Assembly (NCBI RefSeq): GCF_030811455.1
Contig: NZ_JAUSQU010000001.1
Coordinates: 6,138,001 to 6,202,000 of the forward strand
Source of the DNA: Streptosporangium lutulentum
Lineage (GTDB): Bacteria; Actinomycetota; Actinomycetes; Streptosporangiales; Streptosporangiaceae
Length of the DNA: 64,000 nt
Direction of reading: 5' to 3'
Shown here: one piece after another, positions 1 through 64,000 of the stretch
Layout of the letters: each line of letters begins with the position of its first letter
How positions within the stretch are numbered: position 1 is the stretch's first letter
Position numbers and translations under genes: made by a program
Notes under the pieces: model-generated
What the model was told of the DNA's origin: nothing
The model's input: the letters and a program-made list of their open reading frames with translations, nothing else
Database searches by the model: none

Positions 1-656
1 GTGCCGGTGTCCGGGAGGACGACCTCCTCGGTGATCGCGACGCCGCACTCGGGACAGGTCGTCCGGTAGGGCACGTAGACCTTGTGGCAGGAGCCGCACC
101 GGCCGCCGACGAAGACGCCCTCGGCGACGCCCTCCAGGAAGCGGGCGAGCGCCAGGCCCGGCCTCAAGAGGTACTCGCCGCGGACCGCGGACACGATCCT
201 GGTGACCTCGGGGACGAAGCTCTCGATGTCGGTGATGTGCCCGGTGCGCTCGGCCCGCCAGCGGGGACGGACGCGCAGGCCGGGGCGCATGGCCTTGACG
301 TCGCCCGCGTCGACCGCGTGGACGAGCGCGGTGTCGGCGCCGTCCAGCCTGATCAGAGCCCAGGCGAACGGCCGGTCCAGCGGATGGGCCTTTCTGGGGG
401 CGCGCACCCACGACCAGCTCTCGACCGTCCCGGCGGGACCGACCTCGATGAACTCCCCGGTGACGGCGTCGCCGGTGTCCGGGTCGTACTCCAGCGGCGG
501 CACCAGCGTCCGGCCCTCGGCCGTGCGGACCCCGACGATGCGCCCGTCCCTCAACTCGGTGAGGAAACGCCCGATCACCGGCCCCGTCGTGCGCGTGTAG
601 CCTCCGGGGAACTCCAGAACGTACCGCGCTTCCAGATTTCGCGCCTCCACGGTCAT
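1..656 (-). CDS. OB-fold / zinc-ribbon acyl-CoA-associated protein (DUF35 family), 3' end outside window
   Basis: The reading frame starts at ATG (MTVEARNLEARYVLEF) and runs off the left edge. The first ~130 residues look like an OB-fold domain; they are followed by a zinc ribbon with two cysteine pairs (GGRCGSCHKVY and TTCPECGVAI), the hallmark of DUF35 proteins. Family members bind acyl-CoA thiolases or hydratases (for example ChsH2 or thiolase partners in steroid side-chain degradation) as accessory subunits. The order here, OB domain then ribbon with more sequence beyond the edge, suggests a two-module protein. It lies 42 bases downstream of an acyl-CoA ligase in the same direction, so the two are probably co-transcribed. 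The partner thiolase or hydratase would be expected just left of the window. The family call is sound; the substrate is inferred. Confidence 0.75.
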   Translation of the reverse strand, partial: MTVEARNLEARYVLEFPGGYTRTTGPVIGRFLTELRDGRIVGVRTAEGRTLVPPLEYDPDTGDAVTGEFIEVGPAGTVESWSWVRAPRKAHPLDRPFAWALIRLDGADTALVHAVDAGDVKAMRPGLRVRPRWRAERTGHITDIESFVPEVTRIVSAVRGEYLLRPGLALARFLEGVAEGVFVGGRCGSCHKVYVPYRTTCPECGVAITEEVVLPDTG

Positions 657-698
657 CCGCGGGTCCCCTTCCCCGTGATGTGCCGGCGCTCGCGGCTC

Positions 699-2249
699 TC
701 AGATCGCACGGTCTCGCCCTTCCCAGTACGGATCACGCAGCTTGCGTTTGAGGAGCTTGCCGTTGGGCTCGCGCGGCATCTCCTCGATGAAGTCGATGGA
801 CTTGGGCCATTTCATCTTCGACAGGCGGCCCTTGAGCGAGTCGATGAGCTCCGCCGCGAGTTCGGGCGAGGGGGTGACCCCGGGCACGAGCTCGACCACC
901 GCCTTGATCTGCTCTCCCCACTCGTCGTCGGGGATGCCGAACACGGCCACGTCGCTGATCTTCGGGTGGACCGTCAGCTCGTTCTCGATCTCGGCGGGAT
1001 AGATGTTGGTCCCGCCCGAGATGATCATGTCGGCCTTGCGGTCGCAGAGGAAGAGGAAACCCTCCTCGTCGAGGTAGCCGATGTCTCCGACGGTGAAATG
1101 GTCCCGGAGGCGATTGGCCTCGGTCTTCGCCTTGTCGCCCTTGTACTCGAACGCGACGCCCATCATCTTCATGTAGATCGTGCCGGGGGTCCCGGTCGGG
1201 ACCGGCTCCAGGTTCTCGTCCACGATGAGCAGTTCGCTGATCGGCCAGGCGTTGCCGACGGTGCCGGGGTGCTTCTTCCAGCCCTCCGGGGTGGCGATCG
1301 TGCCGCCGCCCTCCGTCGCCGCGTAGTACTCGTAGACGCAGTCGCCCCACCACTCGAACATCGCCCACTTGACCGGGACCGGGCAGGGGGCCGCGGCGTG
1401 GATCATCCACCTGAGCGAGGAGAGGTCGTACCTGCTCCTCACGTCCTCCGGGAGCGCGAGCAGACGCTTGAAGTGGGTGGGGACCATGTGCGAATTGGTG
1501 ACGCGGTACTTCTCGCAGAGCCGGAGCATGTCTTCGGCGTCCCACTTGTCCATGTAGACGAGCGTGTGGCCCATCTGCAGGGCCGTACCGCCGAACTGGG
1601 TGACCGCGGTGTGGTAGTTCGGCGAGGTCACCAGATGGACGTTCTCCTTGCCCGGGGTGATGCCGAACAGGCTGGGCAGGAACGTCATCATCTCGGCGGC
1701 GTCGTCCGGATCCAGGCCGCTGAGCGCCCGGCGCACCCCCTTGGGCTTGCCGGTGGTGCCGGAGGTGTAGTGCATGGTGGCGCCCGCCGTACGGTCGGCG
1801 GGGGCGGTGGCGGGCCGGCCCTCGGTCAGCCGCGAGGCGGGCGGCACCCCGTCCACCTGCCCGAACGCGAAGACACGACCCGAGGAGATGCCCGACTCGG
1901 TGACGCCGCGCAGTCCCTCCTCCGCGTAGCGTTCGTCGATGAAGAAGGCCTGGGCCTCGCTGTCGGCGACGATGTAGCCGATCTCGGGTCCGGTGAGATG
2001 CCAGTTGATCGGCGTGTAGTACCAGCCGGCCTGCAGCGCGGCCAGGTAGAGGACCAGCCCGTCGGAACCGTTCGGCACGAGTCCGCAGAGGCCGTCGCCC
2101 TCCTTGAGCCCCAGCTCCCGCAGGCCGTGTACGAGGCGGTTGGCTCGCGCGAGCAGGTCACCGGCACGATGTTCGGTGCCGTCCGGGTCCACGGCGGCGA
2201 TCCACTCCGGATCCGCCTGCGCCAGCCTCCAGAAGCCGAGCGTGCCCAT
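699..2249 (-). CDS. FadD-type fatty acyl-CoA / AMP-dependent ligase
   Basis: A 516-residue adenylate-forming enzyme that activates a carboxylic acid to its CoA thioester. The P-loop-like A3 motif is [14 protein letters not shown]. The A5 region reads YYAATEGGG, the A7/A8 hinge DIGYLDEEGFLFLCDRKADM then [13 protein letters not shown], and the C-terminal lysine lies in PNGKLLKRKL. The start (MGTLGFWRLAQADP) was chosen because an AGAGGA ribosome site precedes it and the family's N-terminal pattern begins there; a longer frame upstream is unlike the family. It is divergent from an EchA19-like hydratase, an arrangement that recalls fadD19/echA19 of mycobacterial cholesterol catabolism, although this protein looks closer to FadD4/FadD1-like ligases than to FadD19. 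It is about 48% of residues similar by eye to the ligase at 11.3 kb. A KstR-like site lies 40-53 bases upstream. Confidence 0.88.
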   Translation of the reverse strand: MGTLGFWRLAQADPEWIAAVDPDGTEHRAGDLLARANRLVHGLRELGLKEGDGLCGLVPNGSDGLVLYLAALQAGWYYTPINWHLTGPEIGYIVADSEAQAFFIDERYAEEGLRGVTESGISSGRVFAFGQVDGVPPASRLTEGRPATAPADRTAGATMHYTSGTTGKPKGVRRALSGLDPDDAAEMMTFLPSLFGITPGKENVHLVTSPNYHTAVTQFGGTALQMGHTLVYMDKWDAEDMLRLCEKYRVTNSHMVPTHFKRLLALPEDVRSRYDLSSLRWMIHAAAPCPVPVKWAMFEWWGDCVYEYYAATEGGGTIATPEGWKKHPGTVGNAWPISELLIVDENLEPVPTGTPGTIYMKMMGVAFEYKGDKAKTEANRLRDHFTVGDIGYLDEEGFLFLCDRKADMIISGGTNIYPAEIENELTVHPKISDVAVFGIPDDEWGEQIKAVVELVPGVTPSPELAAELIDSLKGRLSKMKWPKSIDFIEEMPREPNGKLLKRKLRDPYWEGRDRAI

Positions 2250-2776
2250 CGGAAATCCTCTCCGCCGAAAGGCTCCCTGCCACCAAAGTGAATCACGTTC
2301 TAGATATCGCGAAAGACCCAGGCGGTACGGGAGGGATAGAACAAGAATCTGTTCTCGTACGCAGGGGCAGACTAACCCGATGGAGAGGCACCGAGCAATC
2401 GCTTGATCCAAACTATGGGCCAGAGCGCGATCGTGGCCCTCCTCACCCGGATTCCGGGGAAACGCTCACCTCGGCCCTCATGCCCAGAAGATCGGCGCCG
2501 TAGTCGCGAGGGACCGTGATCATCTCTTCCGCACCCCGGTTCCGGGGCCCGTGGCGTCGGTGCGGGTCACGTCGAGCGGCACCGGGGCCTTTCGCGGAGG
2601 GAGAGCCCGGCTCCGCCTGACAGACGAGGCGCCGGCCGGGAACACCGTCGCCGTCCACCGCACGACGAAGGCCCGCATTTCTCATGTGAACGAAGCCCCC
2701 CGGGCCCGCTGGCGGCGAGGACCGGGTGGATCTACAATCCCCTAGCAATTGCTTGCTAGATCAATGGAGGTCGTAC
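2250..2776. promoter_or_regulatory. Divergent control region between the FadD ligase and the EchA19-like hydratase
   Basis: This 527-base gap holds no convincing gene. Three palindromes stand out. TGAATCACGTTCTA at 2289-2302 matches the KstR consensus TNNAACNNGTTNNA at seven of eight fixed positions. An inverted repeat at 2338-2355 has arms AGAACA/TGTTCT and a 6-base spacer. CTAGCAA/TTGCTAG at 2742-2759 has a 4-base spacer. The last, read as AGCAATTGCTTGCT, matches the KstR2 consensus AnCAAGnnCTTGnT at nine of ten fixed positions. Binding by TetR-type acyl-CoA regulators is inferred from motif resemblance only. Confidence 0.55.
2742..2759. promoter_or_regulatory. Palindromic operator candidate (KstR2-like)
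   Basis: Perfect 7-base inverted repeat CTAGCAA/TTGCTAG with spacer TTGC, ending 17 bases before the GTG start of the enoyl-CoA hydratase. It would overlap the transcription start or leader and could act as a repressor site. The similarity to the mycobacterial KstR2 box is seen by eye; the regulator gene is not in the window. Confidence 0.5.
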
Positions 2777-3592
2777 GTGGAACTTCTGCCGATCAGCACG
2801 CCGCACTGCCGCGTCGAGCGCGACGACCACATCGTCGTCGTCACCATGGACCGGCCCGAGGCGAAGAACGCGCTCTCCTCGGACATGCTCGTCGGCCTGG
2901 CCGACGCGTGGGCCTACGTCTCGGAGGAGCCCGAGGTCCGCGTCGCCGTGCTGACCGGTGCGAACGGGACCTTCTGCGCGGGCGCCGACCTGAAGGCCAT
3001 GGGCACCCCGTCGAACGACCCCCGAGTCCGGCAGCGGGTGGCGGAGATCCCCGACTACCACTGGAAGGGCCTGCTCCGTGACTCCGGCGCCCTGCCCACG
3101 AAGCCGATCGTCTGCGCGATCGAGGGCTACGCCGTGGCCGGGGGCACCGAGTTGCTCGTCGGCACCGACCTGCGCGTGGTCTCCGAGTCCGCCACCCTCG
3201 GCCTGTTCGAGGCCCGCCGCGCGCTGTTCCCGATGGGCGGTTCGGCGATACGGCTCCCGCGCCAGATCCCCTACGCCTTCGCCATGGACATCCTGCTGAC
3301 CGGCCGGGCCGTCACCGCCCAGGAGGCGCTGAGCATGGGCCTGGTCAACCGCGTCGTCCCCGACGGACAGGCGCTGACGGTGGCCCTGGAGATCGCCGGC
3401 CAGATCACCGAGTGCGGCCCGCTCGCCGTGCAGGCCATCCTCCGCGCCTACCGCGAGACCCTGGGCATGCCCGAGGACGAGGCGCTGAAGGTCTCCGACG
3501 GCATCGGCTGGCCGGTGATCGGCTCGGAGGACGCCAAGGAGGGCTCCCTCGCCTTCAGAGAGAAGCGCCCAGCCCTCTACCAGGGCAAATGA
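2777..3592 (+). CDS. Enoyl-CoA hydratase / crotonase, EchA19-like
   Basis: 271-residue crotonase-superfamily enzyme that probably hydrates an enoyl-CoA during beta-oxidation of a steroid or fatty-acyl side chain. The oxyanion-hole segment FCAGADLKAM and the second active-site segment GYAVAGGTELLVGTDLRV are present. The stretch RALFPMGGSAIRLPRQIPY and the C-terminal DAKEGSLAFREKRP resemble what I recall of mycobacterial EchA19 (Rv3516). The GTG start (VELLPISTPHCRVERDD) is chosen over an upstream ATG because GGAGG lies 6 bases before it and the upstream residues are not family-like. Divergent from the FadD ligase. Activity is well supported; the steroid substrate is inferred from resemblance and the KstR2-like palindrome. 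Confidence 0.87.
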   Translation: MELLPISTPHCRVERDDHIVVVTMDRPEAKNALSSDMLVGLADAWAYVSEEPEVRVAVLTGANGTFCAGADLKAMGTPSNDPRVRQRVAEIPDYHWKGLLRDSGALPTKPIVCAIEGYAVAGGTELLVGTDLRVVSESATLGLFEARRALFPMGGSAIRLPRQIPYAFAMDILLTGRAVTAQEALSMGLVNRVVPDGQALTVALEIAGQITECGPLAVQAILRAYRETLGMPEDEALKVSDGIGWPVIGSEDAKEGSLAFREKRPALYQGK

Positions 3593-3682
3593 CCACTCCC
3601 GAAGCCGCCCCGATCTTTTCGATACGCACATCTTTGGCAACCCAGGCTGCCTTGATGCTGGCAACCTCAGTAGCCTAAACTC

Positions 3683-3910
3683 GTGATGAAAAAGCGTGAC
3701 CTTGAACGGCGGATGTCCCGCCTCGCCAAGGAATACGACATAGAGATCACCACTAAGCATGGCGGCAATCACGACAAGTGGTACATCGGTAGCGATGCGA
3801 TACCGATCCCCCGCCATAGCGAGATCAAGGAGAACACCGCCAAGGGCATCCTGCGCATGTGGGAAGAAATGTTGGCCGAGGCCAAGGAGCAGGAAGGCGA
3901 AAACGAGTGA
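3683..3910 (+). CDS. hicA: HicA-family mRNA interferase toxin
   Basis: 75-residue protein of the HicA double-stranded-RNA-binding-fold family, whose toxins cleave mRNA and block translation. The invariant active-site histidine sits in KHGGNHDKW (about residue 29), followed by the strand carrying IPIPRHSEIKENTAKGIL, which is typical of the family. It may start at GTG 3683 or ATG 3686; a TAGCCTAAACT promoter-like stretch ends immediately upstream, so the message may be leaderless. The direct repeat TGGCAACC at about 3634 and 3652 could be an autoregulatory site. The stop overlaps the hicB start (GTGA). Its G+C is visibly lower than that of its neighbours, consistent with mobile acquisition. Confidence 0.82.
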   Translation: MMKKRDLERRMSRLAKEYDIEITTKHGGNHDKWYIGSDAIPIPRHSEIKENTAKGILRMWEEMLAEAKEQEGENE

Positions 3911-4374
3911 GTACCTACCACGTCACCGCGAGCAGAGACGAAGACTGGTGGGGCTTGGTCGTCGGCGGACCGGGACTGAAGCGCACCTACCACACTCAAG
4001 TGAAGCGACTAGACCACGCGGAAGCGATGGCTCGCGATTTGATCGCTCTCATGTTGGAGATCGACGAGTCCGAGGTGGGCGACATCGATGTGATCCTCGC
4101 CGATGCCGAATTGGCTGAGGAACTCGCCGCTACCCAGCAGGCTCGAGAAGCGGCCGAACGCCAGCGGGAGGAAGCTGGCAGGCGGACACGGCAGATCGCC
4201 CAGCGCATGCGGGCTCGCGGTTACAGCCAGCGCGATATAGGCGTCCTGCTCGGCATATCCCATCAGGCCGTCGGCAAGCTGCTTGACGAGAAGGCCGGAC
4301 CCATACCGAGTGGCCAGAGGCTCAGGAAGAAGGCCACCCCGTCAACGAGCGGCAAGCCCCGCGTAGACGCTTGA
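3907..4374 (+). CDS. hicB: HicB-family antitoxin with C-terminal helix-turn-helix
   Basis: 155-residue partner of the HicA toxin, translated from a GTG that overlaps the toxin stop by four bases. The N-terminal part (STYHVTASRDEDWWGLVV...GGPGLKRTYHTQVKRLDHA) is the degenerate RNase-H-like HicB fold that caps the toxin. A long charged helical linker follows (about residues 60-110, rich in Glu, Ala, Arg). The C-terminus GYSQRDIGVLLGISHQAVGK is a clear helix-turn-helix, so the protein should also repress its own promoter. The alanine/glutamate linker makes it longer than minimal HicB proteins. Confidence 0.8.
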   Translation: MSTYHVTASRDEDWWGLVVGGPGLKRTYHTQVKRLDHAEAMARDLIALMLEIDESEVGDIDVILADAELAEELAATQQAREAAERQREEAGRRTRQIAQRMRARGYSQRDIGVLLGISHQAVGKLLDEKAGPIPSGQRLRKKATPSTSGKPRVDA

Positions 4375-4401
4375 TCACAGCTGACCGGTCACCGGAGAAC
4401 G

Positions 4402-4437
4402 GGTCGGGCCCGCACCTTTCCAGGTGCGGGCCCGACC
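4402..4437. terminator. Bidirectional hairpin between hicB and the cold-shock gene
   Basis: Perfect 16-bp stem beginning GGTCGGGCCC with a TTCC loop, placed between convergent genes. It is followed on the + strand by GTGTTT rather than a long U tract, as is common in actinobacteria. It should end transcripts from both sides. Confidence 0.85.
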
Positions 4438-4455
4438 GTGTTTCGTGCGCCTGTG

Positions 4456-4659
4456 TCAGGCAGGAACGATGTTCTCGGCCTGCGGGCCCTTCTGGCCCTG
4501 CGTGACGTCGAACGTCACCTTCTGACCTTCCTGCAGCTCGCGGAAGCCCTGGGTGGCGATGTTCGAGTGGTGGGCGAAGACGTCAGCGCCGCCGCCGTCC
4601 TGCTCGATGAAGCCGAAGCCCTTTTCCGCGTTGAACCACTTAACGGTTCCAGTAGCCAT
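4456..4659 (-). CDS. cspA: Cold-shock protein (CspA family)
   Basis: 67-residue single cold-shock domain that binds single-stranded nucleic acid and acts as an RNA chaperone in the cytoplasm. RNP1 (KGFGFI) and RNP2 (VFAHH) motifs are intact in [18 protein letters not shown]...[10 protein letters not shown]. The start ATG has AAAGGAG upstream and gives the standard family length. An in-frame GTG 57 codons upstream (4830) with a strong AGGAGG site could give a 124-residue extended form; I treat that region as the leader but report it separately. Confidence 0.93.
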
Positions 4660-4850
4660 GTCGATCTCCTTTGATAGGGGGGCAGAACCGGAACCCGCGC
4701 TGTACGGATCCCGCGTCGCCGCGTCGAGCCCATCCGGAGATGACCGGCAAACCAAAAAATGCACCTGGGGGTCACATCCCGTCAGGTGCACACAAAGTTT
4801 CATGGGTACCACAACTGCAACTGTCTTCACGGTAGCACCTCCTCATCGGC
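4660..4850 (-). promoter_or_regulatory. Long structured leader of the cold-shock gene
   Basis: The region upstream of cspA is AT-richer than its surroundings and contains the inverted repeat TGCACCTG/CAGGTGCA (about 4759-4797), plus a consensus AGGAGG site at about 4838-4843. Cold-shock mRNAs in other bacteria carry long temperature-sensitive leaders, so a regulatory 5' UTR is plausible. The open frame running through it is discussed as a finding. Confidence 0.45.
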
Positions 4851-4886
4851 GAGACCGCACTACCACTCCGTTCGGCGACGTCGTGG

Positions 4887-5294
4887 CTACCAAACGACGC
4901 CGTCACCGGAACTCCCCCCGGCCACGTCGCGTGCTTCCGCCGGAGCCCCGGACGTGGGGTCCGGCCGTTCACGAGCGGCCAGGATCGCGTCGATCAGCCC
5001 GGGGAAACGCGATTCCAGGTCGTCGCGGCGCAGCATGGTCAGCCTGCGGTTGGCCTCCTCGCGCTGGTGGATGAGGCCGGCGTCGCGCAGAACCCGGAAG
5101 TGGTGACTGAGGGTGGAGGGCGCCACCTCGACCGGAAAGGTTCCGCAGGCGCGCTCAAGGTCGGCCCGCAGGGTCTCGACGATCGTCATACGGGTGGGAT
5201 CGGACAGCGCGTGCAGGATGTCGAGCAGTTCGATCTCGGCGGCCGGCGGGTGGGTCAACGGTGCGCGGCGCTGATGCGAGCGGGGCACGGGCAA
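4887..5294 (-). CDS. ArsR-family winged-helix transcriptional regulator
   Basis: 135-residue repressor-type protein. The core ELLDILHALSDPTRMTIVETL and the recognition helix region PSTLSHHFRVLRDAGLI are classic ArsR/SmtB features. No metal-binding cysteine pair is evident; a single Cys (ERACG) precedes the recognition helix, so it more likely senses an organic ligand or redox state than a metal. It is divergent from the quinone-oxidoreductase-like gene with 83 bases between the starts, and probably represses it. Confidence 0.87.
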   Translation of the reverse strand: MPVPRSHQRRAPLTHPPAAEIELLDILHALSDPTRMTIVETLRADLERACGTFPVEVAPSTLSHHFRVLRDAGLIHQREEANRRLTMLRRDDLESRFPGLIDAILAARERPDPTSGAPAEARDVAGGSSGDGVVW

Positions 5295-5377
5295 ACTCCT
5301 TTTTCGACAATCATCGTAGAACCATGATACTAGTTTCGTAGTACGTCGAACATCGAAACAAGAAACGGGAGTCGAGC
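5295..5377. promoter_or_regulatory. Shared operator/promoter of the ArsR regulator and the oxidoreductase
   Basis: AT-rich 83-base divergent spacer containing nested inverted repeats: ATCAT/ATGAT across 9 bases, TACTA/TAGTA across GTTTCG (about 5329-5344), and TTCG...CGAA just downstream. Such dyads are the expected ArsR binding targets; which arm is bound cannot be told by eye. Confidence 0.5.
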
Positions 5378-6361
5378 ATGCGCGCTTTGGTGATGACCTC
5401 GCCGGGAGGCTCGGAGAACTCGCACGTGCGGGAGACGGACGAGCCGCGCCCCGGTCCGGGAGAGGTCTCGATCGACGTCGCCTACGCGGGCCTGAACTTC
5501 ATGGACGTGATGGCCCGTCGCGGTGACGCCGGTTACGCCACGAGCTGGCCGTACCGGCCCGGCCTCGAGGTCTCCGGTACGGTGCGCGAGGTCGGCGCCG
5601 GCGTCGCCGGTCTGGCCGCCGGGGACCGGGTGGCGGCGGTACCGGCCGGCGGGGGGCTGGCCGAGATCGCGCTGGCCCGCGCGGAGCTGGCCGTCCCGGT
5701 GCCGGCCGACGTGTCGCTGCGGATCGCCGCCGCGACCCCCCTGGGTCTGACGACCGCGCTGCTGCTGCTGGAAGCCGGCCACCTCGCCCCCGGCGACAGC
5801 GTCCTGGTGCACTCCGCGAGTGGCGGGATCGGCGGCGCGCTGGCGCAGCTCGTGCCGTTGCTGGGCGGCGGACGGCTGATCGGGACCGTGGGCCGCCAGG
5901 AGAAGGTGGCCGCCGCCGAACGGAGCGGCTACGACGTCGCGGTCGCCCGCGGCGACCGGATGGCCGAGGCGATTCGCGCCGCCAACGACGGGCGCGGCAT
6001 CGACGTCGTCCTCGACCCGCTCGGCACCACCGCCCTGGAGCTCGATCTTGAGATCGCCGCGCCCGGCGCGCGCGTCGTCATGTTCGGCAACGCCACCGGC
6101 GAGCCGCTTGGGCCCCTGCCGTCGGCCGGACGCCTCATCGGCGGCAACATCACCCTTTCCGGCTTCAGCCACCGCGGGCTGCTGGCCGCCTCACCCCAGA
6201 AGGTCTCCACGGCCATCCGGCGTGTACTCGGCTTCCTGGCCGCGGGGCAGCTCTCGCTCCCCGTCGTCGAGCTGCCCTCACTGGACGACGTCCCCGCCGC
6301 CCACGACCTCCTCGCCGCGGGTCACGGCACCGGCAAGTACGTCGTCCGTACTCCTCGTTGA
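5378..6361 (+). CDS. Zinc-independent quinone oxidoreductase-like MDR-family dehydrogenase
   Basis: 327-residue NADPH-dependent medium-chain reductase of the quinone oxidoreductase (QOR/crotonyl-CoA-reductase-like) type. An N-terminal GroES-like domain (about 1-120: GLNFMDVMARRGD, PGLEVSGTV) precedes a Rossmann domain with VLVHSASGGIGGALAQL as the nucleotide loop. The structural and catalytic zinc cysteines of alcohol dehydrogenases are absent, as usual for QOR enzymes. It likely reduces quinones or enone electrophiles. It is divergent from an ArsR regulator, its probable repressor; the start has a CGGGAG site about 9 bases upstream. Confidence 0.87.
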   Translation: MRALVMTSPGGSENSHVRETDEPRPGPGEVSIDVAYAGLNFMDVMARRGDAGYATSWPYRPGLEVSGTVREVGAGVAGLAAGDRVAAVPAGGGLAEIALARAELAVPVPADVSLRIAAATPLGLTTALLLLEAGHLAPGDSVLVHSASGGIGGALAQLVPLLGGGRLIGTVGRQEKVAAAERSGYDVAVARGDRMAEAIRAANDGRGIDVVLDPLGTTALELDLEIAAPGARVVMFGNATGEPLGPLPSAGRLIGGNITLSGFSHRGLLAASPQKVSTAIRRVLGFLAAGQLSLPVVELPSLDDVPAAHDLLAAGHGTGKYVVRTPR

Positions 6362-6367
6362 AACGCC

Positions 6368-7480
6368 CTAGTCCCGGGTCAGACGGCCCAGGCGCTCGGT
6401 GGCCTCGATGTACTCCTCGACCATCCCGAACACCACGTCCCTGGTCGACCTCACCTGGTTCATGGTCCCGATGATCTGCCCGGCGGGGAAGGTCGCCAGC
6501 TCGGCGGCGTCGGAGCGGCCGATCCTGCGCAGCGCCGGCGAGATCAGCATGTACTGCAGCGGCATCGGCAGGGTGCCGGGCGAGTCGGGAGCCTCCCAGG
6601 CCTCGGTCCACTCGCTCTTCAGCAGGCGCGCGGGCTTTCCCGTCCACGACCGGGAGCGCACGGTGTCGCGGGAGGTGGCCTGCAGGATGCGCTGCTTGAC
6701 CACCTCGGAGGTGTCGGCCTCCTCGACGGTCAGCCAGATGGACCCGGTCCACACCCCCTCGGCGCCGAGGGCCATACCCGCCGCCATCTGACGCCCGTTG
6801 CCGATGCCACCGGCGGCCAGCACCGGCACGTCCACGGCGTCCACGACCTGCGGGAGGAGCACCATCGTGGAGATCTCCCCGGTGTGCCCGCCCGCCTCGG
6901 TGCCCTGGGCGACGACGATGTCCACGCCGACCTCGACCTGCTTGGTCGCGTGCCGGGGGGTGGAGGCCAGCGCCGCCACCTTCACGCCCTTGGCGTGCGC
7001 CAGCTCGACCACGTCGGCGGGAGGCGGGCCGAGGGCGTTGGCCAGCAGCGCGATCGGGTGCCTGAGCGCCACCTCGACCTGCGGCCGGGCGGTGGTGTCG
7101 GTCCAGCCGAGCAGGACCTTGCCCGCGTCCACGCCGGACAGCTCAGGGACGCCGTGCGCGGCCAGCAGGTCGTCGACGAACTTCCGGTGACCGTCGGGGA
7201 TCATCCCCTGCAGCCGTCCCACCAGATCCTCGGCGGAGTCGACGCCCAGGTCGCCTCCCACGTAGGAGGCGGGCATGACCACGTCGACGCCGTACGGTTT
7301 GCCGTCGACGTGGTCATCGATCCACCTGAGCTCCGTTTCGAGCTCGTCCGGGCTGAAGCCGAGCGCGCCGAGCACTCCCATCCCGCCGGCGCGGCTGACC
7401 GCGGCGACGACATCCCGGCAGTGACTGAACGCGAAGATCGGAAGGTCGATTCCAAGCATGTCCGTGACACGTGTCCGCAT
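6368..7480 (-). CDS. Nitronate monooxygenase / 2-nitropropane dioxygenase-family flavoprotein (IpdC-like candidate)
   Basis: 370-residue FMN-dependent TIM-barrel protein. MRTRVTDMLGIDLPIFAF begins the family fold. The catalytic-His segment AQGTEAGGHTGE and the FMN-phosphate region VLAAGGIGNGRQMAAGMALGAEGVWTGS are intact. The start at ATG 7480 aligns with the family; a 12-codon upstream extension does not. In mycobacterial steroid catabolism a member of this family, IpdC (Rv3553), acts on C/D-ring intermediates. Here the gene sits next to acyl-CoA catabolic genes and has a perfect KstR-like box 32 bases upstream, so a steroid or lipid role is more attractive than nitronate detoxification. Co-directional with the neighbouring dehydrogenase. 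Confidence 0.83.
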   Translation of the reverse strand: MRTRVTDMLGIDLPIFAFSHCRDVVAAVSRAGGMGVLGALGFSPDELETELRWIDDHVDGKPYGVDVVMPASYVGGDLGVDSAEDLVGRLQGMIPDGHRKFVDDLLAAHGVPELSGVDAGKVLLGWTDTTARPQVEVALRHPIALLANALGPPPADVVELAHAKGVKVAALASTPRHATKQVEVGVDIVVAQGTEAGGHTGEISTMVLLPQVVDAVDVPVLAAGGIGNGRQMAAGMALGAEGVWTGSIWLTVEEADTSEVVKQRILQATSRDTVRSRSWTGKPARLLKSEWTEAWEAPDSPGTLPMPLQYMLISPALRRIGRSDAAELATFPAGQIIGTMNQVRSTRDVVFGMVEEYIEATERLGRLTRD

Positions 7481-7511
7481 GCGCCCACGGTACGACCCTC
7501 GACCAATAAAC

Positions 7512-7534
7512 TGCAACGCGTTCTAGTCTAGAAC
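7512..7534. promoter_or_regulatory. KstR-like operator with overlapping perfect palindrome
   Basis: TGCAACGCGTTCTA (7512-7525) matches all eight fixed positions of the mycobacterial KstR consensus TNNAACNNGTTNNA. An overlapping palindrome GTTCTAG-T-CTAGAAC covers 7520-7534. It lies 32-54 bases upstream of the flavoprotein start, in a local AT-rich patch. Binding is inferred. Confidence 0.6.
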
Positions 7535-7597
7535 CTTTCTTCTGTAGGAAAAATCAACAAGAACTTGTTTCAATAAGTGGCCCCAGCACCGACCCGG

Positions 7598-9832
7598 TCA
7601 CTTGCCCGGCTCGGGGTCGCGGGGCAGGCCGAGAATGCGCTCGCCGATGATGTTGAGCTGGACCTCCGTGGTGCCCCCGTAGATCGTCATGGCACGGGTG
7701 GAGAGCACGGCGCGGTTCCAGTAACCGGCGTCGCCGAGCTTCATGTCGGCGGCGATGACGGCGGAGGTGCCGAGCAACTCGACCGCGCACTCCGCGACGT
7801 GCTGGGCGTGCGAGGTGGACAGGAGCTTGCGGACCGAGGCGTCGGCGCCCGGCTCCACTCCGGTCAGCTGCTTCAGCGTCACCCGGAGGCCGAGCGCGCT
7901 GATCGAATGCCCCTCACAGACCACGCGGGCCAGCTCCTGGCGCTCCGCCGGGGTGAGCTCGCGGCCGAGCCGTCCGGCCATCGCGACCAGGTCGGAGACC
8001 GACGAGCCGGTGCCGCCGGAGCCCGAGGAGAGCGAGACCCGCTCGTTGGACAGGGTGTTCCTGGCGACCTTCCAGCCCTGGCCGACCTCGCCGACGACCA
8101 GCTCGTCCGGGACGAACACGTCGTCGAGGAAGACCTCGTTGAACAGGTTCTCGCCGGTCATCTCGGTGAGCGGCCTGACCGTGACGCCCTGGCCCTTCAT
8201 GTCGACCAGGAAGTAGGTGATGCCCTCGTGCTTGGAACCCTCGGAGGAGTTGCGGGCGATGCAGATGCCCCACTCCGCGAAGTGCGCCACCGAGGTCCAG
8301 ACCTTCTGGCCGTTGAGCTTCCAGCCGCCCTCGACCTTCTCCGCCTTCATCTGCAGCGCGGCGAGGTCGGAACCGGCCCCGGGCTCGGAGAAGAGCTGGC
8401 ACCAGATCATCTCGCCACTCAGCGTGGCCGGCAGGAACCGCTCCTGCTGCTCGGGCGTGCCGTACGCGACGATGGACGGCACCACCCAGGCACCGATGAT
8501 CATCTGAGGCAGCTTGACCTGGGCGGCCCTCAGCTCCTGGATGATGAGCACCTGCTCCAGCGGCTTGGCGTCGCGGCCCCACGGCTTGGCCAGGTGCGGC
8601 ATGACGTAGCCGCCCTTGGCCAGCGCCCGCTTCTGGTCCTTGCCCTCCAGCTTGGCGATCTCGGCGATCTCCGCCCGGATCCCCTCGCGCAGCGCGGCGG
8701 CGTCGTCGGGGAGGTCGATCTCCATTGCCCGGCTCACGCCGTTCAGCGCCAGCTCGGCCACCGACTCGGCCCACTCGCCGGAGGAGCCGAGCAGCGCGCG
8801 CAGGGTCAGGGCACGGCGGTAGTAGAGGTGAGCGTCGTGCTCGTAGGTGTAACCGATGCCGCCGAAGATCTGGACGGCGTCCTTGGCGCACAGCACGGCC
8901 GCGTCGGGAGCGACCACGCCCGCGATCGCCGCGGCATAGGCCAGCTCGTCGGCCGTGATCTCCTTCGACCCGGATCCGCCCTGCCCCTCCGCGGCGCGGG
9001 TCGCGTCCCACACGGTCGCGCGGGCCTGCTCCAGCGCGACGAGCATCCGGGCGGCCTTGTGCTTGACCCCCTGGAACTGCCCGATCGGCCTGCCGAACTG
9101 CACGCGCACCTTGGCGTAATCGGACGCGGCGCTCACGCACCACGACGCGACACCCGCGGCCTCCGCTCCGAACAGGATCGCGCCCAGGTTGAGGACGCCG
9201 GGACCCTCCAGCCCGTCCAGGATCCGTCCGGCCGGTACGGCCACCGCCTCCAGTTCGACCTTGGCCACGCCACGGGTGAGGTCCAGCGACTTGACGGGCG
9301 TCACGGTCGCGGCGGAGGCGTCCACCACGACCCACTCCTCTCCGCGATCGGTGCTCACCGGGAGCACCAGGATGTCGGCGAGAGCGCCGCCCAGGACCGG
9401 CTCGGCGACGCCGCCGATGGTCAGGGTGCCGTCCTCGCCCCGGGTGCCCGTGATCGAACCGGCCAGCGCGACCGCGCCGGTCAGCGTGCCGTCGGCGAGC
9501 CCGGGAAGAAGCTCCGCGTGAGCCTTGCCGTCCGAGGCGAGGATCGCGGCGCCGGCGAACACGGTGGGGACGTAGGGGCCGGGGGCCACCCGCTCGCCGA
9601 GAGCCTCGACGGCGACGGCGGTCTCCAGCAGGCCGTACCCGCTGCCGCCGTACTCCTCCGGGATGTGCAGGCCGAGCAGGCCCTGGTCGGCGAGTCCGGA
9701 CCAGAAAGCGGGGCGCTCCTCGTTCTCGGCCGCGATGGCGGCACGCACGACCTGGGACGGGATGTTTCGTTCCGCCCAGCCGGTCACCGACTCCCGGAGC
9801 GCCTCGTGCTCTTCGCTCAACCCGATCGCCAT
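7598..9832 (-). CDS. Fused two-domain acyl-CoA dehydrogenase (FadE34-like)
   Basis: 744-residue protein made of two acyl-CoA dehydrogenase modules, roughly 1-360 and 375-744, about twice the usual family length. The second module carries the conserved FAD/substrate segments: MIWCQLFSEPGAGSDLAAL, GWKLNGQKVWTS, and the C-terminal MTIYGGTTEVQLNIIGERI. The first module is more divergent but keeps IPEEYGGSGYGLLE and IFGGIGYTYEHDAHLYYRR. Mycobacterial ChsE3/FadE34, which dehydrogenates steroid side-chain CoA esters, has this fused design in place of the alpha2beta2 heterotetramers of other Chs enzymes. The start has GGAGG 5 bases upstream. Substrate is inferred from architecture and neighbours. Confidence 0.88.
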   Translation of the reverse strand: MAIGLSEEHEALRESVTGWAERNIPSQVVRAAIAAENEERPAFWSGLADQGLLGLHIPEEYGGSGYGLLETAVAVEALGERVAPGPYVPTVFAGAAILASDGKAHAELLPGLADGTLTGAVALAGSITGTRGEDGTLTIGGVAEPVLGGALADILVLPVSTDRGEEWVVVDASAATVTPVKSLDLTRGVAKVELEAVAVPAGRILDGLEGPGVLNLGAILFGAEAAGVASWCVSAASDYAKVRVQFGRPIGQFQGVKHKAARMLVALEQARATVWDATRAAEGQGGSGSKEITADELAYAAAIAGVVAPDAAVLCAKDAVQIFGGIGYTYEHDAHLYYRRALTLRALLGSSGEWAESVAELALNGVSRAMEIDLPDDAAALREGIRAEIAEIAKLEGKDQKRALAKGGYVMPHLAKPWGRDAKPLEQVLIIQELRAAQVKLPQMIIGAWVVPSIVAYGTPEQQERFLPATLSGEMIWCQLFSEPGAGSDLAALQMKAEKVEGGWKLNGQKVWTSVAHFAEWGICIARNSSEGSKHEGITYFLVDMKGQGVTVRPLTEMTGENLFNEVFLDDVFVPDELVVGEVGQGWKVARNTLSNERVSLSSGSGGTGSSVSDLVAMAGRLGRELTPAERQELARVVCEGHSISALGLRVTLKQLTGVEPGADASVRKLLSTSHAQHVAECAVELLGTSAVIAADMKLGDAGYWNRAVLSTRAMTIYGGTTEVQLNIIGERILGLPRDPEPGK

Positions 9833-9859
9833 AACAGCCTCCAGACACGATTTATTGGC

Positions 9860-9872
9860 AGAATCATATTCT
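9860..9872. promoter_or_regulatory. Palindrome upstream of the fused acyl-CoA dehydrogenase
   Basis: AGAATCATATTCT is a perfect 5+3+5 inverted repeat, 28-40 bases upstream of the start codon and followed by a second dyad (TTCTAGAA). A 13-base palindrome of the same AGAAT-N3-NTTCT form lies before the second FadD ligase at 11292-11304. Confidence 0.45.
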
Positions 9873-9948
9873 AGAAGATGTTTCCACCACAATGCAGGGC
9901 ATTTCACCATCACAACGCCCGTATACGCGGACGCCCCCGTCCCGACCA

Positions 9949-10049
9949 GAGCACCGCCGCACCCCGAACGCCGTCACCATCGGAGCACCGCACCCCGAAC
10001 CCCGTCACCACCGGAGCGCCGTCACACCCCGAACCCCGTCACCACACCC
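9949..10049. repeat. Three-copy imperfect tandem repeat, about 31-bp unit
   Basis: Units share CACCCCGAACsCCGTCACCA followed by yCGGAGCrCCG, and lie in the gap between the fused dehydrogenase and the proline-rich membrane protein. The unit is contiguous without unique spacers, so it is a simple tandem expansion and not a CRISPR. No gene is evident in the 255-base gap. Confidence 0.75.
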
Positions 10050-10087
10050 CATCGCGCCCCCGGCCCCTCGCCTCCCGGGACGCGTCG

Positions 10088-11185
10088 TCACAACGCGCGG
10101 GCGCCCGCCATCAGGGGCGCGATGTCGGCCCAGAGCCGCTTACGCGTGTCGGGCACGGTCACGAAGAGCATGGCGGGCTCGCGACGGCCGATGTCGAGCA
10201 GCGCGAGCGCCGCCTGGGAGTTGTGCTTCCTGCCCCCCACCTCGTAGGTCACCCGGTAGCCGAGCACCCACCCCTTGCCGGTGGCCGGCTTCTGCGAGGC
10301 GGTCCAGGCGACCTCGCTGCTCGCGGGATGCTGGGTGCGGATCGTCCACCTCACCGCCGTCAGCGCCGCCCTGCGGTATTCGGCGTCGGTTTTCAGATCC
10401 GCGACCGGCTTGGCGCCGGGGAACAGGCTGGAGGCGATCATCGTATGGGGCGGCCCGGTCGCGCCCACCCGCTGGCCGGCGGAGAACAAGGGGATGGTCT
10501 TGATCGACCAGGGCTTGCCCAGCTTGGAGTAGACGATCGCGGTCTTGGCGTCGGTCACCGTGCCCAGCACCGGACTGGGCGTGCCGGACAGCGGCTTCAG
10601 GGCGGTCGCCCTGGGCAGGGCGGGCAGTTCGATCGGAGGCTCGGACGGCGTGGGCGCCGCGGTGGGGCTCTTCGCCCGGGAAACCCCCGCCTGCCCGGCG
10701 GGCTCGTCGCCGGAGAACAGGACGAAGACCAGGATGACCGCGGCGGCGGTGAGAAGGGCGGCCCCCATGCTGTAGATCGTCCGGATCGGGGTGTCACCGA
10801 TCTTCCTCAGCAGTCTTCCGAGGACACCGGGCCTGCCGGAAGCGCCGCGTCCACCGGGCACGGCCGCCCTTCGGGCGTCGCCGTTCCCCCTGGTCGTCCC
10901 CGACGTCTCCGTGGCCCCGGCCCTGCCCTGCGGGGACCGTGAACCCGGTGAACCCGGTGAGCCCGAAGGCATGGAACCGGGTGAAAGGAACGATCCAATG
11001 GATTTCGGCCGGGGGACCAGAACGGTCTCCTCACCGTCTCCGATGGGAAACCGGCGAGGCACCCGAGGGCCGGCAGGCGAGCCGTCTTCGGTGGGAATGG
11101 CGGGAATGGGCGCTGTGGGCGCGTCATAGGACGGGAGGTATCTCTCATAAGAGCGCCCGGAGGCGTTGCCGCCGACATCCGCCAT
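10088..11185 (-). CDS. Single-pass membrane protein with disordered cytoplasmic N-terminus, unknown function
   Basis: 365 residues. About residues 1-130 are rich in Pro, Gly, Ser and Arg and probably disordered and cytoplasmic. One transmembrane segment follows at about 138-160 ([21 protein letters not shown]). A Ser/Pro/Thr linker leads to an extracytoplasmic domain of about 180 residues ([19 protein letters not shown] to [10 protein letters not shown]). The outer domain resembles in style the sensor or stalk domains that actinobacteria attach to signalling proteins, but I do not recognise a family. The mature domain reads like a single globular unit with no cysteines. It diverges from the second FadD ligase with about 130 bases between starts. 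Confidence 0.7.
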
Positions 11186-11290
11186 GGGCGCCAGATTATG
11201 TCACCTCGCGGGAATGGTGAACCTCATCGCATCACGCTTCGGCCACGAGCTGTGCACCAGCCCAGGCAATGGCGTCCCCCCTTCCACAAG

Positions 11291-11305
11291 CAGAATGTCG
11301 TTCTG
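11291..11305. promoter_or_regulatory. Palindrome at the start of the second FadD ligase
   Basis: CAGAA-TGTCG-TTCTG, an inverted repeat with 5-base arms, ends one base before the upstream possible start codon and 13 bases before the chosen start. No ribosome-binding site is visible between it and the gene, so the message may be leaderless and the palindrome would cover the core promoter. Confidence 0.45.
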
Positions 11306-11318
11306 TATGGTCGCGCCT

Positions 11319-12782
11319 ATGAGGGGCTTCTATGAGATCGCAACGGCCGATCCCGGACGTGTCGCCGTCATCGCGGATGTCACCGTGAGCTACGGCGAGC
11401 TCCACGATCGGGTCAATCAGGTCTCCCACGGCCTCGTGGCCCGCGGCACCCGGCCCGGCGACACCGTGGTGACGGTCCTGCCCAACGGGGCGGACGCGAT
11501 CACGATGATGCTCGCGACCTACCAGATCGGCGCCTATCACGTCCCGGTGAACTGGCACTACACCGCCGAGGAGATCGGCTACATCATCGCCGACTGCGCC
11601 GCGCGGGTGGTGGTCGGCTCCGAACGGTACGCGCAGGCCGTACCGGAGGGGTTCCTGGAGCTCGACGAGCTCGCCCAGGGACAACCCGTCACCCCGCCCG
11701 AGGAGCGCAGGGCCGGGTCGATGATGCTCTACACCTCGGGCACCACCGGCAAGCCCAAGGGCGTGCGGCGCAGACTGCTGGAGCTCAGCCCCGAGGATCT
11801 CTACCCGATCCTGATGCGCAAGAGCTGGCGCCACTTCGCGCTGCCCTTCGACGGCGTGCACCTGATCCTCTCCCAGCTCTACCACTCCGCCCCGTACGGC
11901 CAGGCGATGATGGCGCTGCAGTTCGGCCACACGCTCGTGGTGACCGAGCGGTTCGACGCGGAGGAGACGCTGGCGTTGATCGAGCGGCACCGGATCACCA
12001 ACGCGTTCATGGTGCCGACCATGTTCCACCGGCTGCTGGCCCTGCCTCCCGCCATCAGGAAAGAGCACGATCTGTCGTCGTTGACGCATCTGTACCACGG
12101 TGCCGCGCCCTGCCCGCCGGCCACCAAGCAGGCGATGATCGAGTGGCTCGGCCCCGTGCTGTGGGAGTACTACGGCTCGACCGAGGCGGCCGTGGCGACC
12201 ATGGTCTCCTCGGCCCAGTGGCTGAAGCGGCCCGGCACCGTCGGCCAGGCGGTCGACGGCATGAAGTTCACGATCATCGACGACGACGGCGCCGAACTCC
12301 CTCCCGGCGAACCGGGCATGGTCTACATCAGCGGCGTCAACCGGTTCGAGTATCACCAGGATCCGGCCAAAACCGCCTCCGCGATGCGCGGCCGCCTCTA
12401 CACCCCGGGTGACATCGGCTATCTGGACGAGGCCGGATACCTGTTCCTCTGCGACCGGCGCACCGACCTGATCATTTCCGGCGGCGTGAACATCTATCCC
12501 GCCGAGATCGAGGCGGCCCTCCTCGAACACCCCGCAGTGGCGGACGTGGCCGTGATCGGCGTTCCCGACCCGGAGTGGGGGCACCGGGTCGTCGCCCTGG
12601 TCCAGCCCGCACCGGACGCCGAGCCCGGTCCCGGCCTCACCGCCGACCTGCTGGCTCACTGCGTGCCCCGGCTGGCCCGCCTCAAGCATCCCCGCGTGAT
12701 CGAATATCGCGAGCAGCTCCCGCGCACGCCCACCGGCAAACTTAGCCGGAGCGGTCTGCGCGAGACGTATCTTCCTTCGTGA
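11319..12782 (+). CDS. FadD-type acyl-CoA ligase (second copy)
   Basis: 487-residue adenylate-forming acyl-CoA synthetase. Motifs: [16 protein letters not shown] (phosphate loop), [12 protein letters not shown] (A5), [20 protein letters not shown] (A7) and the C-terminal lysine in [10 protein letters not shown]. Closely similar throughout to the ligase at 0.7-2.2 kb (shared NWHxTxxEIGYIxAD and AAPCPxxxKxAMxEW segments), so the two are probably paralogues with different acyl preferences. Start: ATG 11319 gives [14 protein letters not shown], aligning with the paralogue; ATG 11307 is an alternative adding four residues. No Shine-Dalgarno is seen for either. A serine protease gene follows after 19 bases. 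Confidence 0.87.
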
Positions 12783-12801
12783 GCTGGGAAGATACCCCCG
12801 C

Positions 12802-13968
12802 ATGGGGGAAAAAACATCACGTATCGCACTGTTCGCCGCCGTCGCCATAGCGCTCACCGGCTGTGGCCAGAGGGCGAATTCACCACCGGCCGACCTCGCC
12901 GCCGCCACCCCCACCGCCTCGTCCAGCGTCTCACTCAGCACCCCGCCCACCACTTCGCCCACCGCCTCGCTCAGCACCTCGCCCACCGCCCCGCCCAGCC
13001 CCTCGCCCAGTGCTCCCGCCGGGGCCCCGCCGGACGCGACCGCCCTGGAGGCGGCCTACGAACGGGTCATCACCAGGGTTCTGCCTTCCATCGTGCAGAT
13101 CACCACGGACAACGGCCTCGGGTCGGGCATCGTCTACGACAGGGCGGGCCACATCGTCACCAACGCCCATGTGGTCGGCAACGCGAACCGGTTCCAGGTC
13201 ACGCTCGCCACCGGCGGCGCTCCACGGACGGCCAAGCTGGTGGAGTCCTTCGGTCTCGGCGATCTGGCCGTGATCAAGGTGGACAAGCCCGAAGGGCTCA
13301 CACCCGCCGTGTTCGGCGACTCGCGCAAGCTGCGCGTCGGCCAGATCGTCCTGGCCATGGGCAACCCTCTGGGCCTGTCCGGCAGCGTCACCAACGGGAT
13401 CATCTCCGCGCTGGGCCGTACGGTCAGCGAATCCGACGACGAGGGATCACCCGGCGCGACGATCACCGGCGCCATCCAGACCTCCGCCGCGATCAATCCG
13501 GGCAACAGCGGCGGCGCCCTGGTCAACCTCGCGGGCGAGGTCATCGGCATCCCGACCCTGGCCGCCCTCAATCCCGAGCTCGGCGGCGGCCCGGCGCCGG
13601 GCATCGGTTTCGCGATCCCGTCCAACGTCGTCACCGACATCGCCGCGCAGATCATTCAGGACGGCAAGGTCACCAACACCCATCGCGCCGCCCTCGGCGT
13701 CACGGTGCAGACCGTGATCGGTGTCGACGGCCGGCCCGTGGGCGTCGGCGTCGTGCGGGTGAGCAAGGGAAGCGGTGCGGAAAAGGCCGGCATCAAATCC
13801 GGCGACGTGCTCATATCAATCAACAACGTCCGCATCTCGGACACTCAGTCACTGTCGGAGGTCCTCGCCACCCTCAACCCCGGTGACCAGGCCACGGTCC
13901 AGATCCTGCGGCCCGACGGCTCCACCTCGACCATCACGATCGTCCTCGGCGAGCTTCCCAGCAGTTGA
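12802..13968 (+). CDS. HtrA/DegP-like serine protease lipoprotein with PDZ domain
   Basis: 388 residues. A lipoprotein signal ends in ALTG-C (Cys21) and is followed by a Ser/Thr/Pro linker to about residue 75. The trypsin-like domain has the triad His123 (TNAHVVG), Asp154 (GLGDLAVIKV) and Ser236 (NPGNSGGAL). A C-terminal PDZ domain (about 300-385: VRVSKGSGAEKAGIKSGDVL) selects misfolded or C-terminal peptides. Many actinobacterial HtrA proteins have a transmembrane anchor with a cytoplasmic region; here a lipid anchor does the same job, placing the enzyme on the outer face of the membrane for envelope protein quality control. It may be read through from the upstream ligase, but its function is unrelated. 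Confidence 0.88.
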   Translation: MGEKTSRIALFAAVAIALTGCGQRANSPPADLAAATPTASSSVSLSTPPTTSPTASLSTSPTAPPSPSPSAPAGAPPDATALEAAYERVITRVLPSIVQITTDNGLGSGIVYDRAGHIVTNAHVVGNANRFQVTLATGGAPRTAKLVESFGLGDLAVIKVDKPEGLTPAVFGDSRKLRVGQIVLAMGNPLGLSGSVTNGIISALGRTVSESDDEGSPGATITGAIQTSAAINPGNSGGALVNLAGEVIGIPTLAALNPELGGGPAPGIGFAIPSNVVTDIAAQIIQDGKVTNTHRAALGVTVQTVIGVDGRPVGVGVVRVSKGSGAEKAGIKSGDVLISINNVRISDTQSLSEVLATLNPGDQATVQILRPDGSTSTITIVLGELPSS

Positions 13969-13975
13969 TCCTCCT

Positions 13976-14021
13976 CTTCCCGCGGGCCCCTGGCGGATCG
14001 GTTCCAGGGGCCCGCGGGAAG
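13976..14021. terminator. Strong hairpin terminator after the HtrA gene
   Basis: Perfect 18-bp stem beginning CTTCCCGCGGGC with a 10-base loop, located 7 bases after the protease stop and between convergent genes. No U tract; the stem alone is very stable. Confidence 0.85.
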
Positions 14022-14030
14022 GGAACGAGA

Positions 14031-14140
14031 CCGGGACGAGACGAATGCGGTCAGCGGGGAGGGAAACGGCCGGTGACGTCCGCGGGAGGGAACGACGCCC
14101 GGCCGGGACGAGCGCGGTCAGTAGGGAAGGGAACGGCCGG
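14031..14140. repeat. Duplicated segment of the deacetylase 3' end
   Basis: 14103-14140 (CCGGGACGAGCGCGGTCAGT..., which includes the stop and last codons of the deacetylase) is repeated imperfectly at 14031-14073 (CCGGGACGAGACGAATGCGG...). The copy includes the stop codon and the ACGGCCGG that encodes the terminal residues. It looks like a small local duplication now decaying as noncoding DNA. Confidence 0.65.
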
Positions 14141-15185
14141 CGAAGCTCATGAGCATGAAGGGCGCCTTGAACTTGGGATAGGCGACCGTCTTCGCATCGC
14201 CGTCCGAGGTGTAGCGCTCGTCGGCGTTGGCCTTCAGCCAGTCGAGCCAGGCCACGGAGCAGAAGCGGGCGCAGTCGCCCTTCTTGTCCATCGACCGGAT
14301 CCGCGGGATGCCGAGCGGGTCGAACTTCTTGTTGAAGGGCGACATGGCCGGGGTGTATCCGGCGAGGAACACGCCGCCGTAGTTGTAGGAGACGTCCCCC
14401 GAAGTGCCCTTGAGCGCCCACTCCTTGGTGTTGGGCTGGTTGCCGTACGGCAGGGCGATCGTGACGGGGACGGCGTTGATCAGGCTGGTGATGAGCCGGT
14501 GCCCCTTCGCCACCTCGGCGTTGACCGTCTTCTCCGGCTTCCCGCGCAGGCTCAGGTGGTCGTGCGTGTGGTTGCCGATGTCGTACCCCTTGCCGACGAG
14601 CCAGAGCAGCACCTGCGCCCGCTCCTCGGGCGTCGTTTTCCCGAACATGTCGCGCGTCACGTAGAACGTGCCCACCCCGCGGAACCCCGGGTGGCGCTGG
14701 GCCACGTCCTGGAGGATCGCGACGGCGGTGTTCGGTTTGGGGGCGCCCGTCCCGTCCAGCTCGAACTGCGAGGGGGACGAATCATCGAAGGTGAGGACGA
14801 CGGGGTGCTTACCCGCCGGAATGTCCATGCGCCCGGTGACGTACTCGGCCGCCGTGACCGCGACGTAGTCCTCCGCCGCCAGCCGTTCCAGCTCCGTGCG
14901 GAACTGCTCGGGAGTGCGGTCGTCCTGGTTGCCCGGCTTGTCCACTATCCGGTGATACATGAGAACGGGGACCTGGCCCAGCTCGTTGGCCTTGACCTTG
15001 GCGGCGGCCGCGGTTTTGGTCTTGATGAGGTTCGCCTGAACGGCCGCGGCCGCCGATGCCTTGACCGCGGCGGCGACTTTGGGGTCTTTACCTTGTGAAT
15101 CGTCGTTCCCCGACGTGCATCCGGACATGGTGGCACTCACCGCGACGACCACAGTACCGACCGTGACCACTTTAAGACGGCCCAT
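14118..15185 (-). CDS. Polysaccharide deacetylase-family lipoprotein (NodB fold)
   Basis: 355 residues. A signal peptide with lipobox-like ATMSG-C precedes an Ala/Lys-rich linker (about 30-70), then a carbohydrate-esterase-4 fold. Conserved pieces are PVLMYHRI, VVLTFDDSSPSQF (the catalytic/metal Asp pair region) and GYDIGNHTHDHLSL (metal-binding HxxxH). The barrel is followed by ALPYGNQPNTKEWAL and a C-terminal CARFC pair near GDCARFCSVAW. Family members remove acetyl groups from GlcNAc in peptidoglycan or other glycans at the cell surface. The ATG start has GGAGG upstream. The two C-terminal cysteines may form a disulfide. Confidence 0.85.
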   Translation of the reverse strand: MGRLKVVTVGTVVVAVSATMSGCTSGNDDSQGKDPKVAAAVKASAAAAVQANLIKTKTAAAAKVKANELGQVPVLMYHRIVDKPGNQDDRTPEQFRTELERLAAEDYVAVTAAEYVTGRMDIPAGKHPVVLTFDDSSPSQFELDGTGAPKPNTAVAILQDVAQRHPGFRGVGTFYVTRDMFGKTTPEERAQVLLWLVGKGYDIGNHTHDHLSLRGKPEKTVNAEVAKGHRLITSLINAVPVTIALPYGNQPNTKEWALKGTSGDVSYNYGGVFLAGYTPAMSPFNKKFDPLGIPRIRSMDKKGDCARFCSVAWLDWLKANADERYTSDGDAKTVAYPKFKAPFMLMSFAGRSLPY

Positions 15186-15811
15186 CTCATCCTCCAAGCG
15201 CACCGGCGATACGCTTCTCATCCCCCTTTGACCTGCGGGCCGACCTCCAGCCGAAGCAAAGCTTCGTACCCCGGCAGGGGTCGGATCACCCATTGCCGGG
15301 ACATCGAGGCAATCATGTCCTCACCGGTCCCGGTGGCCCTCCGGCCGCCACCCGACGCCGGAGGACACCCCGCGGCCAGGGCGCGACCGTCGGCAACGAC
15401 CGCCTCGTCGACCGGGCCGGCTCCGGCGGGCGGCGCCGCGGACTCCGGGGTGCGCAAGAGGCATCGATCTCGGTGACAGACCTCTCGTTGGGGCCGTCTT
15501 TGCCCGGTGTGGGTCCGCCTTTGCCCGACGGCCGGTGCGCGTCGCACGTCTTCCCAGGTCAACCCGGCCTCTAGGCGTCCACCCCTCTAGGGTCAGGAAA
15601 TGTTACTAATGACCAATATTTCTGACCAATATTTGACATAAATGTCACTCCACCGTTGACCGCGTCCCGTTTCGCGCCTAACGTCCCGGTCAGCCGAGAG
15701 GTTCGTCCTTCCATGACGGCTTCCCTCGACGGCTCGTCCGTCGGCACTCCGGGTCCGCCCGGGGGTAGGGCGAGGGCTGGTGAGGCGAATTCTTTACCGT
15801 GAGGAGAAGAC
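15186..15811. other. Divergent intergenic region between the deacetylase and glpF
   Basis: 626 bases with no convincing gene; the short frames found are not conserved-looking. The deacetylase side has small stems (GAAGC/GCTTC at about 15252-15265 and CCCGGCA/TGCCGGG at about 15270-15300) that could structure its leader. The glpF side has an AT-rich block with the direct repeat TGACCAATATTT (15610-15621, 15623-15634), described separately. The rest shows nothing I can name. Confidence 0.5.
15610..15634. promoter_or_regulatory. Direct-repeat operator candidate upstream of glpFK
   Basis: TGACCAATATTT occurs twice, 13 bases apart from start to start, in an AT-rich island about 180 bases before glpF. 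The near-helical spacing of these identical 12-mers suggests cooperative binding by a glycerol-responsive regulator, for example an IclR/GylR-type protein as in Streptomyces. The regulator gene is not in this window. Confidence 0.5.
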
Positions 15812-16693
15812 ATGGCGGGACGTGTGGAAGCCCACGGAGTGCCGGATCGGCGGAAAGCCCGCGGAGTGATCGGGCGGCTGAAGGAGCGTGGACTGCTCGG
15901 TGAGGTGGCGGCCGAGTTCGTGGGAACCCTGATCCTGATCCTGTTCGGGGTGGGCGTCGTGGCCCAGGTCGTGGGCGGCGGCATCGGCGACCACGACAGC
16001 ATCGCCTGGGCCTGGGGCATCGGCGTCACGATGGGTGTCTACGTCGCGGGTCGCATCAGCGGCGCCCATCTCAACCCCGCCGTCACGATCGCCCTCGCCG
16101 CGTTCAAAGGGTTCCCGTGGTACAAGGTCGCGCCCTACGCGCTGGCGCAGACCGCCGGGGCGTTCGTGGCCGCGATCATCGTCCGCTTCAACTACGGCGA
16201 AGTGCTCGAAAAGGTCGACCCCGGGCTGACCACCAAGACGCAGAGCGTCTTCTCCACACTGCCCGGCAACGGATCCCTGCCCATCGGCACCTGGGGCGCG
16301 TTCCGCGACCAGGTGATCGGCACCGCGATCCTGCTCCTGCTCATCCTCGCCGTCTCCGACACGCGCAACTCGGCCCCGCTGGCGAACCTCGCCCCCTTCA
16401 TCGTCGGCCTCATCGTCGTGGGCATCGGCATGGCCTGGGGAACCAACGCGGGCTACGCCATCAACCCGGCCCGTGACTTCGGGCCGCGGCTCGCCTCGTT
16501 CCTCACCGGCTATCAGAACGCCTGGCGAGATCAGTATGGCCAGCTCTACTTCTGGGTACCGATCGTTGCACCGGTGATCGGGGGACTGATCGGCGCGGGC
16601 CTCTACCAGACCCTGGTGGCCCGTTTCCTGCCGGAGGAGGAAATACCCGAGGCAGGCCGGGTGGCGCCTCCCACCGACTACAAGCCCACCTGA
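15812..16693 (+). CDS. glpF: Glycerol uptake facilitator (aquaglyceroporin)
   Basis: 293-residue major-intrinsic-protein channel that lets glycerol enter by facilitated diffusion. The two pore-forming loops are present as SGAHLNPAVTI and GYAINPARDFGPR; the Asp after the second NPAR is the marker of glycerol rather than water channels. Six membrane spans can be traced between about residues 30 and 270. The N-terminus has about 28 extra charged residues (MAGRVEAHGVPDRRKARG). GAGGAG lies 7 bases upstream. It is followed after 54 bases by glpK, forming a glycerol uptake operon without glpD in the window. Confidence 0.93.
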   Translation: MAGRVEAHGVPDRRKARGVIGRLKERGLLGEVAAEFVGTLILILFGVGVVAQVVGGGIGDHDSIAWAWGIGVTMGVYVAGRISGAHLNPAVTIALAAFKGFPWYKVAPYALAQTAGAFVAAIIVRFNYGEVLEKVDPGLTTKTQSVFSTLPGNGSLPIGTWGAFRDQVIGTAILLLLILAVSDTRNSAPLANLAPFIVGLIVVGIGMAWGTNAGYAINPARDFGPRLASFLTGYQNAWRDQYGQLYFWVPIVAPVIGGLIGAGLYQTLVARFLPEEEIPEAGRVAPPTDYKPT

Positions 16694-16747
16694 AAACCAG
16701 CGGCCCAAGCCTCTCCCCAAGCCGACCCTCATGAGGAGGCACCATCC

Positions 16748-18265
16748 ATGCCTGACTTCGTCGGAGCAATCGATCAAGGGACGACGAGCACCCGCTTCAT
16801 GATCTTCGATCACGGTGGCAACGAGATAGCCATCCACCAGCTCGAACACAAGCAGATCCTGCCGCAGGCCGGCTGGGTCGAGCACAATCCGACAGAGATC
16901 TGGGAGCGCACGAGGGCTGTCGTCGAGACGGGGCTGAACGGTGCCAACCTGGTCGCCTCGGACCTCGCCGCACTCGGCATCACCAACCAGCGCGAGACGA
17001 CCGTGGTCTGGAACCGGGTCACCGGCCGGCCGTACTACAACGCCATCGTCTGGCAGGACACCCGCACCGACCGCATCGCCTCGGCGCTCGACCGTGACGG
17101 CAGGGGCGACGTCATCCGTCACAAGGCCGGTCTCCCCCCGGCGACGTACTTCTCCGGCGGAAAGATCCAGTGGATCCTGGAGAACGTCGACGGGGTGCGC
17201 CAGGCGGCCGAGGCCGGAGAGGCCATCTTCGGGAACACCGACTCGTGGCTGCTGTGGAACCTGACCGGCGGCACGGACGGCGGCGTGCACGTCACCGATC
17301 CCACCAACGCCAGCCGTACCATGCTCATGGATCTGGAGACCCTGGAGTGGGACGACGAACTGCTGTCGTTCTTCGGCATCCCCCGGCAGATGCTGCCGTC
17401 CATCCAGCCCTCATCCCACCCCGGCCTGTACGGCATGACCCGCAAGATCGGCCCGCTCAAGGGTGAGGTCGCGCTCTCCGGCGACCTCGGCGACCAGCAG
17501 GCGGCCACCGTCGGGCAGGTGTGCTTCGAGGTCGGCGAGGCCAAGAACACCTACGGCACCGGTAACTTCCTGCTGCTCAACACCGGCACCGAGCTGGTAC
17601 GGTCGAAGCACGGCCTGCTCACCACCGTCTGCTACCGCTTCGGCGAGAGCGCTCCGGTGTACGCGCTCGAAGGCTCCATCGCCGTGACCGGCTCGGCCGT
17701 TCAGTGGCTCCGCGACCAGCTCGGCATCATCTCCGGGGCCGAGCAGAGCGAGACGCTCGCCCGGCACGCCGAGGACAACGGCGGCGTCTACTTCGTCCCC
17801 GCCTTCTCCGGGCTGTTCGCCCCGTACTGGCGGTCCGACGCCCGGGGCGCCATCGTCGGCCTGTCGCGCTTCAACAACAACGCGCACATCGCGCGCGCCA
17901 CGCTGGAGGCGATCTGCTACCAGAGCCGCGACGTGGTCGAGGCCATGCGCCAGGACTCGGGCGTCAGCCTCGACGTCCTCAGGGTCGACGGCGGCGTCAC
18001 CGCCAACGAGCTGTGCATGCAGATCCAGGCCGACGTCCTCGGGGTGCCCGTGTCCAAGCCCGTTGTGGCCGAGACGACGGCGCTGGGCGCCGCCTACGCG
18101 GCGGGGCTGGCCGTCGGCTTCTGGAAGTCGACCGACGAGCTCAAGCAGAACTGGCTGGAGGGCCGGCGCTGGCAGCCGGAGTGGTCCGACGAGCAGCGGG
18201 CCACCGGTTACGCCGGCTGGAAGAAGGCGGTCACCCGGACCCTCGACTGGGTCGACGTGTCCTGA
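16748..18265 (+). CDS. glpK: Glycerol kinase
   Basis: 505-residue FGGY-family kinase that converts glycerol to glycerol-3-phosphate with ATP, trapping glycerol entering through GlpF. The start [20 protein letters not shown] holds the first phosphate loop; [10 protein letters not shown] and [13 protein letters not shown] are glycerol-kinase signatures. [12 protein letters not shown] and [19 protein letters not shown] are the ATP-binding elements. Length is normal. GAGGAGG precedes the ATG. It ends the operon and is followed by a stem-loop. Confidence 0.96.
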
Positions 18266-18282
18266 TCGGAGTCCGGCGGGGC

Positions 18283-18313
18283 CCGGTATCGGATCCGTGT
18301 GATCCGGTACCGG
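18283..18313 (+). terminator. Stem-loop after glpK
   Basis: 13-bp stem CCGGTATCGGATC/GATCCGGTACCGG with one G-U type mismatch and a 5-base loop, starting 17 bases after the glpK stop. Confidence 0.65.
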
Positions 18314-18482
18314 CCGACCCGGTGCCGGACGTTCACGGATGCGCGGGATGCCGATCCCTGCGCTCATCGTGACGATGAGGCGCCGCCGTCACGCTTCCCG
18401 GGAGGTCCGCGACGGAGATCGTCCATGCGGCGGCGGATGACCCGACCCGAAAGATGATCTTCAGGTGGAAGACGGGCAAAAG

Positions 18483-18528
18483 CCGAAGGGCGGTCGGTGG
18501 GCGATGTCGCCCACCGACCGCCCTTCGG
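18483..18528. terminator. Very strong hairpin, probable ssrA terminator
   Basis: Perfect 22-bp inverted repeat (left arm begins CCGAAGGGCGGTCGG) with a two-base loop, about 35 bases beyond the 3' end of tmRNA on the minus strand. It can stop ssrA transcripts and any read-through from glpK. Confidence 0.8.
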
Positions 18529-18561
18529 CGATCTGTTCCGTACGGTTCGAATACGGAACGG

Positions 18562-18946
18562 GGGTGGAGGTGGCGGGAATCGAACCCGCGTCCTTCAACT
18601 CCAAGACAGGGCTTCTCCGGGTGGAGCCTGTTGTGCTTTTCTCAGCCCCGGCGATCACACAGGCAAGACGCCGACAGGCTCAGCCACTGTTTGATTTCCC
18701 GATCTTCCCCGTGGCCGGGTCGATCGGTTGAGCCTCCTAGCGATGCCAGATCCGGGCCGGAGGCGCTCCCGGGCTGGCAGAAGTCACTCGCTGCTTAGGC
18801 GGCGAGTGCCAGGTTGCCCTGGCTGACTTCGGAGTGCGTCTTATTGGCACTTGTTGGTCGCGGTCACAGTGTTAACGAGGTTATGTCCGCAGTCCTCGAC
18901 CCGCTTCACCTGACTTGCAAAGCCAAAGTCGAAACCAGTCACCCCC
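18562..18946 (-). ncRNA. ssrA: tmRNA (transfer-messenger RNA)
   Basis: About 385 nt. The 5' end GGGGGTGACTGGTTTCGAC pairs with the 3' acceptor side ending CACCTCC-ACC, and the T-arm GCGGGTTCGATTCCCGC is intact. The tag frame at 18848-18798 reads ANKTHSEVSQGNLALAA, followed by TAA; the C-terminal LALAA is the usual ClpXP/protease degron. tmRNA rescues stalled ribosomes together with SmpB, whose gene lies upstream at 21.3 kb on the same strand. The final A of CCA appears not to be encoded. The exact ends are assigned from acceptor pairing and could shift by 1-3 bases. Confidence 0.95.
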
Positions 18947-19408
18947 CTGTTGAATTGTCAACCCGATCCCGAGGGACCGAGCTATCCGAAGATACCCGTT
19001 ACAACGGTGATAACGCCAACTGAATTCCCGGAGGGCGCGCCGTACGAGGCGGTACGAGCCCTCAAAAGACGAAGCGAGGCGGCAGGAGACGAGGTGAGAG
19101 CACAGGAGAGCGGGTGAGACCCGGGAGACGACGGGGACCGCGGGACGCCGGTGAGGGACCGGGCGCGCATGGGAACGCACGAGATCTCAGAGGTGCCGAA
19201 CCCCGGGGACGCGGCTTGATCGCACGCGTCCCCGGGGTGTGACCGGCAGGGTCGAGCCGGCCCGGACGGCAGGGCCTCCCCCGAGATTGAAGCCCTGACC
19301 TCATCACAGCGACTGAGTCCGCAACCCCCCAAGCGGTGCCCAGTCACTGAGAAAGACGCAAAAGAGGCGCCCGATGGTTGCTCAGGGTGAAAAGAATATT
19401 TCAGAGAG
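18947..19408. other. Gap between the degenerate PBP gene and ssrA
   Basis: 462 bases without a supported gene. It contains a perfect 13-bp stem CCCCGGGGACGCG/CGCGTCCCCGGGG (19201-19237) that probably ends the prfB-to-PBP side transcripts. The stretch TTGACAATTCAACA just before the tmRNA 5' end on the minus strand may supply its promoter -10 (GACAAT). Confidence 0.5.
19201..19237 (-). terminator. Hairpin downstream of the smpB-PBP genes
   Basis: Perfect 13-bp GC-rich stem with an 11-base loop, about 170 bases beyond the stop of the PBP-like gene, separating it from the ssrA promoter. Confidence 0.6.
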
Positions 19409-21292
19409 TCACAGGGTGGGGTGCGGGCCCCGGAAGAACCGCCCCGCGATGGCCGCCCCCGCCGTGGGGTCCGGGCTCGCCGCCAGCACCGCCACCGCCA
19501 CGTCTCCCTGCCAGCCCACGAACCAGGACAGCGGCTTGCGGTCGCGGGTCGCGACGGCGGTGATTCCGTAGACGGAGCCGCCCGGAGCCGCGGCGGCACG
19601 GGCGGAACCCGCGACCACGCCGGAGCGCATGAAGATGCGGAGGGTCTCGACCGTCTTCGCGTCGAGCGGGACCGGGTTCAGCGGCTTGGGCGGCGCGGCC
19701 TCGACGGACGGGTCGAGCGTCTTCGGCTCGGTGACCAGGACGGGCGGCCGCCAGGTGCCCGAGGCGACCGCTCCCGCGACCAGCGCCATGGACAGCGGGC
19801 TGACCAGGACGTTCTGGCCGGCGATGGCTCTGGCCGTCGCCGCGTCCGTGCTCAGCGGCTTCATCGAGCCGCTGAAGGTCTTCAACGGAAGGGTCCACGG
19901 CGCCCCGATGCCGAACTGGGTGGCGCTGGCCTTCAGCTCGGAGCCTCCGATCCTGCGGGCGAGCGAGGCGAGCGCGGTCACGCACCCGCTGGCGAAGTTG
20001 GCCTGAAGGCTCGGCGTCTCCCCGACGGGCGGCGCCGCCTGATGGAACCGGGCGCCGCCGACACTGCGATCGGGGGGGCACGCGAGCTTCTGCTTGGGAT
20101 CCATCTGGGCCTTGATCAGAGCCTCGACGGACATGATCGAGAAGGTGCTTCCGGCGGGGAACTTCCCGTCGAACGCGTCTGTCTCCTGGTTGTACTCCTT
20201 GGTGGTGGAGACGGCCAGCACCTCACCGGTCGAGGCCTGGACCGCGACCAGCATGCCGGGGGTTCCGCCGCTCAACGCGGCGTCGGCGGTCTTCTGCTCC
20301 GTACGGTCGAGCGTGGTCAGGACCGGCGAGGTGGCGCGATCGGGATTCCACTTCTTGAGCTCGGTCACCTTCGTCGGATCCTTGAGATCCACGGTCACCA
20401 CGCGGGTCTCGGTCGAGCCGGTCAGGTGCTCCTGGTACGCCTTCTGCAGCCCGGTCCGGCCCACCGTGTCTCCGGCCCGCTGCGGTCCGCCGAGCTGCTG
20501 GACGAGCTCCGGGGTGACCGCGGTGACACTGCCGACGATCTGGGTGGGCGAGTCGGGTGCGAGCGACTGCGGCTGCCGGGCGATCTCGACGCCGGGAATG
20601 GCCGTGATCTGATCACCGAGCTGGGCGAACTTGGCGCGGCCGAAGGTGACGAGCGGCACCTCGATGTTGGGCCGGGCGGAGCGGATCCGGCTCAGCAGGC
20701 GATCCTGCGGGAATCCAGTGATCTTGGAGAGCCGCTCGCAGACCTCCTCCGCGTTCTTCAACGCGGCCGGGACCACACTCGCCACGTACAGGGTGGCCTG
20801 CTGCTGGAGCGGGTCACGGTGGCGGTCCAGGATCGGCTGGCGTTCCTGGGGGATGACGTCCACCGCGAAGCGCTGGCCCTCGTGGAGCTGAGGGTGGAGC
20901 ACGCTGGGCGACCAGCGCACCTTCCAGCTGCCGTCCACCAGGTGGAGCGGGAGTTTGCCGTCGTACTCCCAGAGGGGGTTGTTCTCCCCCAGGTCGACCT
21001 CGGCCCTGAAATCGGCCTCCACCTGATCCCCGGTGCCCCGGATCCCGGTGAGGTCGAACCGGAACGAGGCGGCGTCGAGCTGGAGTTTGGCGTCCTCCAG
21101 AGCCTTGCGGACCACCTTCTCGTTCCCGTCGGTGCGACTGGCCGCCTCGGCGTAGTCACCCGTCTGCCAGCCGACCAGGAAGTCACGCACCGCCTCGTGG
21201 GCCGAAGGCTCCTCCAGACACCCGGACAGCATGGGAGTCATCGCCGCCAGCGCGAGCGCGGCGGCGACGGTACGCCGAGCCTTCCCCGTCAC
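19409..21292 (-). CDS. Penicillin-binding-protein homologue with lost catalytic motifs (lipoprotein)
   Basis: 627 residues. A lipobox-type signal ends in MLSG-C (Cys25). An NTF2-like (MecA_N-type) domain covers about 30-140, a dimerisation domain about 150-320, and a transpeptidase fold about 330-620. All three active-site motifs are altered. SxxK is STFS at 382-385 (lysine lost), SxN is SGC at 435-437, and KTG is replaced around GIT at 576-578. The fold around them (PAGSTF, GQNVLVSPLSMALVAGAVASG, SWFVGWQGDVAVAV) is retained, so this is a maintained non-enzymatic protein rather than a random relic. A paralogue at 44.35 kb has all motifs intact. GTG start, 2 bases after the smpB stop, with AGGAACAGG overlapping smpB. 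It may act as a scaffold in the septal wall machinery. Confidence 0.85.
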   Translation of the reverse strand: MTGKARRTVAAALALAAMTPMLSGCLEEPSAHEAVRDFLVGWQTGDYAEAASRTDGNEKVVRKALEDAKLQLDAASFRFDLTGIRGTGDQVEADFRAEVDLGENNPLWEYDGKLPLHLVDGSWKVRWSPSVLHPQLHEGQRFAVDVIPQERQPILDRHRDPLQQQATLYVASVVPAALKNAEEVCERLSKITGFPQDRLLSRIRSARPNIEVPLVTFGRAKFAQLGDQITAIPGVEIARQPQSLAPDSPTQIVGSVTAVTPELVQQLGGPQRAGDTVGRTGLQKAYQEHLTGSTETRVVTVDLKDPTKVTELKKWNPDRATSPVLTTLDRTEQKTADAALSGGTPGMLVAVQASTGEVLAVSTTKEYNQETDAFDGKFPAGSTFSIMSVEALIKAQMDPKQKLACPPDRSVGGARFHQAAPPVGETPSLQANFASGCVTALASLARRIGGSELKASATQFGIGAPWTLPLKTFSGSMKPLSTDAATARAIAGQNVLVSPLSMALVAGAVASGTWRPPVLVTEPKTLDPSVEAAPPKPLNPVPLDAKTVETLRIFMRSGVVAGSARAAAAPGGSVYGITAVATRDRKPLSWFVGWQGDVAVAVLAASPDPTAGAAIAGRFFRGPHPTL

Positions 21293-21294
21293 GA

Positions 21295-21762
21295 TTACCT
21301 GTTCCTGTGCCTGAACTCGCGGGCCATCTCGCGCTTGGCCTGATTCTCCGCCAGCGTCTGCCGCTTGTCCCAGTCCTTCTTACCCTTGGCGAGGCCGATC
21401 TCGATTTTGGCCTTGCCGTCCTTGAAGTAGAGGGCGAGCGGCACCAGCGTGAGACCGCCTTCCTTGGTCTTGGCGACCAGCTTGGCGATCTCCTTACGGT
21501 GAAGCAGCAGCTTGCGGGTACGGCGCGCGGCGTGGTTGGTCCACGTCCCCATCGTGTAGGCGGGGATGTGGACGTTGATCAGCCAGGCCTCGCCGTCCTT
21601 GATGACGGCATAGCCGTCGAGGAGGGAGGCCCGGCCAAGACGTAGCGACTTGACCTCTGTGCCCTGCAGCACGAGACCAGCCTCGTAGGTGTCCTCGATG
21701 TGGTAATCGTGCCAGGCACGCTTGTTCTGGGCGATGACCTTCCGCCCGGTCTCACGTGGCAT
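21295..21762 (-). CDS. smpB: SsrA-binding protein
   Basis: 155-residue partner of tmRNA that delivers it to stalled ribosomes. Signature blocks: [46 protein letters not shown] and the C-terminal ribosome-probing tail [20 protein letters not shown]. Length is standard. The stop is 2 bases from the GTG of the PBP-like gene, so the pair is translationally close. The cognate ssrA lies about 2.3 kb downstream on the same strand. Confidence 0.97.
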
Positions 21763-21898
21763 GCCTGGAGCCTACCGGGGACCGGGGGTGTGAGCCGCGC
21801 CCGAAAGCGGAAACGAGACAGGCGCGGAACACGGCACGCGAAACCGGCGGAAGCGCCCTGTGCGCACGGTGAGTACGGCGGGCACGATCACCGGCTCG

Positions 21899-22807
21899 TC
21901 AGACCCGTAGGTAACGACGGAGCGTGACGAACGACGCGAGCACACAGATGAGCACTCCGAAGACCATCGTGAGGCTGATCACCGACGCGACCGTCTCCCA
22001 CGCCAGCTCGCTGTTGTTGTTGAGGGCGACCTGCACGGCGTCGAAGAGGAACACCTTGCTGACGATCAGCAGCATCGCGGCCACCACACCGCCGATCAGG
22101 CCGGAGATGACGCCCTCCATCACGAACGGAAGCTGGATGTAGAGGTTGGAGGCACCGACCAGGCGCATGATGCCGGTCTCACGTCTTCGGTTGTAGGCCG
22201 AGAGCCGGACCGTGTTACCGATCTGAAGCGTCGCGGCGAACACCAGGATGATCGCCACCACCAGTGCCGCCCAGCGGAGTTTCTCCAGCAATCCGAAGAA
22301 CTTCTCCAGAAGCTCCTTCTGATTGATCACATTGGAGACTCCCGGGGCGCCGCTGAGCCGTTCGATCACCGCGCCGTAGGTCTCTGGATCCTTGAGCTTC
22401 ACGCGGAACGACTCGGGCATGTCATCGACCTGGATCGCCGAGAGCAGCACGGTGTTGTTGGCGTTCTGGGTCCGGAAGTTCTTGTAGGCCTCGGCCGCGT
22501 TCTCGAAGGTGACCTGCTGGACCTCCGGCATGGCCTCGATGGTCGCCTTGAGGTCCGCCTGCTCCTGCGCGTTGACGCCGCCGCTGCCCTTGCACTGCGG
22601 GAAGGCGTCGTTCTTCTTGCACAGGAAGACCGAGACCTCGACCTTGTCCGTCCAGAAGTCTCTCATGCTGGAGATCTGAGAGTTGATCATCAGGCCAACG
22701 CCCAGCAACGCCATGCCGATCGCCACGGTCACGACGACGGCGATCGTCATCGTGAGGTTACGGCGGAGGCCGATCCAGACCTCGGAGAAGATGAAGTTTG
22801 CCCGCAT
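21899..22807 (-). CDS. ftsX: Cell-division ABC transporter permease FtsX
   Basis: 302 residues with four predicted membrane spans. The first is at about 21-42 (MTIAVVVTVAIGMALLGVGL); the others cluster at 180-300. A large extracytoplasmic loop (about 45-175) contains two cysteines (FLCKKNDAFPQCKG), as in actinobacterial FtsX. With FtsE it forms a membrane complex that activates peptidoglycan hydrolases during division. MRANFIFSEVWIGLRRN is a typical family start. 32 bases separate it from ftsE upstream. Confidence 0.95.
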   Translation of the reverse strand: MRANFIFSEVWIGLRRNLTMTIAVVVTVAIGMALLGVGLMINSQISSMRDFWTDKVEVSVFLCKKNDAFPQCKGSGGVNAQEQADLKATIEAMPEVQQVTFENAAEAYKNFRTQNANNTVLLSAIQVDDMPESFRVKLKDPETYGAVIERLSGAPGVSNVINQKELLEKFFGLLEKLRWAALVVAIILVFAATLQIGNTVRLSAYNRRRETGIMRLVGASNLYIQLPFVMEGVISGLIGGVVAAMLLIVSKVFLFDAVQVALNNNSELAWETVASVISLTMVFGVLICVLASFVTLRRYLRV

Positions 22808-22839
22808 GCTCTTCCTGTCGCTTTTGCCGGTCCCTGGTG

Positions 22840-23529
22840 TCAGTACGCCTGGCCGTACACGCCACGCGACTGGTCTCGGACGATCTTGCCGTCCTCCAGT
22901 TCCACTACGCGCTTGCGCATGGAGTCGACGATGGCCGCGTCGTGAGTGGCCATGACAACCGTGGTGCCGGTCCGGTTGATCCGGTCGAGCACCTTCATGA
23001 TGCCGATACTCGTCGCGGGGTCGATGTTTCCGGTCGGTTCGTCGGCCAGCAGGATCATCGGCCGGTTGACGAACGCCCGGGCCATCGCGACCCGCTGCTG
23101 CTCACCACCGGAAAGCTCGTCGGGCATCCGGTGGGCCTTGCCTTCGAGGCCGACGAGCTCGACGACCTCGGGGACCACCTTACGGATGAATCGCCTGGGC
23201 TTGCCGATCACCTCCAGAGCGAACGCGACGTTTTCGTACACGTTCTTGTTCGGGAGCAGTCGGAAGTCCTGGAACACGCAACCAATCCGACGGCGCAGGT
23301 GCGGGATCTTGAAGTTGGACAGTCGGGCAAGATCCTTACCGGCCACGTGGATCGCACCGGAGTCGGGGCGCTCCTCCTTCAGGACCAGTCGAAGGAAGGT
23401 CGACTTCCCGGACCCCGAGGGGCCGACGAGGAATACGAACTCGCCCTTGTCGACATCGACGCTGACGTGGTCCAACGCGGGCCGGTTCTGGTTCACGTAG
23501 ACCTTGGTGACATTATCAAAATGGATCAC
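22840..23529 (-). CDS. ftsE: Cell-division ATP-binding protein FtsE
   Basis: 229-residue ABC ATPase. Walker A is GPSGSGKST, the signature [17 protein letters not shown], Walker [14 protein letters not shown], and the switch histidine lies in [10 protein letters not shown]. Partner of FtsX in the adjacent gene. The family-typical start [11 protein letters not shown] uses GTG. Two copies of CCAGTCTAGGGGG lie upstream, each giving TAGACT on this strand as a possible -10. Confidence 0.96.
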
Positions 23530-23546
23530 AGGCGCATCACGGCATG

Positions 23547-23669
23547 CCAGTCTAGGGGGTAGGACGGTCTCGGGAGTGGCAGAGGTCCACTTCCGCCTCG
23601 CGCCGGCCGGAGGGCGCCGGTCTTTACTCTGGATCGACGTTCCGGTTGGCCGCAGCCCAGTCTAGGGGG
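23547..23669 (-). promoter_or_regulatory. Duplicated promoter-like element upstream of ftsE
   Basis: The 13-mer CCAGTCTAGGGGG occurs at 23547-23559 and again at 23657-23669, 110 bases apart. On the minus strand each contains TAGACT, a good actinobacterial -10 hexamer. The distal copy is also a small dyad (AGTCT/AGACT). This suggests tandem promoters or a duplicated regulator site for ftsEX. Confidence 0.5.
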
Positions 23670-23764
23670 AAGACTGGCATGGAACGTCCATAACGGAAAC
23701 AAAACGATTCGGCGCCCGGTAACAACCGCATAAAGTAGTTCTGACCTCGAAGAGGGAGGACCTC

Positions 23765-23956
23765 ATGAGTTGTGAAGACCTGGTCTGCGCGGGGTGCGCT
23801 CATCCCGTCGCCGAAGGCCGCTGTCCCCTCTGCCGCGCCAACCGCGAGCGGATGCACCAGAACGGCATGGGAGGGATGACGCCGGCGCTCATCTCGCTGG
23901 CGCTGATCGCGCTCTTCTTCCTCACCCTCGCGCTGAGGCACCTCACGGGCGCCTGA
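23765..23956 (+). CDS. Small zinc-ribbon membrane protein, unknown function
   Basis: 63 residues. CEDLVCAGCAHP and GRCPLCRAN give two cysteine pairs that could bind zinc. A short polar segment and one C-terminal transmembrane helix follow (about 39-58: TPALISLALIALFFLTLALR). GGGAGG 5 bases before the ATG strongly supports translation. It stands alone between ftsE and prfB on the opposite strand. I do not recognise a named family; the design suggests a membrane-tethered zinc protein. Confidence 0.75.
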   Translation: MSCEDLVCAGCAHPVAEGRCPLCRANRERMHQNGMGGMTPALISLALIALFFLTLALRHLTGA

Positions 23957-23968
23957 TCCTCCACGGGC

Positions 23969-23996
23969 GACCAAGGACCCTCACGAGCGCTTGGTC
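23969..23996. terminator. Weak stem-loop between the small zinc protein and prfB
   Basis: GACCAAG/CTTGGTC stem with a 14-base loop, 12 bases after the small gene and downstream of the convergent prfB, followed by a C-rich stretch. Confidence 0.4.
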
Positions 23997-24097
23997 CCCC
24001 ACGGACGGCCGAGAACCCCGAAGAGCGGCCGCGGGCACCCGTGGGGGCGCCTCACGACCGCTCACGGCGGTGTCAGTCCGCCTTCCGGCGGCCTCGC

Positions 24098-25216
24098 CTA
24101 CTCGTCGGCGCCCGACTCCTGGCGGCGGGTCCACCGGATCTCCGCCTCGATGAACTCGTCGAGGTCGCCGTCCAGCACCGCGCTCGGGTTGCCCGCCTCG
24201 GCGCCCGTCCGCAGGTCCTTCACGATCTGGTAGGGGTGCAGCACGTAGTTGCGGATCTGGGTGCCCCACGAGGTGGTGGACTCACCCCGGATCTCGTTCA
24301 GCGCGGCGGCCTCCTCCTGCCGCTTGCGCTCCAGCAGCTTGGACTGCAGGACCGCCATCGCGGTCGCCTTGTTCTGCAGCTGCGATCGCTCGTTCTGGCA
24401 GGAGACCACGATGCCGGTGGGCAGGTGGGTCAGGCGGACCGCGGAGTCGGTGGTGTTGACGCCCTGACCGCCGGGCCCCGACGACCGGTAGACGTCGACG
24501 CGCAGGTCGTCCTCGTTGATGTCGATGTGGTCGGTCGTCTCGACGACCGGCACCACGTCCACGCCCGCGAAGGAGGTCTGGCGGCGGCCCTGGTTGTCGA
24601 ACGGGCTGATCCGGACCAGGCGGTGGGTGCCGTGCTCGCCGCGGAGCGTGCCGTACGCGTAGGGGGCCTTGACGGTGAAGGTCGTCGACTTGATGCCGGC
24701 CTCCTCCGCGTAGGAGGTCTCGTAGACGTCCGTCGGGTAGCCCTTGCGCTCGGCCCACCGCAGATACATCCGCTGGAGCATCTGGGCCCAGTCGGCGGCG
24801 TCCACGCCGCCCGCCTGAGACTGAATCGTGACGACGGCCTCGCGGGCGTCGTACTCGCCCGAGAGCAGGGTGCGGACCTCAAGGGCTCCGACGTCGCTCT
24901 TCAGGGAGGCCAGCTCGCGCTCGGCCTCCTCGCGGGTCTCCTCGTCGTCTTCGGCGGCGGCCAGCTCGTAGAGGACGGTCAGGTCCTCCAGCCGCCGCCC
25001 CAGGGACTCGACCCTGTTGACCTCGCCCTGCAGGTAGGAGAGCCTGCTGGTGACCTTCTGGGCCCGTTCCTGGTCGTTCCACAGGTCCGGTGCGGCGGAC
25101 TGATCCTCGAGCTCCTCGATCTGCTTGCGCATCGCGTCGAGGTCGAGCACGTCCTGAATACTGTTCAGCGTGCCTCTAAGCTCGTTTATCTCTTCTGCCG
25201 GGTCGATGAGTGCCAC
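24098..25216 (-). CDS. prfB: Peptide chain release factor 2
   Basis: 372-residue class I release factor that reads UGA and UAA. The peptidyl-transferase GGQ motif ([12 protein letters not shown]) and the SPF anticodon-like motif (RISPFDNQG) are both present, separating it from RF1. The GTG start [15 protein letters not shown] gives normal length; the ORF could extend 15 codons upstream without family support. No in-frame UGA or frameshift site is seen near codon 26, so the usual prfB autoregulatory frameshift is absent, as expected in actinobacteria. Next to ftsE/ftsX, a common actinobacterial order. Confidence 0.95.
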
Positions 25217-25312
25217 GTCTACAAAGGGTACGCGACCACCAAGCCCCATTGTGTACGGCAAGCACCCGTGCCATGGCTAGCATGGGCGCGCGGGGACCAT
25301 CGGGAGGCGGAC

Positions 25313-26365
25313 GTGCGGGGACATCGGCGAGGAGGCCTGCTCTCGCTCGCCTTGAGCGTCCTGACCGCCCTGACCGTCCTGATCGGCACGGCGGCGTGCG
25401 GGGGCGGCGACGCCTCTCCGAAGCCGACCCCCTCGGCCAGCAGCGCCGTGCCCACCGTCGCCCCCCCTCCCGCCGCCGCGCCCCAGGTCACGCTGGCCGA
25501 CGCCGGCGAGGCACTGGCGGGGATCATCAGCGCCGACGTGGTGCTGGGAGCGGCGACGCCGCATCAGGACGCCGACCGCAAGAACCTCCTGGATCAGACT
25601 CGCGACGGGCAGAGGGCCCTCGCCGCGGCCGCCTACGGCGACACGATCCCGCGATACACCTGGGGAAAACCCGACCTGCTGGTCCCGAGGGTCCAGGGAG
25701 GCACTCCCTGGTTCGCCGCGATCGTCAGGCGCAAGGACGCGGCCGGCAAGACGCGCCTCGCCGTACTGACCGTGATGAGGCAGGGCCAGGACGACTGGCA
25801 GCTCAGCTCCACCTCGCTGCTCGACCCGGGGGTCCGGGCACCGGCGATCACCAAGGACGCCGACGGCTACGTGACCGCGCTGGGCGAGGAGGACCCGACC
25901 GTGGAGATCAGCCCGCGGCTCATGGCCCCGCTCCACGCCACCTCCGCCGAGGAGGGCGCCGAGGGCTTCGCCGCCGGGCTGATCGAGGACGGCCCCCACA
26001 CCACCGGCTACGCCACCGAGATCGTGAAGAAGCGCGCGGCCGAGAAACAGCAGTGCCGGGGGTATGACTCGATCTTCGCCGCGAGCGACTATCCGGTGCA
26101 CGCACTGCGCACCGCCGACGGCGGCGCGCTGATCCTCTACTCACTGATCAGGACGACGACCCAGACGGTCAAGATCGGACCGTGCGCGGCGGACTTCAAG
26201 GTCCCGCCGAACCTCGCGAAGCTGACCTCGGACAGCTTCGTCCTCAAGGAACTGCGCACCGTGGAGACCCAGCAGTACGTGAGCACGGTCCCGGCCAAGA
26301 ACAGCGGCGGTCCGGCCAGGGTCATCGGCTATCTCGGCGGCGTCACCAAGGTGACCGTGAGCTGA
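25313..26365 (+). CDS. Secreted lipoprotein of unknown function
   Basis: 350 residues from GTG with GGGAGG 6 bases upstream. A signal peptide with lipobox LIGTAA-C is followed by a Pro/Ser/Ala linker. The globular domain of about 290 residues is rich in beta-strand patterns (RYTWGKPDLLVPRVQGG, WFAAIVRRKDAAGKTRLAVL). Two cysteines (QQCRGYDS and IGPCAADF) may form a disulfide. The way it measures an external domain behind a lipid anchor recalls sensor or scaffold lipoproteins, and the outer domain of the 10.1-kb membrane protein has a loosely similar style. I recognise no family. It diverges from prfB with a 96-base gap. Confidence 0.75.
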   Translation: MRGHRRGGLLSLALSVLTALTVLIGTAACGGGDASPKPTPSASSAVPTVAPPPAAAPQVTLADAGEALAGIISADVVLGAATPHQDADRKNLLDQTRDGQRALAAAAYGDTIPRYTWGKPDLLVPRVQGGTPWFAAIVRRKDAAGKTRLAVLTVMRQGQDDWQLSSTSLLDPGVRAPAITKDADGYVTALGEEDPTVEISPRLMAPLHATSAEEGAEGFAAGLIEDGPHTTGYATEIVKKRAAEKQQCRGYDSIFAASDYPVHALRTADGGALILYSLIRTTTQTVKIGPCAADFKVPPNLAKLTSDSFVLKELRTVETQQYVSTVPAKNSGGPARVIGYLGGVTKVTVS

Positions 26366-26466
26366 GCCCGCAGGCCGGGCCCGGGTCGGGCCGGGTCCTC
26401 CTCCTCGGCCGGAACACCCCGGCCGGCCCGGAACTCCCGACCGGCCCGGAACAGAGCTCCCGATCG

Positions 26467-26497
26467 GGCCGGGCCCTCCGGTCTGGAGGGCCCGGCC
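26467..26497. terminator. Bidirectional terminator between the lipoprotein and glutamate dehydrogenase
   Basis: Perfect 13-bp stem GGCCGGGCCCTCC/GGAGGGCCCGGCC with a five-base loop between convergent genes. Confidence 0.8.
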
Positions 26498-26504
26498 GCC
26501 AGAG

Positions 26505-29500
26505 TCAGATGTCGCTGTGCGGGAGGTTGGTGGTGGCCACCAGCGTGCGGATCGCACGCAGCGCCACCGACAACGTCGCCAGGTCGAAGTGGTCGCTCTC
26601 CCAGATCTCCGACAGGGTCTGATTGGCCCTGGCCACCGCCGCCGAGTTCGCCTCGGTCCAGCGCGCCAGCCGCTCCTCGGGCGCGAGCCCCGGCGTGCTG
26701 TGCACCAGGACGTCGTGGGTGAGAGAGGCGTGCGAGGCGTAGAGATCGTCACGGAGCGCGGCCCGCGCCATGGAGTTCCAGCGGTTGTCCCTGGGCAGCG
26801 CGATGACGCGCTCGCGCAGCCTGGAGAGCTGGAGCCGGTCGGCCAGGTCGAAGTAGACCTCGGCCACCTCGTTCACCGGCCGGCCGGTACGCGAGGCCAC
26901 CTCCACCAGGTCGAACGTGGAGTACGCGGGGACCATCGCGGCCACTCGCTCGGCCAGGTCCGCGGGGACGCCCCGGGCGACGAAGCTGTCACGCCGGTCC
27001 TCGAACGCGGCCAGGTCGGACCCGGTCAGCAGCTTGGGCAGGTGGGGCAGGAGCCCGTTCATGCCCTTGGCGAAGAAGCTCACCGTGGAGGCCAGGTCCA
27101 GCGGCGAGCGCCGGTTGCCCAGCAGCCAGCGGCTGCCTCGCTCGGCGAGCTTGCGGGCCTCCAGCTCCATCGCGATCTGGGTGGAGGTGTCCACCTTGTT
27201 GTCCAGCTCCTCGATCCGCCGCCAGAAACTCGGCAGGTCGAAGACCTCGCGGGTGACCAGGTAGGCGCGGACGATGTCCGGGGCCGACGCGCCGCTCTCC
27301 TCGCCGATGCGGAACATGAAGGTGGTGCCGCTGGAGTTGACCAGGTCGTTCACCACACCGGTCGTGATGATCTCCCGGCGGAGCGGATGGGTGTCCATGT
27401 AGGTGCGCAGGCGCTGGCGCAGCGCCGACGGGAAGTAGGACACCAGCCACGACGCCAGATAGGGGTCGTCGGGCAGGTCGGAGGCGAGGATCTCCGCGTC
27501 CGTCACCAGCTTGGTGTACGCCAGCAGCACCGAGAACTCCGGCGGGGTCAGCCCGAGCCCGGCCTGACGCCGTTCGGCGAGCGTCTTGTCCGACGGCAGG
27601 AACTCCAGCTCCCGGTTGACCAGTCCGGCCCGCTCCAGTTTGCGCAGCTGGCGGGAGTGGATGTGCAGCATCTCCGGCGCCTGCGCGCGGGCCGCGGCCA
27701 GCACCACGTTCTGGTCGTAGTTGTCCCGCAGGACCAGATCCGCCACCTCGTCGGTCATGTCGAGGAAGAGCTGGTTGCGCTGCTTGTCGGTGAGCTCTCC
27801 GTCGCGGACCGCCCGGTCCAGCAGGATCTTGATGTTGACCTCGTGGTCGGAGGTGTCCACCCCGGCGGAGTTGTCGATGAAGTCGGGGTTGACGAGCCCG
27901 CCGTTCAGCGCGAACTCGATCCGGGCGAGCTGGGTGAAGCCCAGGTTGCCGCCCTCGCCGATCACCTTGCAGCGCAGCTCGGAGGCGTCGACCCGCAGGC
28001 CGTCGTTCGCCTTGTCGCCGACCTCGGCGTTCGACTCGCTCGACGCCTTGGCGTAGGTGCCGATGCCGCCGTTCCAGAGCAGGTCCACCGGAGCCCGCAG
28101 GATGGCGCTGATCAGGTCGTTGGGGGCCAGCGACGTCACCCCGTCGGCGATGCCGAGCGCGACGCGCATCTGCTGGGAGACGGGGATCGCCTTGGCCGTA
28201 CGGGACCAGACGCCGCCGCCCTTGGAGATGAGCGAGGCGTCGTAGTCGGCCCACGAGCTTCGCGGCAGCGCGAACATCCGGGCGCGCTCGGCGTAACTGC
28301 GCGCGGCGTCCGGGTCGGGGTCGATGAAGATGTGCCGGTGGTCGAAGGCGGCGATCAGCCGGATGTGCTGGGAGAGCAGCATGCCGTTGCCGAACACGTC
28401 GCCGGACATGTCTCCGACGCCGGCCACGGTGAAGTCGGTGGTCTGCACGTCCACGCCGATCGTGCGGAAGTGGTACTTGACCGACTCCCAGGCGCCCCGC
28501 GCCGTGATGCCCATGGCCTTGTGGTCGTAGCCGATCGAGCCGCCCGAGGCGAAGGCGTCGCCGAGCCAGAAGCCGTACTCCTTGGCCACGCCGTTGGCGA
28601 TGTCGGAGAACGTCGCGGTGCCCTTGTCGGCGGCGACCACGAGGTAGGTGTCGTCCTCGTCGTGCCTGACCACGTCGGCGGGCGAGACCACCTGCCCGTC
28701 GACGAGGTTGTCGGTGATGTCCAGCAGTCCGGAGATGAACATCCGGTAGCAGGCGATGCCCTCGACCAGCGTGTCTTCCCGTGAGCCCGACTTAGGCGGA
28801 TTTTTCACGACAAAGCCACCCTTGGAGCCGGTGGGAACGATGACGGTGTTCTTCACCATCTGCGCCTTCACCAACCCGAGAACCTCGGTGCGGAAGTCCT
28901 CCATGCGGTCCGACCAGCGCAGACCGCCTCGGGCGACCTTCCCGAAGCGCAGGTGCACGCCCTCGACCCGCGGGGAGTAGACGAAGACCTCGAACCTCGG
29001 CCGGGGCAGCGGCAGCACGCTGATCGACGGCGAGTCGAACTTCAGGCTGATGTACGGCTTACGCCGGCCGTCCACGGTCTGGTAGTAGTTCGTCCGCAGG
29101 GTGGCACTGATCATCTCCAGGTAGGCCCGCAGGATCCGGTCCTCGTCCAGGGAGGCCACGTCGTCCAGGGCGCCCAGGATCTCCTCGTGCAGCGCGTCGC
29201 ACAGCTCGGAGCGGACCTCCTCCGAGCGCCGGGGGTCCAGCCTGACCTCGAACAGCCGCACCAGCAGCCGCGCGAGCCGTACGTTGCCCAGCAGCACCCG
29301 CTCGATGTAGGCCTGGCTGAACGTGGTCCCGGCCTGGCGCAGATACTTGGCGTAGACCCGCAGGATCTCGGCCTGCTCCCAGGTCAGCCCCGCCGCCAGG
29401 ACGAGCCCGTTGAACCCGTCGCTCTCGACCTGCCCGTACCACAGCGCACCGAAGGCGTCCTGGAAGAGCCGCTTGAACTCGTCCCTGTCCACCTCCGACG

Positions 29501-31382
29501 AGGGGGTGTAACGCAGGCCGAAGTCGTAGATCCAGGCGTCCTTGGTCTCCGGGCGGTTGTCGCGGTCGATCTCGTACGGCCGCTCGTCGACCACCTCGAC
29601 GCCCATCCGCTGGAGCAGCGGCAGCACGCGGGACAGGGAGATCGGCGCGCCGATCCGGTAGAGCTTGAACCGGCGCTCGCCCTCCGCCGAGTCGTACGGC
29701 TCGTAGAGGTTCATCCCGATCTCGTCGGAGGAGCTGGCCAGCGCCTCCAGGCGGCGCAGGTCGGCGACCGCCATCCGGGCGGGGAAGTCGGCCTTGTAGC
29801 CCTCCGGGAACGCCGTGGCGTACCGGCGGACGAGCCGGGGCGCCTCCTCCTCCGAGCTCAGCTCGGTGATGGCCGTGGCCAGGTCGTCCTCCCAGGAGCG
29901 GGTGGCCGCGGCCAGCTTCGTCTCAAGCTCCTCGACGTTCACCGCGCCGGCGGTCAGCGGCTTGCCCCGCTCGCCGCGCACGACCACGTGCAGCCGGGCG
30001 AGGGCCGACTCGCCGATCATCGCGCTGTAGTCGAAGGAGGTCCCGCCGACCGCCTTGAGCAGGACCTCCTGCATCTTGAGGCGGATCTTGGTGGTGTAGC
30101 GGTCGCGCGGAAGGTAGATCAGGCACGAGATGTAACGGCCGTAGTCGTCCGGGCGGAGGAAGACCTTGACCTGCTTGCGCTCGCGCAGCAGGAGCACGCC
30201 GAGCGCGATCGGCAGCAGCTGTTCCACCGAGGTCTGGAAGAGCTCGTCTCGGGGGAAGGTCTCCAGGATCTCGATGAGGTCCTTGCCGTCGTGGCTCTCG
30301 GCGTCCAGCCCCGCCAGTTCGAGGACCTCTGCCAGCTTGCGCCGGAGCACCGGGATACGGGAGATCGACTCGTTGTAGGCCACGTGGGTGAAGAGGCCGA
30401 GAAAGCGCCGCTCGCCGACGACCTCGCCCGAGGCGTCGAAGAGCTTCACGCCCACGTAGTCGAGATAGGCCGGGCGATGAACGGTGGCGCGGGTGTTGGC
30501 CTTGGTGATGATCAGCATCTGCTGCTTCTCACGGGCCTTGGCACGCAGTTCGGGAGGGAGCGCGGCGAAGCTGTCGGAACCCACCTTGTCGTGGCGGAGG
30601 ATGCCGAGGCCCGTACCGGCTATCGGGTGCAGCCGGTCGCCCTCCTCGCCCTCCTCCAGGCGGTACTCGCGGTAGCCGAGGAAGGTGAAGTGCCCGTCGG
30701 CCAGCCAGCGCATCAGCTCCAGGCTGTCCGCCACCCCCGTGGGGTCGAGCGGCGGCGGGTTGGCCGAGACGTCCTCCGCGGTCCGCAGGGCGAGGGCGCG
30801 CATCTTGACGAAGTCCTCGACGGCGTTGCGCACGTCCTCCAGGACCCGCTGGAGGTCGGTCTCCAGCTGCTTGAGCACGGCCGGGTCGTTCTGCCGGTCG
30901 ATCTCGAAGTGCATCCAGGACTCGGGGAGCACCTGCCCGGTGATGTCCTCCTCGCCGCGGCCCAGCAGCTTGCCCGTCATGTCCCTGCGGACGCGCATCT
31001 GCGGGTGGACGACGAGCTGGGTGCCGATCTGGTGGCGGTCGAACTCCATCGTGACCGAGTCGACCAGGAAGGGCATGTCGTCGGTGACCACCTCGACGAC
31101 CGAGCCCCCCGGGTCCCAGCCGTGCTCCTCCAGGGTCGGCGTGTAGGCCCGCACCAGGGCACGGCCCTGGGGGCGCTTCTCGGCAAGCTGCCGCTGAGCC
31201 ATCGCCGGGCCGTACACATCAACCGGGTTGCGGCTCAGCAGGTCCTCTGGGGCGACATGCCGGTAGTAGAGCCTGAGAAAGGCGAGTGCCTCCTCATCAC
31301 TCACGTGGTCGCTGCCCGGTGTGTGCGCGCACATCTCGGCGGCACTCCTCAGCAGCTCGTCCTTCGCCTCGTCGAGCGGCAT
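26505..31382 (-). CDS. gdh: Large NAD-specific glutamate dehydrogenase (GDH-180 class)
   Basis: 1625 residues. It oxidatively deaminates glutamate to 2-oxoglutarate and ammonia with NAD. The class has a long N-terminal region with ACT-like regulatory segments (about 1-700), the catalytic core (about 700-1170) and a C-terminal helical part. The catalytic block includes LRFGKVARGGLRWSDR, the substrate-binding KAQMVKNTVIVPTGSKGGF, and the NAD-fold region VAGVGDMSGDVFGNGML. The start MPLDEAKDEL has AGGAG upstream; 24 upstream codons are discarded. Size matches mycobacterial and Streptomyces clavuligerus enzymes (about 1620-1650). Such enzymes are typically governed by allosteric amino acids and, in mycobacteria, by GarA. 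Monocistronic as far as seen. Confidence 0.96.
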   Translation of the reverse strand: MPLDEAKDELLRSAAEMCAHTPGSDHVSDEEALAFLRLYYRHVAPEDLLSRNPVDVYGPAMAQRQLAEKRPQGRALVRAYTPTLEEHGWDPGGSVVEVVTDDMPFLVDSVTMEFDRHQIGTQLVVHPQMRVRRDMTGKLLGRGEEDITGQVLPESWMHFEIDRQNDPAVLKQLETDLQRVLEDVRNAVEDFVKMRALALRTAEDVSANPPPLDPTGVADSLELMRWLADGHFTFLGYREYRLEEGEEGDRLHPIAGTGLGILRHDKVGSDSFAALPPELRAKAREKQQMLIITKANTRATVHRPAYLDYVGVKLFDASGEVVGERRFLGLFTHVAYNESISRIPVLRRKLAEVLELAGLDAESHDGKDLIEILETFPRDELFQTSVEQLLPIALGVLLLRERKQVKVFLRPDDYGRYISCLIYLPRDRYTTKIRLKMQEVLLKAVGGTSFDYSAMIGESALARLHVVVRGERGKPLTAGAVNVEELETKLAAATRSWEDDLATAITELSSEEEAPRLVRRYATAFPEGYKADFPARMAVADLRRLEALASSSDEIGMNLYEPYDSAEGERRFKLYRIGAPISLSRVLPLLQRMGVEVVDERPYEIDRDNRPETKDAWIYDFGLRYTPSSEVDRDEFKRLFQDAFGALWYGQVESDGFNGLVLAAGLTWEQAEILRVYAKYLRQAGTTFSQAYIERVLLGNVRLARLLVRLFEVRLDPRRSEEVRSELCDALHEEILGALDDVASLDEDRILRAYLEMISATLRTNYYQTVDGRRKPYISLKFDSPSISVLPLPRPRFEVFVYSPRVEGVHLRFGKVARGGLRWSDRMEDFRTEVLGLVKAQMVKNTVIVPTGSKGGFVVKNPPKSGSREDTLVEGIACYRMFISGLLDITDNLVDGQVVSPADVVRHDEDDTYLVVAADKGTATFSDIANGVAKEYGFWLGDAFASGGSIGYDHKAMGITARGAWESVKYHFRTIGVDVQTTDFTVAGVGDMSGDVFGNGMLLSQHIRLIAAFDHRHIFIDPDPDAARSYAERARMFALPRSSWADYDASLISKGGGVWSRTAKAIPVSQQMRVALGIADGVTSLAPNDLISAILRAPVDLLWNGGIGTYAKASSESNAEVGDKANDGLRVDASELRCKVIGEGGNLGFTQLARIEFALNGGLVNPDFIDNSAGVDTSDHEVNIKILLDRAVRDGELTDKQRNQLFLDMTDEVADLVLRDNYDQNVVLAAARAQAPEMLHIHSRQLRKLERAGLVNRELEFLPSDKTLAERRQAGLGLTPPEFSVLLAYTKLVTDAEILASDLPDDPYLASWLVSYFPSALRQRLRTYMDTHPLRREIITTGVVNDLVNSSGTTFMFRIGEESGASAPDIVRAYLVTREVFDLPSFWRRIEELDNKVDTSTQIAMELEARKLAERGSRWLLGNRRSPLDLASTVSFFAKGMNGLLPHLPKLLTGSDLAAFEDRRDSFVARGVPADLAERVAAMVPAYSTFDLVEVASRTGRPVNEVAEVYFDLADRLQLSRLRERVIALPRDNRWNSMARAALRDDLYASHASLTHDVLVHSTPGLAPEERLARWTEANSAAVARANQTLSEIWESDHFDLATLSVALRAIRTLVATTNLPHSDI

Positions 31383-31919
31383 GTCGCTCTCACTCCTTTG
31401 TGAGGGGTTGTTGCACATTTGATAGGAATCCATGGCCAAGCCCATAAATTCCATGGTGAGGAAGGTGGCGTGGGGTGAGCCCCCTCCGAGATGCCGGCGC
31501 CTCTATCGAACGAATTACCCGTACTTGTACCCGTTCAGCCGCCCGGTTCTCCACTGCCCAGCCGTCGGAACACGGCAGACCCGCCACACGAGGGTTGTCT
31601 CGCCATGCGTGAACGGATGTCTGAATGGTTGCCGCGAGTCGGCATGTGACCCGCGTTCCCTCGCCATTGCCGGCGGAGAACCGGCGATCTCGTGGTCGGA
31701 GACGGCGAGTTCTTGCTGGGGGGAGGCGGTAGGACCAGCATCCCACAGGGTGGGGTCGGAAAGGTCGCGGCGCAACCGAACGAGTTCGGTCTCGCCGGTA
31801 CCGAACCTCCGCCCACCGGGCATGGCCCGCGGCACGACACCTCCAGAGGCAACCTGTCTCGATCCCCATTGACCGAGACATGGCGCCGCTCCTGATACCA
31901 CCTGAAAAGTGGCAAAACG
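31383..31919. other. Gap between glutamate dehydrogenase and the anti-sigma gene
   Basis: 537 bases without a supported gene; open frames on both strands lack ribosome sites and look like chance. The only structure is a perfect dyad ACCGAAC-GA-GTTCGGT at 31775-31790, which resembles a repressor site but has too short a spacer for a LexA box. It presumably holds the gdh promoter near its left end (AT-richer part around 31405-31450). Confidence 0.5.
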
Positions 31920-32123
31920 TCAATGTGGCGTCCGGTCCTCGTTCAGATCGTTGGAGCGGTCCCGCCGCACAGCGTCGAGGAATCCGGGAACCTCACTCAG
32001 TTCCCGGAGCTCGAGCTGGCACTCCTCGCACGCCATGAGGTGGCGCTCGAACACCTCGTGATCCTCTTCGTCGAGCACCCCGAGGGCGTATGCGGCCACA
32101 TCATGATGCGGGGAGGGGAACAT
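31920..32123 (-). CDS. Short soluble zinc-binding anti-sigma factor (ZAS domain)
   Basis: 67 residues forming only the anti-sigma domain. DVAAYALGVLDEEDHEVFERHL is the zf-HC2 helix pair, and HLMACEEC provides the HxxxCxxC zinc site at about residues 28-35; an N-terminal His (HHD) may be the fourth ligand. There is no transmembrane helix, unlike many anti-sigma proteins, so it is cytoplasmic, like RsrA-type redox sensors, in which oxidation of the cysteines releases sigma. Its ATG overlaps the sigma stop (TGATG), indicating translational coupling and 1:1 synthesis. Confidence 0.85.
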   Translation of the reverse strand: MFPSPHHDVAAYALGVLDEEDHEVFERHLMACEECQLELRELSEVPGFLDAVRRDRSNDLNEDRTPH

Positions 32124-32671
32124 CAGCTCGCAACACCTCTCTCCTTCAGGACCTTTCGGAGAGCCCGGATCCCGTAGTAGAGCCGGGACTTGACCGTGCC
32201 CGGCGGAATCCCAAGAATTTCCGCCGCTTCGTTAATCGTACGGTCCCGTAGGTAAGTGTGCTCGATGACTTCGCGGTGTTCTGGAGACAGTTCGCGCAAC
32301 GCATCGGCGACGATCATCGTCTCGATCGTCCGATCCGATCCGTCGGGCACGGGAACGGCGTTCGCGTCGGGCGGCTCGACCTCCTGCGGTCTCGCCCCTC
32401 GCTTGCGGCGGCCGTCGATGACGATACGGCGGGCGACGGTGAGGAGCCAGGCCCACAACAGACCAGGCTCCCGATGCAACCTCCCTGCGTTGCGCCAGGC
32501 GCGGACGAGCGTCTCCTGGACGACGTCCTCGGCCCATTGCAGATCATTGCCTGTGGCCTTGCGTACATGCCGGAGCAGAGGAGCACCGAACTCCCGGTAC
32601 AGACCTTCTACCAGGACGACATCGGTGTCCATGCTCTCGAACCGACTGTCGAGTTGACGACGCACGGGCAC
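32123..32671 (-). CDS. ECF-type RNA polymerase sigma factor
   Basis: 182 residues. Region 2 is LYREFGAPLLRHVRKATGNDLQWAEDVVQETLVRAWRN, and region 4 is ALRELSPEHREVIEHTYLRDRTINEAAEILGIPPGTVKSRLYYG. The ILGIPPGTVKSRLYYGIRALR recognition helix is typical of SigK/SigL-like ECF groups. GTG start at 32671 with GAAGG about 11 bases upstream; ATG 32632 is an alternative. It shares one base with its anti-sigma gene. Candidate sigma-70 promoter elements upstream are TTGCCA (32714-32709) and TGATAA (32692-32687) with a 16-base spacer. Confidence 0.93.
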   Translation of the reverse strand: MPVRRQLDSRFESMDTDVVLVEGLYREFGAPLLRHVRKATGNDLQWAEDVVQETLVRAWRNAGRLHREPGLLWAWLLTVARRIVIDGRRKRGARPQEVEPPDANAVPVPDGSDRTIETMIVADALRELSPEHREVIEHTYLRDRTINEAAEILGIPPGTVKSRLYYGIRALRKVLKERGVAS

Positions 32672-32748
32672 ATCTTTACACCTTCGTTATCAGTCACGTC
32701 TGCAACTCTGGCAACTCCAGTTATTTCTAACTATCTCATCACTTCCTA

Positions 32749-32773
32749 TGAACCTCCCTTGGTGACGCCGCGT
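32749..32773 (+). promoter_or_regulatory. ECF-sigma-type promoter candidate for the redox gene run
   Basis: TGAACC (32749-32754), a 16-base spacer, then CGT (32771-32773). This resembles the SigL-type consensus TGAACC-N16/18-CGT of actinobacteria and lies 50 bases before the first gene of the divergent operon. It suggests that the adjacent sigma factor drives these genes. Confidence 0.5.
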
Positions 32774-32824
32774 ACCTCCCACCAAGTGCGCCCGCACCGG
32801 CGGGTCCTCGGGGAAGGAAAGACC

Positions 32825-33037
32825 ATGGCAGTGCGGCACATCCCATGGCCGGTCGGAACCGTCCTCGCCCTCCCCCTCCTCGCCGCACTCGGCGAGGGTT
32901 CCACCGTAGGAGACGCTTACGCGGTTCCCACCACCACTCAGGACACGGAGGAAGGCGCAGGCCGGAGCGTCTGCGGCACGTGGTTCACGGACGGCGGGCC
33001 GCGGGCTGGGAAGCCTCCGGCCACGGATGGCCACTAG
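32825..33037 (+). CDS. Small secreted protein, unknown function
   Basis: 70 residues from ATG with AAGGAAAG about 5 bases upstream. A hydrophobic segment (PWPVGTVLALPLLAALG) followed by GDAYA forms a plausible signal peptide. The short mature part (TTTQDTEEGAGRSVCGTWF...) has a single cysteine. It overlaps the DUF4142 gene by 11 bases, so it seems to be the first cistron of the run. Its small size makes it uncertain; it could be a leader peptide for translational coupling rather than a functional product. Confidence 0.55.
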   Translation: MAVRHIPWPVGTVLALPLLAALGEGSTVGDAYAVPTTTQDTEEGAGRSVCGTWFTDGGPRAGKPPATDGH

Positions 33038-33731
33038 GCGACCGGGCCGGACCGTGTTCGGCAAACTACGCCGCCGCTTCGGGACCGGAGAGGCGCTGCT
33101 GTTCGGAATCTTCATCGCGATCGCCGCCGTGGCGGTCGTGGTGCTGACCCCGCCCGGCGGCTCCTCCTCCACCTCCGCCACCCCTCAGGGCTGGACCCAG
33201 ACGTCCCACGGGCCGCTGAGCCCAGCCGACCGCGACTTCCTCGCCAAGGTCCGCATGGCCGGTCTCTGGGAGATACCCACCGGCCAGCAGGCCCAGCAAA
33301 GAGCGGGGAACAAGCGGGTCAAGGAGGTCGGCATGCACCTGATGACCGACCACCTCAAGCTCGACGAGGAGGTCCGCGACGTCGCGGCCCGGCTGAACGT
33401 GGTGCTGCCCAGCCAGCCCAACGCCGACCAGCAGGGCTGGATGGCACAGCTGTCGAGCCTTTCCGGCTCCGAATACGACCGCACTTTCGCCCAACTGCTC
33501 AGGCAGGCCCACGGAAAGGTCTTCGGGGTGGTCGCCGGGATACGCGCCGGCACCCGTAACGACCTGATCCGACCCTTCGCCCAGCGGGCGGTGAACGTGG
33601 TCATGAAGCACATGGCCTTGCTGGAGAGCACCGGGCTGGTCGACTACTCGCTCCTGCCCGAGCCTCCGGCCCCGTCACCGCCGCCCGCCACGGCTGCTCT
33701 CGACACACCTGTGAGGAGAGAAATCTCTTGA
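33027..33731 (+). CDS. Membrane-anchored DUF4142 (ferritin-like helical) protein
   Basis: 234 residues. N-terminal anchor at about 22-42 (LLFGIFIAIAAVAVVVLTP). An external all-alpha DUF4142 domain begins LSPADRDFLAKVRMAGLWEIPTGQQAQQRAGNKRVKEVG and continues HLMTDHLKLDEEVRDVA. DUF4142 domains adopt a ferritin-like four-helix fold; no clear di-iron ExxH pairs are evident here, so metal binding is doubtful. A Pro/Ala tail ends the protein. The start is inside the previous gene's end and the stop overlaps the next TTG start (TTGA), indicating one operon. Confidence 0.82.
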   Translation: MATRRPGRTVFGKLRRRFGTGEALLFGIFIAIAAVAVVVLTPPGGSSSTSATPQGWTQTSHGPLSPADRDFLAKVRMAGLWEIPTGQQAQQRAGNKRVKEVGMHLMTDHLKLDEEVRDVAARLNVVLPSQPNADQQGWMAQLSSLSGSEYDRTFAQLLRQAHGKVFGVVAGIRAGTRNDLIRPFAQRAVNVVMKHMALLESTGLVDYSLLPEPPAPSPPPATAALDTPVRREIS

Positions 33732-35119
33732 AACGCGCGTTCGTCACCATGTCCGCGCTGGCACTGGCCGCCAGCACACTCACCGCCGTCACGATCACGG
33801 TGAGTACGGTCCCCGCCTTCGGTGATCACTGCGATCCCGCCGAGCAGGGCCAGAGCCAGGCCCAGAGGCAGCAGAACCAGGACCGGCAGGGCCAGGACCA
33901 ACAGGAGCAGGGCCGGCCGGATCAACCCGCGCAGGACGCTCCCGCGCAGGACCCCGCCGCGCAGGACCTTCCCCCCGCGGGAGGAGCGGTCAACCAGGCC
34001 TCACCCACCCGGGCGCCTTCCCCCGAGACCGGCGAGGCCCCCGAGACCTCTCCCACCCAGGCGCCCGAGGACGAGCCCGCCGACGAGTCGCTCTCCCGCC
34101 GCCGGCCCACCCAGACGCCCGGCCGTACGCCCACCCAGGCCCCTCCCTCCGCGTCCCCCACCCCCGCGCCCTCCGAGTCCCCCGCGCCCACGCCCTCCGA
34201 GCCCGCGCCCTCCGAGCCCCCCGCGCCCGACGAGGACGAGGAAGCGGCGGAGTGCGCCGACCTCGGCCCGTTCCCCGAGGACTTCATCGACATCAGGCAG
34301 GTCCAGCGGAACTTCCAGGAGGTCCGGACCCAGCGCCGGGGTTCCTCGGGCACCTTCACCTCCCGGTGCGGCCGGAACGAGAACCGCCACCACAACTCCG
34401 ACAACTTCATCGTGGCCCCGGGGGTGAGCAACGGCGCCCACCACGTGCACGACTACGTCGGCAACCTGTCCACCGACGGGTTCTCCACCGACCAGTCCCT
34501 GGCCGCGGCGGGAACCACGTGCGCGCTGGGCGACCGTTCGACCTACTTCTGGCCGGTCCTGCGCGACCGTACGAACGACACCAACGCCGACGACGCGGAC
34601 GGCAACGTCGGCAGCATCATGACCCCCCGCCAGGTGAGCCTGCAGTTCCGGGGGAACCCGGTGTCCAAGGTCACCGCGATGCCCAGGTTCATCCGGATCA
34701 TCACCGGTGACGCCAAGGCCGCCACGAACGGCGGCGCGAACGCCCTCGCCAAGTGGAGCTGCACGGGATTCGGCAACCGGGTGACCACCAAGTATCCGCT
34801 CTGCCCCCGCGGCAGCCGGCTCCTGCGGATCCTGGACTTCCCCAGTTGCTGGGACGGCCAGAACACCGACAGCGCCAACCACCGCACCCACGTGCTCTTC
34901 CCCGACGCGAACGGCGCCTGCCCCTCGGGCACCAGGGCGGTCCCGCAGCTCCGGATGACCCTGACCTACACCACTCCGCGTACGGCGTCCTTCGCGCTGG
35001 ACGCCTTCCCCGAGCAGCTCCACAACCCCGTCACCGACCACGGCGACTTCGCGAACGTGATGTCGAACCAGCTGATGCGGTTCGCGGTGGACTGCATCAA
35101 CCGGGGACGGCGCTGCTGA
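33728..35119 (+). CDS. Secreted DUF1996-domain protein with long Pro/Gln/Ser linker
   Basis: 463 residues. Signal peptide about 1-32 (ALALAASTLTAVTITV...AFGDHC). A low-complexity linker at about 35-175 is rich in Gln, then Pro/Ser/Thr/Ala. A C-terminal DUF1996 domain of about 280 residues holds the conserved GAHHVHDYVGN and FRCG-like SGTFTSRCGRNENRHHNSD, and several paired cysteines. In fungi and bacteria DUF1996 is a secreted domain of unknown biochemistry, His-rich and possibly metal-binding. The TTG start overlaps the previous stop, with AGGAGAG upstream. The linker would let the domain cross the wall. Followed by a strong hairpin, so transcription may pause or end here. Confidence 0.85.
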   Translation: MKRAFVTMSALALAASTLTAVTITVSTVPAFGDHCDPAEQGQSQAQRQQNQDRQGQDQQEQGRPDQPAQDAPAQDPAAQDLPPAGGAVNQASPTRAPSPETGEAPETSPTQAPEDEPADESLSRRRPTQTPGRTPTQAPPSASPTPAPSESPAPTPSEPAPSEPPAPDEDEEAAECADLGPFPEDFIDIRQVQRNFQEVRTQRRGSSGTFTSRCGRNENRHHNSDNFIVAPGVSNGAHHVHDYVGNLSTDGFSTDQSLAAAGTTCALGDRSTYFWPVLRDRTNDTNADDADGNVGSIMTPRQVSLQFRGNPVSKVTAMPRFIRIITGDAKAATNGGANALAKWSCTGFGNRVTTKYPLCPRGSRLLRILDFPSCWDGQNTDSANHRTHVLFPDANGACPSGTRAVPQLRMTLTYTTPRTASFALDAFPEQLHNPVTDHGDFANVMSNQLMRFAVDCINRGRRC

Positions 35120-35134
35120 TCCACCCTCAGGACG

Positions 35135-35192
35135 GCCGCTCCCCCGTCTCCGCCTCCTTCAACCCGAGTCCCGGCGGAGACGGGGGAGCGGC
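35135..35192 (+). terminator. Long hairpin between the DUF1996 gene and the haem-type membrane protein
   Basis: Perfect 20-bp stem beginning GCCGCTCCCCCG with an 18-base loop, 15 bases after the DUF1996 stop. It may end or attenuate the first transcript; no obvious promoter was recognised before the next gene at 35314. Confidence 0.75.
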
Positions 35193-35313
35193 ATTCCCCG
35201 GCCCACTGATCCGCTGGCCGGCAGCCCCGCGGCCCTGTGGAAACACGGCCCCCACCCGCAACACGCACACGTCATCGAGCCGATTCATGGAAATTTCCAG
35301 AAAGGAGGCGCTG

Positions 35314-36135
35314 GTGGGTAATCGACGGACTCCACGCCATACCCGATCAGAGGACGGAACGAGCCTTGATCGCAGGCCCGCTCGGATCGCCTTCGGCGCC
35401 GTGACCACGATTTCCGTGGTCGCCCTGCTCATGCTGGCGCGCACGCCGGCGGGCATGGACATGGCCGCGGCCGTCCGTGGAGTTCTCTCGTTCTTCGCGG
35501 GCGTGGCGGCCCTCGTCGCGCTGACCGTCACCGTGGCGCTCGGCCTGCTCTCCGCGGATCGTGTCGTCCTCCCCGCCCTGGGGAGGATCCGTACCCAGTT
35601 CGCCCACCGGGCCGCCGCGCTGGTGGGCATGGGCTTCCTGGCCACCCACGTGCTCATGAAGATCGTGGAGGGCAGGGTCTCCCCGGCCTCCGCCGTGGTC
35701 CCGACGGCGACCGCGGGACCGGGCCTCTACGTCGGCTTCGGCGCGATCGCCTCCGACCTGATGATCCTGGTCTTCGCGACCGGGATCGCCCGGGCGAGCT
35801 TCGCGGAGAACCGCAGGCCGTGGCTCTGGAGGTTCCTGCACGGCTCCGCCTACCTGGCGTGGCCGGCCGCGATCCTGCACGGGCTCACCGCGGGCCGCCA
35901 GCCCGCCGAATGGGTGACCTGGAGTTACGTGGTCTGCCTGACCGCCGTGGGCGCCGCCCTGCTGATCAGGATGATCTCCGCCCTCCAGCCCAGGCAGGTC
36001 GTCGTCCGCATCGAGGCGCCGGTGGAACAGCCCGTCGCCGCGGACGTGACCCCGCCCCTCAGCATCGTCGGCCGCGTCCCACGCCGGGAGCGCGAGGAAC
36101 AGCCCGAGCTTCACCGGATCGGAGGTGTCGGATGA
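35314..36135 (+). CDS. Ferric-reductase-like transmembrane cytochrome domain protein
   Basis: 273 residues with about six membrane helices (ARIAFGAVTTISVVALLMLA, GVLSFFAGVAALVALTVTVA, AALVGMGFLATHVLMKIV and others). Histidines fit haem ligands: FAHRAAALVGMGFLATHV gives a His-x13-His pair, and FLHGSAYLAWPAAILHGL a second such pair, as in ferric reductase / YedZ / cytochrome b561-like proteins. GTG with AGGAGG 5 bases upstream is the best start; ATG 35287 lacks a site. The stop overlaps the next ATG (ATGA), so it is coupled to the NuoF-ferredoxin gene. I infer it passes electrons across the membrane. Confidence 0.82.
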   Translation: MGNRRTPRHTRSEDGTSLDRRPARIAFGAVTTISVVALLMLARTPAGMDMAAAVRGVLSFFAGVAALVALTVTVALGLLSADRVVLPALGRIRTQFAHRAAALVGMGFLATHVLMKIVEGRVSPASAVVPTATAGPGLYVGFGAIASDLMILVFATGIARASFAENRRPWLWRFLHGSAYLAWPAAILHGLTAGRQPAEWVTWSYVVCLTAVGAALLIRMISALQPRQVVVRIEAPVEQPVAADVTPPLSIVGRVPRREREEQPELHRIGGVG

Positions 36136-37586
36136 TCCCCTATCGAGTCCCCCCTGTGCGGCAACTCGGCCCGGCCCGGCTGACCGCCGGGCTTGAGGAC
36201 CGCCGCAGGATGGACCTCGCCGCCCACCGGGCCATGCACGGCACGGCGGCGAGCATGAGCGCGGAGGAACTCGCGGCGCTGGCCGACGAGGTCGACCTCC
36301 GCGGACGGGGAGGCGCCGCGTTCCCCTTCGCCCGCAAGCTCCGCGCCGTGATGGACAAGCGCTCGGAGAAGGTCGTCCTCGTCAACGCCGCCGAGGGCGA
36401 ACCGGCGAGCAGCAAGGACACGATGCTGCTCACCCGGACCCCCCACCTGGTGATCGAGGGCGCGTTGCTCGCGGCGGGCGCGATCAACGCCAAGCGGATC
36501 GTGATCGCGGCCGTCAAGGGCGGGATGGGCGAGTCCTCGATCGCCGCCGCGGTCGAGGAGCGGGGCGTCGGCGACCGGGTCCGCGTCGTCGGCATCGTCG
36601 AACGGTTCATCTCCGGCGAGGGCGGCGCACTGGTCCGTTCGGTGAACGGCCTGGTGGGCGAGCCCCCGGGCCGCAAGGTCAGGGCCGTCGAGAGCGGGGT
36701 GAGCGGGCTGCCCACCCTGCTGTCCAACGCCGAGACCTTCGCCCAGCTCGCCGTCCTCGCCACCCTGGGCTCCGAGCGCTACGCCGACGTCGGCACGGCT
36801 CGCGAGCCCGGGACGGTCCTGCTCACCGTGGGAGGGTCCGCCAAGGCCCCGGCCGTGGTGGAGGTCGCGACCGGCACGCCGCTGTACGCCGTGCTGGACG
36901 CCTGCCAGGCCTCACTCGGCGAGGGCGTGCTGCTCGGCGGGTATCACGGTGGATGGCTCCACCCGGACGCCGCCGTCGTGGCGACCGTCTCCCGGCAGGG
37001 CATCACCGACGCGGGCGGGCAGCTCGGGGCCGGCATCATCGTGCCGCTCGGTGCGGAGACCTGCCCGCTGGGTGAGACGGCAAGGGTCGCGAAGTACCTG
37101 GCCGAGCAGTCGTCGGGACAGTGCGGGCCGTGCCGGCTCGGGCTCCCGGACGTCGCCCGGTCGATGGCCGAGATCGTGAACGGCTCGGCCGCGGCCCTGG
37201 ACGAGCTGCGCCACAGGGCCGCGGGGGTCAAGGGAAGGGGTGCGTGCTTCCACCCCGACGGGACGTCCCGGTTCGTGCTGTCGGCGCTGGGCGCCTTCCC
37301 CGACGACATCGAGGAGCACATCCTCAACGGCACGTGCGGCCGCCCGGTCCAGGGCATGCTCCCCCTGCCTCCGCAGGAGAACGATCCCGAGGTCCGGCTG
37401 ACCGTGGACTGGACCCGGTGCCAGGGCCACGGGCTGTGCGCCAAGCTCGCCCCCGACCTCATCCATCTCGACGAGCACGGTTACCCGGTGCTCAGCCGCG
37501 AGGCCGTCCCCAACCAGTTCCGCCGGATGGCTCGCAGGACCGTCGAGATGTGCCCCGCCCTGGCCCTGCGAGTCGCCACCGGGTGA
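36132..37586 (+). CDS. NuoF-like NADH/FMN/Fe-S oxidoreductase fused to a ferredoxin
   Basis: 484 residues. About 1-410 is a NuoF-type module: GRGGAAFPFARKL for FMN, NAAEGEPASSKDT for NADH, and the 4Fe-4S site SSGQCGPCRLGL with a later cysteine (GRGACF). About 415-484 is a ferredoxin of the C-x5-C...CP type (RCQGHGLCAKLAP, EMCPALAL), as used with P450s and other single-cluster ferredoxins. Complex I subunits NuoE and NuoG are not adjacent, so this is a stand-alone electron-input protein. It is translationally coupled to the membrane cytochrome gene upstream (4-base overlap, GGAGG 6 bases before ATG). The likely route is NAD(P)H to FMN to Fe-S to haem. Confidence 0.86.
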   Translation: MIPYRVPPVRQLGPARLTAGLEDRRRMDLAAHRAMHGTAASMSAEELAALADEVDLRGRGGAAFPFARKLRAVMDKRSEKVVLVNAAEGEPASSKDTMLLTRTPHLVIEGALLAAGAINAKRIVIAAVKGGMGESSIAAAVEERGVGDRVRVVGIVERFISGEGGALVRSVNGLVGEPPGRKVRAVESGVSGLPTLLSNAETFAQLAVLATLGSERYADVGTAREPGTVLLTVGGSAKAPAVVEVATGTPLYAVLDACQASLGEGVLLGGYHGGWLHPDAAVVATVSRQGITDAGGQLGAGIIVPLGAETCPLGETARVAKYLAEQSSGQCGPCRLGLPDVARSMAEIVNGSAAALDELRHRAAGVKGRGACFHPDGTSRFVLSALGAFPDDIEEHILNGTCGRPVQGMLPLPPQENDPEVRLTVDWTRCQGHGLCAKLAPDLIHLDEHGYPVLSREAVPNQFRRMARRTVEMCPALALRVATG

Positions 37587-37864
37587 TCTCCGGCCACGAT
37601 CGGTCGAGCCGGCCGGTGGGTCTCGACGGGTCGTCTCCACGAAGGGGTGATCTCCGCCCGGAGGCGCCATGGACCGTCGGCCGGGTTCCCGGCACGCGTG
37701 AGCCCGAAGGACCTCCACCCCGAAGGCACCGCGGACCGGCGGCCGGGTTCTCGGCGGGTGCGGGCTCGGAGATCCGTTCCCTGACGTGACGCGAATGTGA
37801 CCAACCGAAGTGGCCTGCCGGCCGTCTCAACGGGCAGCGACACCTGACTCTCGGGGAGAAAAAT
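37587..37864. other. Gap before the FAD oxidase, with an imperfect direct repeat
   Basis: No gene. About 37663-37710 and 37724-37770 are imperfect copies of the pattern GGCsCCrygGACCGkCGGCCGGGTT. It is followed by an AT-containing region directly before the oxidase start, with GGGAG as the ribosome site. Confidence 0.5.
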
Positions 37865-39316
37865 ATGCGGGCCGTTCCGGACAGGCGCACGTTCCTCAGA
37901 ATCGGAGGCATGACCGCCATGAGCCTGGGTGCCACGGCCTCCCCCGGCGCGCCCGACTGGAACGCGCTGGGACGAGGGCTGGACGGCAAGCTCATCCGTC
38001 CTGGCGACGCCGCCTACGACAGCGCCCGCCGGCTGTTCAACCCCGCCTTCGACGGCGTGCGCCCCGCGGGCGTGGCCTACTGCGCCAACCCCTCCGACGT
38101 GGCCGAGTGCGTGAACTTCGCCCGCCGGATGAACGTGCCGCTGGCCGTACGCTCCGGCGGGCACTCCTACGCGGGCTGGTCCACCGGGACCGGCCTGGTC
38201 GTCGACGTCTCCCGGATGGCCGCGGTGAGCCACGCGTCCGGCCGGGCGACCGTCGGGGCCGGGGCCAAGCTCATCGACGTCTACGACAAGCTGGCTTCCA
38301 AAGGGGTCAGCATCCCCGCCGGGACCTGCGCCACGGTCGGGGTGAGCGGGCTGGCGCTGGGCGGCGGGATCGGCGTGGTGTCCAGGAAGTACGGTCTGAC
38401 CTGTGACGTGCTGGAGTCGGTCCAGCTGGTCACGGCCGACGGCCGGCTGCTGACCTGCGACGCCGATCACAATCCCGATCTGTACTGGGCCTCGCGCGGC
38501 GGCGGCGGGGGCAACCTCGGGGTGGCGGTCTCCTTCGGCTTCCGGACCCACCCCACGCGGGAGGTCACCACCTTCTTCCTGCACTGGCCGTGGGCGAAGG
38601 CCGCCAAGGCCCTGCGAGCCTGGCAGGCATGGGCGCCCACCGCCCCGGACGCGATGTGGTCCGGCCTGCACCTGAGCCGTGAGAACGGGCTGGACGTGGA
38701 GGTCGTCGGGCTCTACCTCGGTGGCAAGGCCGCCTGCGAGCGACTGCTCGACCGGCTGACGGACAAGATCGGCGCGACCTCTTCCTCCTCCGTCCGGCAG
38801 ACCTCCTACCGCCACGCGATGATGGTCATGGCGGGCTGCGCCACGCTCTCGGTCGCCCAGTGCCACCAGCCCGGATCCCTGCCGGGACAGGCCCGCGGCG
38901 GCAAACTGTCCAGGGACGACTCGCGGGCCACGTCGCACATGGCCTACCGCCCGCTGTCCGAGGCCGGCGCCAAGGCCCTCGTCGCCGAGGTCGCCCGGCC
39001 CGGCAGCCACACCGTGCTGCTGGACGCCCTGGGCGGCGCCGTCGGACGGGTCCGCCCGGAGGCCACGGCCTTCCCGCACCGGGCCGCCCTCTACAGCGTG
39101 CAGTACTACGCCCATCGCGCCGGAGCCGCCACCTGGGCCAGGAAAGCTCACGACGCGATGCGCCCCCACTTCGGCGACCACGCCTACGTGAACTACATCG
39201 ACCCGGGGCTCAGCGGCTGGCGCACCGCCTACTACGGCGCGAACGCCGCCCGGCTCTCCCAGATCAAGGCCGCCCGCGACCCCGGCCGCCTCTTCCGCCT
39301 CCCCCAGGGAATCTGA
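37865..39316 (+). CDS. Tat-type bicovalent FAD-binding oxidoreductase (berberine-bridge-enzyme family)
   Basis: 483 residues. DRRTFLRIGG near the N-terminus is a twin-arginine export signal. The PCMH FAD domain has RSGGHSYAGWS, whose His is the usual 8-alpha attachment, and CATVGVSGLALGGGIG, whose Cys is the second covalent FAD link. The C-terminal BBE motif is YVNYIDP. Such enzymes oxidise alcohols, sugars or amines with O2 or another acceptor outside the membrane. It follows the electron-transfer genes with a 278-base gap, so it may be a separate unit that uses or feeds that system; this is inference. Confidence 0.88.
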   Translation: MRAVPDRRTFLRIGGMTAMSLGATASPGAPDWNALGRGLDGKLIRPGDAAYDSARRLFNPAFDGVRPAGVAYCANPSDVAECVNFARRMNVPLAVRSGGHSYAGWSTGTGLVVDVSRMAAVSHASGRATVGAGAKLIDVYDKLASKGVSIPAGTCATVGVSGLALGGGIGVVSRKYGLTCDVLESVQLVTADGRLLTCDADHNPDLYWASRGGGGGNLGVAVSFGFRTHPTREVTTFFLHWPWAKAAKALRAWQAWAPTAPDAMWSGLHLSRENGLDVEVVGLYLGGKAACERLLDRLTDKIGATSSSSVRQTSYRHAMMVMAGCATLSVAQCHQPGSLPGQARGGKLSRDDSRATSHMAYRPLSEAGAKALVAEVARPGSHTVLLDALGGAVGRVRPEATAFPHRAALYSVQYYAHRAGAATWARKAHDAMRPHFGDHAYVNYIDPGLSGWRTAYYGANAARLSQIKAARDPGRLFRLPQGI

Positions 39317-39653
39317 TTCCTGTGTTGCGGCCCCCCATAGGGGTGATCAGTACAGCAGCTGTAGCGAAGTGCCGGTCGAAACAGGGCACCGAACCGTTCG
39401 GGGCAGCCCTGCGACTGCGCGATCAAATCGGCGTCGGTGATCTCTGACGGCGCCGGGCCCAGAGTGGGAGCTACCTGGGGGAGCTGACATCGAGACTGGC
39501 CCTTCGGCGACTTGGCGTGGACGGGGGTAGTTCGCCGAAGCCCCGATCAGTATTCACGCCACCCGCCCAGTGCTCCTGAGCAACAGGACATCAGTCACCA
39601 CATGGTTTCCGTTACAGCCTTCGATTAATATAAGGATTCGTTATACCGGCAGT
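39317..39653. other. Gap before the higBA module
   Basis: 337 bases with no supported gene. The last 60 bases are AT-rich (CGATTAATATAAGGATTCG) and contain the toxin promoter, with TTATAC at 39641-39646 as a -10. The earlier part is featureless. Confidence 0.55.
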
Positions 39654-40028
39654 ATGAGCTGGGAGATCACGCTGCACACCGAAGTGAACGCCTGGTTTCT
39701 CGACATCTGCAAGAACGACCCGATCACTGCGGAGAAGATCGCAGAAGCCCTGGACGAGCTCGCGCTTCAGGGTCCGGAACTCGGCCGCCCGCTGGTCGAT
39801 CGAATCCACCACTCCCGCGTCCTGCACGACCTCAAAGAGCTACGCCCCCGAGTGCCCGGCGAAGCGGAGATCCGCCTGTTGTTCGTCTTCGATCCCACTC
39901 GAGAGGCAATCGTGCTGGTCGCCGGCGACAAGGCCGGAGGATGGAACCGGTGGTACCGCACGGCGATTCCCCTGGCGGAGGAACGTTATGCCGCATACCG
40001 CGCCGAGAAGCAGAAGGAGGAACGCTGA
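39654..40028 (+). CDS. higB: HigB-type toxin (RelE/ParE superfamily, Gp49-like)
   Basis: 124 residues: MSWEITLHTEVNAWFLDI, the helix AEKIAEALDELALQGPELGRPLVDRI, then HDLKELRPRVPGEAEIRLLFVFDP, the central sheet with RPR...RLLF typical of Gp49-like RelE toxins that cut mRNA on the ribosome. The -10 element TTATAC ends seven bases before the ATG, so the message is probably leaderless. It is the first gene of a toxin-first pair and overlaps the antitoxin by one base (TGATG). Lower G+C in the promoter suggests acquisition by transfer. Confidence 0.85.
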   Translation: MSWEITLHTEVNAWFLDICKNDPITAEKIAEALDELALQGPELGRPLVDRIHHSRVLHDLKELRPRVPGEAEIRLLFVFDPTREAIVLVAGDKAGGWNRWYRTAIPLAEERYAAYRAEKQKEER

Positions 40029-40360
40029 TGAGCGAGTTCGTGAAGTGGACCAGCACTAAGGCCAAAATCCGCGAGATCGACCCTGACTGGGACTCCCCCG
40101 AGCGGGTCGCTGTCCGTGAGGCCAGCCGTGAGCAACTTCGGGCAGAGCTGCGCGGCGCTCAGCTCGCCGAGGCACGCAAGCGCCTGGGCATCACCCAGAA
40201 GCTCCTCGCCGAACGCATGGGCGTCACCCAGGCACGCGTGTCTCAGATCGAACACGGCCAGATCGGCGGCCTGGACACCCTACGCTCCTACGTTGTCGCC
40301 TTGGGCGGGACACTGGACGTGGTGGCCGACTTCGGAGACCACTCCGTGAAAGTCGCCTGA
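40028..40360 (+). CDS. higA: HigA-type antitoxin (Xre helix-turn-helix)
   Basis: 110 residues. A helix rich in charged residues (EREQLRAEL-like, ASREQLRAELRGAQLAEARK) leads to the HTH at about 55-90 (LGITQKLLAERMGVTQARVSQIEHGQ). A short C-terminal beta-part (GTLDVVADFGDHSVKVA) matches HigA/Xre antitoxins of Gp49-linked toxins. It neutralises HigB and represses the pair. Coupled to the toxin by a one-base overlap. Confidence 0.87.
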   Translation: MSEFVKWTSTKAKIREIDPDWDSPERVAVREASREQLRAELRGAQLAEARKRLGITQKLLAERMGVTQARVSQIEHGQIGGLDTLRSYVVALGGTLDVVADFGDHSVKVA

Positions 40361-40395
40361 GCGACTGAGCGATGGCCGGCGGCCATGTTTGTTCG

Positions 40396-40430
40396 GCGGT
40401 TGCCCGTTGCGGCACGCAACGGGCAACCGC
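40396..40430. terminator. Bidirectional terminator between higA and acetoacetyl-CoA synthetase
   Basis: Perfect 15-bp stem GCGGTTGCCCGTTGC/GCAACGGGCAACCGC with a GGCAC loop, between convergent genes. Confidence 0.82.
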
Positions 40431-40436
40431 ACCAGG

Positions 40437-42401
40437 TCAGACGACCGGGACGAAGTGCGACAGGACCTCGGGGTTGGCCATGGCGTCGAGGTTGGCGGCC
40501 TTCTCCGGGGGGACGCCGAGGAGGATCTTGCGGATGGGGACCTCCAGCTTCTTGCCGCTGAGGGTCCGGGGGATGCCGGGAACCTCGATGATCTCGTTCG
40601 GCACGTGGCGGGGGGAGAGCGCCTCCCGCAGGTCCCCGCGCAGGCGCGTGATCAGCTCGTCGGTCAGGGCCGAGCCCGGGGCCATGGTGACGTAGAGCAG
40701 CAGGCGGCCCTCCTGCCCGAGCTGACCGGTGTCGATCACCAGGCTGTCGGCGATCTCCTCGAAGCGCTCGACCACGCGGTAGAACTCGCTGGTGCCCATC
40801 CGGACGCCGCCCCGGTTCAGGGTGGAGTCGGAGCGGCCGTAGATCACGCATCCCCCGTCAGGAAGGAACTTGATCCAGTCGCCGTGCCGCCACACGCCGG
40901 GGTAGTCGGCGTAGTAGCTCTCCCGGTAGCGCGAGCCGGCGGGGTCGTTCCAGAACATCACCGGCATCGACGGCATCGGCTGGGTCACCACCAGCTCGCC
41001 GACCTCACCGATCACCGGCGTGCCCGAGGGATCGAAGGACTCCACCTTCGCCCCCAGGCAGGCGCAGGGGATCACGCCCGCGCGGACCGGGAGCAGCGGG
41101 ACGGCGCCGACGAAACCGGTGCACACGTCGGTGCCGCCGGAGAAGGAGCCCAACTGCACGTCCGGCAGCGTCTCGTGCACCCAGGCGAACCCCTCGGGCG
41201 GCAGCGGCGAGCCGGTGGAGCCGAGGCCCCGCAGCCTGTCCAGCCCCGAGGGCTTCAGGTCCGCCTTCATGGACGCGATCACGTACGGGGCGCCGGTGCC
41301 GAAGTAGGTGACCCCCTCCTCGGCGGCCAGCCGCCACAGCGCGCCGGTCTCCGGGTAGGTGGCCGAACCGTCGTAGAGCAGCACCGTCGAGCCGACGAGC
41401 AGACCGCCGATGAGGTAGTTCCACATCATCCAGCCGGTGGTGGTGTACCAGAAGAAGACGTCGTCCTCGCCCAGGTCCTGGTGGAAGGAGAGCGCCTTGA
41501 GATGCTCCAGCACGATGCCGCCGTGACCGTGCACGATCGGCTTGGGCAGCCCGGTGGTGCCGGAGGAGTAGACGATCCAGAGCGGATGGTCGAACGGCAC
41601 CGGCTCGAAGGACAGCGGTCCGCCGGAGGCCCGGAGATCCGCCCAGTCCAGGGTACGGCTGCCGCCTCCGGAGGCCGGACCCTCTCCCCCCGGGTCCTCG
41701 CCGGACGTCTTCTCCGTGCCCGGCGCGGAGATCCGTACCCGCGCGACCAGGGTCGGCAGTTTGGCGGCGATCTCCGAGACGACCTGGGCGCGGTCGAACC
41801 GCCTGCCGTTGTAGTCGTAGCCGTCCACCGCGATGAGCACCTTCGGCTCGATCTGCGTGAAGCGGTCGATCACGCTCGGCGCGCCGAAGTCCGGGGAGCA
41901 GGAGGACCAGACGGCGCCCAGGGAGGCGGTGGCGAGGAAGGCCACCAGCGTCTCGGGGATGTTCGGCGCGTACGCCGCGACCCGGTCACCCTTGCCGACG
42001 CCCAGCGCGGCCAGGCCGGCGCGAACCCGCGCGACCTCTCCGGCCAGCTCGCCCAGGGTGAGCGTCCGCCGCCCGCCCGACTCGTCGCGGAACACCACGG
42101 CCGGCCGGTCGGGATCGGTGGCGGCCCTGCGCAGCGCGTTGGCCGCGTAGTTCAGCGTCGATCCGGCGAACCACTCGACGTCCGGCATCGTGCCGGAGAC
42201 GACGGGCCCGTCACCACGCTCACCGACGATCTCGAAGTAGTCCCAGACCGACGTCCAGAACTCGGCCGGGGCATCCACCGACCACCGCCACAGGGACTCG
42301 TAGTCACCGGAACGTCCGAGCCACTCCATGTAACGGGTGACCTTGGCGTCCCTCACGACCTCCGGGGTGGGTTCCCAGAGCAGCGCACCTTCCTCAACCA
42401 T
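40437..42401 (-). CDS. Acetoacetate--CoA ligase (acetoacetyl-CoA synthetase)
   Basis: 654 residues, the usual length. It activates acetoacetate with ATP and CoA, so it salvages ketone bodies or polymer breakdown products. Motifs: IVYSSGTTGLPKPIVHGHGG (phosphate loop), FSGGTDVCTGFVG (the AACS-specific A5 region), WRHGDWIKFLPDGG and the C-terminal catalytic lysine in RTLSGKKLEVPIRKIL. MVEEGALLWEPTPEVVRDAK is a standard AACS start. A disordered Gly/Glu/Ser insertion lies at about 229-245 (TEKTSGEDPGGEGPASGGGS). AGAGGA is the ribosome site. Confidence 0.94.
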   Translation of the reverse strand: MVEEGALLWEPTPEVVRDAKVTRYMEWLGRSGDYESLWRWSVDAPAEFWTSVWDYFEIVGERGDGPVVSGTMPDVEWFAGSTLNYAANALRRAATDPDRPAVVFRDESGGRRTLTLGELAGEVARVRAGLAALGVGKGDRVAAYAPNIPETLVAFLATASLGAVWSSCSPDFGAPSVIDRFTQIEPKVLIAVDGYDYNGRRFDRAQVVSEIAAKLPTLVARVRISAPGTEKTSGEDPGGEGPASGGGSRTLDWADLRASGGPLSFEPVPFDHPLWIVYSSGTTGLPKPIVHGHGGIVLEHLKALSFHQDLGEDDVFFWYTTTGWMMWNYLIGGLLVGSTVLLYDGSATYPETGALWRLAAEEGVTYFGTGAPYVIASMKADLKPSGLDRLRGLGSTGSPLPPEGFAWVHETLPDVQLGSFSGGTDVCTGFVGAVPLLPVRAGVIPCACLGAKVESFDPSGTPVIGEVGELVVTQPMPSMPVMFWNDPAGSRYRESYYADYPGVWRHGDWIKFLPDGGCVIYGRSDSTLNRGGVRMGTSEFYRVVERFEEIADSLVIDTGQLGQEGRLLLYVTMAPGSALTDELITRLRGDLREALSPRHVPNEIIEVPGIPRTLSGKKLEVPIRKILLGVPPEKAANLDAMANPEVLSHFVPVV

Positions 42402-42475
42402 GGCCCCATCCTCTCGGCGGTCAGGCGGAATGTCATCCCCGGGGGTGCACATACCCTCGGGGCGCGCGGTGTGGT

Positions 42476-43327
42476 TCAGCCACGTAACCGCTCCACGGCG
42501 GCCCGCGCGGCGGTGCCGATCACCGCGTCGGCGCGGGGCTGGTTCTGCGCGGTGCCGTACGAGCGGGTGAAGACGGCGACGGCGTAGCGCCCGCCGTCGG
42601 GGTACTCCACCACGCCGACCTCGTTCCGGATCGTGGGCAGCGTGCCGGTCTTGCCGCTGACCGCGACGTCGTCGTAGGGGAATCCGGCGGCGAGCCGGTG
42701 CGGCCAGACCTGGAGGCCGAGCAGCCTGCGCATCGAGGCGCACGACTCCGGGGAGGCCGCCTCGTCGCGCCAGATCATGCCGAGCAGCCGGGTCATGTCA
42801 CGCGGGGTGCTCCGGTTCGTGCGTGCCGGGTCGAGCACCCGGAGCCGGGAGATCAGGACGGGGTCGGTGGACATCTCCTCCTCCCCCGCGTCCTCGACCA
42901 TGCTGGAGAACAGCTCTCGGCAGTCGTGCTCGACCCACGTGCGGTCCAGTCCGAAGGCGGCCAGCATGGTGTTGACCGCCGGCAGGCCGATCCTGTCGAG
43001 CACGGCGTCGGCGGCGGTGTTGTCGCTCACCGCGATCATCAGGTAGGTCAGGTCGCGCAGGGACAGCGTCACGTCGTCGGTCATCACCGACACTCCGGTG
43101 GACCCGGCAGTGTGGCGATCCGCCATAATCGTGACCCGTTCGGCCGGATCCAGCAGTCTCCGGTCCACCTGCCGGAAGAACTCCACCAGCAGCGCCACCT
43201 TGAACACCGAGGCGACGACCACGGACTCGTCGGCGCCGTGGGCGACCTCGGCGCCGGTGTCGAGGTCCACCACATGCAGGAACCCGGTCACCCCGGCCGT
43301 GCGGAACAGGCCCTCGATGGCGGTCAT
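42476..43327 (-). CDS. Class A beta-lactamase-like serine hydrolase, no signal peptide
   Basis: 283 residues. SVFK at 40-43 (SxxK), SDN in AVSDNTAAD, and KTG in AVSGKTGTLP are intact, giving the active-site frame of class A beta-lactamases. However, no Glu166-type ExxLN omega-loop motif is visible between FGLDRTWVEHDC and STPRDMTRLL, and there is no export signal at the chosen start. It may be a cytoplasmic amidohydrolase or esterase of the Beta-lactamase2 group rather than a resistance enzyme. The start ATG overlaps the stop of the LysR regulator (ATGA), so the two are co-translated. Confidence 0.82.
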   Translation of the reverse strand: MTAIEGLFRTAGVTGFLHVVDLDTGAEVAHGADESVVVASVFKVALLVEFFRQVDRRLLDPAERVTIMADRHTAGSTGVSVMTDDVTLSLRDLTYLMIAVSDNTAADAVLDRIGLPAVNTMLAAFGLDRTWVEHDCRELFSSMVEDAGEEEMSTDPVLISRLRVLDPARTNRSTPRDMTRLLGMIWRDEAASPESCASMRRLLGLQVWPHRLAAGFPYDDVAVSGKTGTLPTIRNEVGVVEYPDGGRYAVAVFTRSYGTAQNQPRADAVIGTAARAAVERLRG

Positions 43328-44244
43328 GCGAGGAATCCGGAGGCCGGCCTGGCCCGCACCCTCCGTGCCGGCACCGCTTCGTCGTCGGTCATCCCGGCCT
43401 TCTCCCTCAGCACTCGTACGGCCACCGTCCCGAAGGCTACGGCAGCGTCCCCGGCCTCCCCCCGCCAGGCGGTCGACACCCGCCAGGCGAGCGGGTTTCC
43501 CAGCAACGGCCGCCAGGATAATCCCGGCAGGTCGACCCTGGGCCCGAAGGCGACGGCCGTGCCGGCCAGGACCAGCCCGAGGGTCTGCGCCTCGTGCACC
43601 TCGTCCGGGACGAACCCGTGGCGGCGGCACTCGGCGAGGGTCTCCTCGTGCAGTCCCGGTTCGCGGGGGAAGAGGACAAGCTGCTGACCGGCGAGGTCGG
43701 CGAGGTGCACCGACGACAGAGCCGCGAGCGGATCGGTCTCGGCCACCACCACGCCGGGGCGCTGGACGAGCACCGGGCCGAAGCTCAGCCCGGGGGCGGT
43801 CACCGGGTGGCGTACCACGCCCATGTCCAGGGTGCCGCCGGTGAGCGCGGCGACCTGGTCCGCGCTCCACATCTCGGACGGCGCCGGCCGTACCTCGGGC
43901 ATGCGTTCCCTGAACCCGGCGATCAGCGCCGCGATCACCGAGGATCCCAGGTCGGGCGGGACTCCGACCCGCAGTACCGTGTTCTCCCCGCGCCCGGCCA
44001 GATCGCGCAGCCGGTCCACCCTCGCGACGATCTCGCGGGCCTCGGCCAGCAGCAGCCGCCCCGGTTCGGTGAGCCGGACGTGACGGCTGGAGCGGTCGAA
44101 CAGCCGCACGCCGAGCTCCTCCTCCAGCCTCCGGATGCGCTGGCTGAGTGGCGGCTGAGCCATGCCGAGCCGGATCGCCGCGTTGCCGAAGTGGAGTTCC
44201 TCGGCGACGACGGTGAAGTAGCGCAGGTGCCGCACGAGGTCCAT
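43324..44244 (-). CDS. LysR-family transcriptional regulator
   Basis: 306 residues: winged helix MDLVRHLRYFTVVAEELHFGNAAIRLGMAQPPLSQRIRRLEEELGVRLF, then the co-inducer-binding fold from about 90. It is co-translated with the beta-lactamase-like gene and divergent from a functional penicillin-binding protein gene with 105 bases between. The geometry recalls AmpR-AmpC-type control, but the effector is unknown; a wall fragment or beta-lactam cue is inference. Direct repeats GGATATCAA in the divergent spacer are candidate binding sites. Confidence 0.9.
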   Translation of the reverse strand: MDLVRHLRYFTVVAEELHFGNAAIRLGMAQPPLSQRIRRLEEELGVRLFDRSSRHVRLTEPGRLLLAEAREIVARVDRLRDLAGRGENTVLRVGVPPDLGSSVIAALIAGFRERMPEVRPAPSEMWSADQVAALTGGTLDMGVVRHPVTAPGLSFGPVLVQRPGVVVAETDPLAALSSVHLADLAGQQLVLFPREPGLHEETLAECRRHGFVPDEVHEAQTLGLVLAGTAVAFGPRVDLPGLSWRPLLGNPLAWRVSTAWRGEAGDAAVAFGTVAVRVLREKAGMTDDEAVPARRVRARPASGFLA

Positions 44245-44265
44245 GAGCAGCGACTATACCAATCC

Positions 44266-44291
44266 GGATATCAACTGTATTTGGATATCAA
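44266..44291. promoter_or_regulatory. Direct-repeat operator candidate in the LysR/PBP spacer
   Basis: GGATATCAA at 44266-44274 and 44283-44291, 17 bases from start to start, within a strongly AT-rich stretch between divergent genes. GATATC in each copy is itself palindromic. LysR proteins bind such spaced sites to regulate both directions. Confidence 0.5.
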
Positions 44292-44349
44292 TATTGGACA
44301 TATAGGTCACCCCTCTGTTCTTCTCGACCGGGAGAGACAAGGGGGACGC

Positions 44350-45882
44350 ATGAAACGCAGACGTCTGGCAGGGGTGGCGGCGCTGATACTGGTTCCGGTC
44401 GCCGCGGCCGGCGCGGGGATGTGGGTGCTGCACAGTACGGGGTCGGCCGAGGAGACGGCCCGGGACTTCCTGGCCGCCTGGGGCAGGCAGGACTACCCGG
44501 CGATGCGGGCGCTCACGGTCGAGCCGCCGGGCGACTTCGACCGCTGGTACACGCGGTTCCGGACCGACCTGAAGGTGTCGGGGGCCGACTTCGAGGTCAC
44601 GGGGAGCACGGATTCCAAGGTCGCCTTCCACGCGACGCTGAAGGGGCCGGTGAACTGGTCCTACGACGGCTCGCTGACCCTGGTCGAGCACGACCGGGCC
44701 TGGCGGGTGAAGTGGAGCCCCGCGGCCGTTTACCCCCGGCTCAAGCCGGGGCTGAGGATCAAAACCGTGCTGGTCAAGGCCGAGCAGGCGCCGATCCTGG
44801 CCGCCGACGGGACCCGGATCGACACCCCGGACGCGCCGGGTTCGGTGCAGCAGCTGGTCGAAGGGCTCAAGGAGCGGTACGGCTCCCGCCTCACCGGTAC
44901 CTCCTCGGCCCGGGTGGACCTTCTCCAGGGGACTGAGCGGGTCGCCACGCTCGCCACCGCCGGCGCGAAGGCGGGCGAGGAACTGCGGACCACCGTCGAC
45001 CTGCGAGTCCACCGTGCCGCGGCGAAGGCCCTGGACGCGGTGGACAAGCCCGCCTCCCTGGTCGCGCTCCGGCCCTCGACCGGCGAGATCCTGGCCGTGG
45101 TCAACAAACCCGGTGGGTTCAACCGGGCGCTGCTGGGCCAGTATCCGCCGGGTTCCACCTTCAAGGTGGTCACGGCGTCGGCCCTGATCGCCGACGGCAT
45201 GACCGCCGACGAGAGCGTGCCCTGCCCGGCCGAGCGGAACATCGGCGGCTTCGCCTTCCACAACGCCGGGTTCGAGGACTACGGCACGATCCCGCTGCGC
45301 GAGGCGTTCGCGCACTCGTGCAACACCACGTTCGGGCAGCTGAGCGTGGACCGGCTCGGCGGTGAGCGATTGGCCTCCGTGGCCGCCGGCTTCGGGTTCG
45401 AGGGACCGGTGGACCCCGGCGTGCCCGCCGTACGGGCGCGGTTCCCCGTCCCGCGGGACGACACCGACCTCGCGTCGGCCTCGATCGGGCAGGGGCGTGT
45501 CCTGACGAGCCCGTTGAACATGGCCACCGTCGCCGCGGCGATCGCCGACGGCTCCTGGCGCCCGCCCCGGCTCGTGGACGCGGCCCTGCTGCCTGCGGCC
45601 AGGCCGAGGAAGCTGGAACCCGCGGTGGTGCGGGCGTTGCGCACGCTGATGCCCGCGGTGGTGGTGGAGGGCACCGCGAGCGAGGTCTCCTTCCCCTCCG
45701 GTACGGCGGGCAAGACCGGAACCGCCGAGTTCGGCTCGGGCAGGCAGCCTCCCTCGCACTCCTGGTTCATCGGCTACCGGGGTGACCTGGCGTTCTCGGT
45801 GATCGTGGAAGGCGGAGGCGCCGGCGCCGCGGTGGCCGCGCCCGTCGCCGGCCGCTTCCTCACCGCCCTCGCCGGCCCCTGA
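44350..45882 (+). CDS. Penicillin-binding protein transpeptidase (MecA_N-type, catalytically intact)
   Basis: 510 residues. N-terminal membrane anchor (about 5-27), an NTF2-like MecA_N domain (about 32-140), a short dimerisation part and a transpeptidase domain with STFK (269-272), SCN (323-325) and KTG (455-457). It cross-links peptidoglycan at the cell surface. It is 117 residues shorter than the degenerate homologue at 19.4 kb, mainly through loss of most of the dimerisation segment. The start has AAGGGGG before ATG. Location next to LysR and a beta-lactamase-like gene suggests regulated expression under wall stress. Confidence 0.9.
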   Translation: MKRRRLAGVAALILVPVAAAGAGMWVLHSTGSAEETARDFLAAWGRQDYPAMRALTVEPPGDFDRWYTRFRTDLKVSGADFEVTGSTDSKVAFHATLKGPVNWSYDGSLTLVEHDRAWRVKWSPAAVYPRLKPGLRIKTVLVKAEQAPILAADGTRIDTPDAPGSVQQLVEGLKERYGSRLTGTSSARVDLLQGTERVATLATAGAKAGEELRTTVDLRVHRAAAKALDAVDKPASLVALRPSTGEILAVVNKPGGFNRALLGQYPPGSTFKVVTASALIADGMTADESVPCPAERNIGGFAFHNAGFEDYGTIPLREAFAHSCNTTFGQLSVDRLGGERLASVAAGFGFEGPVDPGVPAVRARFPVPRDDTDLASASIGQGRVLTSPLNMATVAAAIADGSWRPPRLVDAALLPAARPRKLEPAVVRALRTLMPAVVVEGTASEVSFPSGTAGKTGTAEFGSGRQPPSHSWFIGYRGDLAFSVIVEGGGAGAAVAAPVAGRFLTALAGP

Positions 45883-45941
45883 CCACGGCGGGCGTCCCCG
45901 TGCGTCCGGCGTCGAGGAGATCCTCCGCACGAGGGCGGACG

Positions 45942-46544
45942 TCAGTCCGACCCGCGCGGGAACTCCGAGCACCGGAAGGACTCGATCCGGCTCTCGCCCG
46001 CCCATCGGATGGTGACCGTGACCGCGTCGGGGTCGATGTTCGTCCGCGCGGCCAGAGCGCTCGCGGCCGTACAGGTGAGCTGGCCCATCCACAGTGCCGG
46101 ACGGGGCGAGACCGATGGCGGCACCGTACGGGGCGAGACCGAGGTCTGCGCCGGTGCGGGTGCGGGCGCCGAGACCTCCGACGGCCTGGGCGACGGCCTG
46201 GGCGCGGGCAGCGAGATGCGGACCTTCGCCTGGCCCGAGGTGACCTTGATCGGCGTCTCCACGTGGGGCCGAAGCTCACTGCGGAGCCCTCGTGCCCGTT
46301 CGGCGGCACTGGGCCCGTTCATCAGCAGGGTGAGCGTCTCCTCCAGCGGGGGCCACGGAACGGGACGGATCGCGGCCTGCAACCGCGCGCCCGACACAAA
46401 ATAGAGCCGGGTGCTGGGACGGAACCCGGCGGCGGGATCGCCTCCGTCCCTGACGCCCGTCGGGGTGATGCCGCAACCGGCCGCCAGCGACGTGAGCGCC
46501 AGCGCGAACACCACCAGCGCCCGGCCCGCGCGAGCGATCGTCAT
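45942..46544 (-). CDS. Lipoprotein with GerMN-like domain, linked to a two-component system
   Basis: 200 residues. The lipobox SLAAG-C (about residue 24) is followed by a GerMN-like domain (TRLYFVSGARLQAAIRPVPWPPLEETLTLLMNGPSAAERARGL), a Pro/Ser-rich linker and a last part with two cysteines (LTCTAASAL, FRCSEF). Its ATG overlaps the histidine-kinase stop by four bases (ATGA), so it is the third gene of a regulator-kinase-lipoprotein operon, like MtrA-MtrB-LpqB or CseB/CseC/CseA sets in other actinobacteria. It probably modulates sensing at the outer membrane face. The GerMN call is moderate. Confidence 0.78.
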   Translation of the reverse strand: MTIARAGRALVVFALALTSLAAGCGITPTGVRDGGDPAAGFRPSTRLYFVSGARLQAAIRPVPWPPLEETLTLLMNGPSAAERARGLRSELRPHVETPIKVTSGQAKVRISLPAPRPSPRPSEVSAPAPAPAQTSVSPRTVPPSVSPRPALWMGQLTCTAASALAARTNIDPDAVTVTIRWAGESRIESFRCSEFPRGSD

Positions 46545-48106
46545 CCGGCCTCCCCGTCCCCGTGCGGTCCGCCGGATTCCGGGTCCCGGGACGGCCCACC
46601 GGCCTCCACCTCCCGGGACGCTCCCCCGGCCCGTGCGCGGCGAGGCAGGAAGAGCGTGAACACCGCTCCCGCGCCCTCCCGGTTGGCCACCTCGATCGAG
46701 CCGCCGTGCAGGCGCGCGTTCTCGCGGGCGATGGCCAGGCCGAGACCGCTCCCCTCCGACCGCACCCGTGCCGCGTCGGCCTTGGAGAACCGGTCGAAGA
46801 CGTACGGAAGGATCCGCGGATCCACCCCCTCGCCCTCGTCCTGGACCTCGATGACCACGACCTCCGCCTCCGCCCGCAGCCGTACGGTGACCGGGGGCGC
46901 GCCGTGGTCGAGCGCGTTGCCCACGAGATTGGCCATGATCACGTCGAAGCGGCGGGGGTCCAGCAGGATTCGGATGCCCGGGGGGAGGTCCAGGCCGGCA
47001 CGGCCGGTCCAGCCCCGGGTGCGCAGGCAGGCGCGGATCGCGTCCGCCGCGTCGACCTCGTTCAGCATGAGCGTCGCCGCTCCGGCGTCGAACCGTGAGA
47101 TCTCCATGAGGTCCTCGACGAGCCTCACCAGCCGGCCCACTTCGAGGTTCATCAGGCGGGCGGCCTTTCCCAGGTCGCTTTCGAGGCGACCGGCCTCCTC
47201 CTCGAACATGTCGGCCATCACCAGGATGGACGCCAGCGGAGTGCGCAGTTCGTGGGACACGTCGGCGACGAAGCGGCGGGCCTTGACCTCCATGTCGCGC
47301 AACTCGGACACGTTGCTCTCCAGGGCCGCGGCCGTGGCGTTGAAGGTCTTCACCAGCCTGGCCAGCTCGTCGCCGCCGCTCACCTTCAGGCGCGTGTCCA
47401 GCTCACCCGTGCCGAGCCTGCGTGCGGCCCGGTCGAGATCGCGCACCGGGCGCAGCACGCCCCCCGCCGCCACGAGGGCGAGGACCACGGCCAGCGCCAC
47501 GACGGGGATCGCCCCGTTCTGGGCCGCCGTCACCAGCGCGGCCTCGTCTCCCTCCTCCTTGCTGAGGGAGGCCACCAGATAGACCTCCACCCCGGACGGA
47601 GCCGCCTGCTCGCCCAGCATCACCGGCGTGCCGACCACGAGGTACGGGGTGCCGGACCTGATGACGCGCTGGTAGAACAGGCGGTTCCGCTCGACGACCG
47701 TACGGCGCAGCGCGGGGGTGATCGGGCCGAGGTCGTCCCCCGAGGCGACCAGCCCCGAGTCGCGGTAGGCGGCGGCGCCGGTCGCCTCCAGGAACGAGGG
47801 CGCGACGCCGTTGGCGAGCTGTTGCAGGGCCGCGCGGTCCGGAGGATGCTGCATGTTCTCGGTGAGGGTGGCGACGCGCAGCCGGAACTCGTTGACGACC
47901 GACCCCTCCGTACGCGTCAGCATGAGGTCGCGCGCCTGGCGATAGATCAGCCCGGCGGCGGTCAGGGCGCTGAGCCCGGCCAGGAGCACGCAGACGATCA
48001 CCAGCCGGGCCCTCAGCCCGCGCACCCAGATCGGAAGTCGCGGCCTCCATCTTCCGGGCCGCCCCCCGCCGTCGGCGTCGGGGACCGTCCGATCACCGCG
48101 CGTCAT
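46541..48106 (-). CDS. Sensor histidine kinase
   Basis: 521 residues. Two membrane spans (about 34-56 and about 200-222) enclose an extracytoplasmic sensor of about 140 residues. A HAMP domain follows (GGVLRPVRDLDRAARRLGTGELDTRL). The H-box is ADVSHELRTPLASILVMADMF, the N-box ANLVGNALDHGAPP, the G boxes DEGEGVDP and GSGLGLAIAREN. The C-terminal Gly/Glu/Ser-rich tail is unusual and ends near the lipoprotein start. The start ATG has GCGAGG upstream and lies 22 bases after the regulator stop. Resembles the MtrB type of envelope sensors. Confidence 0.92.
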   Translation of the reverse strand: MTRGDRTVPDADGGGRPGRWRPRLPIWVRGLRARLVIVCVLLAGLSALTAAGLIYRQARDLMLTRTEGSVVNEFRLRVATLTENMQHPPDRAALQQLANGVAPSFLEATGAAAYRDSGLVASGDDLGPITPALRRTVVERNRLFYQRVIRSGTPYLVVGTPVMLGEQAAPSGVEVYLVASLSKEEGDEAALVTAAQNGAIPVVALAVVLALVAAGGVLRPVRDLDRAARRLGTGELDTRLKVSGGDELARLVKTFNATAAALESNVSELRDMEVKARRFVADVSHELRTPLASILVMADMFEEEAGRLESDLGKAARLMNLEVGRLVRLVEDLMEISRFDAGAATLMLNEVDAADAIRACLRTRGWTGRAGLDLPPGIRILLDPRRFDVIMANLVGNALDHGAPPVTVRLRAEAEVVVIEVQDEGEGVDPRILPYVFDRFSKADAARVRSEGSGLGLAIARENARLHGGSIEVANREGAGAVFTLFLPRRARAGGASREVEAGGPSRDPESGGPHGDGEAG

Positions 48107-48128
48107 GTCGCCTCGCACCGCGAACGGT

Positions 48129-48821
48129 TCACAGGGGCCCGAACCGGTACCCGAACCCGCGCACGGTCTGGATGTACCGAGGTTTGGACGGGACGTCTTC
48201 GATCTTCGTCCGCAACCGCTGCACGCACGCGTCCACCAGCCGGGAGTCACCCAGGAAGTCGAGCTCCCAGACCGACTCCAGGAGCTGCTGGCGGCTGAAC
48301 ACCTGGCGGTGGGCCGCCGACAGCTCCAGCAGCAGCCGCAGCTCCATCGGCGGCAGCGTGATCGGGACCCCGGCCTTGGACACGGTGAGCGCGCCGCGGT
48401 CGATCGTCAGGTCGCCGTGGACCTCCGGCCCGCTCTCGGCCTCGGCCTCGGCCGCCGGTCCCCCGCGCCGCAGCACCGCGCGGATCCGCGCCTCCAGCAC
48501 GCGTGGCCGGACCGGCTTGATCACGTAGTCGTCGGCCCCCGCCTCAAGACCGCTGACGACGTCGAGGTCGTCGCCGCGGGCGGTGAGCATGACGATGGGC
48601 GTGGGGCCCCCGGCCCGGATCCGGCGGCACACCTCGAATCCATCGATTCCGGGAAGCATCAGGTCGAGCACCACGATGTCCGCGGGGGCGGCGAGCAGTC
48701 GCCTCAGCCCGTCCTCACCGGTCCGCGCGACGTCGACCTCGTGCCCGTGCCTGCTGAGCGACAGGCGCAACCCCTCCCGTACGGACGGATCATCCTCGAT
48801 CAGCATCACTCTGGCCACCAT
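48129..48821 (-). CDS. OmpR-family response regulator
   Basis: 230 residues: receiver domain with Asp53 as phosphoacceptor (IVVLDLMLPGIDG), acidic pair EDD at 9-11, Lys in DYVIKPV, then a winged-helix output domain (RQVFSRQQLLESVWELDFLGDSRLVDACVQRLRTKI). The partner kinase follows after 22 bases. Starting at ATG 48821 gives the normal N-terminus (MVARVMLIEDDPSV); the frame extends upstream without family support. Confidence 0.94.
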   Translation of the reverse strand: MVARVMLIEDDPSVREGLRLSLSRHGHEVDVARTGEDGLRRLLAAPADIVVLDLMLPGIDGFEVCRRIRAGGPTPIVMLTARGDDLDVVSGLEAGADDYVIKPVRPRVLEARIRAVLRRGGPAAEAEAESGPEVHGDLTIDRGALTVSKAGVPITLPPMELRLLLELSAAHRQVFSRQQLLESVWELDFLGDSRLVDACVQRLRTKIEDVPSKPRYIQTVRGFGYRFGPL

Positions 48822-49004
48822 TCGAGTATCCGCTGCGGCCACACCATTTCCTGACGAGCGGGACATTCATTACATGCTCATGACATTCCGGTCATGGCCG
48901 GCGGACATTCCCCTGTCAGCGTCGGGGTCGTTCCCGACCGATGACTTCTGTGTCCGGCGCGCATCGCCGAACCGTTCCCGCGATGCCGTCACTGAGGAGA
49001 ATGT

Positions 49005-49343
49005 ATGCGGTTCATCCGTACCGCCCTGACCGCGACGGCGCTCGGCTTCGCCGTGCTCGCCATGGCCGGACCGGCCATGGCGGACGACACGAAGCCCGCC
49101 CCCGCGCAGGCCGTGAGCAAGCCCAGTCCGGTCCCCTCCCCCGCCGGGTCCAGCCGCCCCGCACCGGCGCCGGCTCCCACGGAGGCCGCCCCGGTACCGG
49201 CCGTGGACGTGCCCAGGGGCGCGCCGGAGACCGGCGGCGGTCCCGGCGACAGTGTTCTGGTGCCGCTGGGCGGCGTCCTTCTCGGCGCGGGGGCCGGGAT
49301 GGGCGTTCTGGTGATGCGCCGCCGCGCGGGCGCCCGGGCCTGA
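49005..49343 (+). CDS. Small secreted cell-wall-anchored protein with sortase signal
   Basis: 112 residues. Signal peptide about 1-26 (ALTATALGFAVLAMAGPAMA), a low-complexity Pro/Ala/Ser region (about 30-75), then the sorting signal APETGG, a hydrophobic stretch (VLVPLGGVLLGAGAGMGVLVM) and a charged tail RRRAGARA. This is the layout of sortase substrates, with PETG in place of the Gram-positive LPxTG. It stands one base upstream of a class F sortase gene, which is probably its transpeptidase. The ribosome site is GAGGAG 7 bases upstream. The spacer-like body suggests a stalk rather than an enzyme. Confidence 0.82.
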   Translation: MRFIRTALTATALGFAVLAMAGPAMADDTKPAPAQAVSKPSPVPSPAGSSRPAPAPAPTEAAPVPAVDVPRGAPETGGGPGDSVLVPLGGVLLGAGAGMGVLVMRRRAGARA

Positions 49344-49344
49344 C

Positions 49345-50082
49345 ATGCCCGGAGTACGACTCGGCAGCCGTCACGCCCTGGGCGTGGCGGCCGCCGCCGC
49401 TCTGACCGGCGCGGTGTTCGTGGGCTGCGGGCTCCTGCCTCGGGAGGGCCCGCCGGCCCCGCCGCCCGCGACCGCGCAGGGTGTGGCGGGGGCCGCCCGG
49501 ACGGACCCTCCCCCGGCGACCCGTTCCGGTCCGGCTCGTTCCGGCGCCGACGACGGCGCCCGCTCCCGTTCCTCTTCCACCCGTTCCGGTTCGGCCGGTC
49601 CCGTTCTCGCGCGGTCGGAGCCGCGCCACCTGGACATATCGAAGATCGGCGTCCATGTTCCCCTCGGCCGGCTCGGTCTCAACGCCGACGGCACCGTTCA
49701 GGTCCCGCCGGTCGAGCGGCCCGAGGAGGCGGGCTGGTACTCGCGCGGGGTGACCCCCGGAGAGCGCGGGGCAGCGGTGATCCTCGGGCACGTCGACGGC
49801 GGGGGACGCAGAGGCGTCTTCTACGATCTCGGGCGCATGCGCGACGGGGACGTCATCTCCGTCGGCCGGGCGGACGGCTCGGCCGCCGTGTTCGTGGTCG
49901 AGTCGGTCGAGTCGGTGGCCAAGAGCGACTTCCCCTCCCAGCGCGTGTACGGCCCGCTCGACCACGCCGGCCTGCGCCTGGTGACCTGCGGCGGCACGTT
50001 CGACGAGCGGACCGGCCACTACACGGACAACGTCATCGTCTACGCCCGCCTTGTCCGGGAGGCTCCGCCCGGGAACCCGTGA
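49345..50082 (+). CDS. Class F sortase
   Basis: 245 residues. An N-terminal hydrophobic segment with a lipobox-like VFVG-C (about 28) is followed by a Pro/Arg/Ser linker (about 33-90) and the sortase domain. Active-site residues are His in AVILGHVDGG, Cys in LRLVTCGGTFD and Arg in NVIVYARLV. It attaches or processes secreted proteins at the cell surface. Neighbouring substrate upstream, one base apart. Class F enzymes are common in actinobacteria; no class A or E sortase was seen in this window. Confidence 0.9.
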   Translation: MPGVRLGSRHALGVAAAAALTGAVFVGCGLLPREGPPAPPPATAQGVAGAARTDPPPATRSGPARSGADDGARSRSSSTRSGSAGPVLARSEPRHLDISKIGVHVPLGRLGLNADGTVQVPPVERPEEAGWYSRGVTPGERGAAVILGHVDGGGRRGVFYDLGRMRDGDVISVGRADGSAAVFVVESVESVAKSDFPSQRVYGPLDHAGLRLVTCGGTFDERTGHYTDNVIVYARLVREAPPGNP

Positions 50083-50178
50083 TCCCGCCCTCCGCCCCGC
50101 GACCTGCCCATCACCCCGGCACGCCGCTCCGGCCGCCTCTGACGCCTCCGCCCCGACGCGGCCGGAGCCGAACGACAA

Positions 50179-50208
50179 CGGAGCGACGCCCTTCCGGGCG
50201 TCGCTCCG
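50179..50208 (+). terminator. Hairpin after the sortase operon
   Basis: Perfect 13-bp stem CGGAGCGACGCCC/GGGCGTCGCTCCG with TTCC loop, about 97 bases after the stop. Confidence 0.78.
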
Positions 50209-50342
50209 AATGTCCGAGGACGGTCTCCACCGCCGAGGCCCTCCGGAATATCCGTCGGGCCTCTTCGCTCGTACAGACTTCTCATATATCTCAAAGGCCT
50301 ATCGCGAAACGGTGATCAAGCCGACCGCATGGGTCACAACGG

Positions 50343-50570
50343 TCATCTGACGTTGTCCCGGCTGATGAGACCCGCGCCGCCTCGGCTACGGCGATGGTTG
50401 CTTCCCGGGCCGTCACCGGCGACGATCACCGATTGCGCGGCGGCCACGGCGACGTGCGGGACGTTCCCCGCCTGCACGGCCGCCTCTGCGGTAACACTCG
50501 GAACCACGATGAGAGCGGCGGCCAGCGCCCCTGCTCCTGTCCATGTCCATATCCGTGCGATGAAACGCAT
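50343..50570 (-). CDS. Small secreted protein, unknown function
   Basis: 75 residues. Start ATG with GGGAGAGAG upstream. Signal peptide: charged MRFIARIW, hydrophobic TGAGALAAALIVVPSV, likely cleavage after TAEAA or A-V-Q-A. The mature peptide of about 45 residues is Val/Ala/Gly-rich with an Arg/Gly/Ser tail (GPGSNHRRSRGGAGLISRD). It has no cysteines. A longer frame upstream to 50831 lacks support. It is isolated, with no co-directional neighbour. Confidence 0.6.
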   Translation of the reverse strand: MRFIARIWTWTGAGALAAALIVVPSVTAEAAVQAGNVPHVAVAAAQSVIVAGDGPGSNHRRSRGGAGLISRDNVR

Positions 50571-51016
50571 GATGCTCTCTCCCTGTAGGACGCACACCCG
50601 GCTCCCGGCACCGTGGCGTCGTCGCGCGACGTCACGGACGAGGTCGGAGTGTTTGTCGAGGATCAAGTGGTCGAGCCCGACGGTCAACCGTGCCGCCGAT
50701 GTCTTCTGCTCGGATCGGAGCCGGGCACGGGTTCCGCGGTCGCCGACTCGAAGGCGTACTCGCTCTCCTGCGACGTGGCCGCTCGTGGGCCTACCGGCGG
50801 ATGGCTCGACTACGTCAAGCATCGCGTCCAAGGGACCCCGATGTCACCACCGCTAGCGCGAATCCGTGCCCCTGGCAGGCTGGAGGCCCGGCATACCTGC
50901 TAGCTGCAACGCCCGTTCCGGCCCCGGCCGGTTCCGGCGCCCTGGCGGCCAGGCGCCGGCGTCCTCGGATCCGGCTGCGGCTGCGGCGCCTCGCACGGCC
51001 GCACGCCCTACATGGC
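50571..51016. other. Gap between the small secreted protein and the first HAD hydrolase
   Basis: 446 bases with only chance open frames; no ribosome site, repeat or RNA gene was identified. It must hold the promoter of the small secreted protein and any terminator for the HAD gene. Confidence 0.5.
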
Positions 51017-51733
51017 CTATACGGCCTTGCGGGCCGAGGAGGTGAGCCCGGCCACGGCGGCGACGACCTCCGACGCGTTGGACAGGTCGGGCAGGACCAC
51101 GTCGGCGCCCGCCTCGTGGAGTTCGGCCGGAAGGGAACGCCCGGAGGCGACCCCGATCATCGCGGCCCCGGCGATCCTGGCGGCCTGGACGTCTCTGGCC
51201 GAGTCTCCGATCATGACGGTGTTGCCGCCGTCGAAGGTCCCGCCGTACTTCTGCCTGGCCCGGCCCTGCGCGACCTGGAGAAGGGTGGCCTTGGGGTAGA
51301 CCTCCTCGCCGTAGCCGCCGATCTCGAAGTCCACGTGCTTGTCGAGGCCGAAGGCGGTCAGCTTGTGCACGGCGTTGCTCCTGATCGTGCCGGTGAGCAC
51401 CGACTGGACCACACCGTCGAGTCTCGCCACGGCCTTCAGCGCGTCCCGGGCCCCGGCCATCATGCGCCCGTCCTTGGCCAGCCGCTTGCGGCGGGCGGCG
51501 AAGGCCTCGGCCAGCGCGTCCAGGAACCTCGGGAGGTGGTCGTCGTCGGCGACGACCCCGTTGATGGCGAGCATCTCGAAGACGATCTCGGAGTCCGGAC
51601 GGCCGTTGTGCTGGCTCAGCTTGACCAGGGGGCGGCCGGTGACCTTGTGAAAGGCTTCCGCGTACGCGTCACGGGCGACGATGGACACGTCGACCAGCGT
51701 GAGATCGATGTTCCAGAGAACGAGGCGGTTAAT
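51017..51733 (-). CDS. HAD-family phosphatase-like protein with Asn at the nucleophile position and apparent ATT start
   Basis: The conventional GTG (51688) would remove motif I. Extending in frame to ATT at 51733, which has GGGAGG 5 bases upstream, restores a full HAD protein of 238 residues beginning (M)NRLVLWNIDLTLVD. No ATG, GTG or TTG exists before an in-frame TAA. Motif I then reads WNIDLTLVD where the family has DxDxT, so the Asp nucleophile is Asn. Motif II is VLTGTIRS, and the motif III/IV region VMIGDSARDVQAA is normal. Cap domain about 15-95. It may be inactive, a binding protein, or the result of a recent point mutation. Followed by other HAD genes on the same strand. Confidence 0.72.
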   Translation of the reverse strand: MNRLVLWNIDLTLVDVSIVARDAYAEAFHKVTGRPLVKLSQHNGRPDSEIVFEMLAINGVVADDDHLPRFLDALAEAFAARRKRLAKDGRMMAGARDALKAVARLDGVVQSVLTGTIRSNAVHKLTAFGLDKHVDFEIGGYGEEVYPKATLLQVAQGRARQKYGGTFDGGNTVMIGDSARDVQAARIAGAAMIGVASGRSLPAELHEAGADVVLPDLSNASEVVAAVAGLTSSARKAV

Positions 51734-51826
51734 CGTGGCCTCCCGGAATGGGTGCGGATGCCCAGATTAGAGCCACGATTGTCCCCATTGTTGTTGTATG
51801 CGGGATCGGTACGGAATCGGCGGGCC

Positions 51827-52480
51827 TCAGGCGTGATCGATCGCGTTCGCGAGGGTGTCGACGACCGGGACGCCGAACGCCTCCAGGTCGACCCGGCTGG
51901 TCATGCCGCCGGTGTAGAGCACCGCCCGCGCCCCGACATGCTGCGCGGCGAGCGCGTCGTCCACGCTGTCGCCGATCACGAGGACGTCGGACGGGTCCAC
52001 GCCGAGCGCCGCGATATGGGCCACCATCGATTCGGCCTTGTGCCCGCCGGAGGGAACGGGCAGCCCGTCGGACGCGCTGCGCAGCCCGTCGATCCGGGTG
52101 AAGTGCCGGTCGATGCCGAGCTCGGCGATCTTGACCACCAGGCGATCGTGCATCCACATGGACAGCAGTGACTGCCTGCCGCCCGCTCTTTCCCAGCTCT
52201 GCAACGTGGAGAGCGCGTCCGCCGCGAGACCGCACTCCAGCATCAGCCGGTGGTAGTTCTCGTGGAAGCCCAGGTCGAGCCTCTCCCACTCGCCCTCGAA
52301 GAGCGAGCGGCCGAGCATGCGCTCGTAGGCCTTCCAGATCGGGCGCGTGTAGACCGCCCGGAAGCCGTCGGCGTCGTAGGAGCCCAGCCCGTAGGGCTCG
52401 AACACCGCGTTCGTCGCCCCGACAACTGCGTCAATGTCGTGAAAAAGTGTGCCGTTCCAGTCCCAAATAATGTGTCTCAT
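51827..52480 (-). CDS. HAD-superfamily hydrolase
   Basis: 217 residues. Motif I IIWDWNGTLF has Asp as nucleophile and Asn at +2; motif II is near SLLSMW, and motif IV VLVIGDSVDDALAAQ. A helical cap covers about 20-90. It probably dephosphorylates a small metabolite; the substrate is unknown. The ATG start has TTGGAGG upstream. It lies about 90 bases upstream of another HAD gene on the same strand. Confidence 0.87.
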   Translation of the reverse strand: MRHIIWDWNGTLFHDIDAVVGATNAVFEPYGLGSYDADGFRAVYTRPIWKAYERMLGRSLFEGEWERLDLGFHENYHRLMLECGLAADALSTLQSWERAGGRQSLLSMWMHDRLVVKIAELGIDRHFTRIDGLRSASDGLPVPSGGHKAESMVAHIAALGVDPSDVLVIGDSVDDALAAQHVGARAVLYTGGMTSRVDLEAFGVPVVDTLANAIDHA

Positions 52481-52580
52481 ATTGCCTCCAAGCGTAACCA
52501 AGCGCAGAGAATCACCGCAAAGGGGATAAAGCGACCGGCAATGCCGGTCGCGGAGGCTGCCGGGTCTTCCGGCGGGTCTC

Positions 52581-53087
52581 TCAGCCGACCAGGTCGGGAA
52601 TCTCCTGCGTGGCGTACCACAGGAGATCGTTCGCCTCGGCGCCGTCCACGACGAAGCGGGCGTCGTCGTCACCGCGGTCGGCCGCGGGCAGCGCGGCGAT
52701 GGCGGCCTCGGTGTCGGCGACCGCCGACAGGTCGTCCACGTGAACCGCGGCGACCTCCGTCAGCGGCACGGCCGCCGCGAGCCGTACCCGGGCGCGTTCT
52801 TCCAGGTCGGCGCCCACGCTCACGTCGCCGTCCGGCACGTCGACCGCGACGACCACCCGGCGCGCGGCCACGTCCAGCCCGTCGGCCCGATCGGCGGCGA
52901 GCATCCGCAGGGACGCCCTGGCCGCCTCGGTCAGGGCGACGTACTCCAACTCCTCGGTGTCACCCGAGGCGTACCACTCGGTCAACGCGGGGGTCACCGC
53001 GTAGCCGGTCAACGGGGCCGGGCCGAGCTCCCCCACGGTGACCACACGGGCCAGCGCCGGGAGCGTACACGGCAGGTAGACGCGCAT
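52581..53087 (-). CDS. Conserved actinobacterial protein, unknown function (DUF6912-like)
   Basis: 168 residues. MRVYLPCTLPALARVVTVGEL and YAVTPALTEWYASGDTEELEYVALTEAARASLRML are reminiscent of a conserved actinobacterial family that I associate with DUF6912. No catalytic motif, no signal or membrane segment; probably cytoplasmic. Rich in Ala, Asp and Val. It is in line with the HAD genes but 100 bases away. Confidence 0.7.
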   Translation of the reverse strand: MRVYLPCTLPALARVVTVGELGPAPLTGYAVTPALTEWYASGDTEELEYVALTEAARASLRMLAADRADGLDVAARRVVVAVDVPDGDVSVGADLEERARVRLAAAVPLTEVAAVHVDDLSAVADTEAAIAALPAADRGDDDARFVVDGAEANDLLWYATQEIPDLVG

Positions 53088-53308
53088 CCATGCCCTCGAT
53101 CTATTCCTTCGACCTCGGCGCCGGTTCGGCGCCGATCACGCATCGAGTGTGCCAGTCCCGGCGACCCGGTCGCGAGCTCAGGGCCGCGAAGCCACGCGAA
53201 CTCGAGGCCGCGAAGACCACGCGAACCGGCCCGTGTGCGGCCACCGGCGGGGAGCCCCCGGCACGGGTCCCTCAGGACGCCCCCGGCCGGCGGGAACTCC
53301 CCCCACCT

Positions 53309-53346
53309 CTCAAGGGAGCGCCCTCGGCTCAAGGGAGCGCCCTCGG
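53309..53346. repeat. Exact two-copy tandem repeat, 19-bp unit
   Basis: CTCAAGGGAGCGCCCTCGG occurs twice head-to-tail in the 293-base gap between the DUF6912-like gene and the third HAD gene. No gene is evident in that gap; each unit contains GAGCGC and could form a small stem. Confidence 0.75.
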
Positions 53347-53380
53347 CGCGAGGGGAACCGCGAGGAGGCTCCAGGGAAGG

Positions 53381-54025
53381 TCAGCGCAGGGGGACGCCGA
53401 GGAGCGTCTCCAGCTCGGCGATGGTCGGCTCGGGGTCGCGGTGGTGCACGCCGACGATGCCGAGTCGCCGGGCGGCCACGATGTTGGCCTCGATGTCGTC
53501 GACGAACACGCACTCCTGCCCGGCCAGGCCGATCTTGCCGAGCGCGTGCTCGAAGATCCTCGGCTCCGGCTTACGCATGCCGATCTCACCGGAGATGACG
53601 ATCTCGTCGAAGAAGTCCTCCCAGTCCTCCCGGGGATACTCGTTCGCCCAGGAGTTGGACAGCAGGCAGGTCCGCATCCCGGCGGCGCGTGCCTCGCGGA
53701 GCATGGCGTACATCGGCTCGACCCGCCGGAACCCGGCGAACATCCTGTTCAGCAGCCCCTCGGCGACCGGCTGCACGCCGTCCATCGTGATCAGCTGGGC
53801 GGCCAGCCTCCGCTCGAAGTCGAATCCGGAGATCTCTCCCCGCTCCAGCGCGTGGATCATGTTCTCGCCGTTGGCGGAGCCCTCGTAGGCGTGCGCGATG
53901 AGATCGCGCATCACATCGCGGTAGTGAGCGGCATCGAGCCGCTCGGCGACGATCCATTCCGCGATCGAATCGGACAGACCGGTGGTGAGCACGCCACCCC
54001 AGTCGATGAGCACACCCTTGAGCAT
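53381..54025 (-). CDS. HAD-IA-type hydrolase
   Basis: 214 residues. Motif I LIDWGGVLT, motif II CLLSNSWAN, Lys in GMRKPEPRIF, and motif IV CVFVDDIEANIVAAR match HAD subfamily IA enzymes such as epoxide-hydrolase N-terminal-like and sugar-phosphate phosphatases. In motif I the residue at +2 after the nucleophile is Gly (DWGG), as in that branch. GAGGAGACG before the ATG. Divergent from the acyl-CoA dehydrogenase at 54.2 kb. Confidence 0.87.
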   Translation of the reverse strand: MLKGVLIDWGGVLTTGLSDSIAEWIVAERLDAAHYRDVMRDLIAHAYEGSANGENMIHALERGEISGFDFERRLAAQLITMDGVQPVAEGLLNRMFAGFRRVEPMYAMLREARAAGMRTCLLSNSWANEYPREDWEDFFDEIVISGEIGMRKPEPRIFEHALGKIGLAGQECVFVDDIEANIVAARRLGIVGVHHRDPEPTIAELETLLGVPLR

Positions 54026-54223
54026 CTCGTCTCCTCGCCTGAATCCGTTCCCGGCTTCGAATCGGCTCGGCTCCCCACTGGAACCCGTTCCGAGCCCTGG
54101 GGCATCTCACCTTCCCGTTCGAGCCCGTTCCGGGCCGTGGGCCGACCATTCCCACTGAAACCCGTTCCAGATTAGGCATAGCCGGTGAACAACCGGAAAA
54201 GGGGTGGTGCCAAACTGGCCGTC
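54026..54223. promoter_or_regulatory. Control region with repeated GAAnCCGTTC palindromes
   Basis: 198 bases between the HAD and acyl-CoA dehydrogenase genes. TGAAACCCGTTCCA (54156-54169) fits all eight fixed positions of the KstR consensus. TGGAACCCGTTCCG (54079-54092) misses one. Degenerate copies (TGAATCCGTTCCC at about 54040 and TCGAGCCCGTTCCG at about 54119) bring the total to four. Binding is inferred; these could also be decayed copies of one site. Confidence 0.55.
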
Positions 54224-55426
54224 ATGGACTTCGCGCTCAGCCACAAGGCGGAGGAATACCTCGCCAACCTGACCGATTTCATGGTTTCCCACGTTTATCC
54301 GGCGGAGCCGGTCTATCACGCCTGGCGGCTCGCCAAGGGCCACGACAACCACGACCTGCCACCGGTCGTGGAGGAACTCAAGGCGGAGGCGCGCTCGCGC
54401 GGCCTGTGGAACCTGTTCCTGCCCGCCGAGTCGGACCTGTCGGTGCTCGACTACGCCAGTCTGGCCGAGGTCACCGGCCGCTCCGTCGACCTCGCCCCCG
54501 AGGCGCTGAACTGCGCGGCCCCCGACACCGGGAACATGGAGGTCCTGCACATGTTCGGCTCGCCCGAACAGCGGGATCGCTGGCTGAAGCCCCTGCTCGC
54601 CGGGGAGATCCGCTCGGCGTTCGCGATGACGGAGCCCGCCGTGGCCTCCAGCGACGCCACCAACATCGCCACCTCCATCACCCGTGACGGCTCCGAATAC
54701 GTGATCAACGGCCGCAAGTGGTTCATCACCGGCATGGCCGACCCACGCTGCGAGATCCTGATCGTGATGGGCAAGAGCAACCCGGACGCGCCTTCCCACC
54801 GCCAGCAGTCGATGATCCTGGTCCCGGTGGACACCCCGGGCGTGGAGGTCGTCCGGCATCTGCCGCTCTTCGGTTACCAGGAGCAGCACGGTCATTCCGA
54901 GATCGTCTTCACCGACGTCCGGGTGCCCGCCGCCAACCTGATCGCGGAGGAGGGCGACGGCTTCCGCGTCGCCCAGGCCCGCCTCGGACCCGGCCGGATC
55001 CATCACTGCATGCGTGCCATCGGCATGGCCGAACGCGCCCTGGAGCTGATGTGCGCCCGCGCCGCCAACCGGGTGGCCTTCGGCCAGACCCTCGCCCAGC
55101 AGGGCGTCGTCCAGCAGCAGATCGCCGAGTCGCGCCTGGCCATCGACCAGGCCCGGCTGCTCACCCTGAAGGCCGCCTGGATGATCGACACCGTGGGCGC
55201 CAAGGCCGCCGCCTCCGAGATCTCCGCCATCAAGGTCGTCGCACCCCGGATGGCCTGCGAGGTCATCGACCGGGCGATCCAGGTTCACGGCGGCATGGGG
55301 GTCTCCGACGACGTCCCGCTCGCCATGATGTACGCCCAGGCCCGCGCGATGCGCATCTTCGACGGCCCCGACGAGGTCCACATCCGTACGGTGGCCCGCC
55401 GCGAGCTCAAGCCCTACCTCTCCTAG
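54224..55426 (+). CDS. Acyl-CoA dehydrogenase
   Basis: 400 residues from ATG 54224 (MDFALSHKAEEYL); 13 upstream codons from GTG are unlikely. The FAD/substrate region is FAMTEPAVASSDATNIATSI, then YVINGRKWFITGMADPRC. The C-terminal part has VHGGMGVSDDVPLAMMYAQARAMRIFDGPDEVHIR. The catalytic base region in the fifth helix follows the ACAD-11/10-like pattern. It oxidises an acyl-CoA to the enoyl-CoA, passing electrons to ETF. Regulated, by inference, through the KstR-like repeats upstream. Confidence 0.9.
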   Translation: MDFALSHKAEEYLANLTDFMVSHVYPAEPVYHAWRLAKGHDNHDLPPVVEELKAEARSRGLWNLFLPAESDLSVLDYASLAEVTGRSVDLAPEALNCAAPDTGNMEVLHMFGSPEQRDRWLKPLLAGEIRSAFAMTEPAVASSDATNIATSITRDGSEYVINGRKWFITGMADPRCEILIVMGKSNPDAPSHRQQSMILVPVDTPGVEVVRHLPLFGYQEQHGHSEIVFTDVRVPAANLIAEEGDGFRVAQARLGPGRIHHCMRAIGMAERALELMCARAANRVAFGQTLAQQGVVQQQIAESRLAIDQARLLTLKAAWMIDTVGAKAAASEISAIKVVAPRMACEVIDRAIQVHGGMGVSDDVPLAMMYAQARAMRIFDGPDEVHIRTVARRELKPYLS

Positions 55427-55434
55427 CCGTCCGG

Positions 55435-55468
55435 GGCCCGGCCCGTCAGCACGCGGACGGGCCGGGCC
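55435..55468. terminator. Terminator between the acyl-CoA dehydrogenase and the GH3 gene
   Basis: Perfect 12-bp stem GGCCCGGCCCGT/ACGGGCCGGGCC, 10-base loop, in the convergent gap. Confidence 0.8.
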
Positions 55469-55519
55469 GCCTTCGGGTGTCCGGCCCGTACGGCTGCCGG
55501 GGCGGCGGCCGTACGGGAC

Positions 55520-56902
55520 TCAGCGCGCTCGTGTGGCGATGAGCTGGGCGACCTTGCGGTGCTCGGCGGAGCGCAGCACCCGCTCGGCCCTGGCCGGATC
55601 GGCGACCGGGGGCTTTCCCAGCAGGCCGCGGGCGGCCTTCAACGTCAGCAGCCGCCGGACGGACTGATCGAGTCGCTCATCGGAGATCTTCCCGGACTTC
55701 ACCGCGGTCAGCACCGCCTGGTAGGCCTCGGGGTAGTCCGGCGGCATCAGCAGCAGGTCCACCCCAGCCTGGATGGCCCGCACGGCGATTTCCCCGTCGC
55801 TGTACTTCTTGCGCACGGCCGCCATGTCCAGCGCGTCGGTCGAGACGACCCCGTCGAACCCGAGCTTTTCACGGAGCAGCCCGGTCAGGATCGGCTTGGA
55901 CAGCGTGGCCGGGTCACCCGACGGGTCGAGCTTGGGCATGACGACGTGTGCGCTCATGATCGCGTCTACGCCCTTGGCGATGGCCGCGGCGAACGGCGGG
56001 GCGTCCAGCTTGTTCCACTGGGAGCGGGAGTGCTGGATCACCGGCAGGCCGGTGTGGCTGTCCACGTTGGTGTCGCCGTGGCCGGGGAAGTGCTTGGCCG
56101 TGGCGGCGACCCCGGCGTCGTGGAAGCCGCTGACCGCGGCGCCGACCATCGACGCGACCTTCTGCGGGTTCGCGCCGTACGCCCGGGGGCCGATCACCGG
56201 GTTCTTCGGGTTGATGTTCACGTCGGCGACCGGGGCGAAGTCGAGGTTGATGCCGAGGGCGCGCAGTTCGGTGCCCGTCACCTTGGCCGCCTTGCGGGCC
56301 AGCGAGAGGTCGCCGGTGGCGCCGATGGTCGAGGCGCCGGGGATGTCGGTGACCAGCGGCGAGAGCCGGGAGACCTGACCGTTCTCCTGGTCGGCGCCGA
56401 TCAGGAGCGGGAGCTCCGACGACGCCTTCTGCAGCCCGTTGGTCAGCGTGACGATCTGCTTGACGTTCTTGACGTTGTCCGCCCAGGGGAACAGGATCAC
56501 CCCGCCCGGCCGGTACTTCGCGATCATCTTGGCCGGCGTGCCCACGCCGTACCGCGCCTGGTTCTCCCCCGAGACCGTGTCGGACGCCGGGCCGTACAGC
56601 ACGGGCATGAAGAGCTGCCCGACCTTCTCCTCCATGCTCAGCCCCGCGAGCGCCTCCTCCACCGCGCCTTTGCCCCCGGGAGGCTTGGACGTCACGGGGG
56701 CCGCGGAACTCTCGGGGTCCGCGGAACTCTCGGGCGCCGCCGAACCGTCGCCTTCGGGGACGTCACCCACCTCGCCACCCGGCTCTCCGCCCGCGGCCGG
56801 GACGGGGGCCCGGGCCGCCGTCCCCTGTCCGGCGCAACCGGCCATCACCGCCACCGCCGCCACGATCACTGCAAGACCAGTCGTACGCATGCACCGAGCC
56901 AT
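55520..56902 (-). CDS. GH3 beta-N-acetylglucosaminidase lipoprotein (NagZ type)
   Basis: 460 residues. Lipobox VMAG-C, then a Gly/Pro/Glu/Ser linker to about 95. The barrel carries GGVILFPWADN, the conserved KHFPGHGDTNVDSH (Asp-His pair that acts as acid/base in NagZ-type enzymes) and the nucleophile Asp in VVSTDALDM. It cleaves terminal GlcNAc from muropeptides or chitin-derived glycans outside the membrane, supplying GlcNAc to the neighbouring phosphotransferase genes. Start at ATG 56902 or 56890; a TAGCGT -10 just upstream would make a leaderless message from 56902. Confidence 0.9.
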   Translation of the reverse strand: MARCMRTTGLAVIVAAVAVMAGCAGQGTAARAPVPAAGGEPGGEVGDVPEGDGSAAPESSADPESSAAPVTSKPPGGKGAVEEALAGLSMEEKVGQLFMPVLYGPASDTVSGENQARYGVGTPAKMIAKYRPGGVILFPWADNVKNVKQIVTLTNGLQKASSELPLLIGADQENGQVSRLSPLVTDIPGASTIGATGDLSLARKAAKVTGTELRALGINLDFAPVADVNINPKNPVIGPRAYGANPQKVASMVGAAVSGFHDAGVAATAKHFPGHGDTNVDSHTGLPVIQHSRSQWNKLDAPPFAAAIAKGVDAIMSAHVVMPKLDPSGDPATLSKPILTGLLREKLGFDGVVSTDALDMAAVRKKYSDGEIAVRAIQAGVDLLLMPPDYPEAYQAVLTAVKSGKISDERLDQSVRRLLTLKAARGLLGKPPVADPARAERVLRSAEHRKVAQLIATRAR

Positions 56903-56997
56903 GCCCCACACGCTATCCGCGCGGCGGACCCGATGCCCCGGTCTTCACCGTGACGTTCGGCTCACATCAACCGGATCGGGCAGACGGGACACTCGGC

Positions 56998-58682
<1,685 letters not shown>

Positions 58683-58686
<4 letters not shown>

Positions 58687-58940
58687 GGCGCGGACGCTAT
58701 GTCGGCGAGTTGATCCAAGAGGTCGTCGGCCCCCTCACCCTCGGCCCTGATCACCACGCTGTCGCCCTCCCTGACGTCGAGCGCCAGGACCGCGAGAATG
58801 CTCTTGGCGTTCACCGGCTGACCGCTGCCCTTCGCGATGGTGACGTCCAGCGCCGCCTTGGCCGCGGCCTGCACGAATGTCGCGGCGGGACGGGCGTGCA
58901 GACCGACCTCGGCCTTGACGATGACTTGGCGCTCGGCCAC
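58683..58940 (-). CDS. ptsH: Phosphocarrier protein HPr
   Basis: 85 residues. Active-site His15 in EVGLHARPAATFV; Ser46 region in NAKSILAVLALDV. It relays phosphate from Enzyme I to EIIA. The GTG start has AGGAGG 6 bases upstream. A dre-like palindrome lies 26-41 bases upstream, so the ptsH-ptsI pair is probably a DasR target, as in Streptomyces. Confidence 0.97.
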
Positions 58941-58965
58941 GTGCTCCTCCTGCGAAGATCTGCCG

Positions 58966-58981
58966 GGCGGTCTAGACCGCC
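58966..58981 (-). promoter_or_regulatory. dre-like operator for DasR before ptsH
   Basis: GGCGGTCTAGACCGCC, a perfect 16-bp palindrome with the GGTCTAGACC core of the DasR-responsive element (consensus ACTGGTCTAGACCACT). It stands between ptsH and the HAD gene. Confidence 0.75.
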
Positions 58982-58985
58982 GGGC

Positions 58986-59624
58986 TCATTGGGTGTTCGG
59001 CAGGGGCCACTCGACCCCTGTCAGGTCCGCGACCACGAGATCGGCCTCGGTCAGTTCGGTGCCCGCGTGTGTTGTCGCCACGCCCACGCACGCCATACCT
59101 GCCGCCTTGGCCGCCGTGATACCGGCGATTGAGTCCTCAAAAACTACACAATGTGCCGGCTCAATCAGGAAACGGGCCGCGGCCAGCAGGAAGCCCTCCG
59201 GGTCCGGCTTCCCCACGACCACGTCCTCGGCGGACACGATCGTCCTGATCAGATCCCGGATCCCGACCTGGGTGAGCCGTTCCTCCGCCCAGTCCCGGGA
59301 GGCGGAGGTGACGACCGCGATCGGCGAGCCGTACGCGGAGACCTTGCGGACCAGATCCGCGGCGCCCGGCACCGGCACGACGTCGGGCAGGCCGGGACGG
59401 TCATGGAAGGAGAAGACCTCGGCGATCAGATCGGCGACCCGCTTTCCGGGGAAGAGGTGCGCCCTCTCGGTCAGGACGTCCCGCCCGCGCCGTCCCATGA
59501 AACCGCGCAGCACGATGTCGTCGTGCTCGACCCCGTGACTGTCGAGCAGCATCGCCCACATCGCCAGACTCCGCCGCTCACTGTTGATGAGCGTTCCGTC
59601 GAGATCGAAGAGCGCCGCCTTCAT
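58986..59624 (-). CDS. Beta-phosphoglucomutase-type HAD hydrolase
   Basis: 212 residues. Motif I ALFDLDGTLINS is canonical (DxDGT), motif II VVTSASRDW, Lys in VVGKPDPEGF, motif IV CVVFEDSIAGITAA. Sugar-phosphate phosphatases or phosphoglucomutases of this branch fit its position inside the sugar-uptake block; the exact sugar is unknown. It stands 45 bases upstream of ptsH on the same strand, with the dre-like site between. Confidence 0.88.
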   Translation of the reverse strand: MKAALFDLDGTLINSERRSLAMWAMLLDSHGVEHDDIVLRGFMGRRGRDVLTERAHLFPGKRVADLIAEVFSFHDRPGLPDVVPVPGAADLVRKVSAYGSPIAVVTSASRDWAEERLTQVGIRDLIRTIVSAEDVVVGKPDPEGFLLAAARFLIEPAHCVVFEDSIAGITAAKAAGMACVGVATTHAGTELTEADLVVADLTGVEWPLPNTQ

Positions 59625-59833
59625 GGTCGCACCAGCTTCCAGTCCTCGCCGCTCTCGGCGGTACGTCCGGTTTCACCGTGTCTCGGAGCCCTCACCGGGC
59701 CACGGCGCCGGGTCCGGCGCCCACCCACCGTACCCACCTCGGAAGTCCCGCCGAGCAGGAGGGCCGTCCTTTGGCCCGGTCCCTTCCCGCCTCCCCGCCG
59801 CCTCGAAACGCCCGCCCCGAAAGGCCTTCCGGT

Positions 59834-60280
59834 TCACGCCCACTCGAAGAGTTCGTCCCCCGCCTTCACCACGCCCTCGGCCACCCCGACCACCGTTCCC
59901 GCGACCGCGTCCAGCGCCACGACCGGGCAGACCGGCGAACGCCCGCCCGCCTCGATCACGGCGGGATCCCAGGCCACCACGGGCTGGCCCGCGCGCACCC
60001 GGTCCCCCTCGGCCGCGAGCAGTTCGAAGCCCTCGCCCTTGAGCTGCACCGTGTCGATACCCAGATGGACGAGGACCCCCCGGCCGTCATCGCCGACGAC
60101 GACGAACGCGTGCGGATGCAGCTTGACGATCGTGCCCGTGATGGGGGAGATCGCCCGGCCCGGCCCCCTGTCCGGTTCGATCGCCATCCCGGGCCCGACC
60201 AGACCTTCCGAGAACACCGGGTCGGGCACCGACCTGAGCTCCATGGCCGCCCCCGCCACCGGAGCCAGAACTGTGGTCAT
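59834..60280 (-). CDS. crr: PTS glucose-type EIIA component
   Basis: 148 residues: full EIIA-Glc fold with phospho-His in GVLVHLGIDTVQLKGEGF and the helper His in KLHPHAFVVV. It transfers phosphate from HPr to EIIB. Stand-alone EIIA, as in actinobacterial GlcNAc systems. AGGGGG before the ATG. Spaced 84 bases from the EIIB gene upstream on the same strand. Confidence 0.95.
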   Translation of the reverse strand: MTTVLAPVAGAAMELRSVPDPVFSEGLVGPGMAIEPDRGPGRAISPITGTIVKLHPHAFVVVGDDGRGVLVHLGIDTVQLKGEGFELLAAEGDRVRAGQPVVAWDPAVIEAGGRSPVCPVVALDAVAGTVVGVAEGVVKAGDELFEWA

Positions 60281-60364
60281 CGCACCCCCTTGGCATGTCC
60301 CCGCCCCCCCGGCCGTCCCCGTCCCCGGCCGTCCCCGCCCGTGCGGGCGGGGCGCCCGTCCCGC

Positions 60365-60607
60365 TCAGCGGATGCCGATGATGTCCTCGATGTCGCTGGC
60401 GATCGTGTCCGCCTCGGGGCCGACCACCACCTGGACGACGTTGCCCGCGGCCATCACACCGTGCGCCCCGGCCGCCTTGAGGGCCGTCTGATCGACCTTG
60501 GAGGCGTCGCGAACCTCGGTGCGGAGCCGGGTGATGCACGGTTCGATCTCGATGATGTTCTTCGCACCACCGAGTCCAGCGATGAGCGCGTCAGCGTCAG
60601 CCGCCAT
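60365..60607 (-). CDS. PTS EIIB component (glucose/GlcNAc family)
   Basis: 80 residues from ATG with TGGAGG 6 bases upstream. Phospho-cysteine in EPCITRLRTEVRD. A separate single-domain EIIB, like the IIB gene of the Streptomyces GlcNAc system. It receives phosphate from Crr and hands it to sugar on the EIIC in the operon beyond DasR. Confidence 0.93.
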   Translation of the reverse strand: MAADADALIAGLGGAKNIIEIEPCITRLRTEVRDASKVDQTALKAAGAHGVMAAGNVVQVVVGPEADTIASDIEDIIGIR

Positions 60608-60672
60608 GTCGGCCTCCAGTCGTAATCGGTCATGGTCGCAGGGCCACGACCAGGCTAAACGACGCCGTGCGA

Positions 60673-61707
60673 TCAGTCGGTCTGCGTCACCTTGTTGAGA
60701 CCTCGGGGCGCGTCGGGGTCGATGCCCAGCCTGCGCGCGAGGGCCTCGGTCAGCAGTTGCCCCGGGACGATGAGGCCCAGCGGGGCGACCCACTCGGGGA
60801 GGTCCGGACCGTTCAGCGCGGCGGTGGAGACCCCGGAGAGAGCCGGGCCGCCGCCGATGGTGAAGGCGGAGGCGCCCGCGCCGGTGACCCGCTCGGCGAG
60901 CGCCACGGTGCCGGCCAGGGTCGGGCCCTCACCGGCCGCGACCAGGATGGCCGGGGTGTCCTCGTCGACCACGGCGATCGGGCCGTGCAGCAGGTCGGCG
61001 TACGACAGGCCCATGGCGTGCAGGTAACACGCCTCCTTGAGCTTGAGCGCGACTTCGAGCGCGGTGGAGAAGGCCAGGCCACGACCGGAGACCACGACGC
61101 CCGGCTTGTCCGCCAGTCCCTCGACGATCGCGTCCAGGTCGCCGGGGTTCGCGATCAGCTTCTCGACGGCGTCCGGCACGCGCTGCAGGTCGTCGGCGTC
61201 GACGTCCGCGCCCAGGCCGAGGCCGAGCACGGCCAGGGCGGCGAGCTGGGTCGTGTAGGTCTTGGTGGCCGGAACGGCCTTCTCCTCCCCCGCGAGCGTG
61301 CACAGGGCGAGGTCCGCGACCTGGGCCAGAGGACTCTGCTCCCCGCCGTTCGTGATCGCCACGGTCCTGGCTCCGCAGTCCTTGGCCCAGGCGAGGGTCT
61401 CGACGATCTCCTCGGTCTTGCCCGACTGGGAGAGCGCGACGGCCAGCACTCCGTCGAGGTCCAGCCTGCGCCGGTACGTCGTGGCGATGGACGGGGCGGC
61501 GAGTGTGGACAGGCGGCCTGTGTGGGCCTCGGCCAGGTAACGGCCGTAGACTGCGGCGTTGTCGGAGGTGCCACGGGCGATGAACAACAACTGGCGAGTC
61601 TGTCCCGCGAGCCGCTCCACCTCCCCGACCCTGGGAAGAAGGGCGTCCAGCGTGGCTCGCAACGCAGCAGGCTGCTCGGCGATCTCGCTGCGCATCTTGG
61701 TCGTCAT
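60673..61707 (-). CDS. SIS-domain aminosugar isomerase/deaminase (NagB-II / GlmS-isomerase-like)
   Basis: 344 residues with two SIS domains. LLFIARGTSDNAAVYGRYLAE and VALSQSGKTEEIVETL mark the first; GVVVSGRGLAFSTALEVALKLKEACYLHAMGL and DLLHGPIAVV the second. No glutaminase domain, so it is not GlmS itself; it is probably a glucosamine-6-phosphate deaminase of the NagB-II group or a fructosamine-type isomerase. It converts GlcN-6-P toward fructose-6-P, the next step after PTS uptake and deacetylation. The ATG is divergent from dasR across the large dre-like palindrome. Confidence 0.87.
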   Translation of the reverse strand: MTTKMRSEIAEQPAALRATLDALLPRVGEVERLAGQTRQLLFIARGTSDNAAVYGRYLAEAHTGRLSTLAAPSIATTYRRRLDLDGVLAVALSQSGKTEEIVETLAWAKDCGARTVAITNGGEQSPLAQVADLALCTLAGEEKAVPATKTYTTQLAALAVLGLGLGADVDADDLQRVPDAVEKLIANPGDLDAIVEGLADKPGVVVSGRGLAFSTALEVALKLKEACYLHAMGLSYADLLHGPIAVVDEDTPAILVAAGEGPTLAGTVALAERVTGAGASAFTIGGGPALSGVSTAALNGPDLPEWVAPLGLIVPGQLLTEALARRLGIDPDAPRGLNKVTQTD

Positions 61708-61794
61708 CTGGGCTCATCCTTTGGTTGGAACAGACGAGACCGGGCCGTTATCGATCTGTCGTCGGTCCGTACATTGACACTCTTTTCCGGCCTG

Positions 61795-61816
61795 TGGTCT
61801 AGTCCGGACTAGACCA
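61795..61816. promoter_or_regulatory. Double dre-like operator between the SIS gene and dasR
   Basis: A perfect 22-base palindrome centred between 61805 and 61806 (arms TGGTCTAGTCC and GGACTAGACCA). Each half contains the GTCTAG/CTAGAC element of the DasR box, giving two overlapping partial sites. It is placed between divergent genes, 51 bases before the dasR start, so it likely gives autoregulation as well as control of the deaminase. Confidence 0.75.
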
Positions 61817-61866
61817 GTACGAACCATAACTCATCAGTACATCTCAGATCGAGAGGAGAGGATCCC

Positions 61867-62607
61867 GTGGCTCAGATCGACCCGGACAGTCCGGTGCCGA
61901 AGTATTTCCAGCTTCGGGAGATCCTGCTCGACCTCATCGAGAGCAACGAGCTGACGATCGGCGCGGCGATCCCGTCCGAGCGCGAACTCTGCCAGCGCTT
62001 CGGCCTCTCCCGCATGACGGTACGGCAGGCGGTCGACCACCTGGTCTCCGAGGGAAGGCTGCAACGCGTCGCGGGCAAGGGCACCTTCGTGGCCCGCCCC
62101 AAGATAGAGATGGCCCTGCGGCTGACCTCCTTCAGCGACGAGATGCGCGCCCGGGGCATGGAGCCCGGCTCCCGCGACCTGGACCGCCGGGTGGTCAGGG
62201 CCAGCGCGCACCTCGCCAGGGAACTCGGGATCCAGCCCGGAGACGAGGTGCACTTCATCGAACGGCTGCGGACCGCGGCCGACGAGCCCATGTGCATCGA
62301 ACGGGCCCACATCCCCGTGTCCCTCGCGCCCGACCTCGACACCCACGATCTGACGGGCCGTTCCCTCTACGCCCTGCTGGAGACCCGCTACGGCCTGGTC
62401 CTCGACGCGGGCGAGCTCACCATCGACGGCGGCGTCGCCGATCCCGGCGACGCCGACCTGCTGAAGCTGGCCCGCGGCGGAGCCGTGCTGCTGCTCCAGC
62501 GACGTTCCTTCGCCGGAGGCGTCTGCGCGGAACTCGGGGTCTCCACCTACCGCGCCGACCGCTACCAGCTCCGTACGATTCTGGAGATACCGGCCCGCCG
62601 CACCTGA
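61867..62607 (+). CDS. dasR: GntR/HutC-family regulator, DasR-like
   Basis: 246 residues. Winged helix VPKYFQLREILLDLIESNELTIGAAIPSERELCQRFGLSRMTVRQAVDHLVSEGRL, then a UTRA effector domain. DasR is the global GlcNAc regulator of actinomycetes; it leaves DNA on binding GlcN-6-P. The call rests on sequence style plus neighbours (PTS genes, NagB-type gene, dre sites) and is strong. GTG start with AGAGGAG upstream. Confidence 0.92.
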   Translation: MAQIDPDSPVPKYFQLREILLDLIESNELTIGAAIPSERELCQRFGLSRMTVRQAVDHLVSEGRLQRVAGKGTFVARPKIEMALRLTSFSDEMRARGMEPGSRDLDRRVVRASAHLARELGIQPGDEVHFIERLRTAADEPMCIERAHIPVSLAPDLDTHDLTGRSLYALLETRYGLVLDAGELTIDGGVADPGDADLLKLARGGAVLLLQRRSFAGGVCAELGVSTYRADRYQLRTILEIPARRT

Positions 62608-62726
62608 CCTCGCCCCACCCCTCTCCTCCTTCGAAGGCACCGGACCTCCTTCGAAAGCACCGGACCCTCCCCGCCCACCGAAGGCACCTGACCTCCTCCC
62701 TCCCCCACCCACTGGAGGAAAGTCCG

Positions 62727-64000
62727 ATGAGTCCCCTCTCAGCGGACGCGGGTCTTCCCGCCGCGTCCCCGTCCGGATCCGCCCTGATGGGCGTGCTCCA
62801 GCGTCTGGGACGCTCCCTCATGCTGCCGATCGCGGTCCTGCCCGCCGCGGGCCTGCTGCTCCGGCTCGGCCAGGACGATCTCGTGGGCCGGACCGACAAC
62901 GCCCTGCTCGACAATGTGGCCCACGTTCTCGGCACGGCGGGAGGCACGCTCTTCGACAACCTTCCCATCCTGTTCGCGATCGGGGTGGCCATCGGGTTCG
63001 CCCGCAAGGCCGACGGCTCCACGGCGCTCGCCGCGCTCGCCGGCTACCTGGTCTTCCACGCCGTCAGCATGACCATGTTCTTCAACCTGTTCGACGACAG
63101 ACTGAAGAAGTCGATCACCACGGAGGTGTTCGACAGGGCCCACCCGGGTGTCCCCGACGTGGTGCTCAACCTCGGGGCGCAGAATCCGACGCGGGTGCTC
63201 GGCGGCATCGTCATGGGTCTCGTCTCCGCGATGCTCTGGCAGCGGTTCTACCGCACCAAACTGCCGACCTGGCTGGCCTTCTTCAGCGGCCGCCGCCTCG
63301 TGCCGATCCTCACCGCCTTCGCCGGGCTGGTCCTCGGCGTGTTCTTCGGCTTCGTCTGGCCGATCCTCGGTGGCTGGCTCCGCGCCTTCGGCACCTGGCT
63401 CGCCGAGAACAGCGTCGCCGGCGCCGGAATCTACGGCATGGTCAACCGCGCGCTGCTCCCGCTGGGCCTGCACCACATCGTCAACAACGTGATCTGGACC
63501 CAGGTGCCCGAGTGCGTGGTCGACGGCAAGCAGCTCGCCGGCGACCTGGTCTGCTTCAACCACGGCGCCGTGGGCTACGGCGGTTTCGAGGCGGGCCTGT
63601 ACCCGGTCCTCATGTTCGGCCTGCCCGCCGCGGCGATCGCCATCTGGCGGGCCGCGCCTCCGCACCGCCGTACCGCGGTCGGCTCGATCATGATCTCCGC
63701 CGCGCTCACCGCCTTCCTCACCGGGATCACCGAGCCGATCGAGTTCGCCTTCATCTTCGTCGCCCCGGTCCTGTTCGTGGTCCACATCGTCCTGACCGGC
63801 GTCTCTCTCGCGATCGCCTCCGCCCTGGGCGCCAAGCTCGCCTTCAGCTTCTCCTCGGGGCTGATCGACCTCGTCCTGTACGGCACCGCCCCCAACGCCC
63901 GGGGCGTTCCGATCATCATCGTGATGGGCCTGATCTACGCGGTGATCTACTACGCCGGGTTCAGCTTCCTGATCCGGAAGCTGAACATCATGACCCCCGG
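62727..64000 (+). CDS. PTS EIIC permease (N-acetylglucosamine/glucose family), 3' end outside window
   Basis: At least 424 residues from ATG with GGAGG upstream. A membrane permease with GLHHIVNNVIW and GITEPIEFAFIFVAPVL, the conserved substrate-site loops of the glucose/GlcNAc EIIC family; LNIMTPG is close to the family's C-terminal end. It has no EIIB attached in the visible part, in keeping with the separate EIIB at 60.4 kb. It imports and phosphorylates GlcNAc or glucose. It follows dasR by about 120 bases in the same direction. Confidence 0.93.
   Translation, partial: MSPLSADAGLPAASPSGSALMGVLQRLGRSLMLPIAVLPAAGLLLRLGQDDLVGRTDNALLDNVAHVLGTAGGTLFDNLPILFAIGVAIGFARKADGSTALAALAGYLVFHAVSMTMFFNLFDDRLKKSITTEVFDRAHPGVPDVVLNLGAQNPTRVLGGIVMGLVSAMLWQRFYRTKLPTWLAFFSGRRLVPILTAFAGLVLGVFFGFVWPILGGWLRAFGTWLAENSVAGAGIYGMVNRALLPLGLHHIVNNVIWTQVPECVVDGKQLAGDLVCFNHGAVGYGGFEAGLYPVLMFGLPAAAIAIWRAAPPHRRTAVGSIMISAALTAFLTGITEPIEFAFIFVAPVLFVVHIVLTGVSLAIASALGAKLAFSFSSGLIDLVLYGTAPNARGVPIIIVMGLIYAVIYYAGFSFLIRKLNIMTP

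Follow-up and report, generated by a model that had tools for sequence, protein, structure and literature searches.

A catalytically dead PBP2a-type lipoprotein retained beside smpB and ftsEX across most of an actinomycete order

Immediately after smpB, in the ftsE/ftsX neighborhood of Streptosporangium lutulentum, lies a gene for a penicillin-binding protein (PBP) in which none of the three catalytic motifs can be recognized. Is this protein a locally damaged enzyme, or has a pseudoenzyme been retained at this locus, and in what role? We addressed this question within the window (the whole 64,000-nucleotide stretch of DNA analyzed here), in the rest of the genome, and across related genomes. 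The first-pass annotation of this DNA had placed the start of the gene two bases past smpB and near ftsE and ftsX, and the coordinates confirm this, giving the gene order prfB-ftsE-ftsX-smpB-pbp-ssrA:

24098..25261, minus strand: prfB, with PCRF and RF-1 domains (start codon uncertain)
22840..23529, minus strand: ftsE (ABC_tran)
21899..22807, minus strand: ftsX, with an FtsX_ECD domain
21295..21762, minus strand: smpB (PF01668, 1.4e-61), two bases upstream of the pseudo-PBP gene
19409..21292, minus strand: pseudo-PBP lipoprotein gene (627 aa, GTG start at 21292)
18563..18946, minus strand: ssrA (tmRNA; ARAGORN), downstream of the pseudo-PBP gene

A PBP2a-type fold and its catalytic positions

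Pfam analysis of the protein found all three domains of PBP2a, in the same order. The domains, motifs and the paralogue used for comparison are:

21218..21220, minus strand: lipobox cysteine C25 (LSGC), with a cysteine aligned in 96/111 dead orthologues
20873..21205, minus strand: MecA_N domain (NTF2-like), residues 30-140 (Pfam, 1.2e-12)
20987..20995, minus strand: DLG motif, residues 100-102, a candidate interaction loop
20387..20851, minus strand: PBP_dimer domain (pedestal), residues 148-302 (Pfam, 3.1e-12)
19430..20257, minus strand: transpeptidase-fold domain, residues 346-621, catalytically dead (Pfam, 1.3e-24)
20138..20149, minus strand: STFS (382-385) in place of SxxK, aligned with STFK
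19979..19987, minus strand: GCV (G436-C437-V438) in place of SxN (SCN), by alignment
19556..19564, minus strand: ITA (I577-T578-A579) in place of KTG, by alignment
44350..45882, plus strand: intact paralogue with MecA_N and transpeptidase domains and with STFK, SCN and KTG, for comparison only

The presence of PF00905 together with PBP_dimer (PF03717), and without a transglycosylase domain, places the protein among the class B PBPs as a fold family, and MecA_N (PF05223) ahead of these two domains, along with matches to PBP2a and PBP5, places it in the PBP2a-type subgroup. As an enzyme, a class B PBP is defined by SxxK, SxN and KTG, and these are missing; the window protein is thus PBP2a-type by domain order and fold, but lacks the residues that define an active PBP. 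It had been claimed that the fold is kept despite the loss, and this is upheld by the AlphaFold2 model (pLDDT 88.6, pTM 0.83), for which the best Foldseek match was PBP2a over the full length (E 1.9e-33, TM 0.64). The best PDB profile matches were 7bn9, PBP5 and PBP2a, and VIA-align gave Z scores of up to 41.8 in rows that span residues 139-627 only, with MecA_N lying outside them. PBP2a, PBP5fm and B. subtilis PBP3 share the three-domain order and full-length fold of the window protein, but they are active transpeptidases, whereas the window protein has neither SxxK, SxN nor KTG.

Alignment confirmed STFK, SCN and KTG in the paralogue at 44.35 kb and bore out the loss of all three motifs in the window protein (STFS, GCV and ITA), while the initial reading of the second one as SGC proved to be one residue out of register. 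A misalignment masking another SxxK was rejected, as the S..K tetrads at residues 362 and 451 are kept in only 7/111 and 2/111 dead copies, respectively. The whole genome yielded 15 transpeptidase-domain matches, and the motif comparison within the genome comprised the seven other same-fold proteins (L001-L007), with L008-L010 (L008 being class A) and L012-L015 outside it. All seven aligned with SxxK and with KTG or KSG, the SxN motif of L004 reading SCD. Because the SxxK lysine, the SxN asparagine and KTG are missing, acylation of the window protein by beta-lactams is not expected from its sequence.

The intact MecA_N-type PBP (plus strand) is adjoined by a class A beta-lactamase-like gene (PF13354, 7.3e-60) and a LysR regulator (minus strand), and this region (42476-45882) looks like a beta-lactam response module.

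Inheritance of the loss and of the locus

To follow the motifs across relatives, we assembled orthologues from loci L016-L191, requiring smpB in the flank and removing duplicates, which left 116 distinct sequences; paralogues were dropped ahead of this count, as were homologues whose retrieved flank contained no smpB, the intact L187 and L188 among them. These 116 comprise 111 dead and five intact copies. The SxxK lysine is present in 0/111 dead orthologues (S 64, T 32, G 13, A 1 and Q 1 at that position), as is the KTG lysine (V 45, Q 39, I 25 and L 2). The nucleophile serine is left in 17/111 (T43, S17, M14, E13 and others at its position), and a complete SxN is found in a single copy (L156), the asparagine position being V51, T23, A12, G10 and others. 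The C-terminal part of the fold is retained in 111/111. Since both lysines are gone in every distinct dead orthologue, chance is excluded, and a local mutation or sequencing error was rejected on the same count. The earlier suggestion of a pseudo-enzyme is therefore borne out, the lost motifs being conserved as lost throughout the clade (111/116 smpB-adjacent orthologues), and pseudoenzyme status is strongly supported for the window protein.

In one sub-lineage (L104, L105, L106 and L152-L160) the motifs are partly degraded (QTG, LCN, SCT), and these sequences suggest a stepwise decay following the loss of the SxxK lysine.

A protein search gave matches in 16/16 genomes of the genus and 297/297 genomes of the GTDB family (E<=1e-30, paralogues included). 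As possible exceptions, 20 further genomes were picked for their weakest matches. At 1e-100, 19 of them gave a match, and every copy in which the motif is readable is dead; three of these 19 run into, or close to, the end of a contig, the L296 copy is spread over two frames, and L297-L299 were left out of the 19. Two candidates for gene-less genomes were rejected: in G070 the sole match is a paralogue, but the contig stops 195 bases past smpB, and G117 has no match at 1e-100, but no smpB match either, in a fragmented assembly.

The five intact smpB-linked orthologues (L149-L151, L108 and L109) share the locus and the lipobox cysteine with the dead copies but, unlike the window protein, carry STFK, SCN and KTG; the same three domains were found in the three that were scanned, namely L149 and those at the L108 place (L136) and the L109 place (L137). 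Three of the five (L149, L150 and L151) belong to one order-mate family and the other two to two more distant families of the same class, whereas in a second order-mate family (L148) the copy is dead already. Homologues at this locus that are still intact, which had been named as the finding that would point to a local mutation, do occur (5/116), but all lie outside the dead clade, and they represent the ancestral state. A single branch (SH-aLRT 100) sets the 47 dead rows apart from all others in a 74-protein tree, and a tree built from pedestal and linker columns only (56 rows, 32 dead) gives the same split with a support of 98. One loss is enough to explain this, which shows that catalysis was lost a single time, in an ancestor common to most of the order to which the window belongs, after one intact order-mate family had branched off.

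Among 80 named records, the smpB-adjacent copy of an Acidothermales MAG is intact, while dead copies stand next to smpB in Streptosporangium sp. KLBMP 9127, Microtetraspora, Planotetraspora (two records), Sphaerisporangium rufum, Allonocardiopsis opalescens and four MAGs. A Nonomuraea record (L269) has a dead copy with no smpB within the stretch examined, and in the remaining 68 the motifs are intact and the flank lacks smpB. Certain genomes of the dead clade encode, in addition, a homologue whose motifs are intact and whose flank lacks smpB (L187, L188, L297-L299 and L268, the last from Actinomadura kijaniata).

The linkage to smpB and ftsEX proved to be conserved as well, with smpB immediately before the gene in 56/56 loci and ftsX in 55/56. 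Downstream, ssrA follows in 48/56 loci (ARAGORN found no tmRNA in the other eight, the stretches examined being short), and the complete prfB-ftsE-ftsX-smpB-pbp-ssrA order is visible in 33/56, again limited by short stretches; in the subset L060-L099, ssrA is downstream on the same strand in 36/40 loci. Among the tmRNAs of the window (18563-18946) and of L060-L099, the sub-lineage of the window has long tag peptides (ANKTHSEVSQGNLALAA) and other sub-lineages have short ones (ANSKRTEFALAA). An S41/PDZ C-terminal processing protease lies between ftsX and smpB at L081, L086, L087, L089, L137 and L148; it is absent from that place in the window, and spacers of ~1.2 kb occur in further loci. The extra gene in this spacer was considered as an FtsEX-dependent hydrolase and rejected, as six of the seven scanned are these proteases; the frame of the seventh (L097) gave no family match.

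This neighborhood invites the reading that the pseudo-PBP is a dedicated extracellular FtsEX adaptor gating a septal wall hydrolase, since the gene shares strand and neighborhood with ftsE-ftsX and smpB, and FtsX has an extracellular domain. We consider it unlikely. The intact orthologues L136, L137 and L149-L151 sit in an identical neighborhood, so that the linkage is older than the loss and provides no evidence for a new role; moreover, smpB, and in some relatives also the S41 protease, separates the gene from ftsX.

Selective constraint in the dead clade

The distribution of constraint along the protein bears on what has been retained. Within the genus, median dN/dS values (NG86) of the dead protein are 0.276 for MecA_N, 0.445 for PBP_dimer and 0.442 for the transpeptidase domain, with 0.067 for smpB; at the very high GC3 of the control set (0.91-0.98), these ratios are relative only. 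On this relative scale they indicate purifying selection, here on a protein in which the catalytic residues are lost, the predicted fold is kept, and the loss is inherited clade-wide from an active ancestor. The active L005-type paralogue gave the reverse distribution, with 0.501 for MecA_N and 0.325 for the transpeptidase domain (0.395 over a wider matched region).

Pairwise identities agree with this pattern. The MecA_N/transpeptidase identity ratio is 1.15 in 68 dead representatives and exceeds 1 in 81% of 2278 pairs, versus 0.73, 0.53 and 0.67 in three active sets, where it exceeds 1 in 0/300, 0/210 and 0/10 pairs (0/520 in total). The inversion persists within bins of transpeptidase identity, and in the intact smpB-linked orthologues conservation of the transpeptidase domain exceeds that of MecA_N. 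At the level of sequence comparison, this shows that constraint moved from the transpeptidase domain to MecA_N in the dead clade, making MecA_N the most constrained domain of the window protein, unlike in PBP2a-type enzymes. Thirty-one columns fixed in active copies are lost in the dead clade, 24 of them within the transpeptidase domain and including the catalytic motifs, whereas 42 columns are conserved in the dead clade only, 31 of them N-terminal of that domain; these gained columns could partly reflect the sampling of one order. The DLG motif is found in 102/111 dead and 0/79 active copies; among the 19 weakest-scoring copies it is present in ten and missing in nine, and is thus not universal.

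Constraint also bears on a sensor or decoy, in which the dead pocket would bind stem peptide or lipid II non-covalently and signal or shield. In its favor, dead and active copies have many core residues in common, and the fold persists. However, a retained binding site should be conserved, and the old pocket is not: the catalytic positions vary freely in the clade, with conservation below that of the remaining transpeptidase domain, and the KTG threonine and glycine and a conserved QG are also gone. With the gained constraint mostly N-terminal, the earlier proposal that the protein binds wall precursors without cross-linking them did not hold, and we regard a substrate sensor as quite improbable.

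A new catalytic activity using other residues could be imagined from C405 and C437, both present in 111/111 dead copies, but they are equally present in 5/5 intact orthologues and so look structural; with the two other S..K tetrads as rarely kept as noted above, such an activity seems highly implausible.

The lipobox cysteine is missing in 15/111 dead orthologues (L170-L172 and L174-L185), and each of the six of these that were read has a hydrophobic stretch ahead of MecA_N in its place, so that membrane tethering appears, from these sequences, to be retained. In the six, this stretch is mostly preceded by a long basic or proline-rich stretch with an uncertain start codon. A functionless decaying relic, held by its place between smpB and ssrA, would fit the somewhat faster evolution of the dead transpeptidase domain relative to that of the active paralogue (0.442 vs 0.325) and the split frame at L296, but it is very hard to reconcile with an ancient and single loss after which the C-terminal fold persists in every dead copy, a lipobox or hydrophobic anchor is retained in the copies read, and MecA_N is under strong constraint.

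A proposed non-catalytic role in wall synthesis

We favor, with a probability of roughly 0.55, the reading that a PBP2a-type PBP that died once has been kept in the wall machinery as a structural or allosteric component that is tethered to the membrane, lacks catalysis and acts through MecA_N. The ancestor would have been a PBP2a-type class B PBP already linked to ftsEX-smpB; after its single loss of catalysis, the gene was retained with an open frame, apparently as a membrane-tethered pseudoenzyme. Outside the membrane, the pseudo-PBP may act as a subunit of the wall-synthesis (probably septal) machinery, with its key contacts made via MecA_N and the pedestal and the dead transpeptidase fold serving as a platform, while cross-linking would be supplied by active PBPs encoded elsewhere in the genome. 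Both partner and role are what we infer here: judging from the family, the N-terminal domain would make protein contacts, and FtsEX is a candidate partner by neighborhood only.

A more specific proposal, which we put forward tentatively and at somewhat less than even odds, is that of a new order-wide family of non-catalytic PBPs. Here MecA_N, with its clade-typical DLG loop, would be the functional end, docking onto a septal partner (the FtsX extracellular domain, a SEDS polymerase or a class A PBP) and switching wall synthesis or hydrolysis, with the dead transpeptidase carried along as a scaffold. Class B PBPs usually contact SEDS polymerases by their transmembrane helix; the pseudo-PBP has a lipid anchor and lacks that helix, which counts against the reading favored above. 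In the open-access literature, the scope of our search (subscription papers lying outside it), we found no description of an order-wide pseudo-PBP, and we know of none.

Several known systems bear a partial resemblance to this one. Catalytically inactive PBP2B supports division in B. subtilis (PMC5656894), and inactive C. difficile SpoVD (S311A) retains partial function, for which its SEDS partner is required (PMC12713402). Both are dead class B PBPs that keep a structural or SEDS-activating role, as proposed here, but they are laboratory point mutants of active enzymes, whereas the window protein is a natural, lineage-wide pseudoenzyme. PBP-lipo of M. abscessus (PMC9170245) is likewise a class B PBP of an actinomycete, septal and named as a lipoprotein, but its S364A variant fails to complement, so that catalysis is required and function cannot be taken for granted in a lipoprotein PBP that is dead. 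Finally, 13 Streptomyces PBPs naturally without SXXK have been listed (PMC6273383); these are class A, mostly keep SxN and KTG, and are still expected to function as PBPs in that review.

Non-catalytic roles of class B PBPs have so far been inferred from engineered dead mutants. At this locus, evolution has performed the dead-PBP experiment a single time and preserved its outcome through most of an order, intact orthologues at the same locus serving as controls, and the scaffold function of a PBP thus becomes separately testable. The working part indicated is MecA_N, a domain whose discussion has generally been confined to PBP2a and beta-lactam resistance.

Follow-up and report, generated by a model that had tools for sequence, protein, structure and literature searches.

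A conserved set of putative envelope redox genes beside a SigL-like sigma factor and a one-domain soluble zinc anti-sigma factor in Streptosporangiaceae

Introduction

Ferric reductases and NADPH oxidases hold two haems b by two pairs of histidines on membrane helices, and ApbE attaches FMN to exported proteins. Zinc anti-sigma factors include the membrane-associated RslA, partner of SigL in Mycobacterium tuberculosis, and the small soluble RsrA of the SigR/RsrA pair of Streptomyces coelicolor, whose trigger disulfide uses a distal cysteine, Cys11. In RslA zinc is held by His25, His50, Cys54 and Cys57, and oxidation produces a disulfide inside the CxxC motif with loss of the metal; this loss lowers affinity only about 8-fold, and changes to the dipeptide within CxxC slow zinc release (PMC2877774). 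SigL prefers G at position -11, a base read by its Asp60 (PMC6372665). Among the envelope proteins that concern us here, fungal DUF1996 proteins affect stress and metal-ion responses (PMC4738358).

Here we describe a locus in the 10.6-Mb genome of the soil bacterium Streptosporangium lutulentum, analyzed within a window of 64,000 nucleotides. The parts are of known kinds; the literature searched contained no description of the combination of genes, of the one-domain anti-sigma factor or of the regulon, but its journal coverage was incomplete, so prior mention is possible.

Results

The genes, overlaps and hairpin of a preliminary description of this DNA, made from the letters alone, were recovered exactly by reading frames and a sequence check (Table 1). 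Anti-sigma and sigma genes overlap by 1 base, a 70-codon frame and the DUF4142 gene by 11 bases, DUF4142 and DUF1996 by TTGA, and the genes for the ferric-reductase-like protein (FRD) and the NuoF-ferredoxin fusion (NuoF-Fd) by ATGA. Pfam searches confirmed zf-HC2, Sigma70_r2/r4, DUF4142 and DUF1996, together with Complex1_51K, NADH_4Fe-4S and Fer4_15 in NuoF-Fd and FAD_binding_4 and BBE in the FAD oxidase. Among named relatives, Streptosporangium subroseum is the nearest at this locus, with 97% identity in NuoF-Fd. A simple GC-bias caller supplied the gene models of the flanks; some of its distant models were wrong, and homology positions were taken in place of the models. Further downstream, at 39570-40360, a frame for a RelE/HigB-like toxin can be read, with a frame for an Xre-type antitoxin after it.

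Table 1. Features of the locus (positions within the window)
Feature	Position	Strand	Basis
Minimal soluble zinc anti-sigma factor, 67 aa, H..HxxxCxxC	31920-32123	-	zf-HC2
SigL-like ECF sigma factor	32123-32671	-	PDB match to SigL
Conserved AT-rich element, divergent intergenic region	32702-32745	.	~40 loci
ECF promoter TGAACC-N16-CGTACCTC	32749-32778	+	40/41 related loci
Lipoprotein gene remnant, SCO0930-like (Lipoprotein_15), 70-codon frame	32825-33037	+	alignment to intact protein
DUF4142 protein, one N-terminal TM anchor	33027-33731	+	PF13628
DUF1996 secreted protein, start codon TTG at 33728	33728-35119	+	PF09362
Perfect 20-bp hairpin in the DUF1996-FRD gap	35135-35192	+	inverted repeat
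FRD, ferric-reductase-like membrane protein	35314-36135	+	conserved His, sub-threshold PF01794
NuoF-Fd, NuoF-like FMN/Fe-S protein fused to ferredoxin domain	36132-37586	+	PF01512, PF10589, PF13459
FAD oxidase, BBE type, twin-arginine signal, loosely associated	37865-39316	+	PF01565, PF08031

A search with NuoF-Fd retrieved 80 loci, 39 of which carry sigma, anti-sigma, DUF4142, DUF1996, FRD and NuoF-Fd together. The sigma/anti-sigma pair diverges from the operon in 41 of the 80, all from Streptosporangiaceae genera (Streptosporangium, Planobispora, Planomonospora, Acrocarpospora, Herbidospora, Planotetraspora, Microbispora, Nonomuraea, Thermocatellispora, Thermoactinospora and others). Within this family the locus sits at a single chromosomal place, flanked again and again by the same pair of large genes; the 39 loci are therefore not independent, and much of the conservation is vertical inheritance. 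Independent support for the linkage, again read from gene order, comes from rearranged loci: FRD-NuoF-sigma-DUF4142-DUF1996 in Dactylosporangium (L078), FRD-NuoF-DUF4142-DUF1996 in Actinomadura (L101), anti-sigma, sigma, FRD, NuoF, DUF4142 and DUF1996 in a MAG (L098), and a further genome (G061/L197) with the DUF4142-DUF1996 set on one strand and FRD and NuoF on the opposite one. The expectation of the preliminary description that the neighborhood would extend beyond close relatives was thus borne out by the 39 loci and the rearranged forms. FRD adjoins NuoF-Fd in nearly all loci, overlapping or closely spaced in most, and the two also occur without the other members of the set, commonly in Actinomadura, Micromonospora, Streptomyces and others.

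Between DUF1996 and FRD lies a gap of 194 nt with a perfect 20-bp inverted repeat (35135-35154 / 35173-35192) that has no T-run. The preliminary description took this hairpin to separate two halves of the locus; it is present as described, but 35 related loci have a spacing of just 37-126 nt with repeats of at most 14 bp, and the closest relative (L025) has a 13-bp version, so the hairpin is a local feature of the window and its closest relatives, its long form being confined to the window. The long gap with its strong hairpin, the fixed chromosomal place in the family and the occurrence of FRD-NuoF-Fd alone in many Actinobacteria would all fit a locus in which the sigma factor acts on envelope proteins such as DUF4142 and DUF1996 only, FRD and NuoF-Fd being separately controlled neighbors inherited vertically. 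We regard this arrangement as unlikely, because most relatives have a gap of about 40-100 nt without a long hairpin and the linkage outlasts rearrangement.

Two further genes had been counted as parts of the system. The FAD oxidase has an RRTFL twin-arginine motif and a conserved Cys155, but it lies directly 3' of NuoF-Fd in only about 26 of the 80 loci, roughly a third; a place for it in the core is not supported. The 70-codon frame, previously read as a small secreted peptide, aligns at both ends with an intact 172-aa SCO0930-like lipoprotein of Planomonospora (L030) and has lost the middle; in another genome (G005/L198) it has decayed further. A functional secreted peptide was rejected, as the frame is the remnant of an internally deleted lipoprotein gene.

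The best PDB match of the sigma factor is M. tuberculosis SigL (6dv9_F, E 4e-31), against E 2e-11 for SigK, the best non-SigL chain. Its score with NCBIfam PRK09645 is 194.6 bits, under the cut-off of 202, and we therefore call it SigL-like and do not file it as SigL. The anti-sigma factor (zf-HC2, E 9e-7) has RslA as its best PDB match (3hug_B, E 8e-7), and its only cysteines are Cys32 and Cys35 of the CxxC motif, here CEEC. The anti-sigma factor has HxxxCxxC in all loci, and nearly all also show an upstream histidine where their N-termini align. The preliminary description was right that this protein is soluble, with HxxxCxxC and no membrane anchor: it has about 55-75 aa and no TM segment in 41/41 family loci, and the outgroup protein of L098 is longer and contains a hydrophobic stretch.

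Its label of "RsrA-like" did not hold. Small size, solubility and HxxxCxxC are shared with RsrA, but the distal cysteine that RsrA needs for its trigger disulfide is absent and the score of 14.6 bits with the RsrA equivalog model TIGR03988 lies far below its cut-off of 62.5; an RsrA-type switch was rejected on these grounds. The two histidines and CxxC are the same kind of zinc set as in RslA, with no further cysteine, which makes the protein RslA-like. Further likeness to SigL/RslA lies in the best sequence matches of both proteins and in envelope-directed targets; the differences are that the target genes are not the same and that the anti-sigma factor here corresponds to the cytoplasmic domain only, without the membrane part of RslA. 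By analogy with RslA, oxidative release of the sigma factor would be reasonable, but the modest affinity loss of RslA without zinc and the slower zinc release when its CxxC dipeptide is changed weigh against it, the sequence here being CEEC.

The DUF4142 operon is preceded by TGAACC, 16-17 variable bases and CGTAC/TC, both in the window and in all but one of 41 relatives (40 of 41); the remaining locus (L048) was mis-anchored and left unread. The preliminary description had allowed for promoters unrelated to the sigma factor as an outcome against its reading; what stands before the operon is a sigma-type promoter. Across 121 Streptosporangiaceae genomes, TGAACC-N16-CGTAYCTC is present in 31/31 with this sigma factor (a match at E ~1e-61 or better) and in 9/90 without it (Fisher p 4e-21), and when sites at the sigma locus are omitted it is still present in 28/31 (60 sites) against 9/90 (p 2e-16), both p-values ignoring the relatedness of the genomes. 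In a few of those nine other genomes, a copy of the sigma gene that is more distant lies close to a site. Outside the family the motif gave 4 matches in 137 genomes, and the reversed-motif control was near zero. As in SigL promoters, the -10 has CG and then T (PMC6372665), but it carries A at -11 where SigL prefers G, and SigL Asp60 aligns with Arg67 here, a pairing of residue and base change that is suggestive only.

Sites away from the locus precede recurrent genes, namely those for a secreted TIGR03118 protein (22), a small lipoprotein without a Pfam or NCBIfam match (17) and DUF305 lipoproteins (7); the products are mostly secreted proteins or lipoproteins. In its own genome the window's motif has five sites, 5' of the DUF4142 operon and of genes for a TIGR03118 protein, a PepSY_TM protein, a DUF6907-like protein and the small lipoprotein. 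Taken as comparative genomics, these data support a small sigma regulon transcribed from such promoters. The distance from the start of the motif to the start codon is 34-36 bases at most of the lipoprotein sites and in the DUF4142 operons of Nonomuraea (L157, L133, L134, L145, L148 and others). This places the start codon about where transcription should begin, which suggests messages that look leaderless. Three other sites (L168, L182, L183) precede frames that look aminotransferase-like (...PVDFCIPCNPYFPTPE...) and may be an extra branch of the regulon in some genera.

The AT-rich element beside the promoter (AACTCC-AGTYATTTCTRACTAT) has an imperfect inverted repeat and is conserved in about 40 loci. 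Of 67 motif sites only 9 have it, as would be expected if it were confined to sigma loci, and it is probably an operator or a piece of the promoter that serves the sigma gene. Autoregulation through the TGAACC motif found no backing in the window, where TGAACC-N13-19-CGT is absent from the other strand 5' of the sigma gene. Among the TGAAC/GGAAC occurrences listed, none in front of FRD or of the FAD oxidase was recognizable by eye as a further ECF promoter.

In FRD, His98, His112, His176 and His189 are kept in 77-78 of 79 sequences and form two pairs on hydrophobic helices, predicted from their placement to be ligands for two haems b. This recalls the haem domains of MsrQ, ferric reductases and NOX proteins, although FRD scores 20 bits with Ferric_reduct (PF01794), under the gathering score of 28, and its electrons would come from the separate NuoF-Fd. 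The Ferric_reduct-like protein, along with the PepSY_TM target, could also speak for a surface ferric or siderophore reductase serving iron uptake. We hold this to be quite improbable, as FRD has no cytoplasmic flavin/NAD domain of the classical ferric reductases and no siderophore or iron transport genes were recognized at the locus or at recurrent regulon sites.

NuoF-Fd, the proposed electron source for FRD, has FMN (PF01512) and NADH_4Fe-4S (PF10589) domains above cut-off and so shares the FMN and N3-type cluster domains of complex I NuoF and HydB, but with the NuoF equivalog TIGR01959 it scores 172.8 bits, under the cut-off of 558.65. Cys331, Cys334 and Cys372, with Cys430, Cys436 and Cys474 of the ferredoxin, are kept in 77/81 sequences. 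Unlike NuoF/HydB, the protein is fused to a ferredoxin and has no adjacent NuoE; two changes also recur in the family, Ser in place of the first cluster cysteine (QSSGQCGPCR against ESCGKCPPCR in solved HydB relatives) and GEGG where those relatives have GEET, a motif that touches the nucleotide site in complex I. With these two changes, NADH oxidation by NuoF-Fd is not assured, and the NADH donor of the preliminary description becomes uncertain. A literature search on the NADPH selectivity of NuoF found nothing.

Distant Actinobacteria have homologous FRD and NuoF in clusters where the ferredoxin is unfused and ApbE is adjacent; here the neighbors are DUF4142 and DUF1996. The presence of ApbE beside these relatives supports outward electron delivery as the job of the module. 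Neither ApbE nor FMN_bind was found in the window's own genome, which rules out an acceptor of that kind there, and the acceptor must therefore be something else.

The candidates are the DUF4142 and DUF1996 proteins. The former (PF13628, E 8e-24, 85 bits against a gathering score of 27; TM 23-41) has a domain predicted with good confidence (pLDDT 84) to fold as a ferritin-like bundle of four helices. The structures closest to this model are DUF305 3bt5 (Z 15.6, 143 residues, 2.5 Å) and the copper-binding CopM (Z 14.8), but many ferritin-like chains reach Z ~13 and above, so nothing beyond the fold class is secure, and the resemblance in the model would be one of fold only; with DUF305 (PF03713) the sequence scores 13.7 bits, under 27, and a PDB sequence search gave chance-level matches and no convincing relative. 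The DUF1996 protein (PF09362, E 2e-24, 87 bits against 27) consists of a low-complexity linker and a Cys/His-rich domain with invariant His and Cys; its model has a mean pLDDT of 63 and no convincing PDB structure match, and its profile found no PDB sequence match. Three more DUF1996 genes lie in the same genome (contig C1, at 12575, 1788769 and 3892275), none at a sigma-motif site. With these two candidates, a metal-containing outside acceptor is our best guess.

Metal binding by such bundles could instead be the purpose of the system, an envelope copper or silver response in which DUF305 and DUF4142 bundles bind metal, FRD and NuoF-Fd set its redox state and metal displaces the zinc of the anti-sigma factor. 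DUF305 targets with a weak CopM match, the closeness of the DUF4142 model to DUF305/CopM folds and the PepSY_TM target in the own genome agree with it. The CopM model scores 35 bits against a cut-off of 90, however, a common four-helix fold shows no function, and no copper exporter or chaperone gene was recognized among motif sites, and we consider such a response improbable.

Discussion

The gene set, its conserved ligands, the promoter and the regulon are supported by comparison of related genomes. We propose that a minimal soluble zinc anti-sigma factor holds an ECF sigma factor of the SigL kind, as homology and layout would have it, and that the zinc center is lost, most likely through oxidation of CxxC as in RslA, freeing the sigma factor. 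The freed sigma factor would transcribe the small regulon defined by comparative genomics, with the DUF4142-to-NuoF-Fd operon as its main target. NuoF-Fd may then draw electrons from a cytoplasmic donor, either a reduced nicotinamide or ferredoxin, and pass them through FMN and Fe-S to the two-haem FRD, which, judging from its conserved ligands, its gene coupling and its ApbE-associated relatives, would hand them outward, possibly to the DUF4142 or DUF1996 protein. It is the haem, the direction of the electrons, the oxidative release and the acceptor that we infer.

Taken together, we lean, with modest confidence, towards a redox or zinc switch of the SigL/RslA type, with a minimal soluble anti-sigma factor, that drives transmembrane electron export to envelope acceptors. 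A more specific version is tentative and on the doubtful side: a regulated, so far undescribed chain of filamentous actinobacteria from cytoplasmic NuoF-ferredoxin through a two-haem FRD to metalloproteins of the wall, the ferritin-like DUF4142 protein and the DUF1996 protein, which would replace the covalent-flavin acceptors made by ApbE, under a soluble one-domain zinc anti-sigma factor evolved from a membrane-bound one. Of the preliminary interpretation as a whole, the conserved envelope redox set beside an ECF/ZAS pair, the conserved haem ligands and the sigma-type promoter stand, and the RsrA-like switch, the peptide, the FAD oxidase as a core member and the assured role of NADH do not find support.

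DUF4142, DUF1996, DUF305, TIGR03118 and the unmatched lipoprotein family have little or no settled biochemistry, and their grouping in a single candidate sigma regulon, whose promoter is defined and for which an electron source is plausible, would offer a direct route to testing their roles. The natural one-domain anti-sigma factor, beside a longer membrane form, is also material for the study of zinc redox switches.
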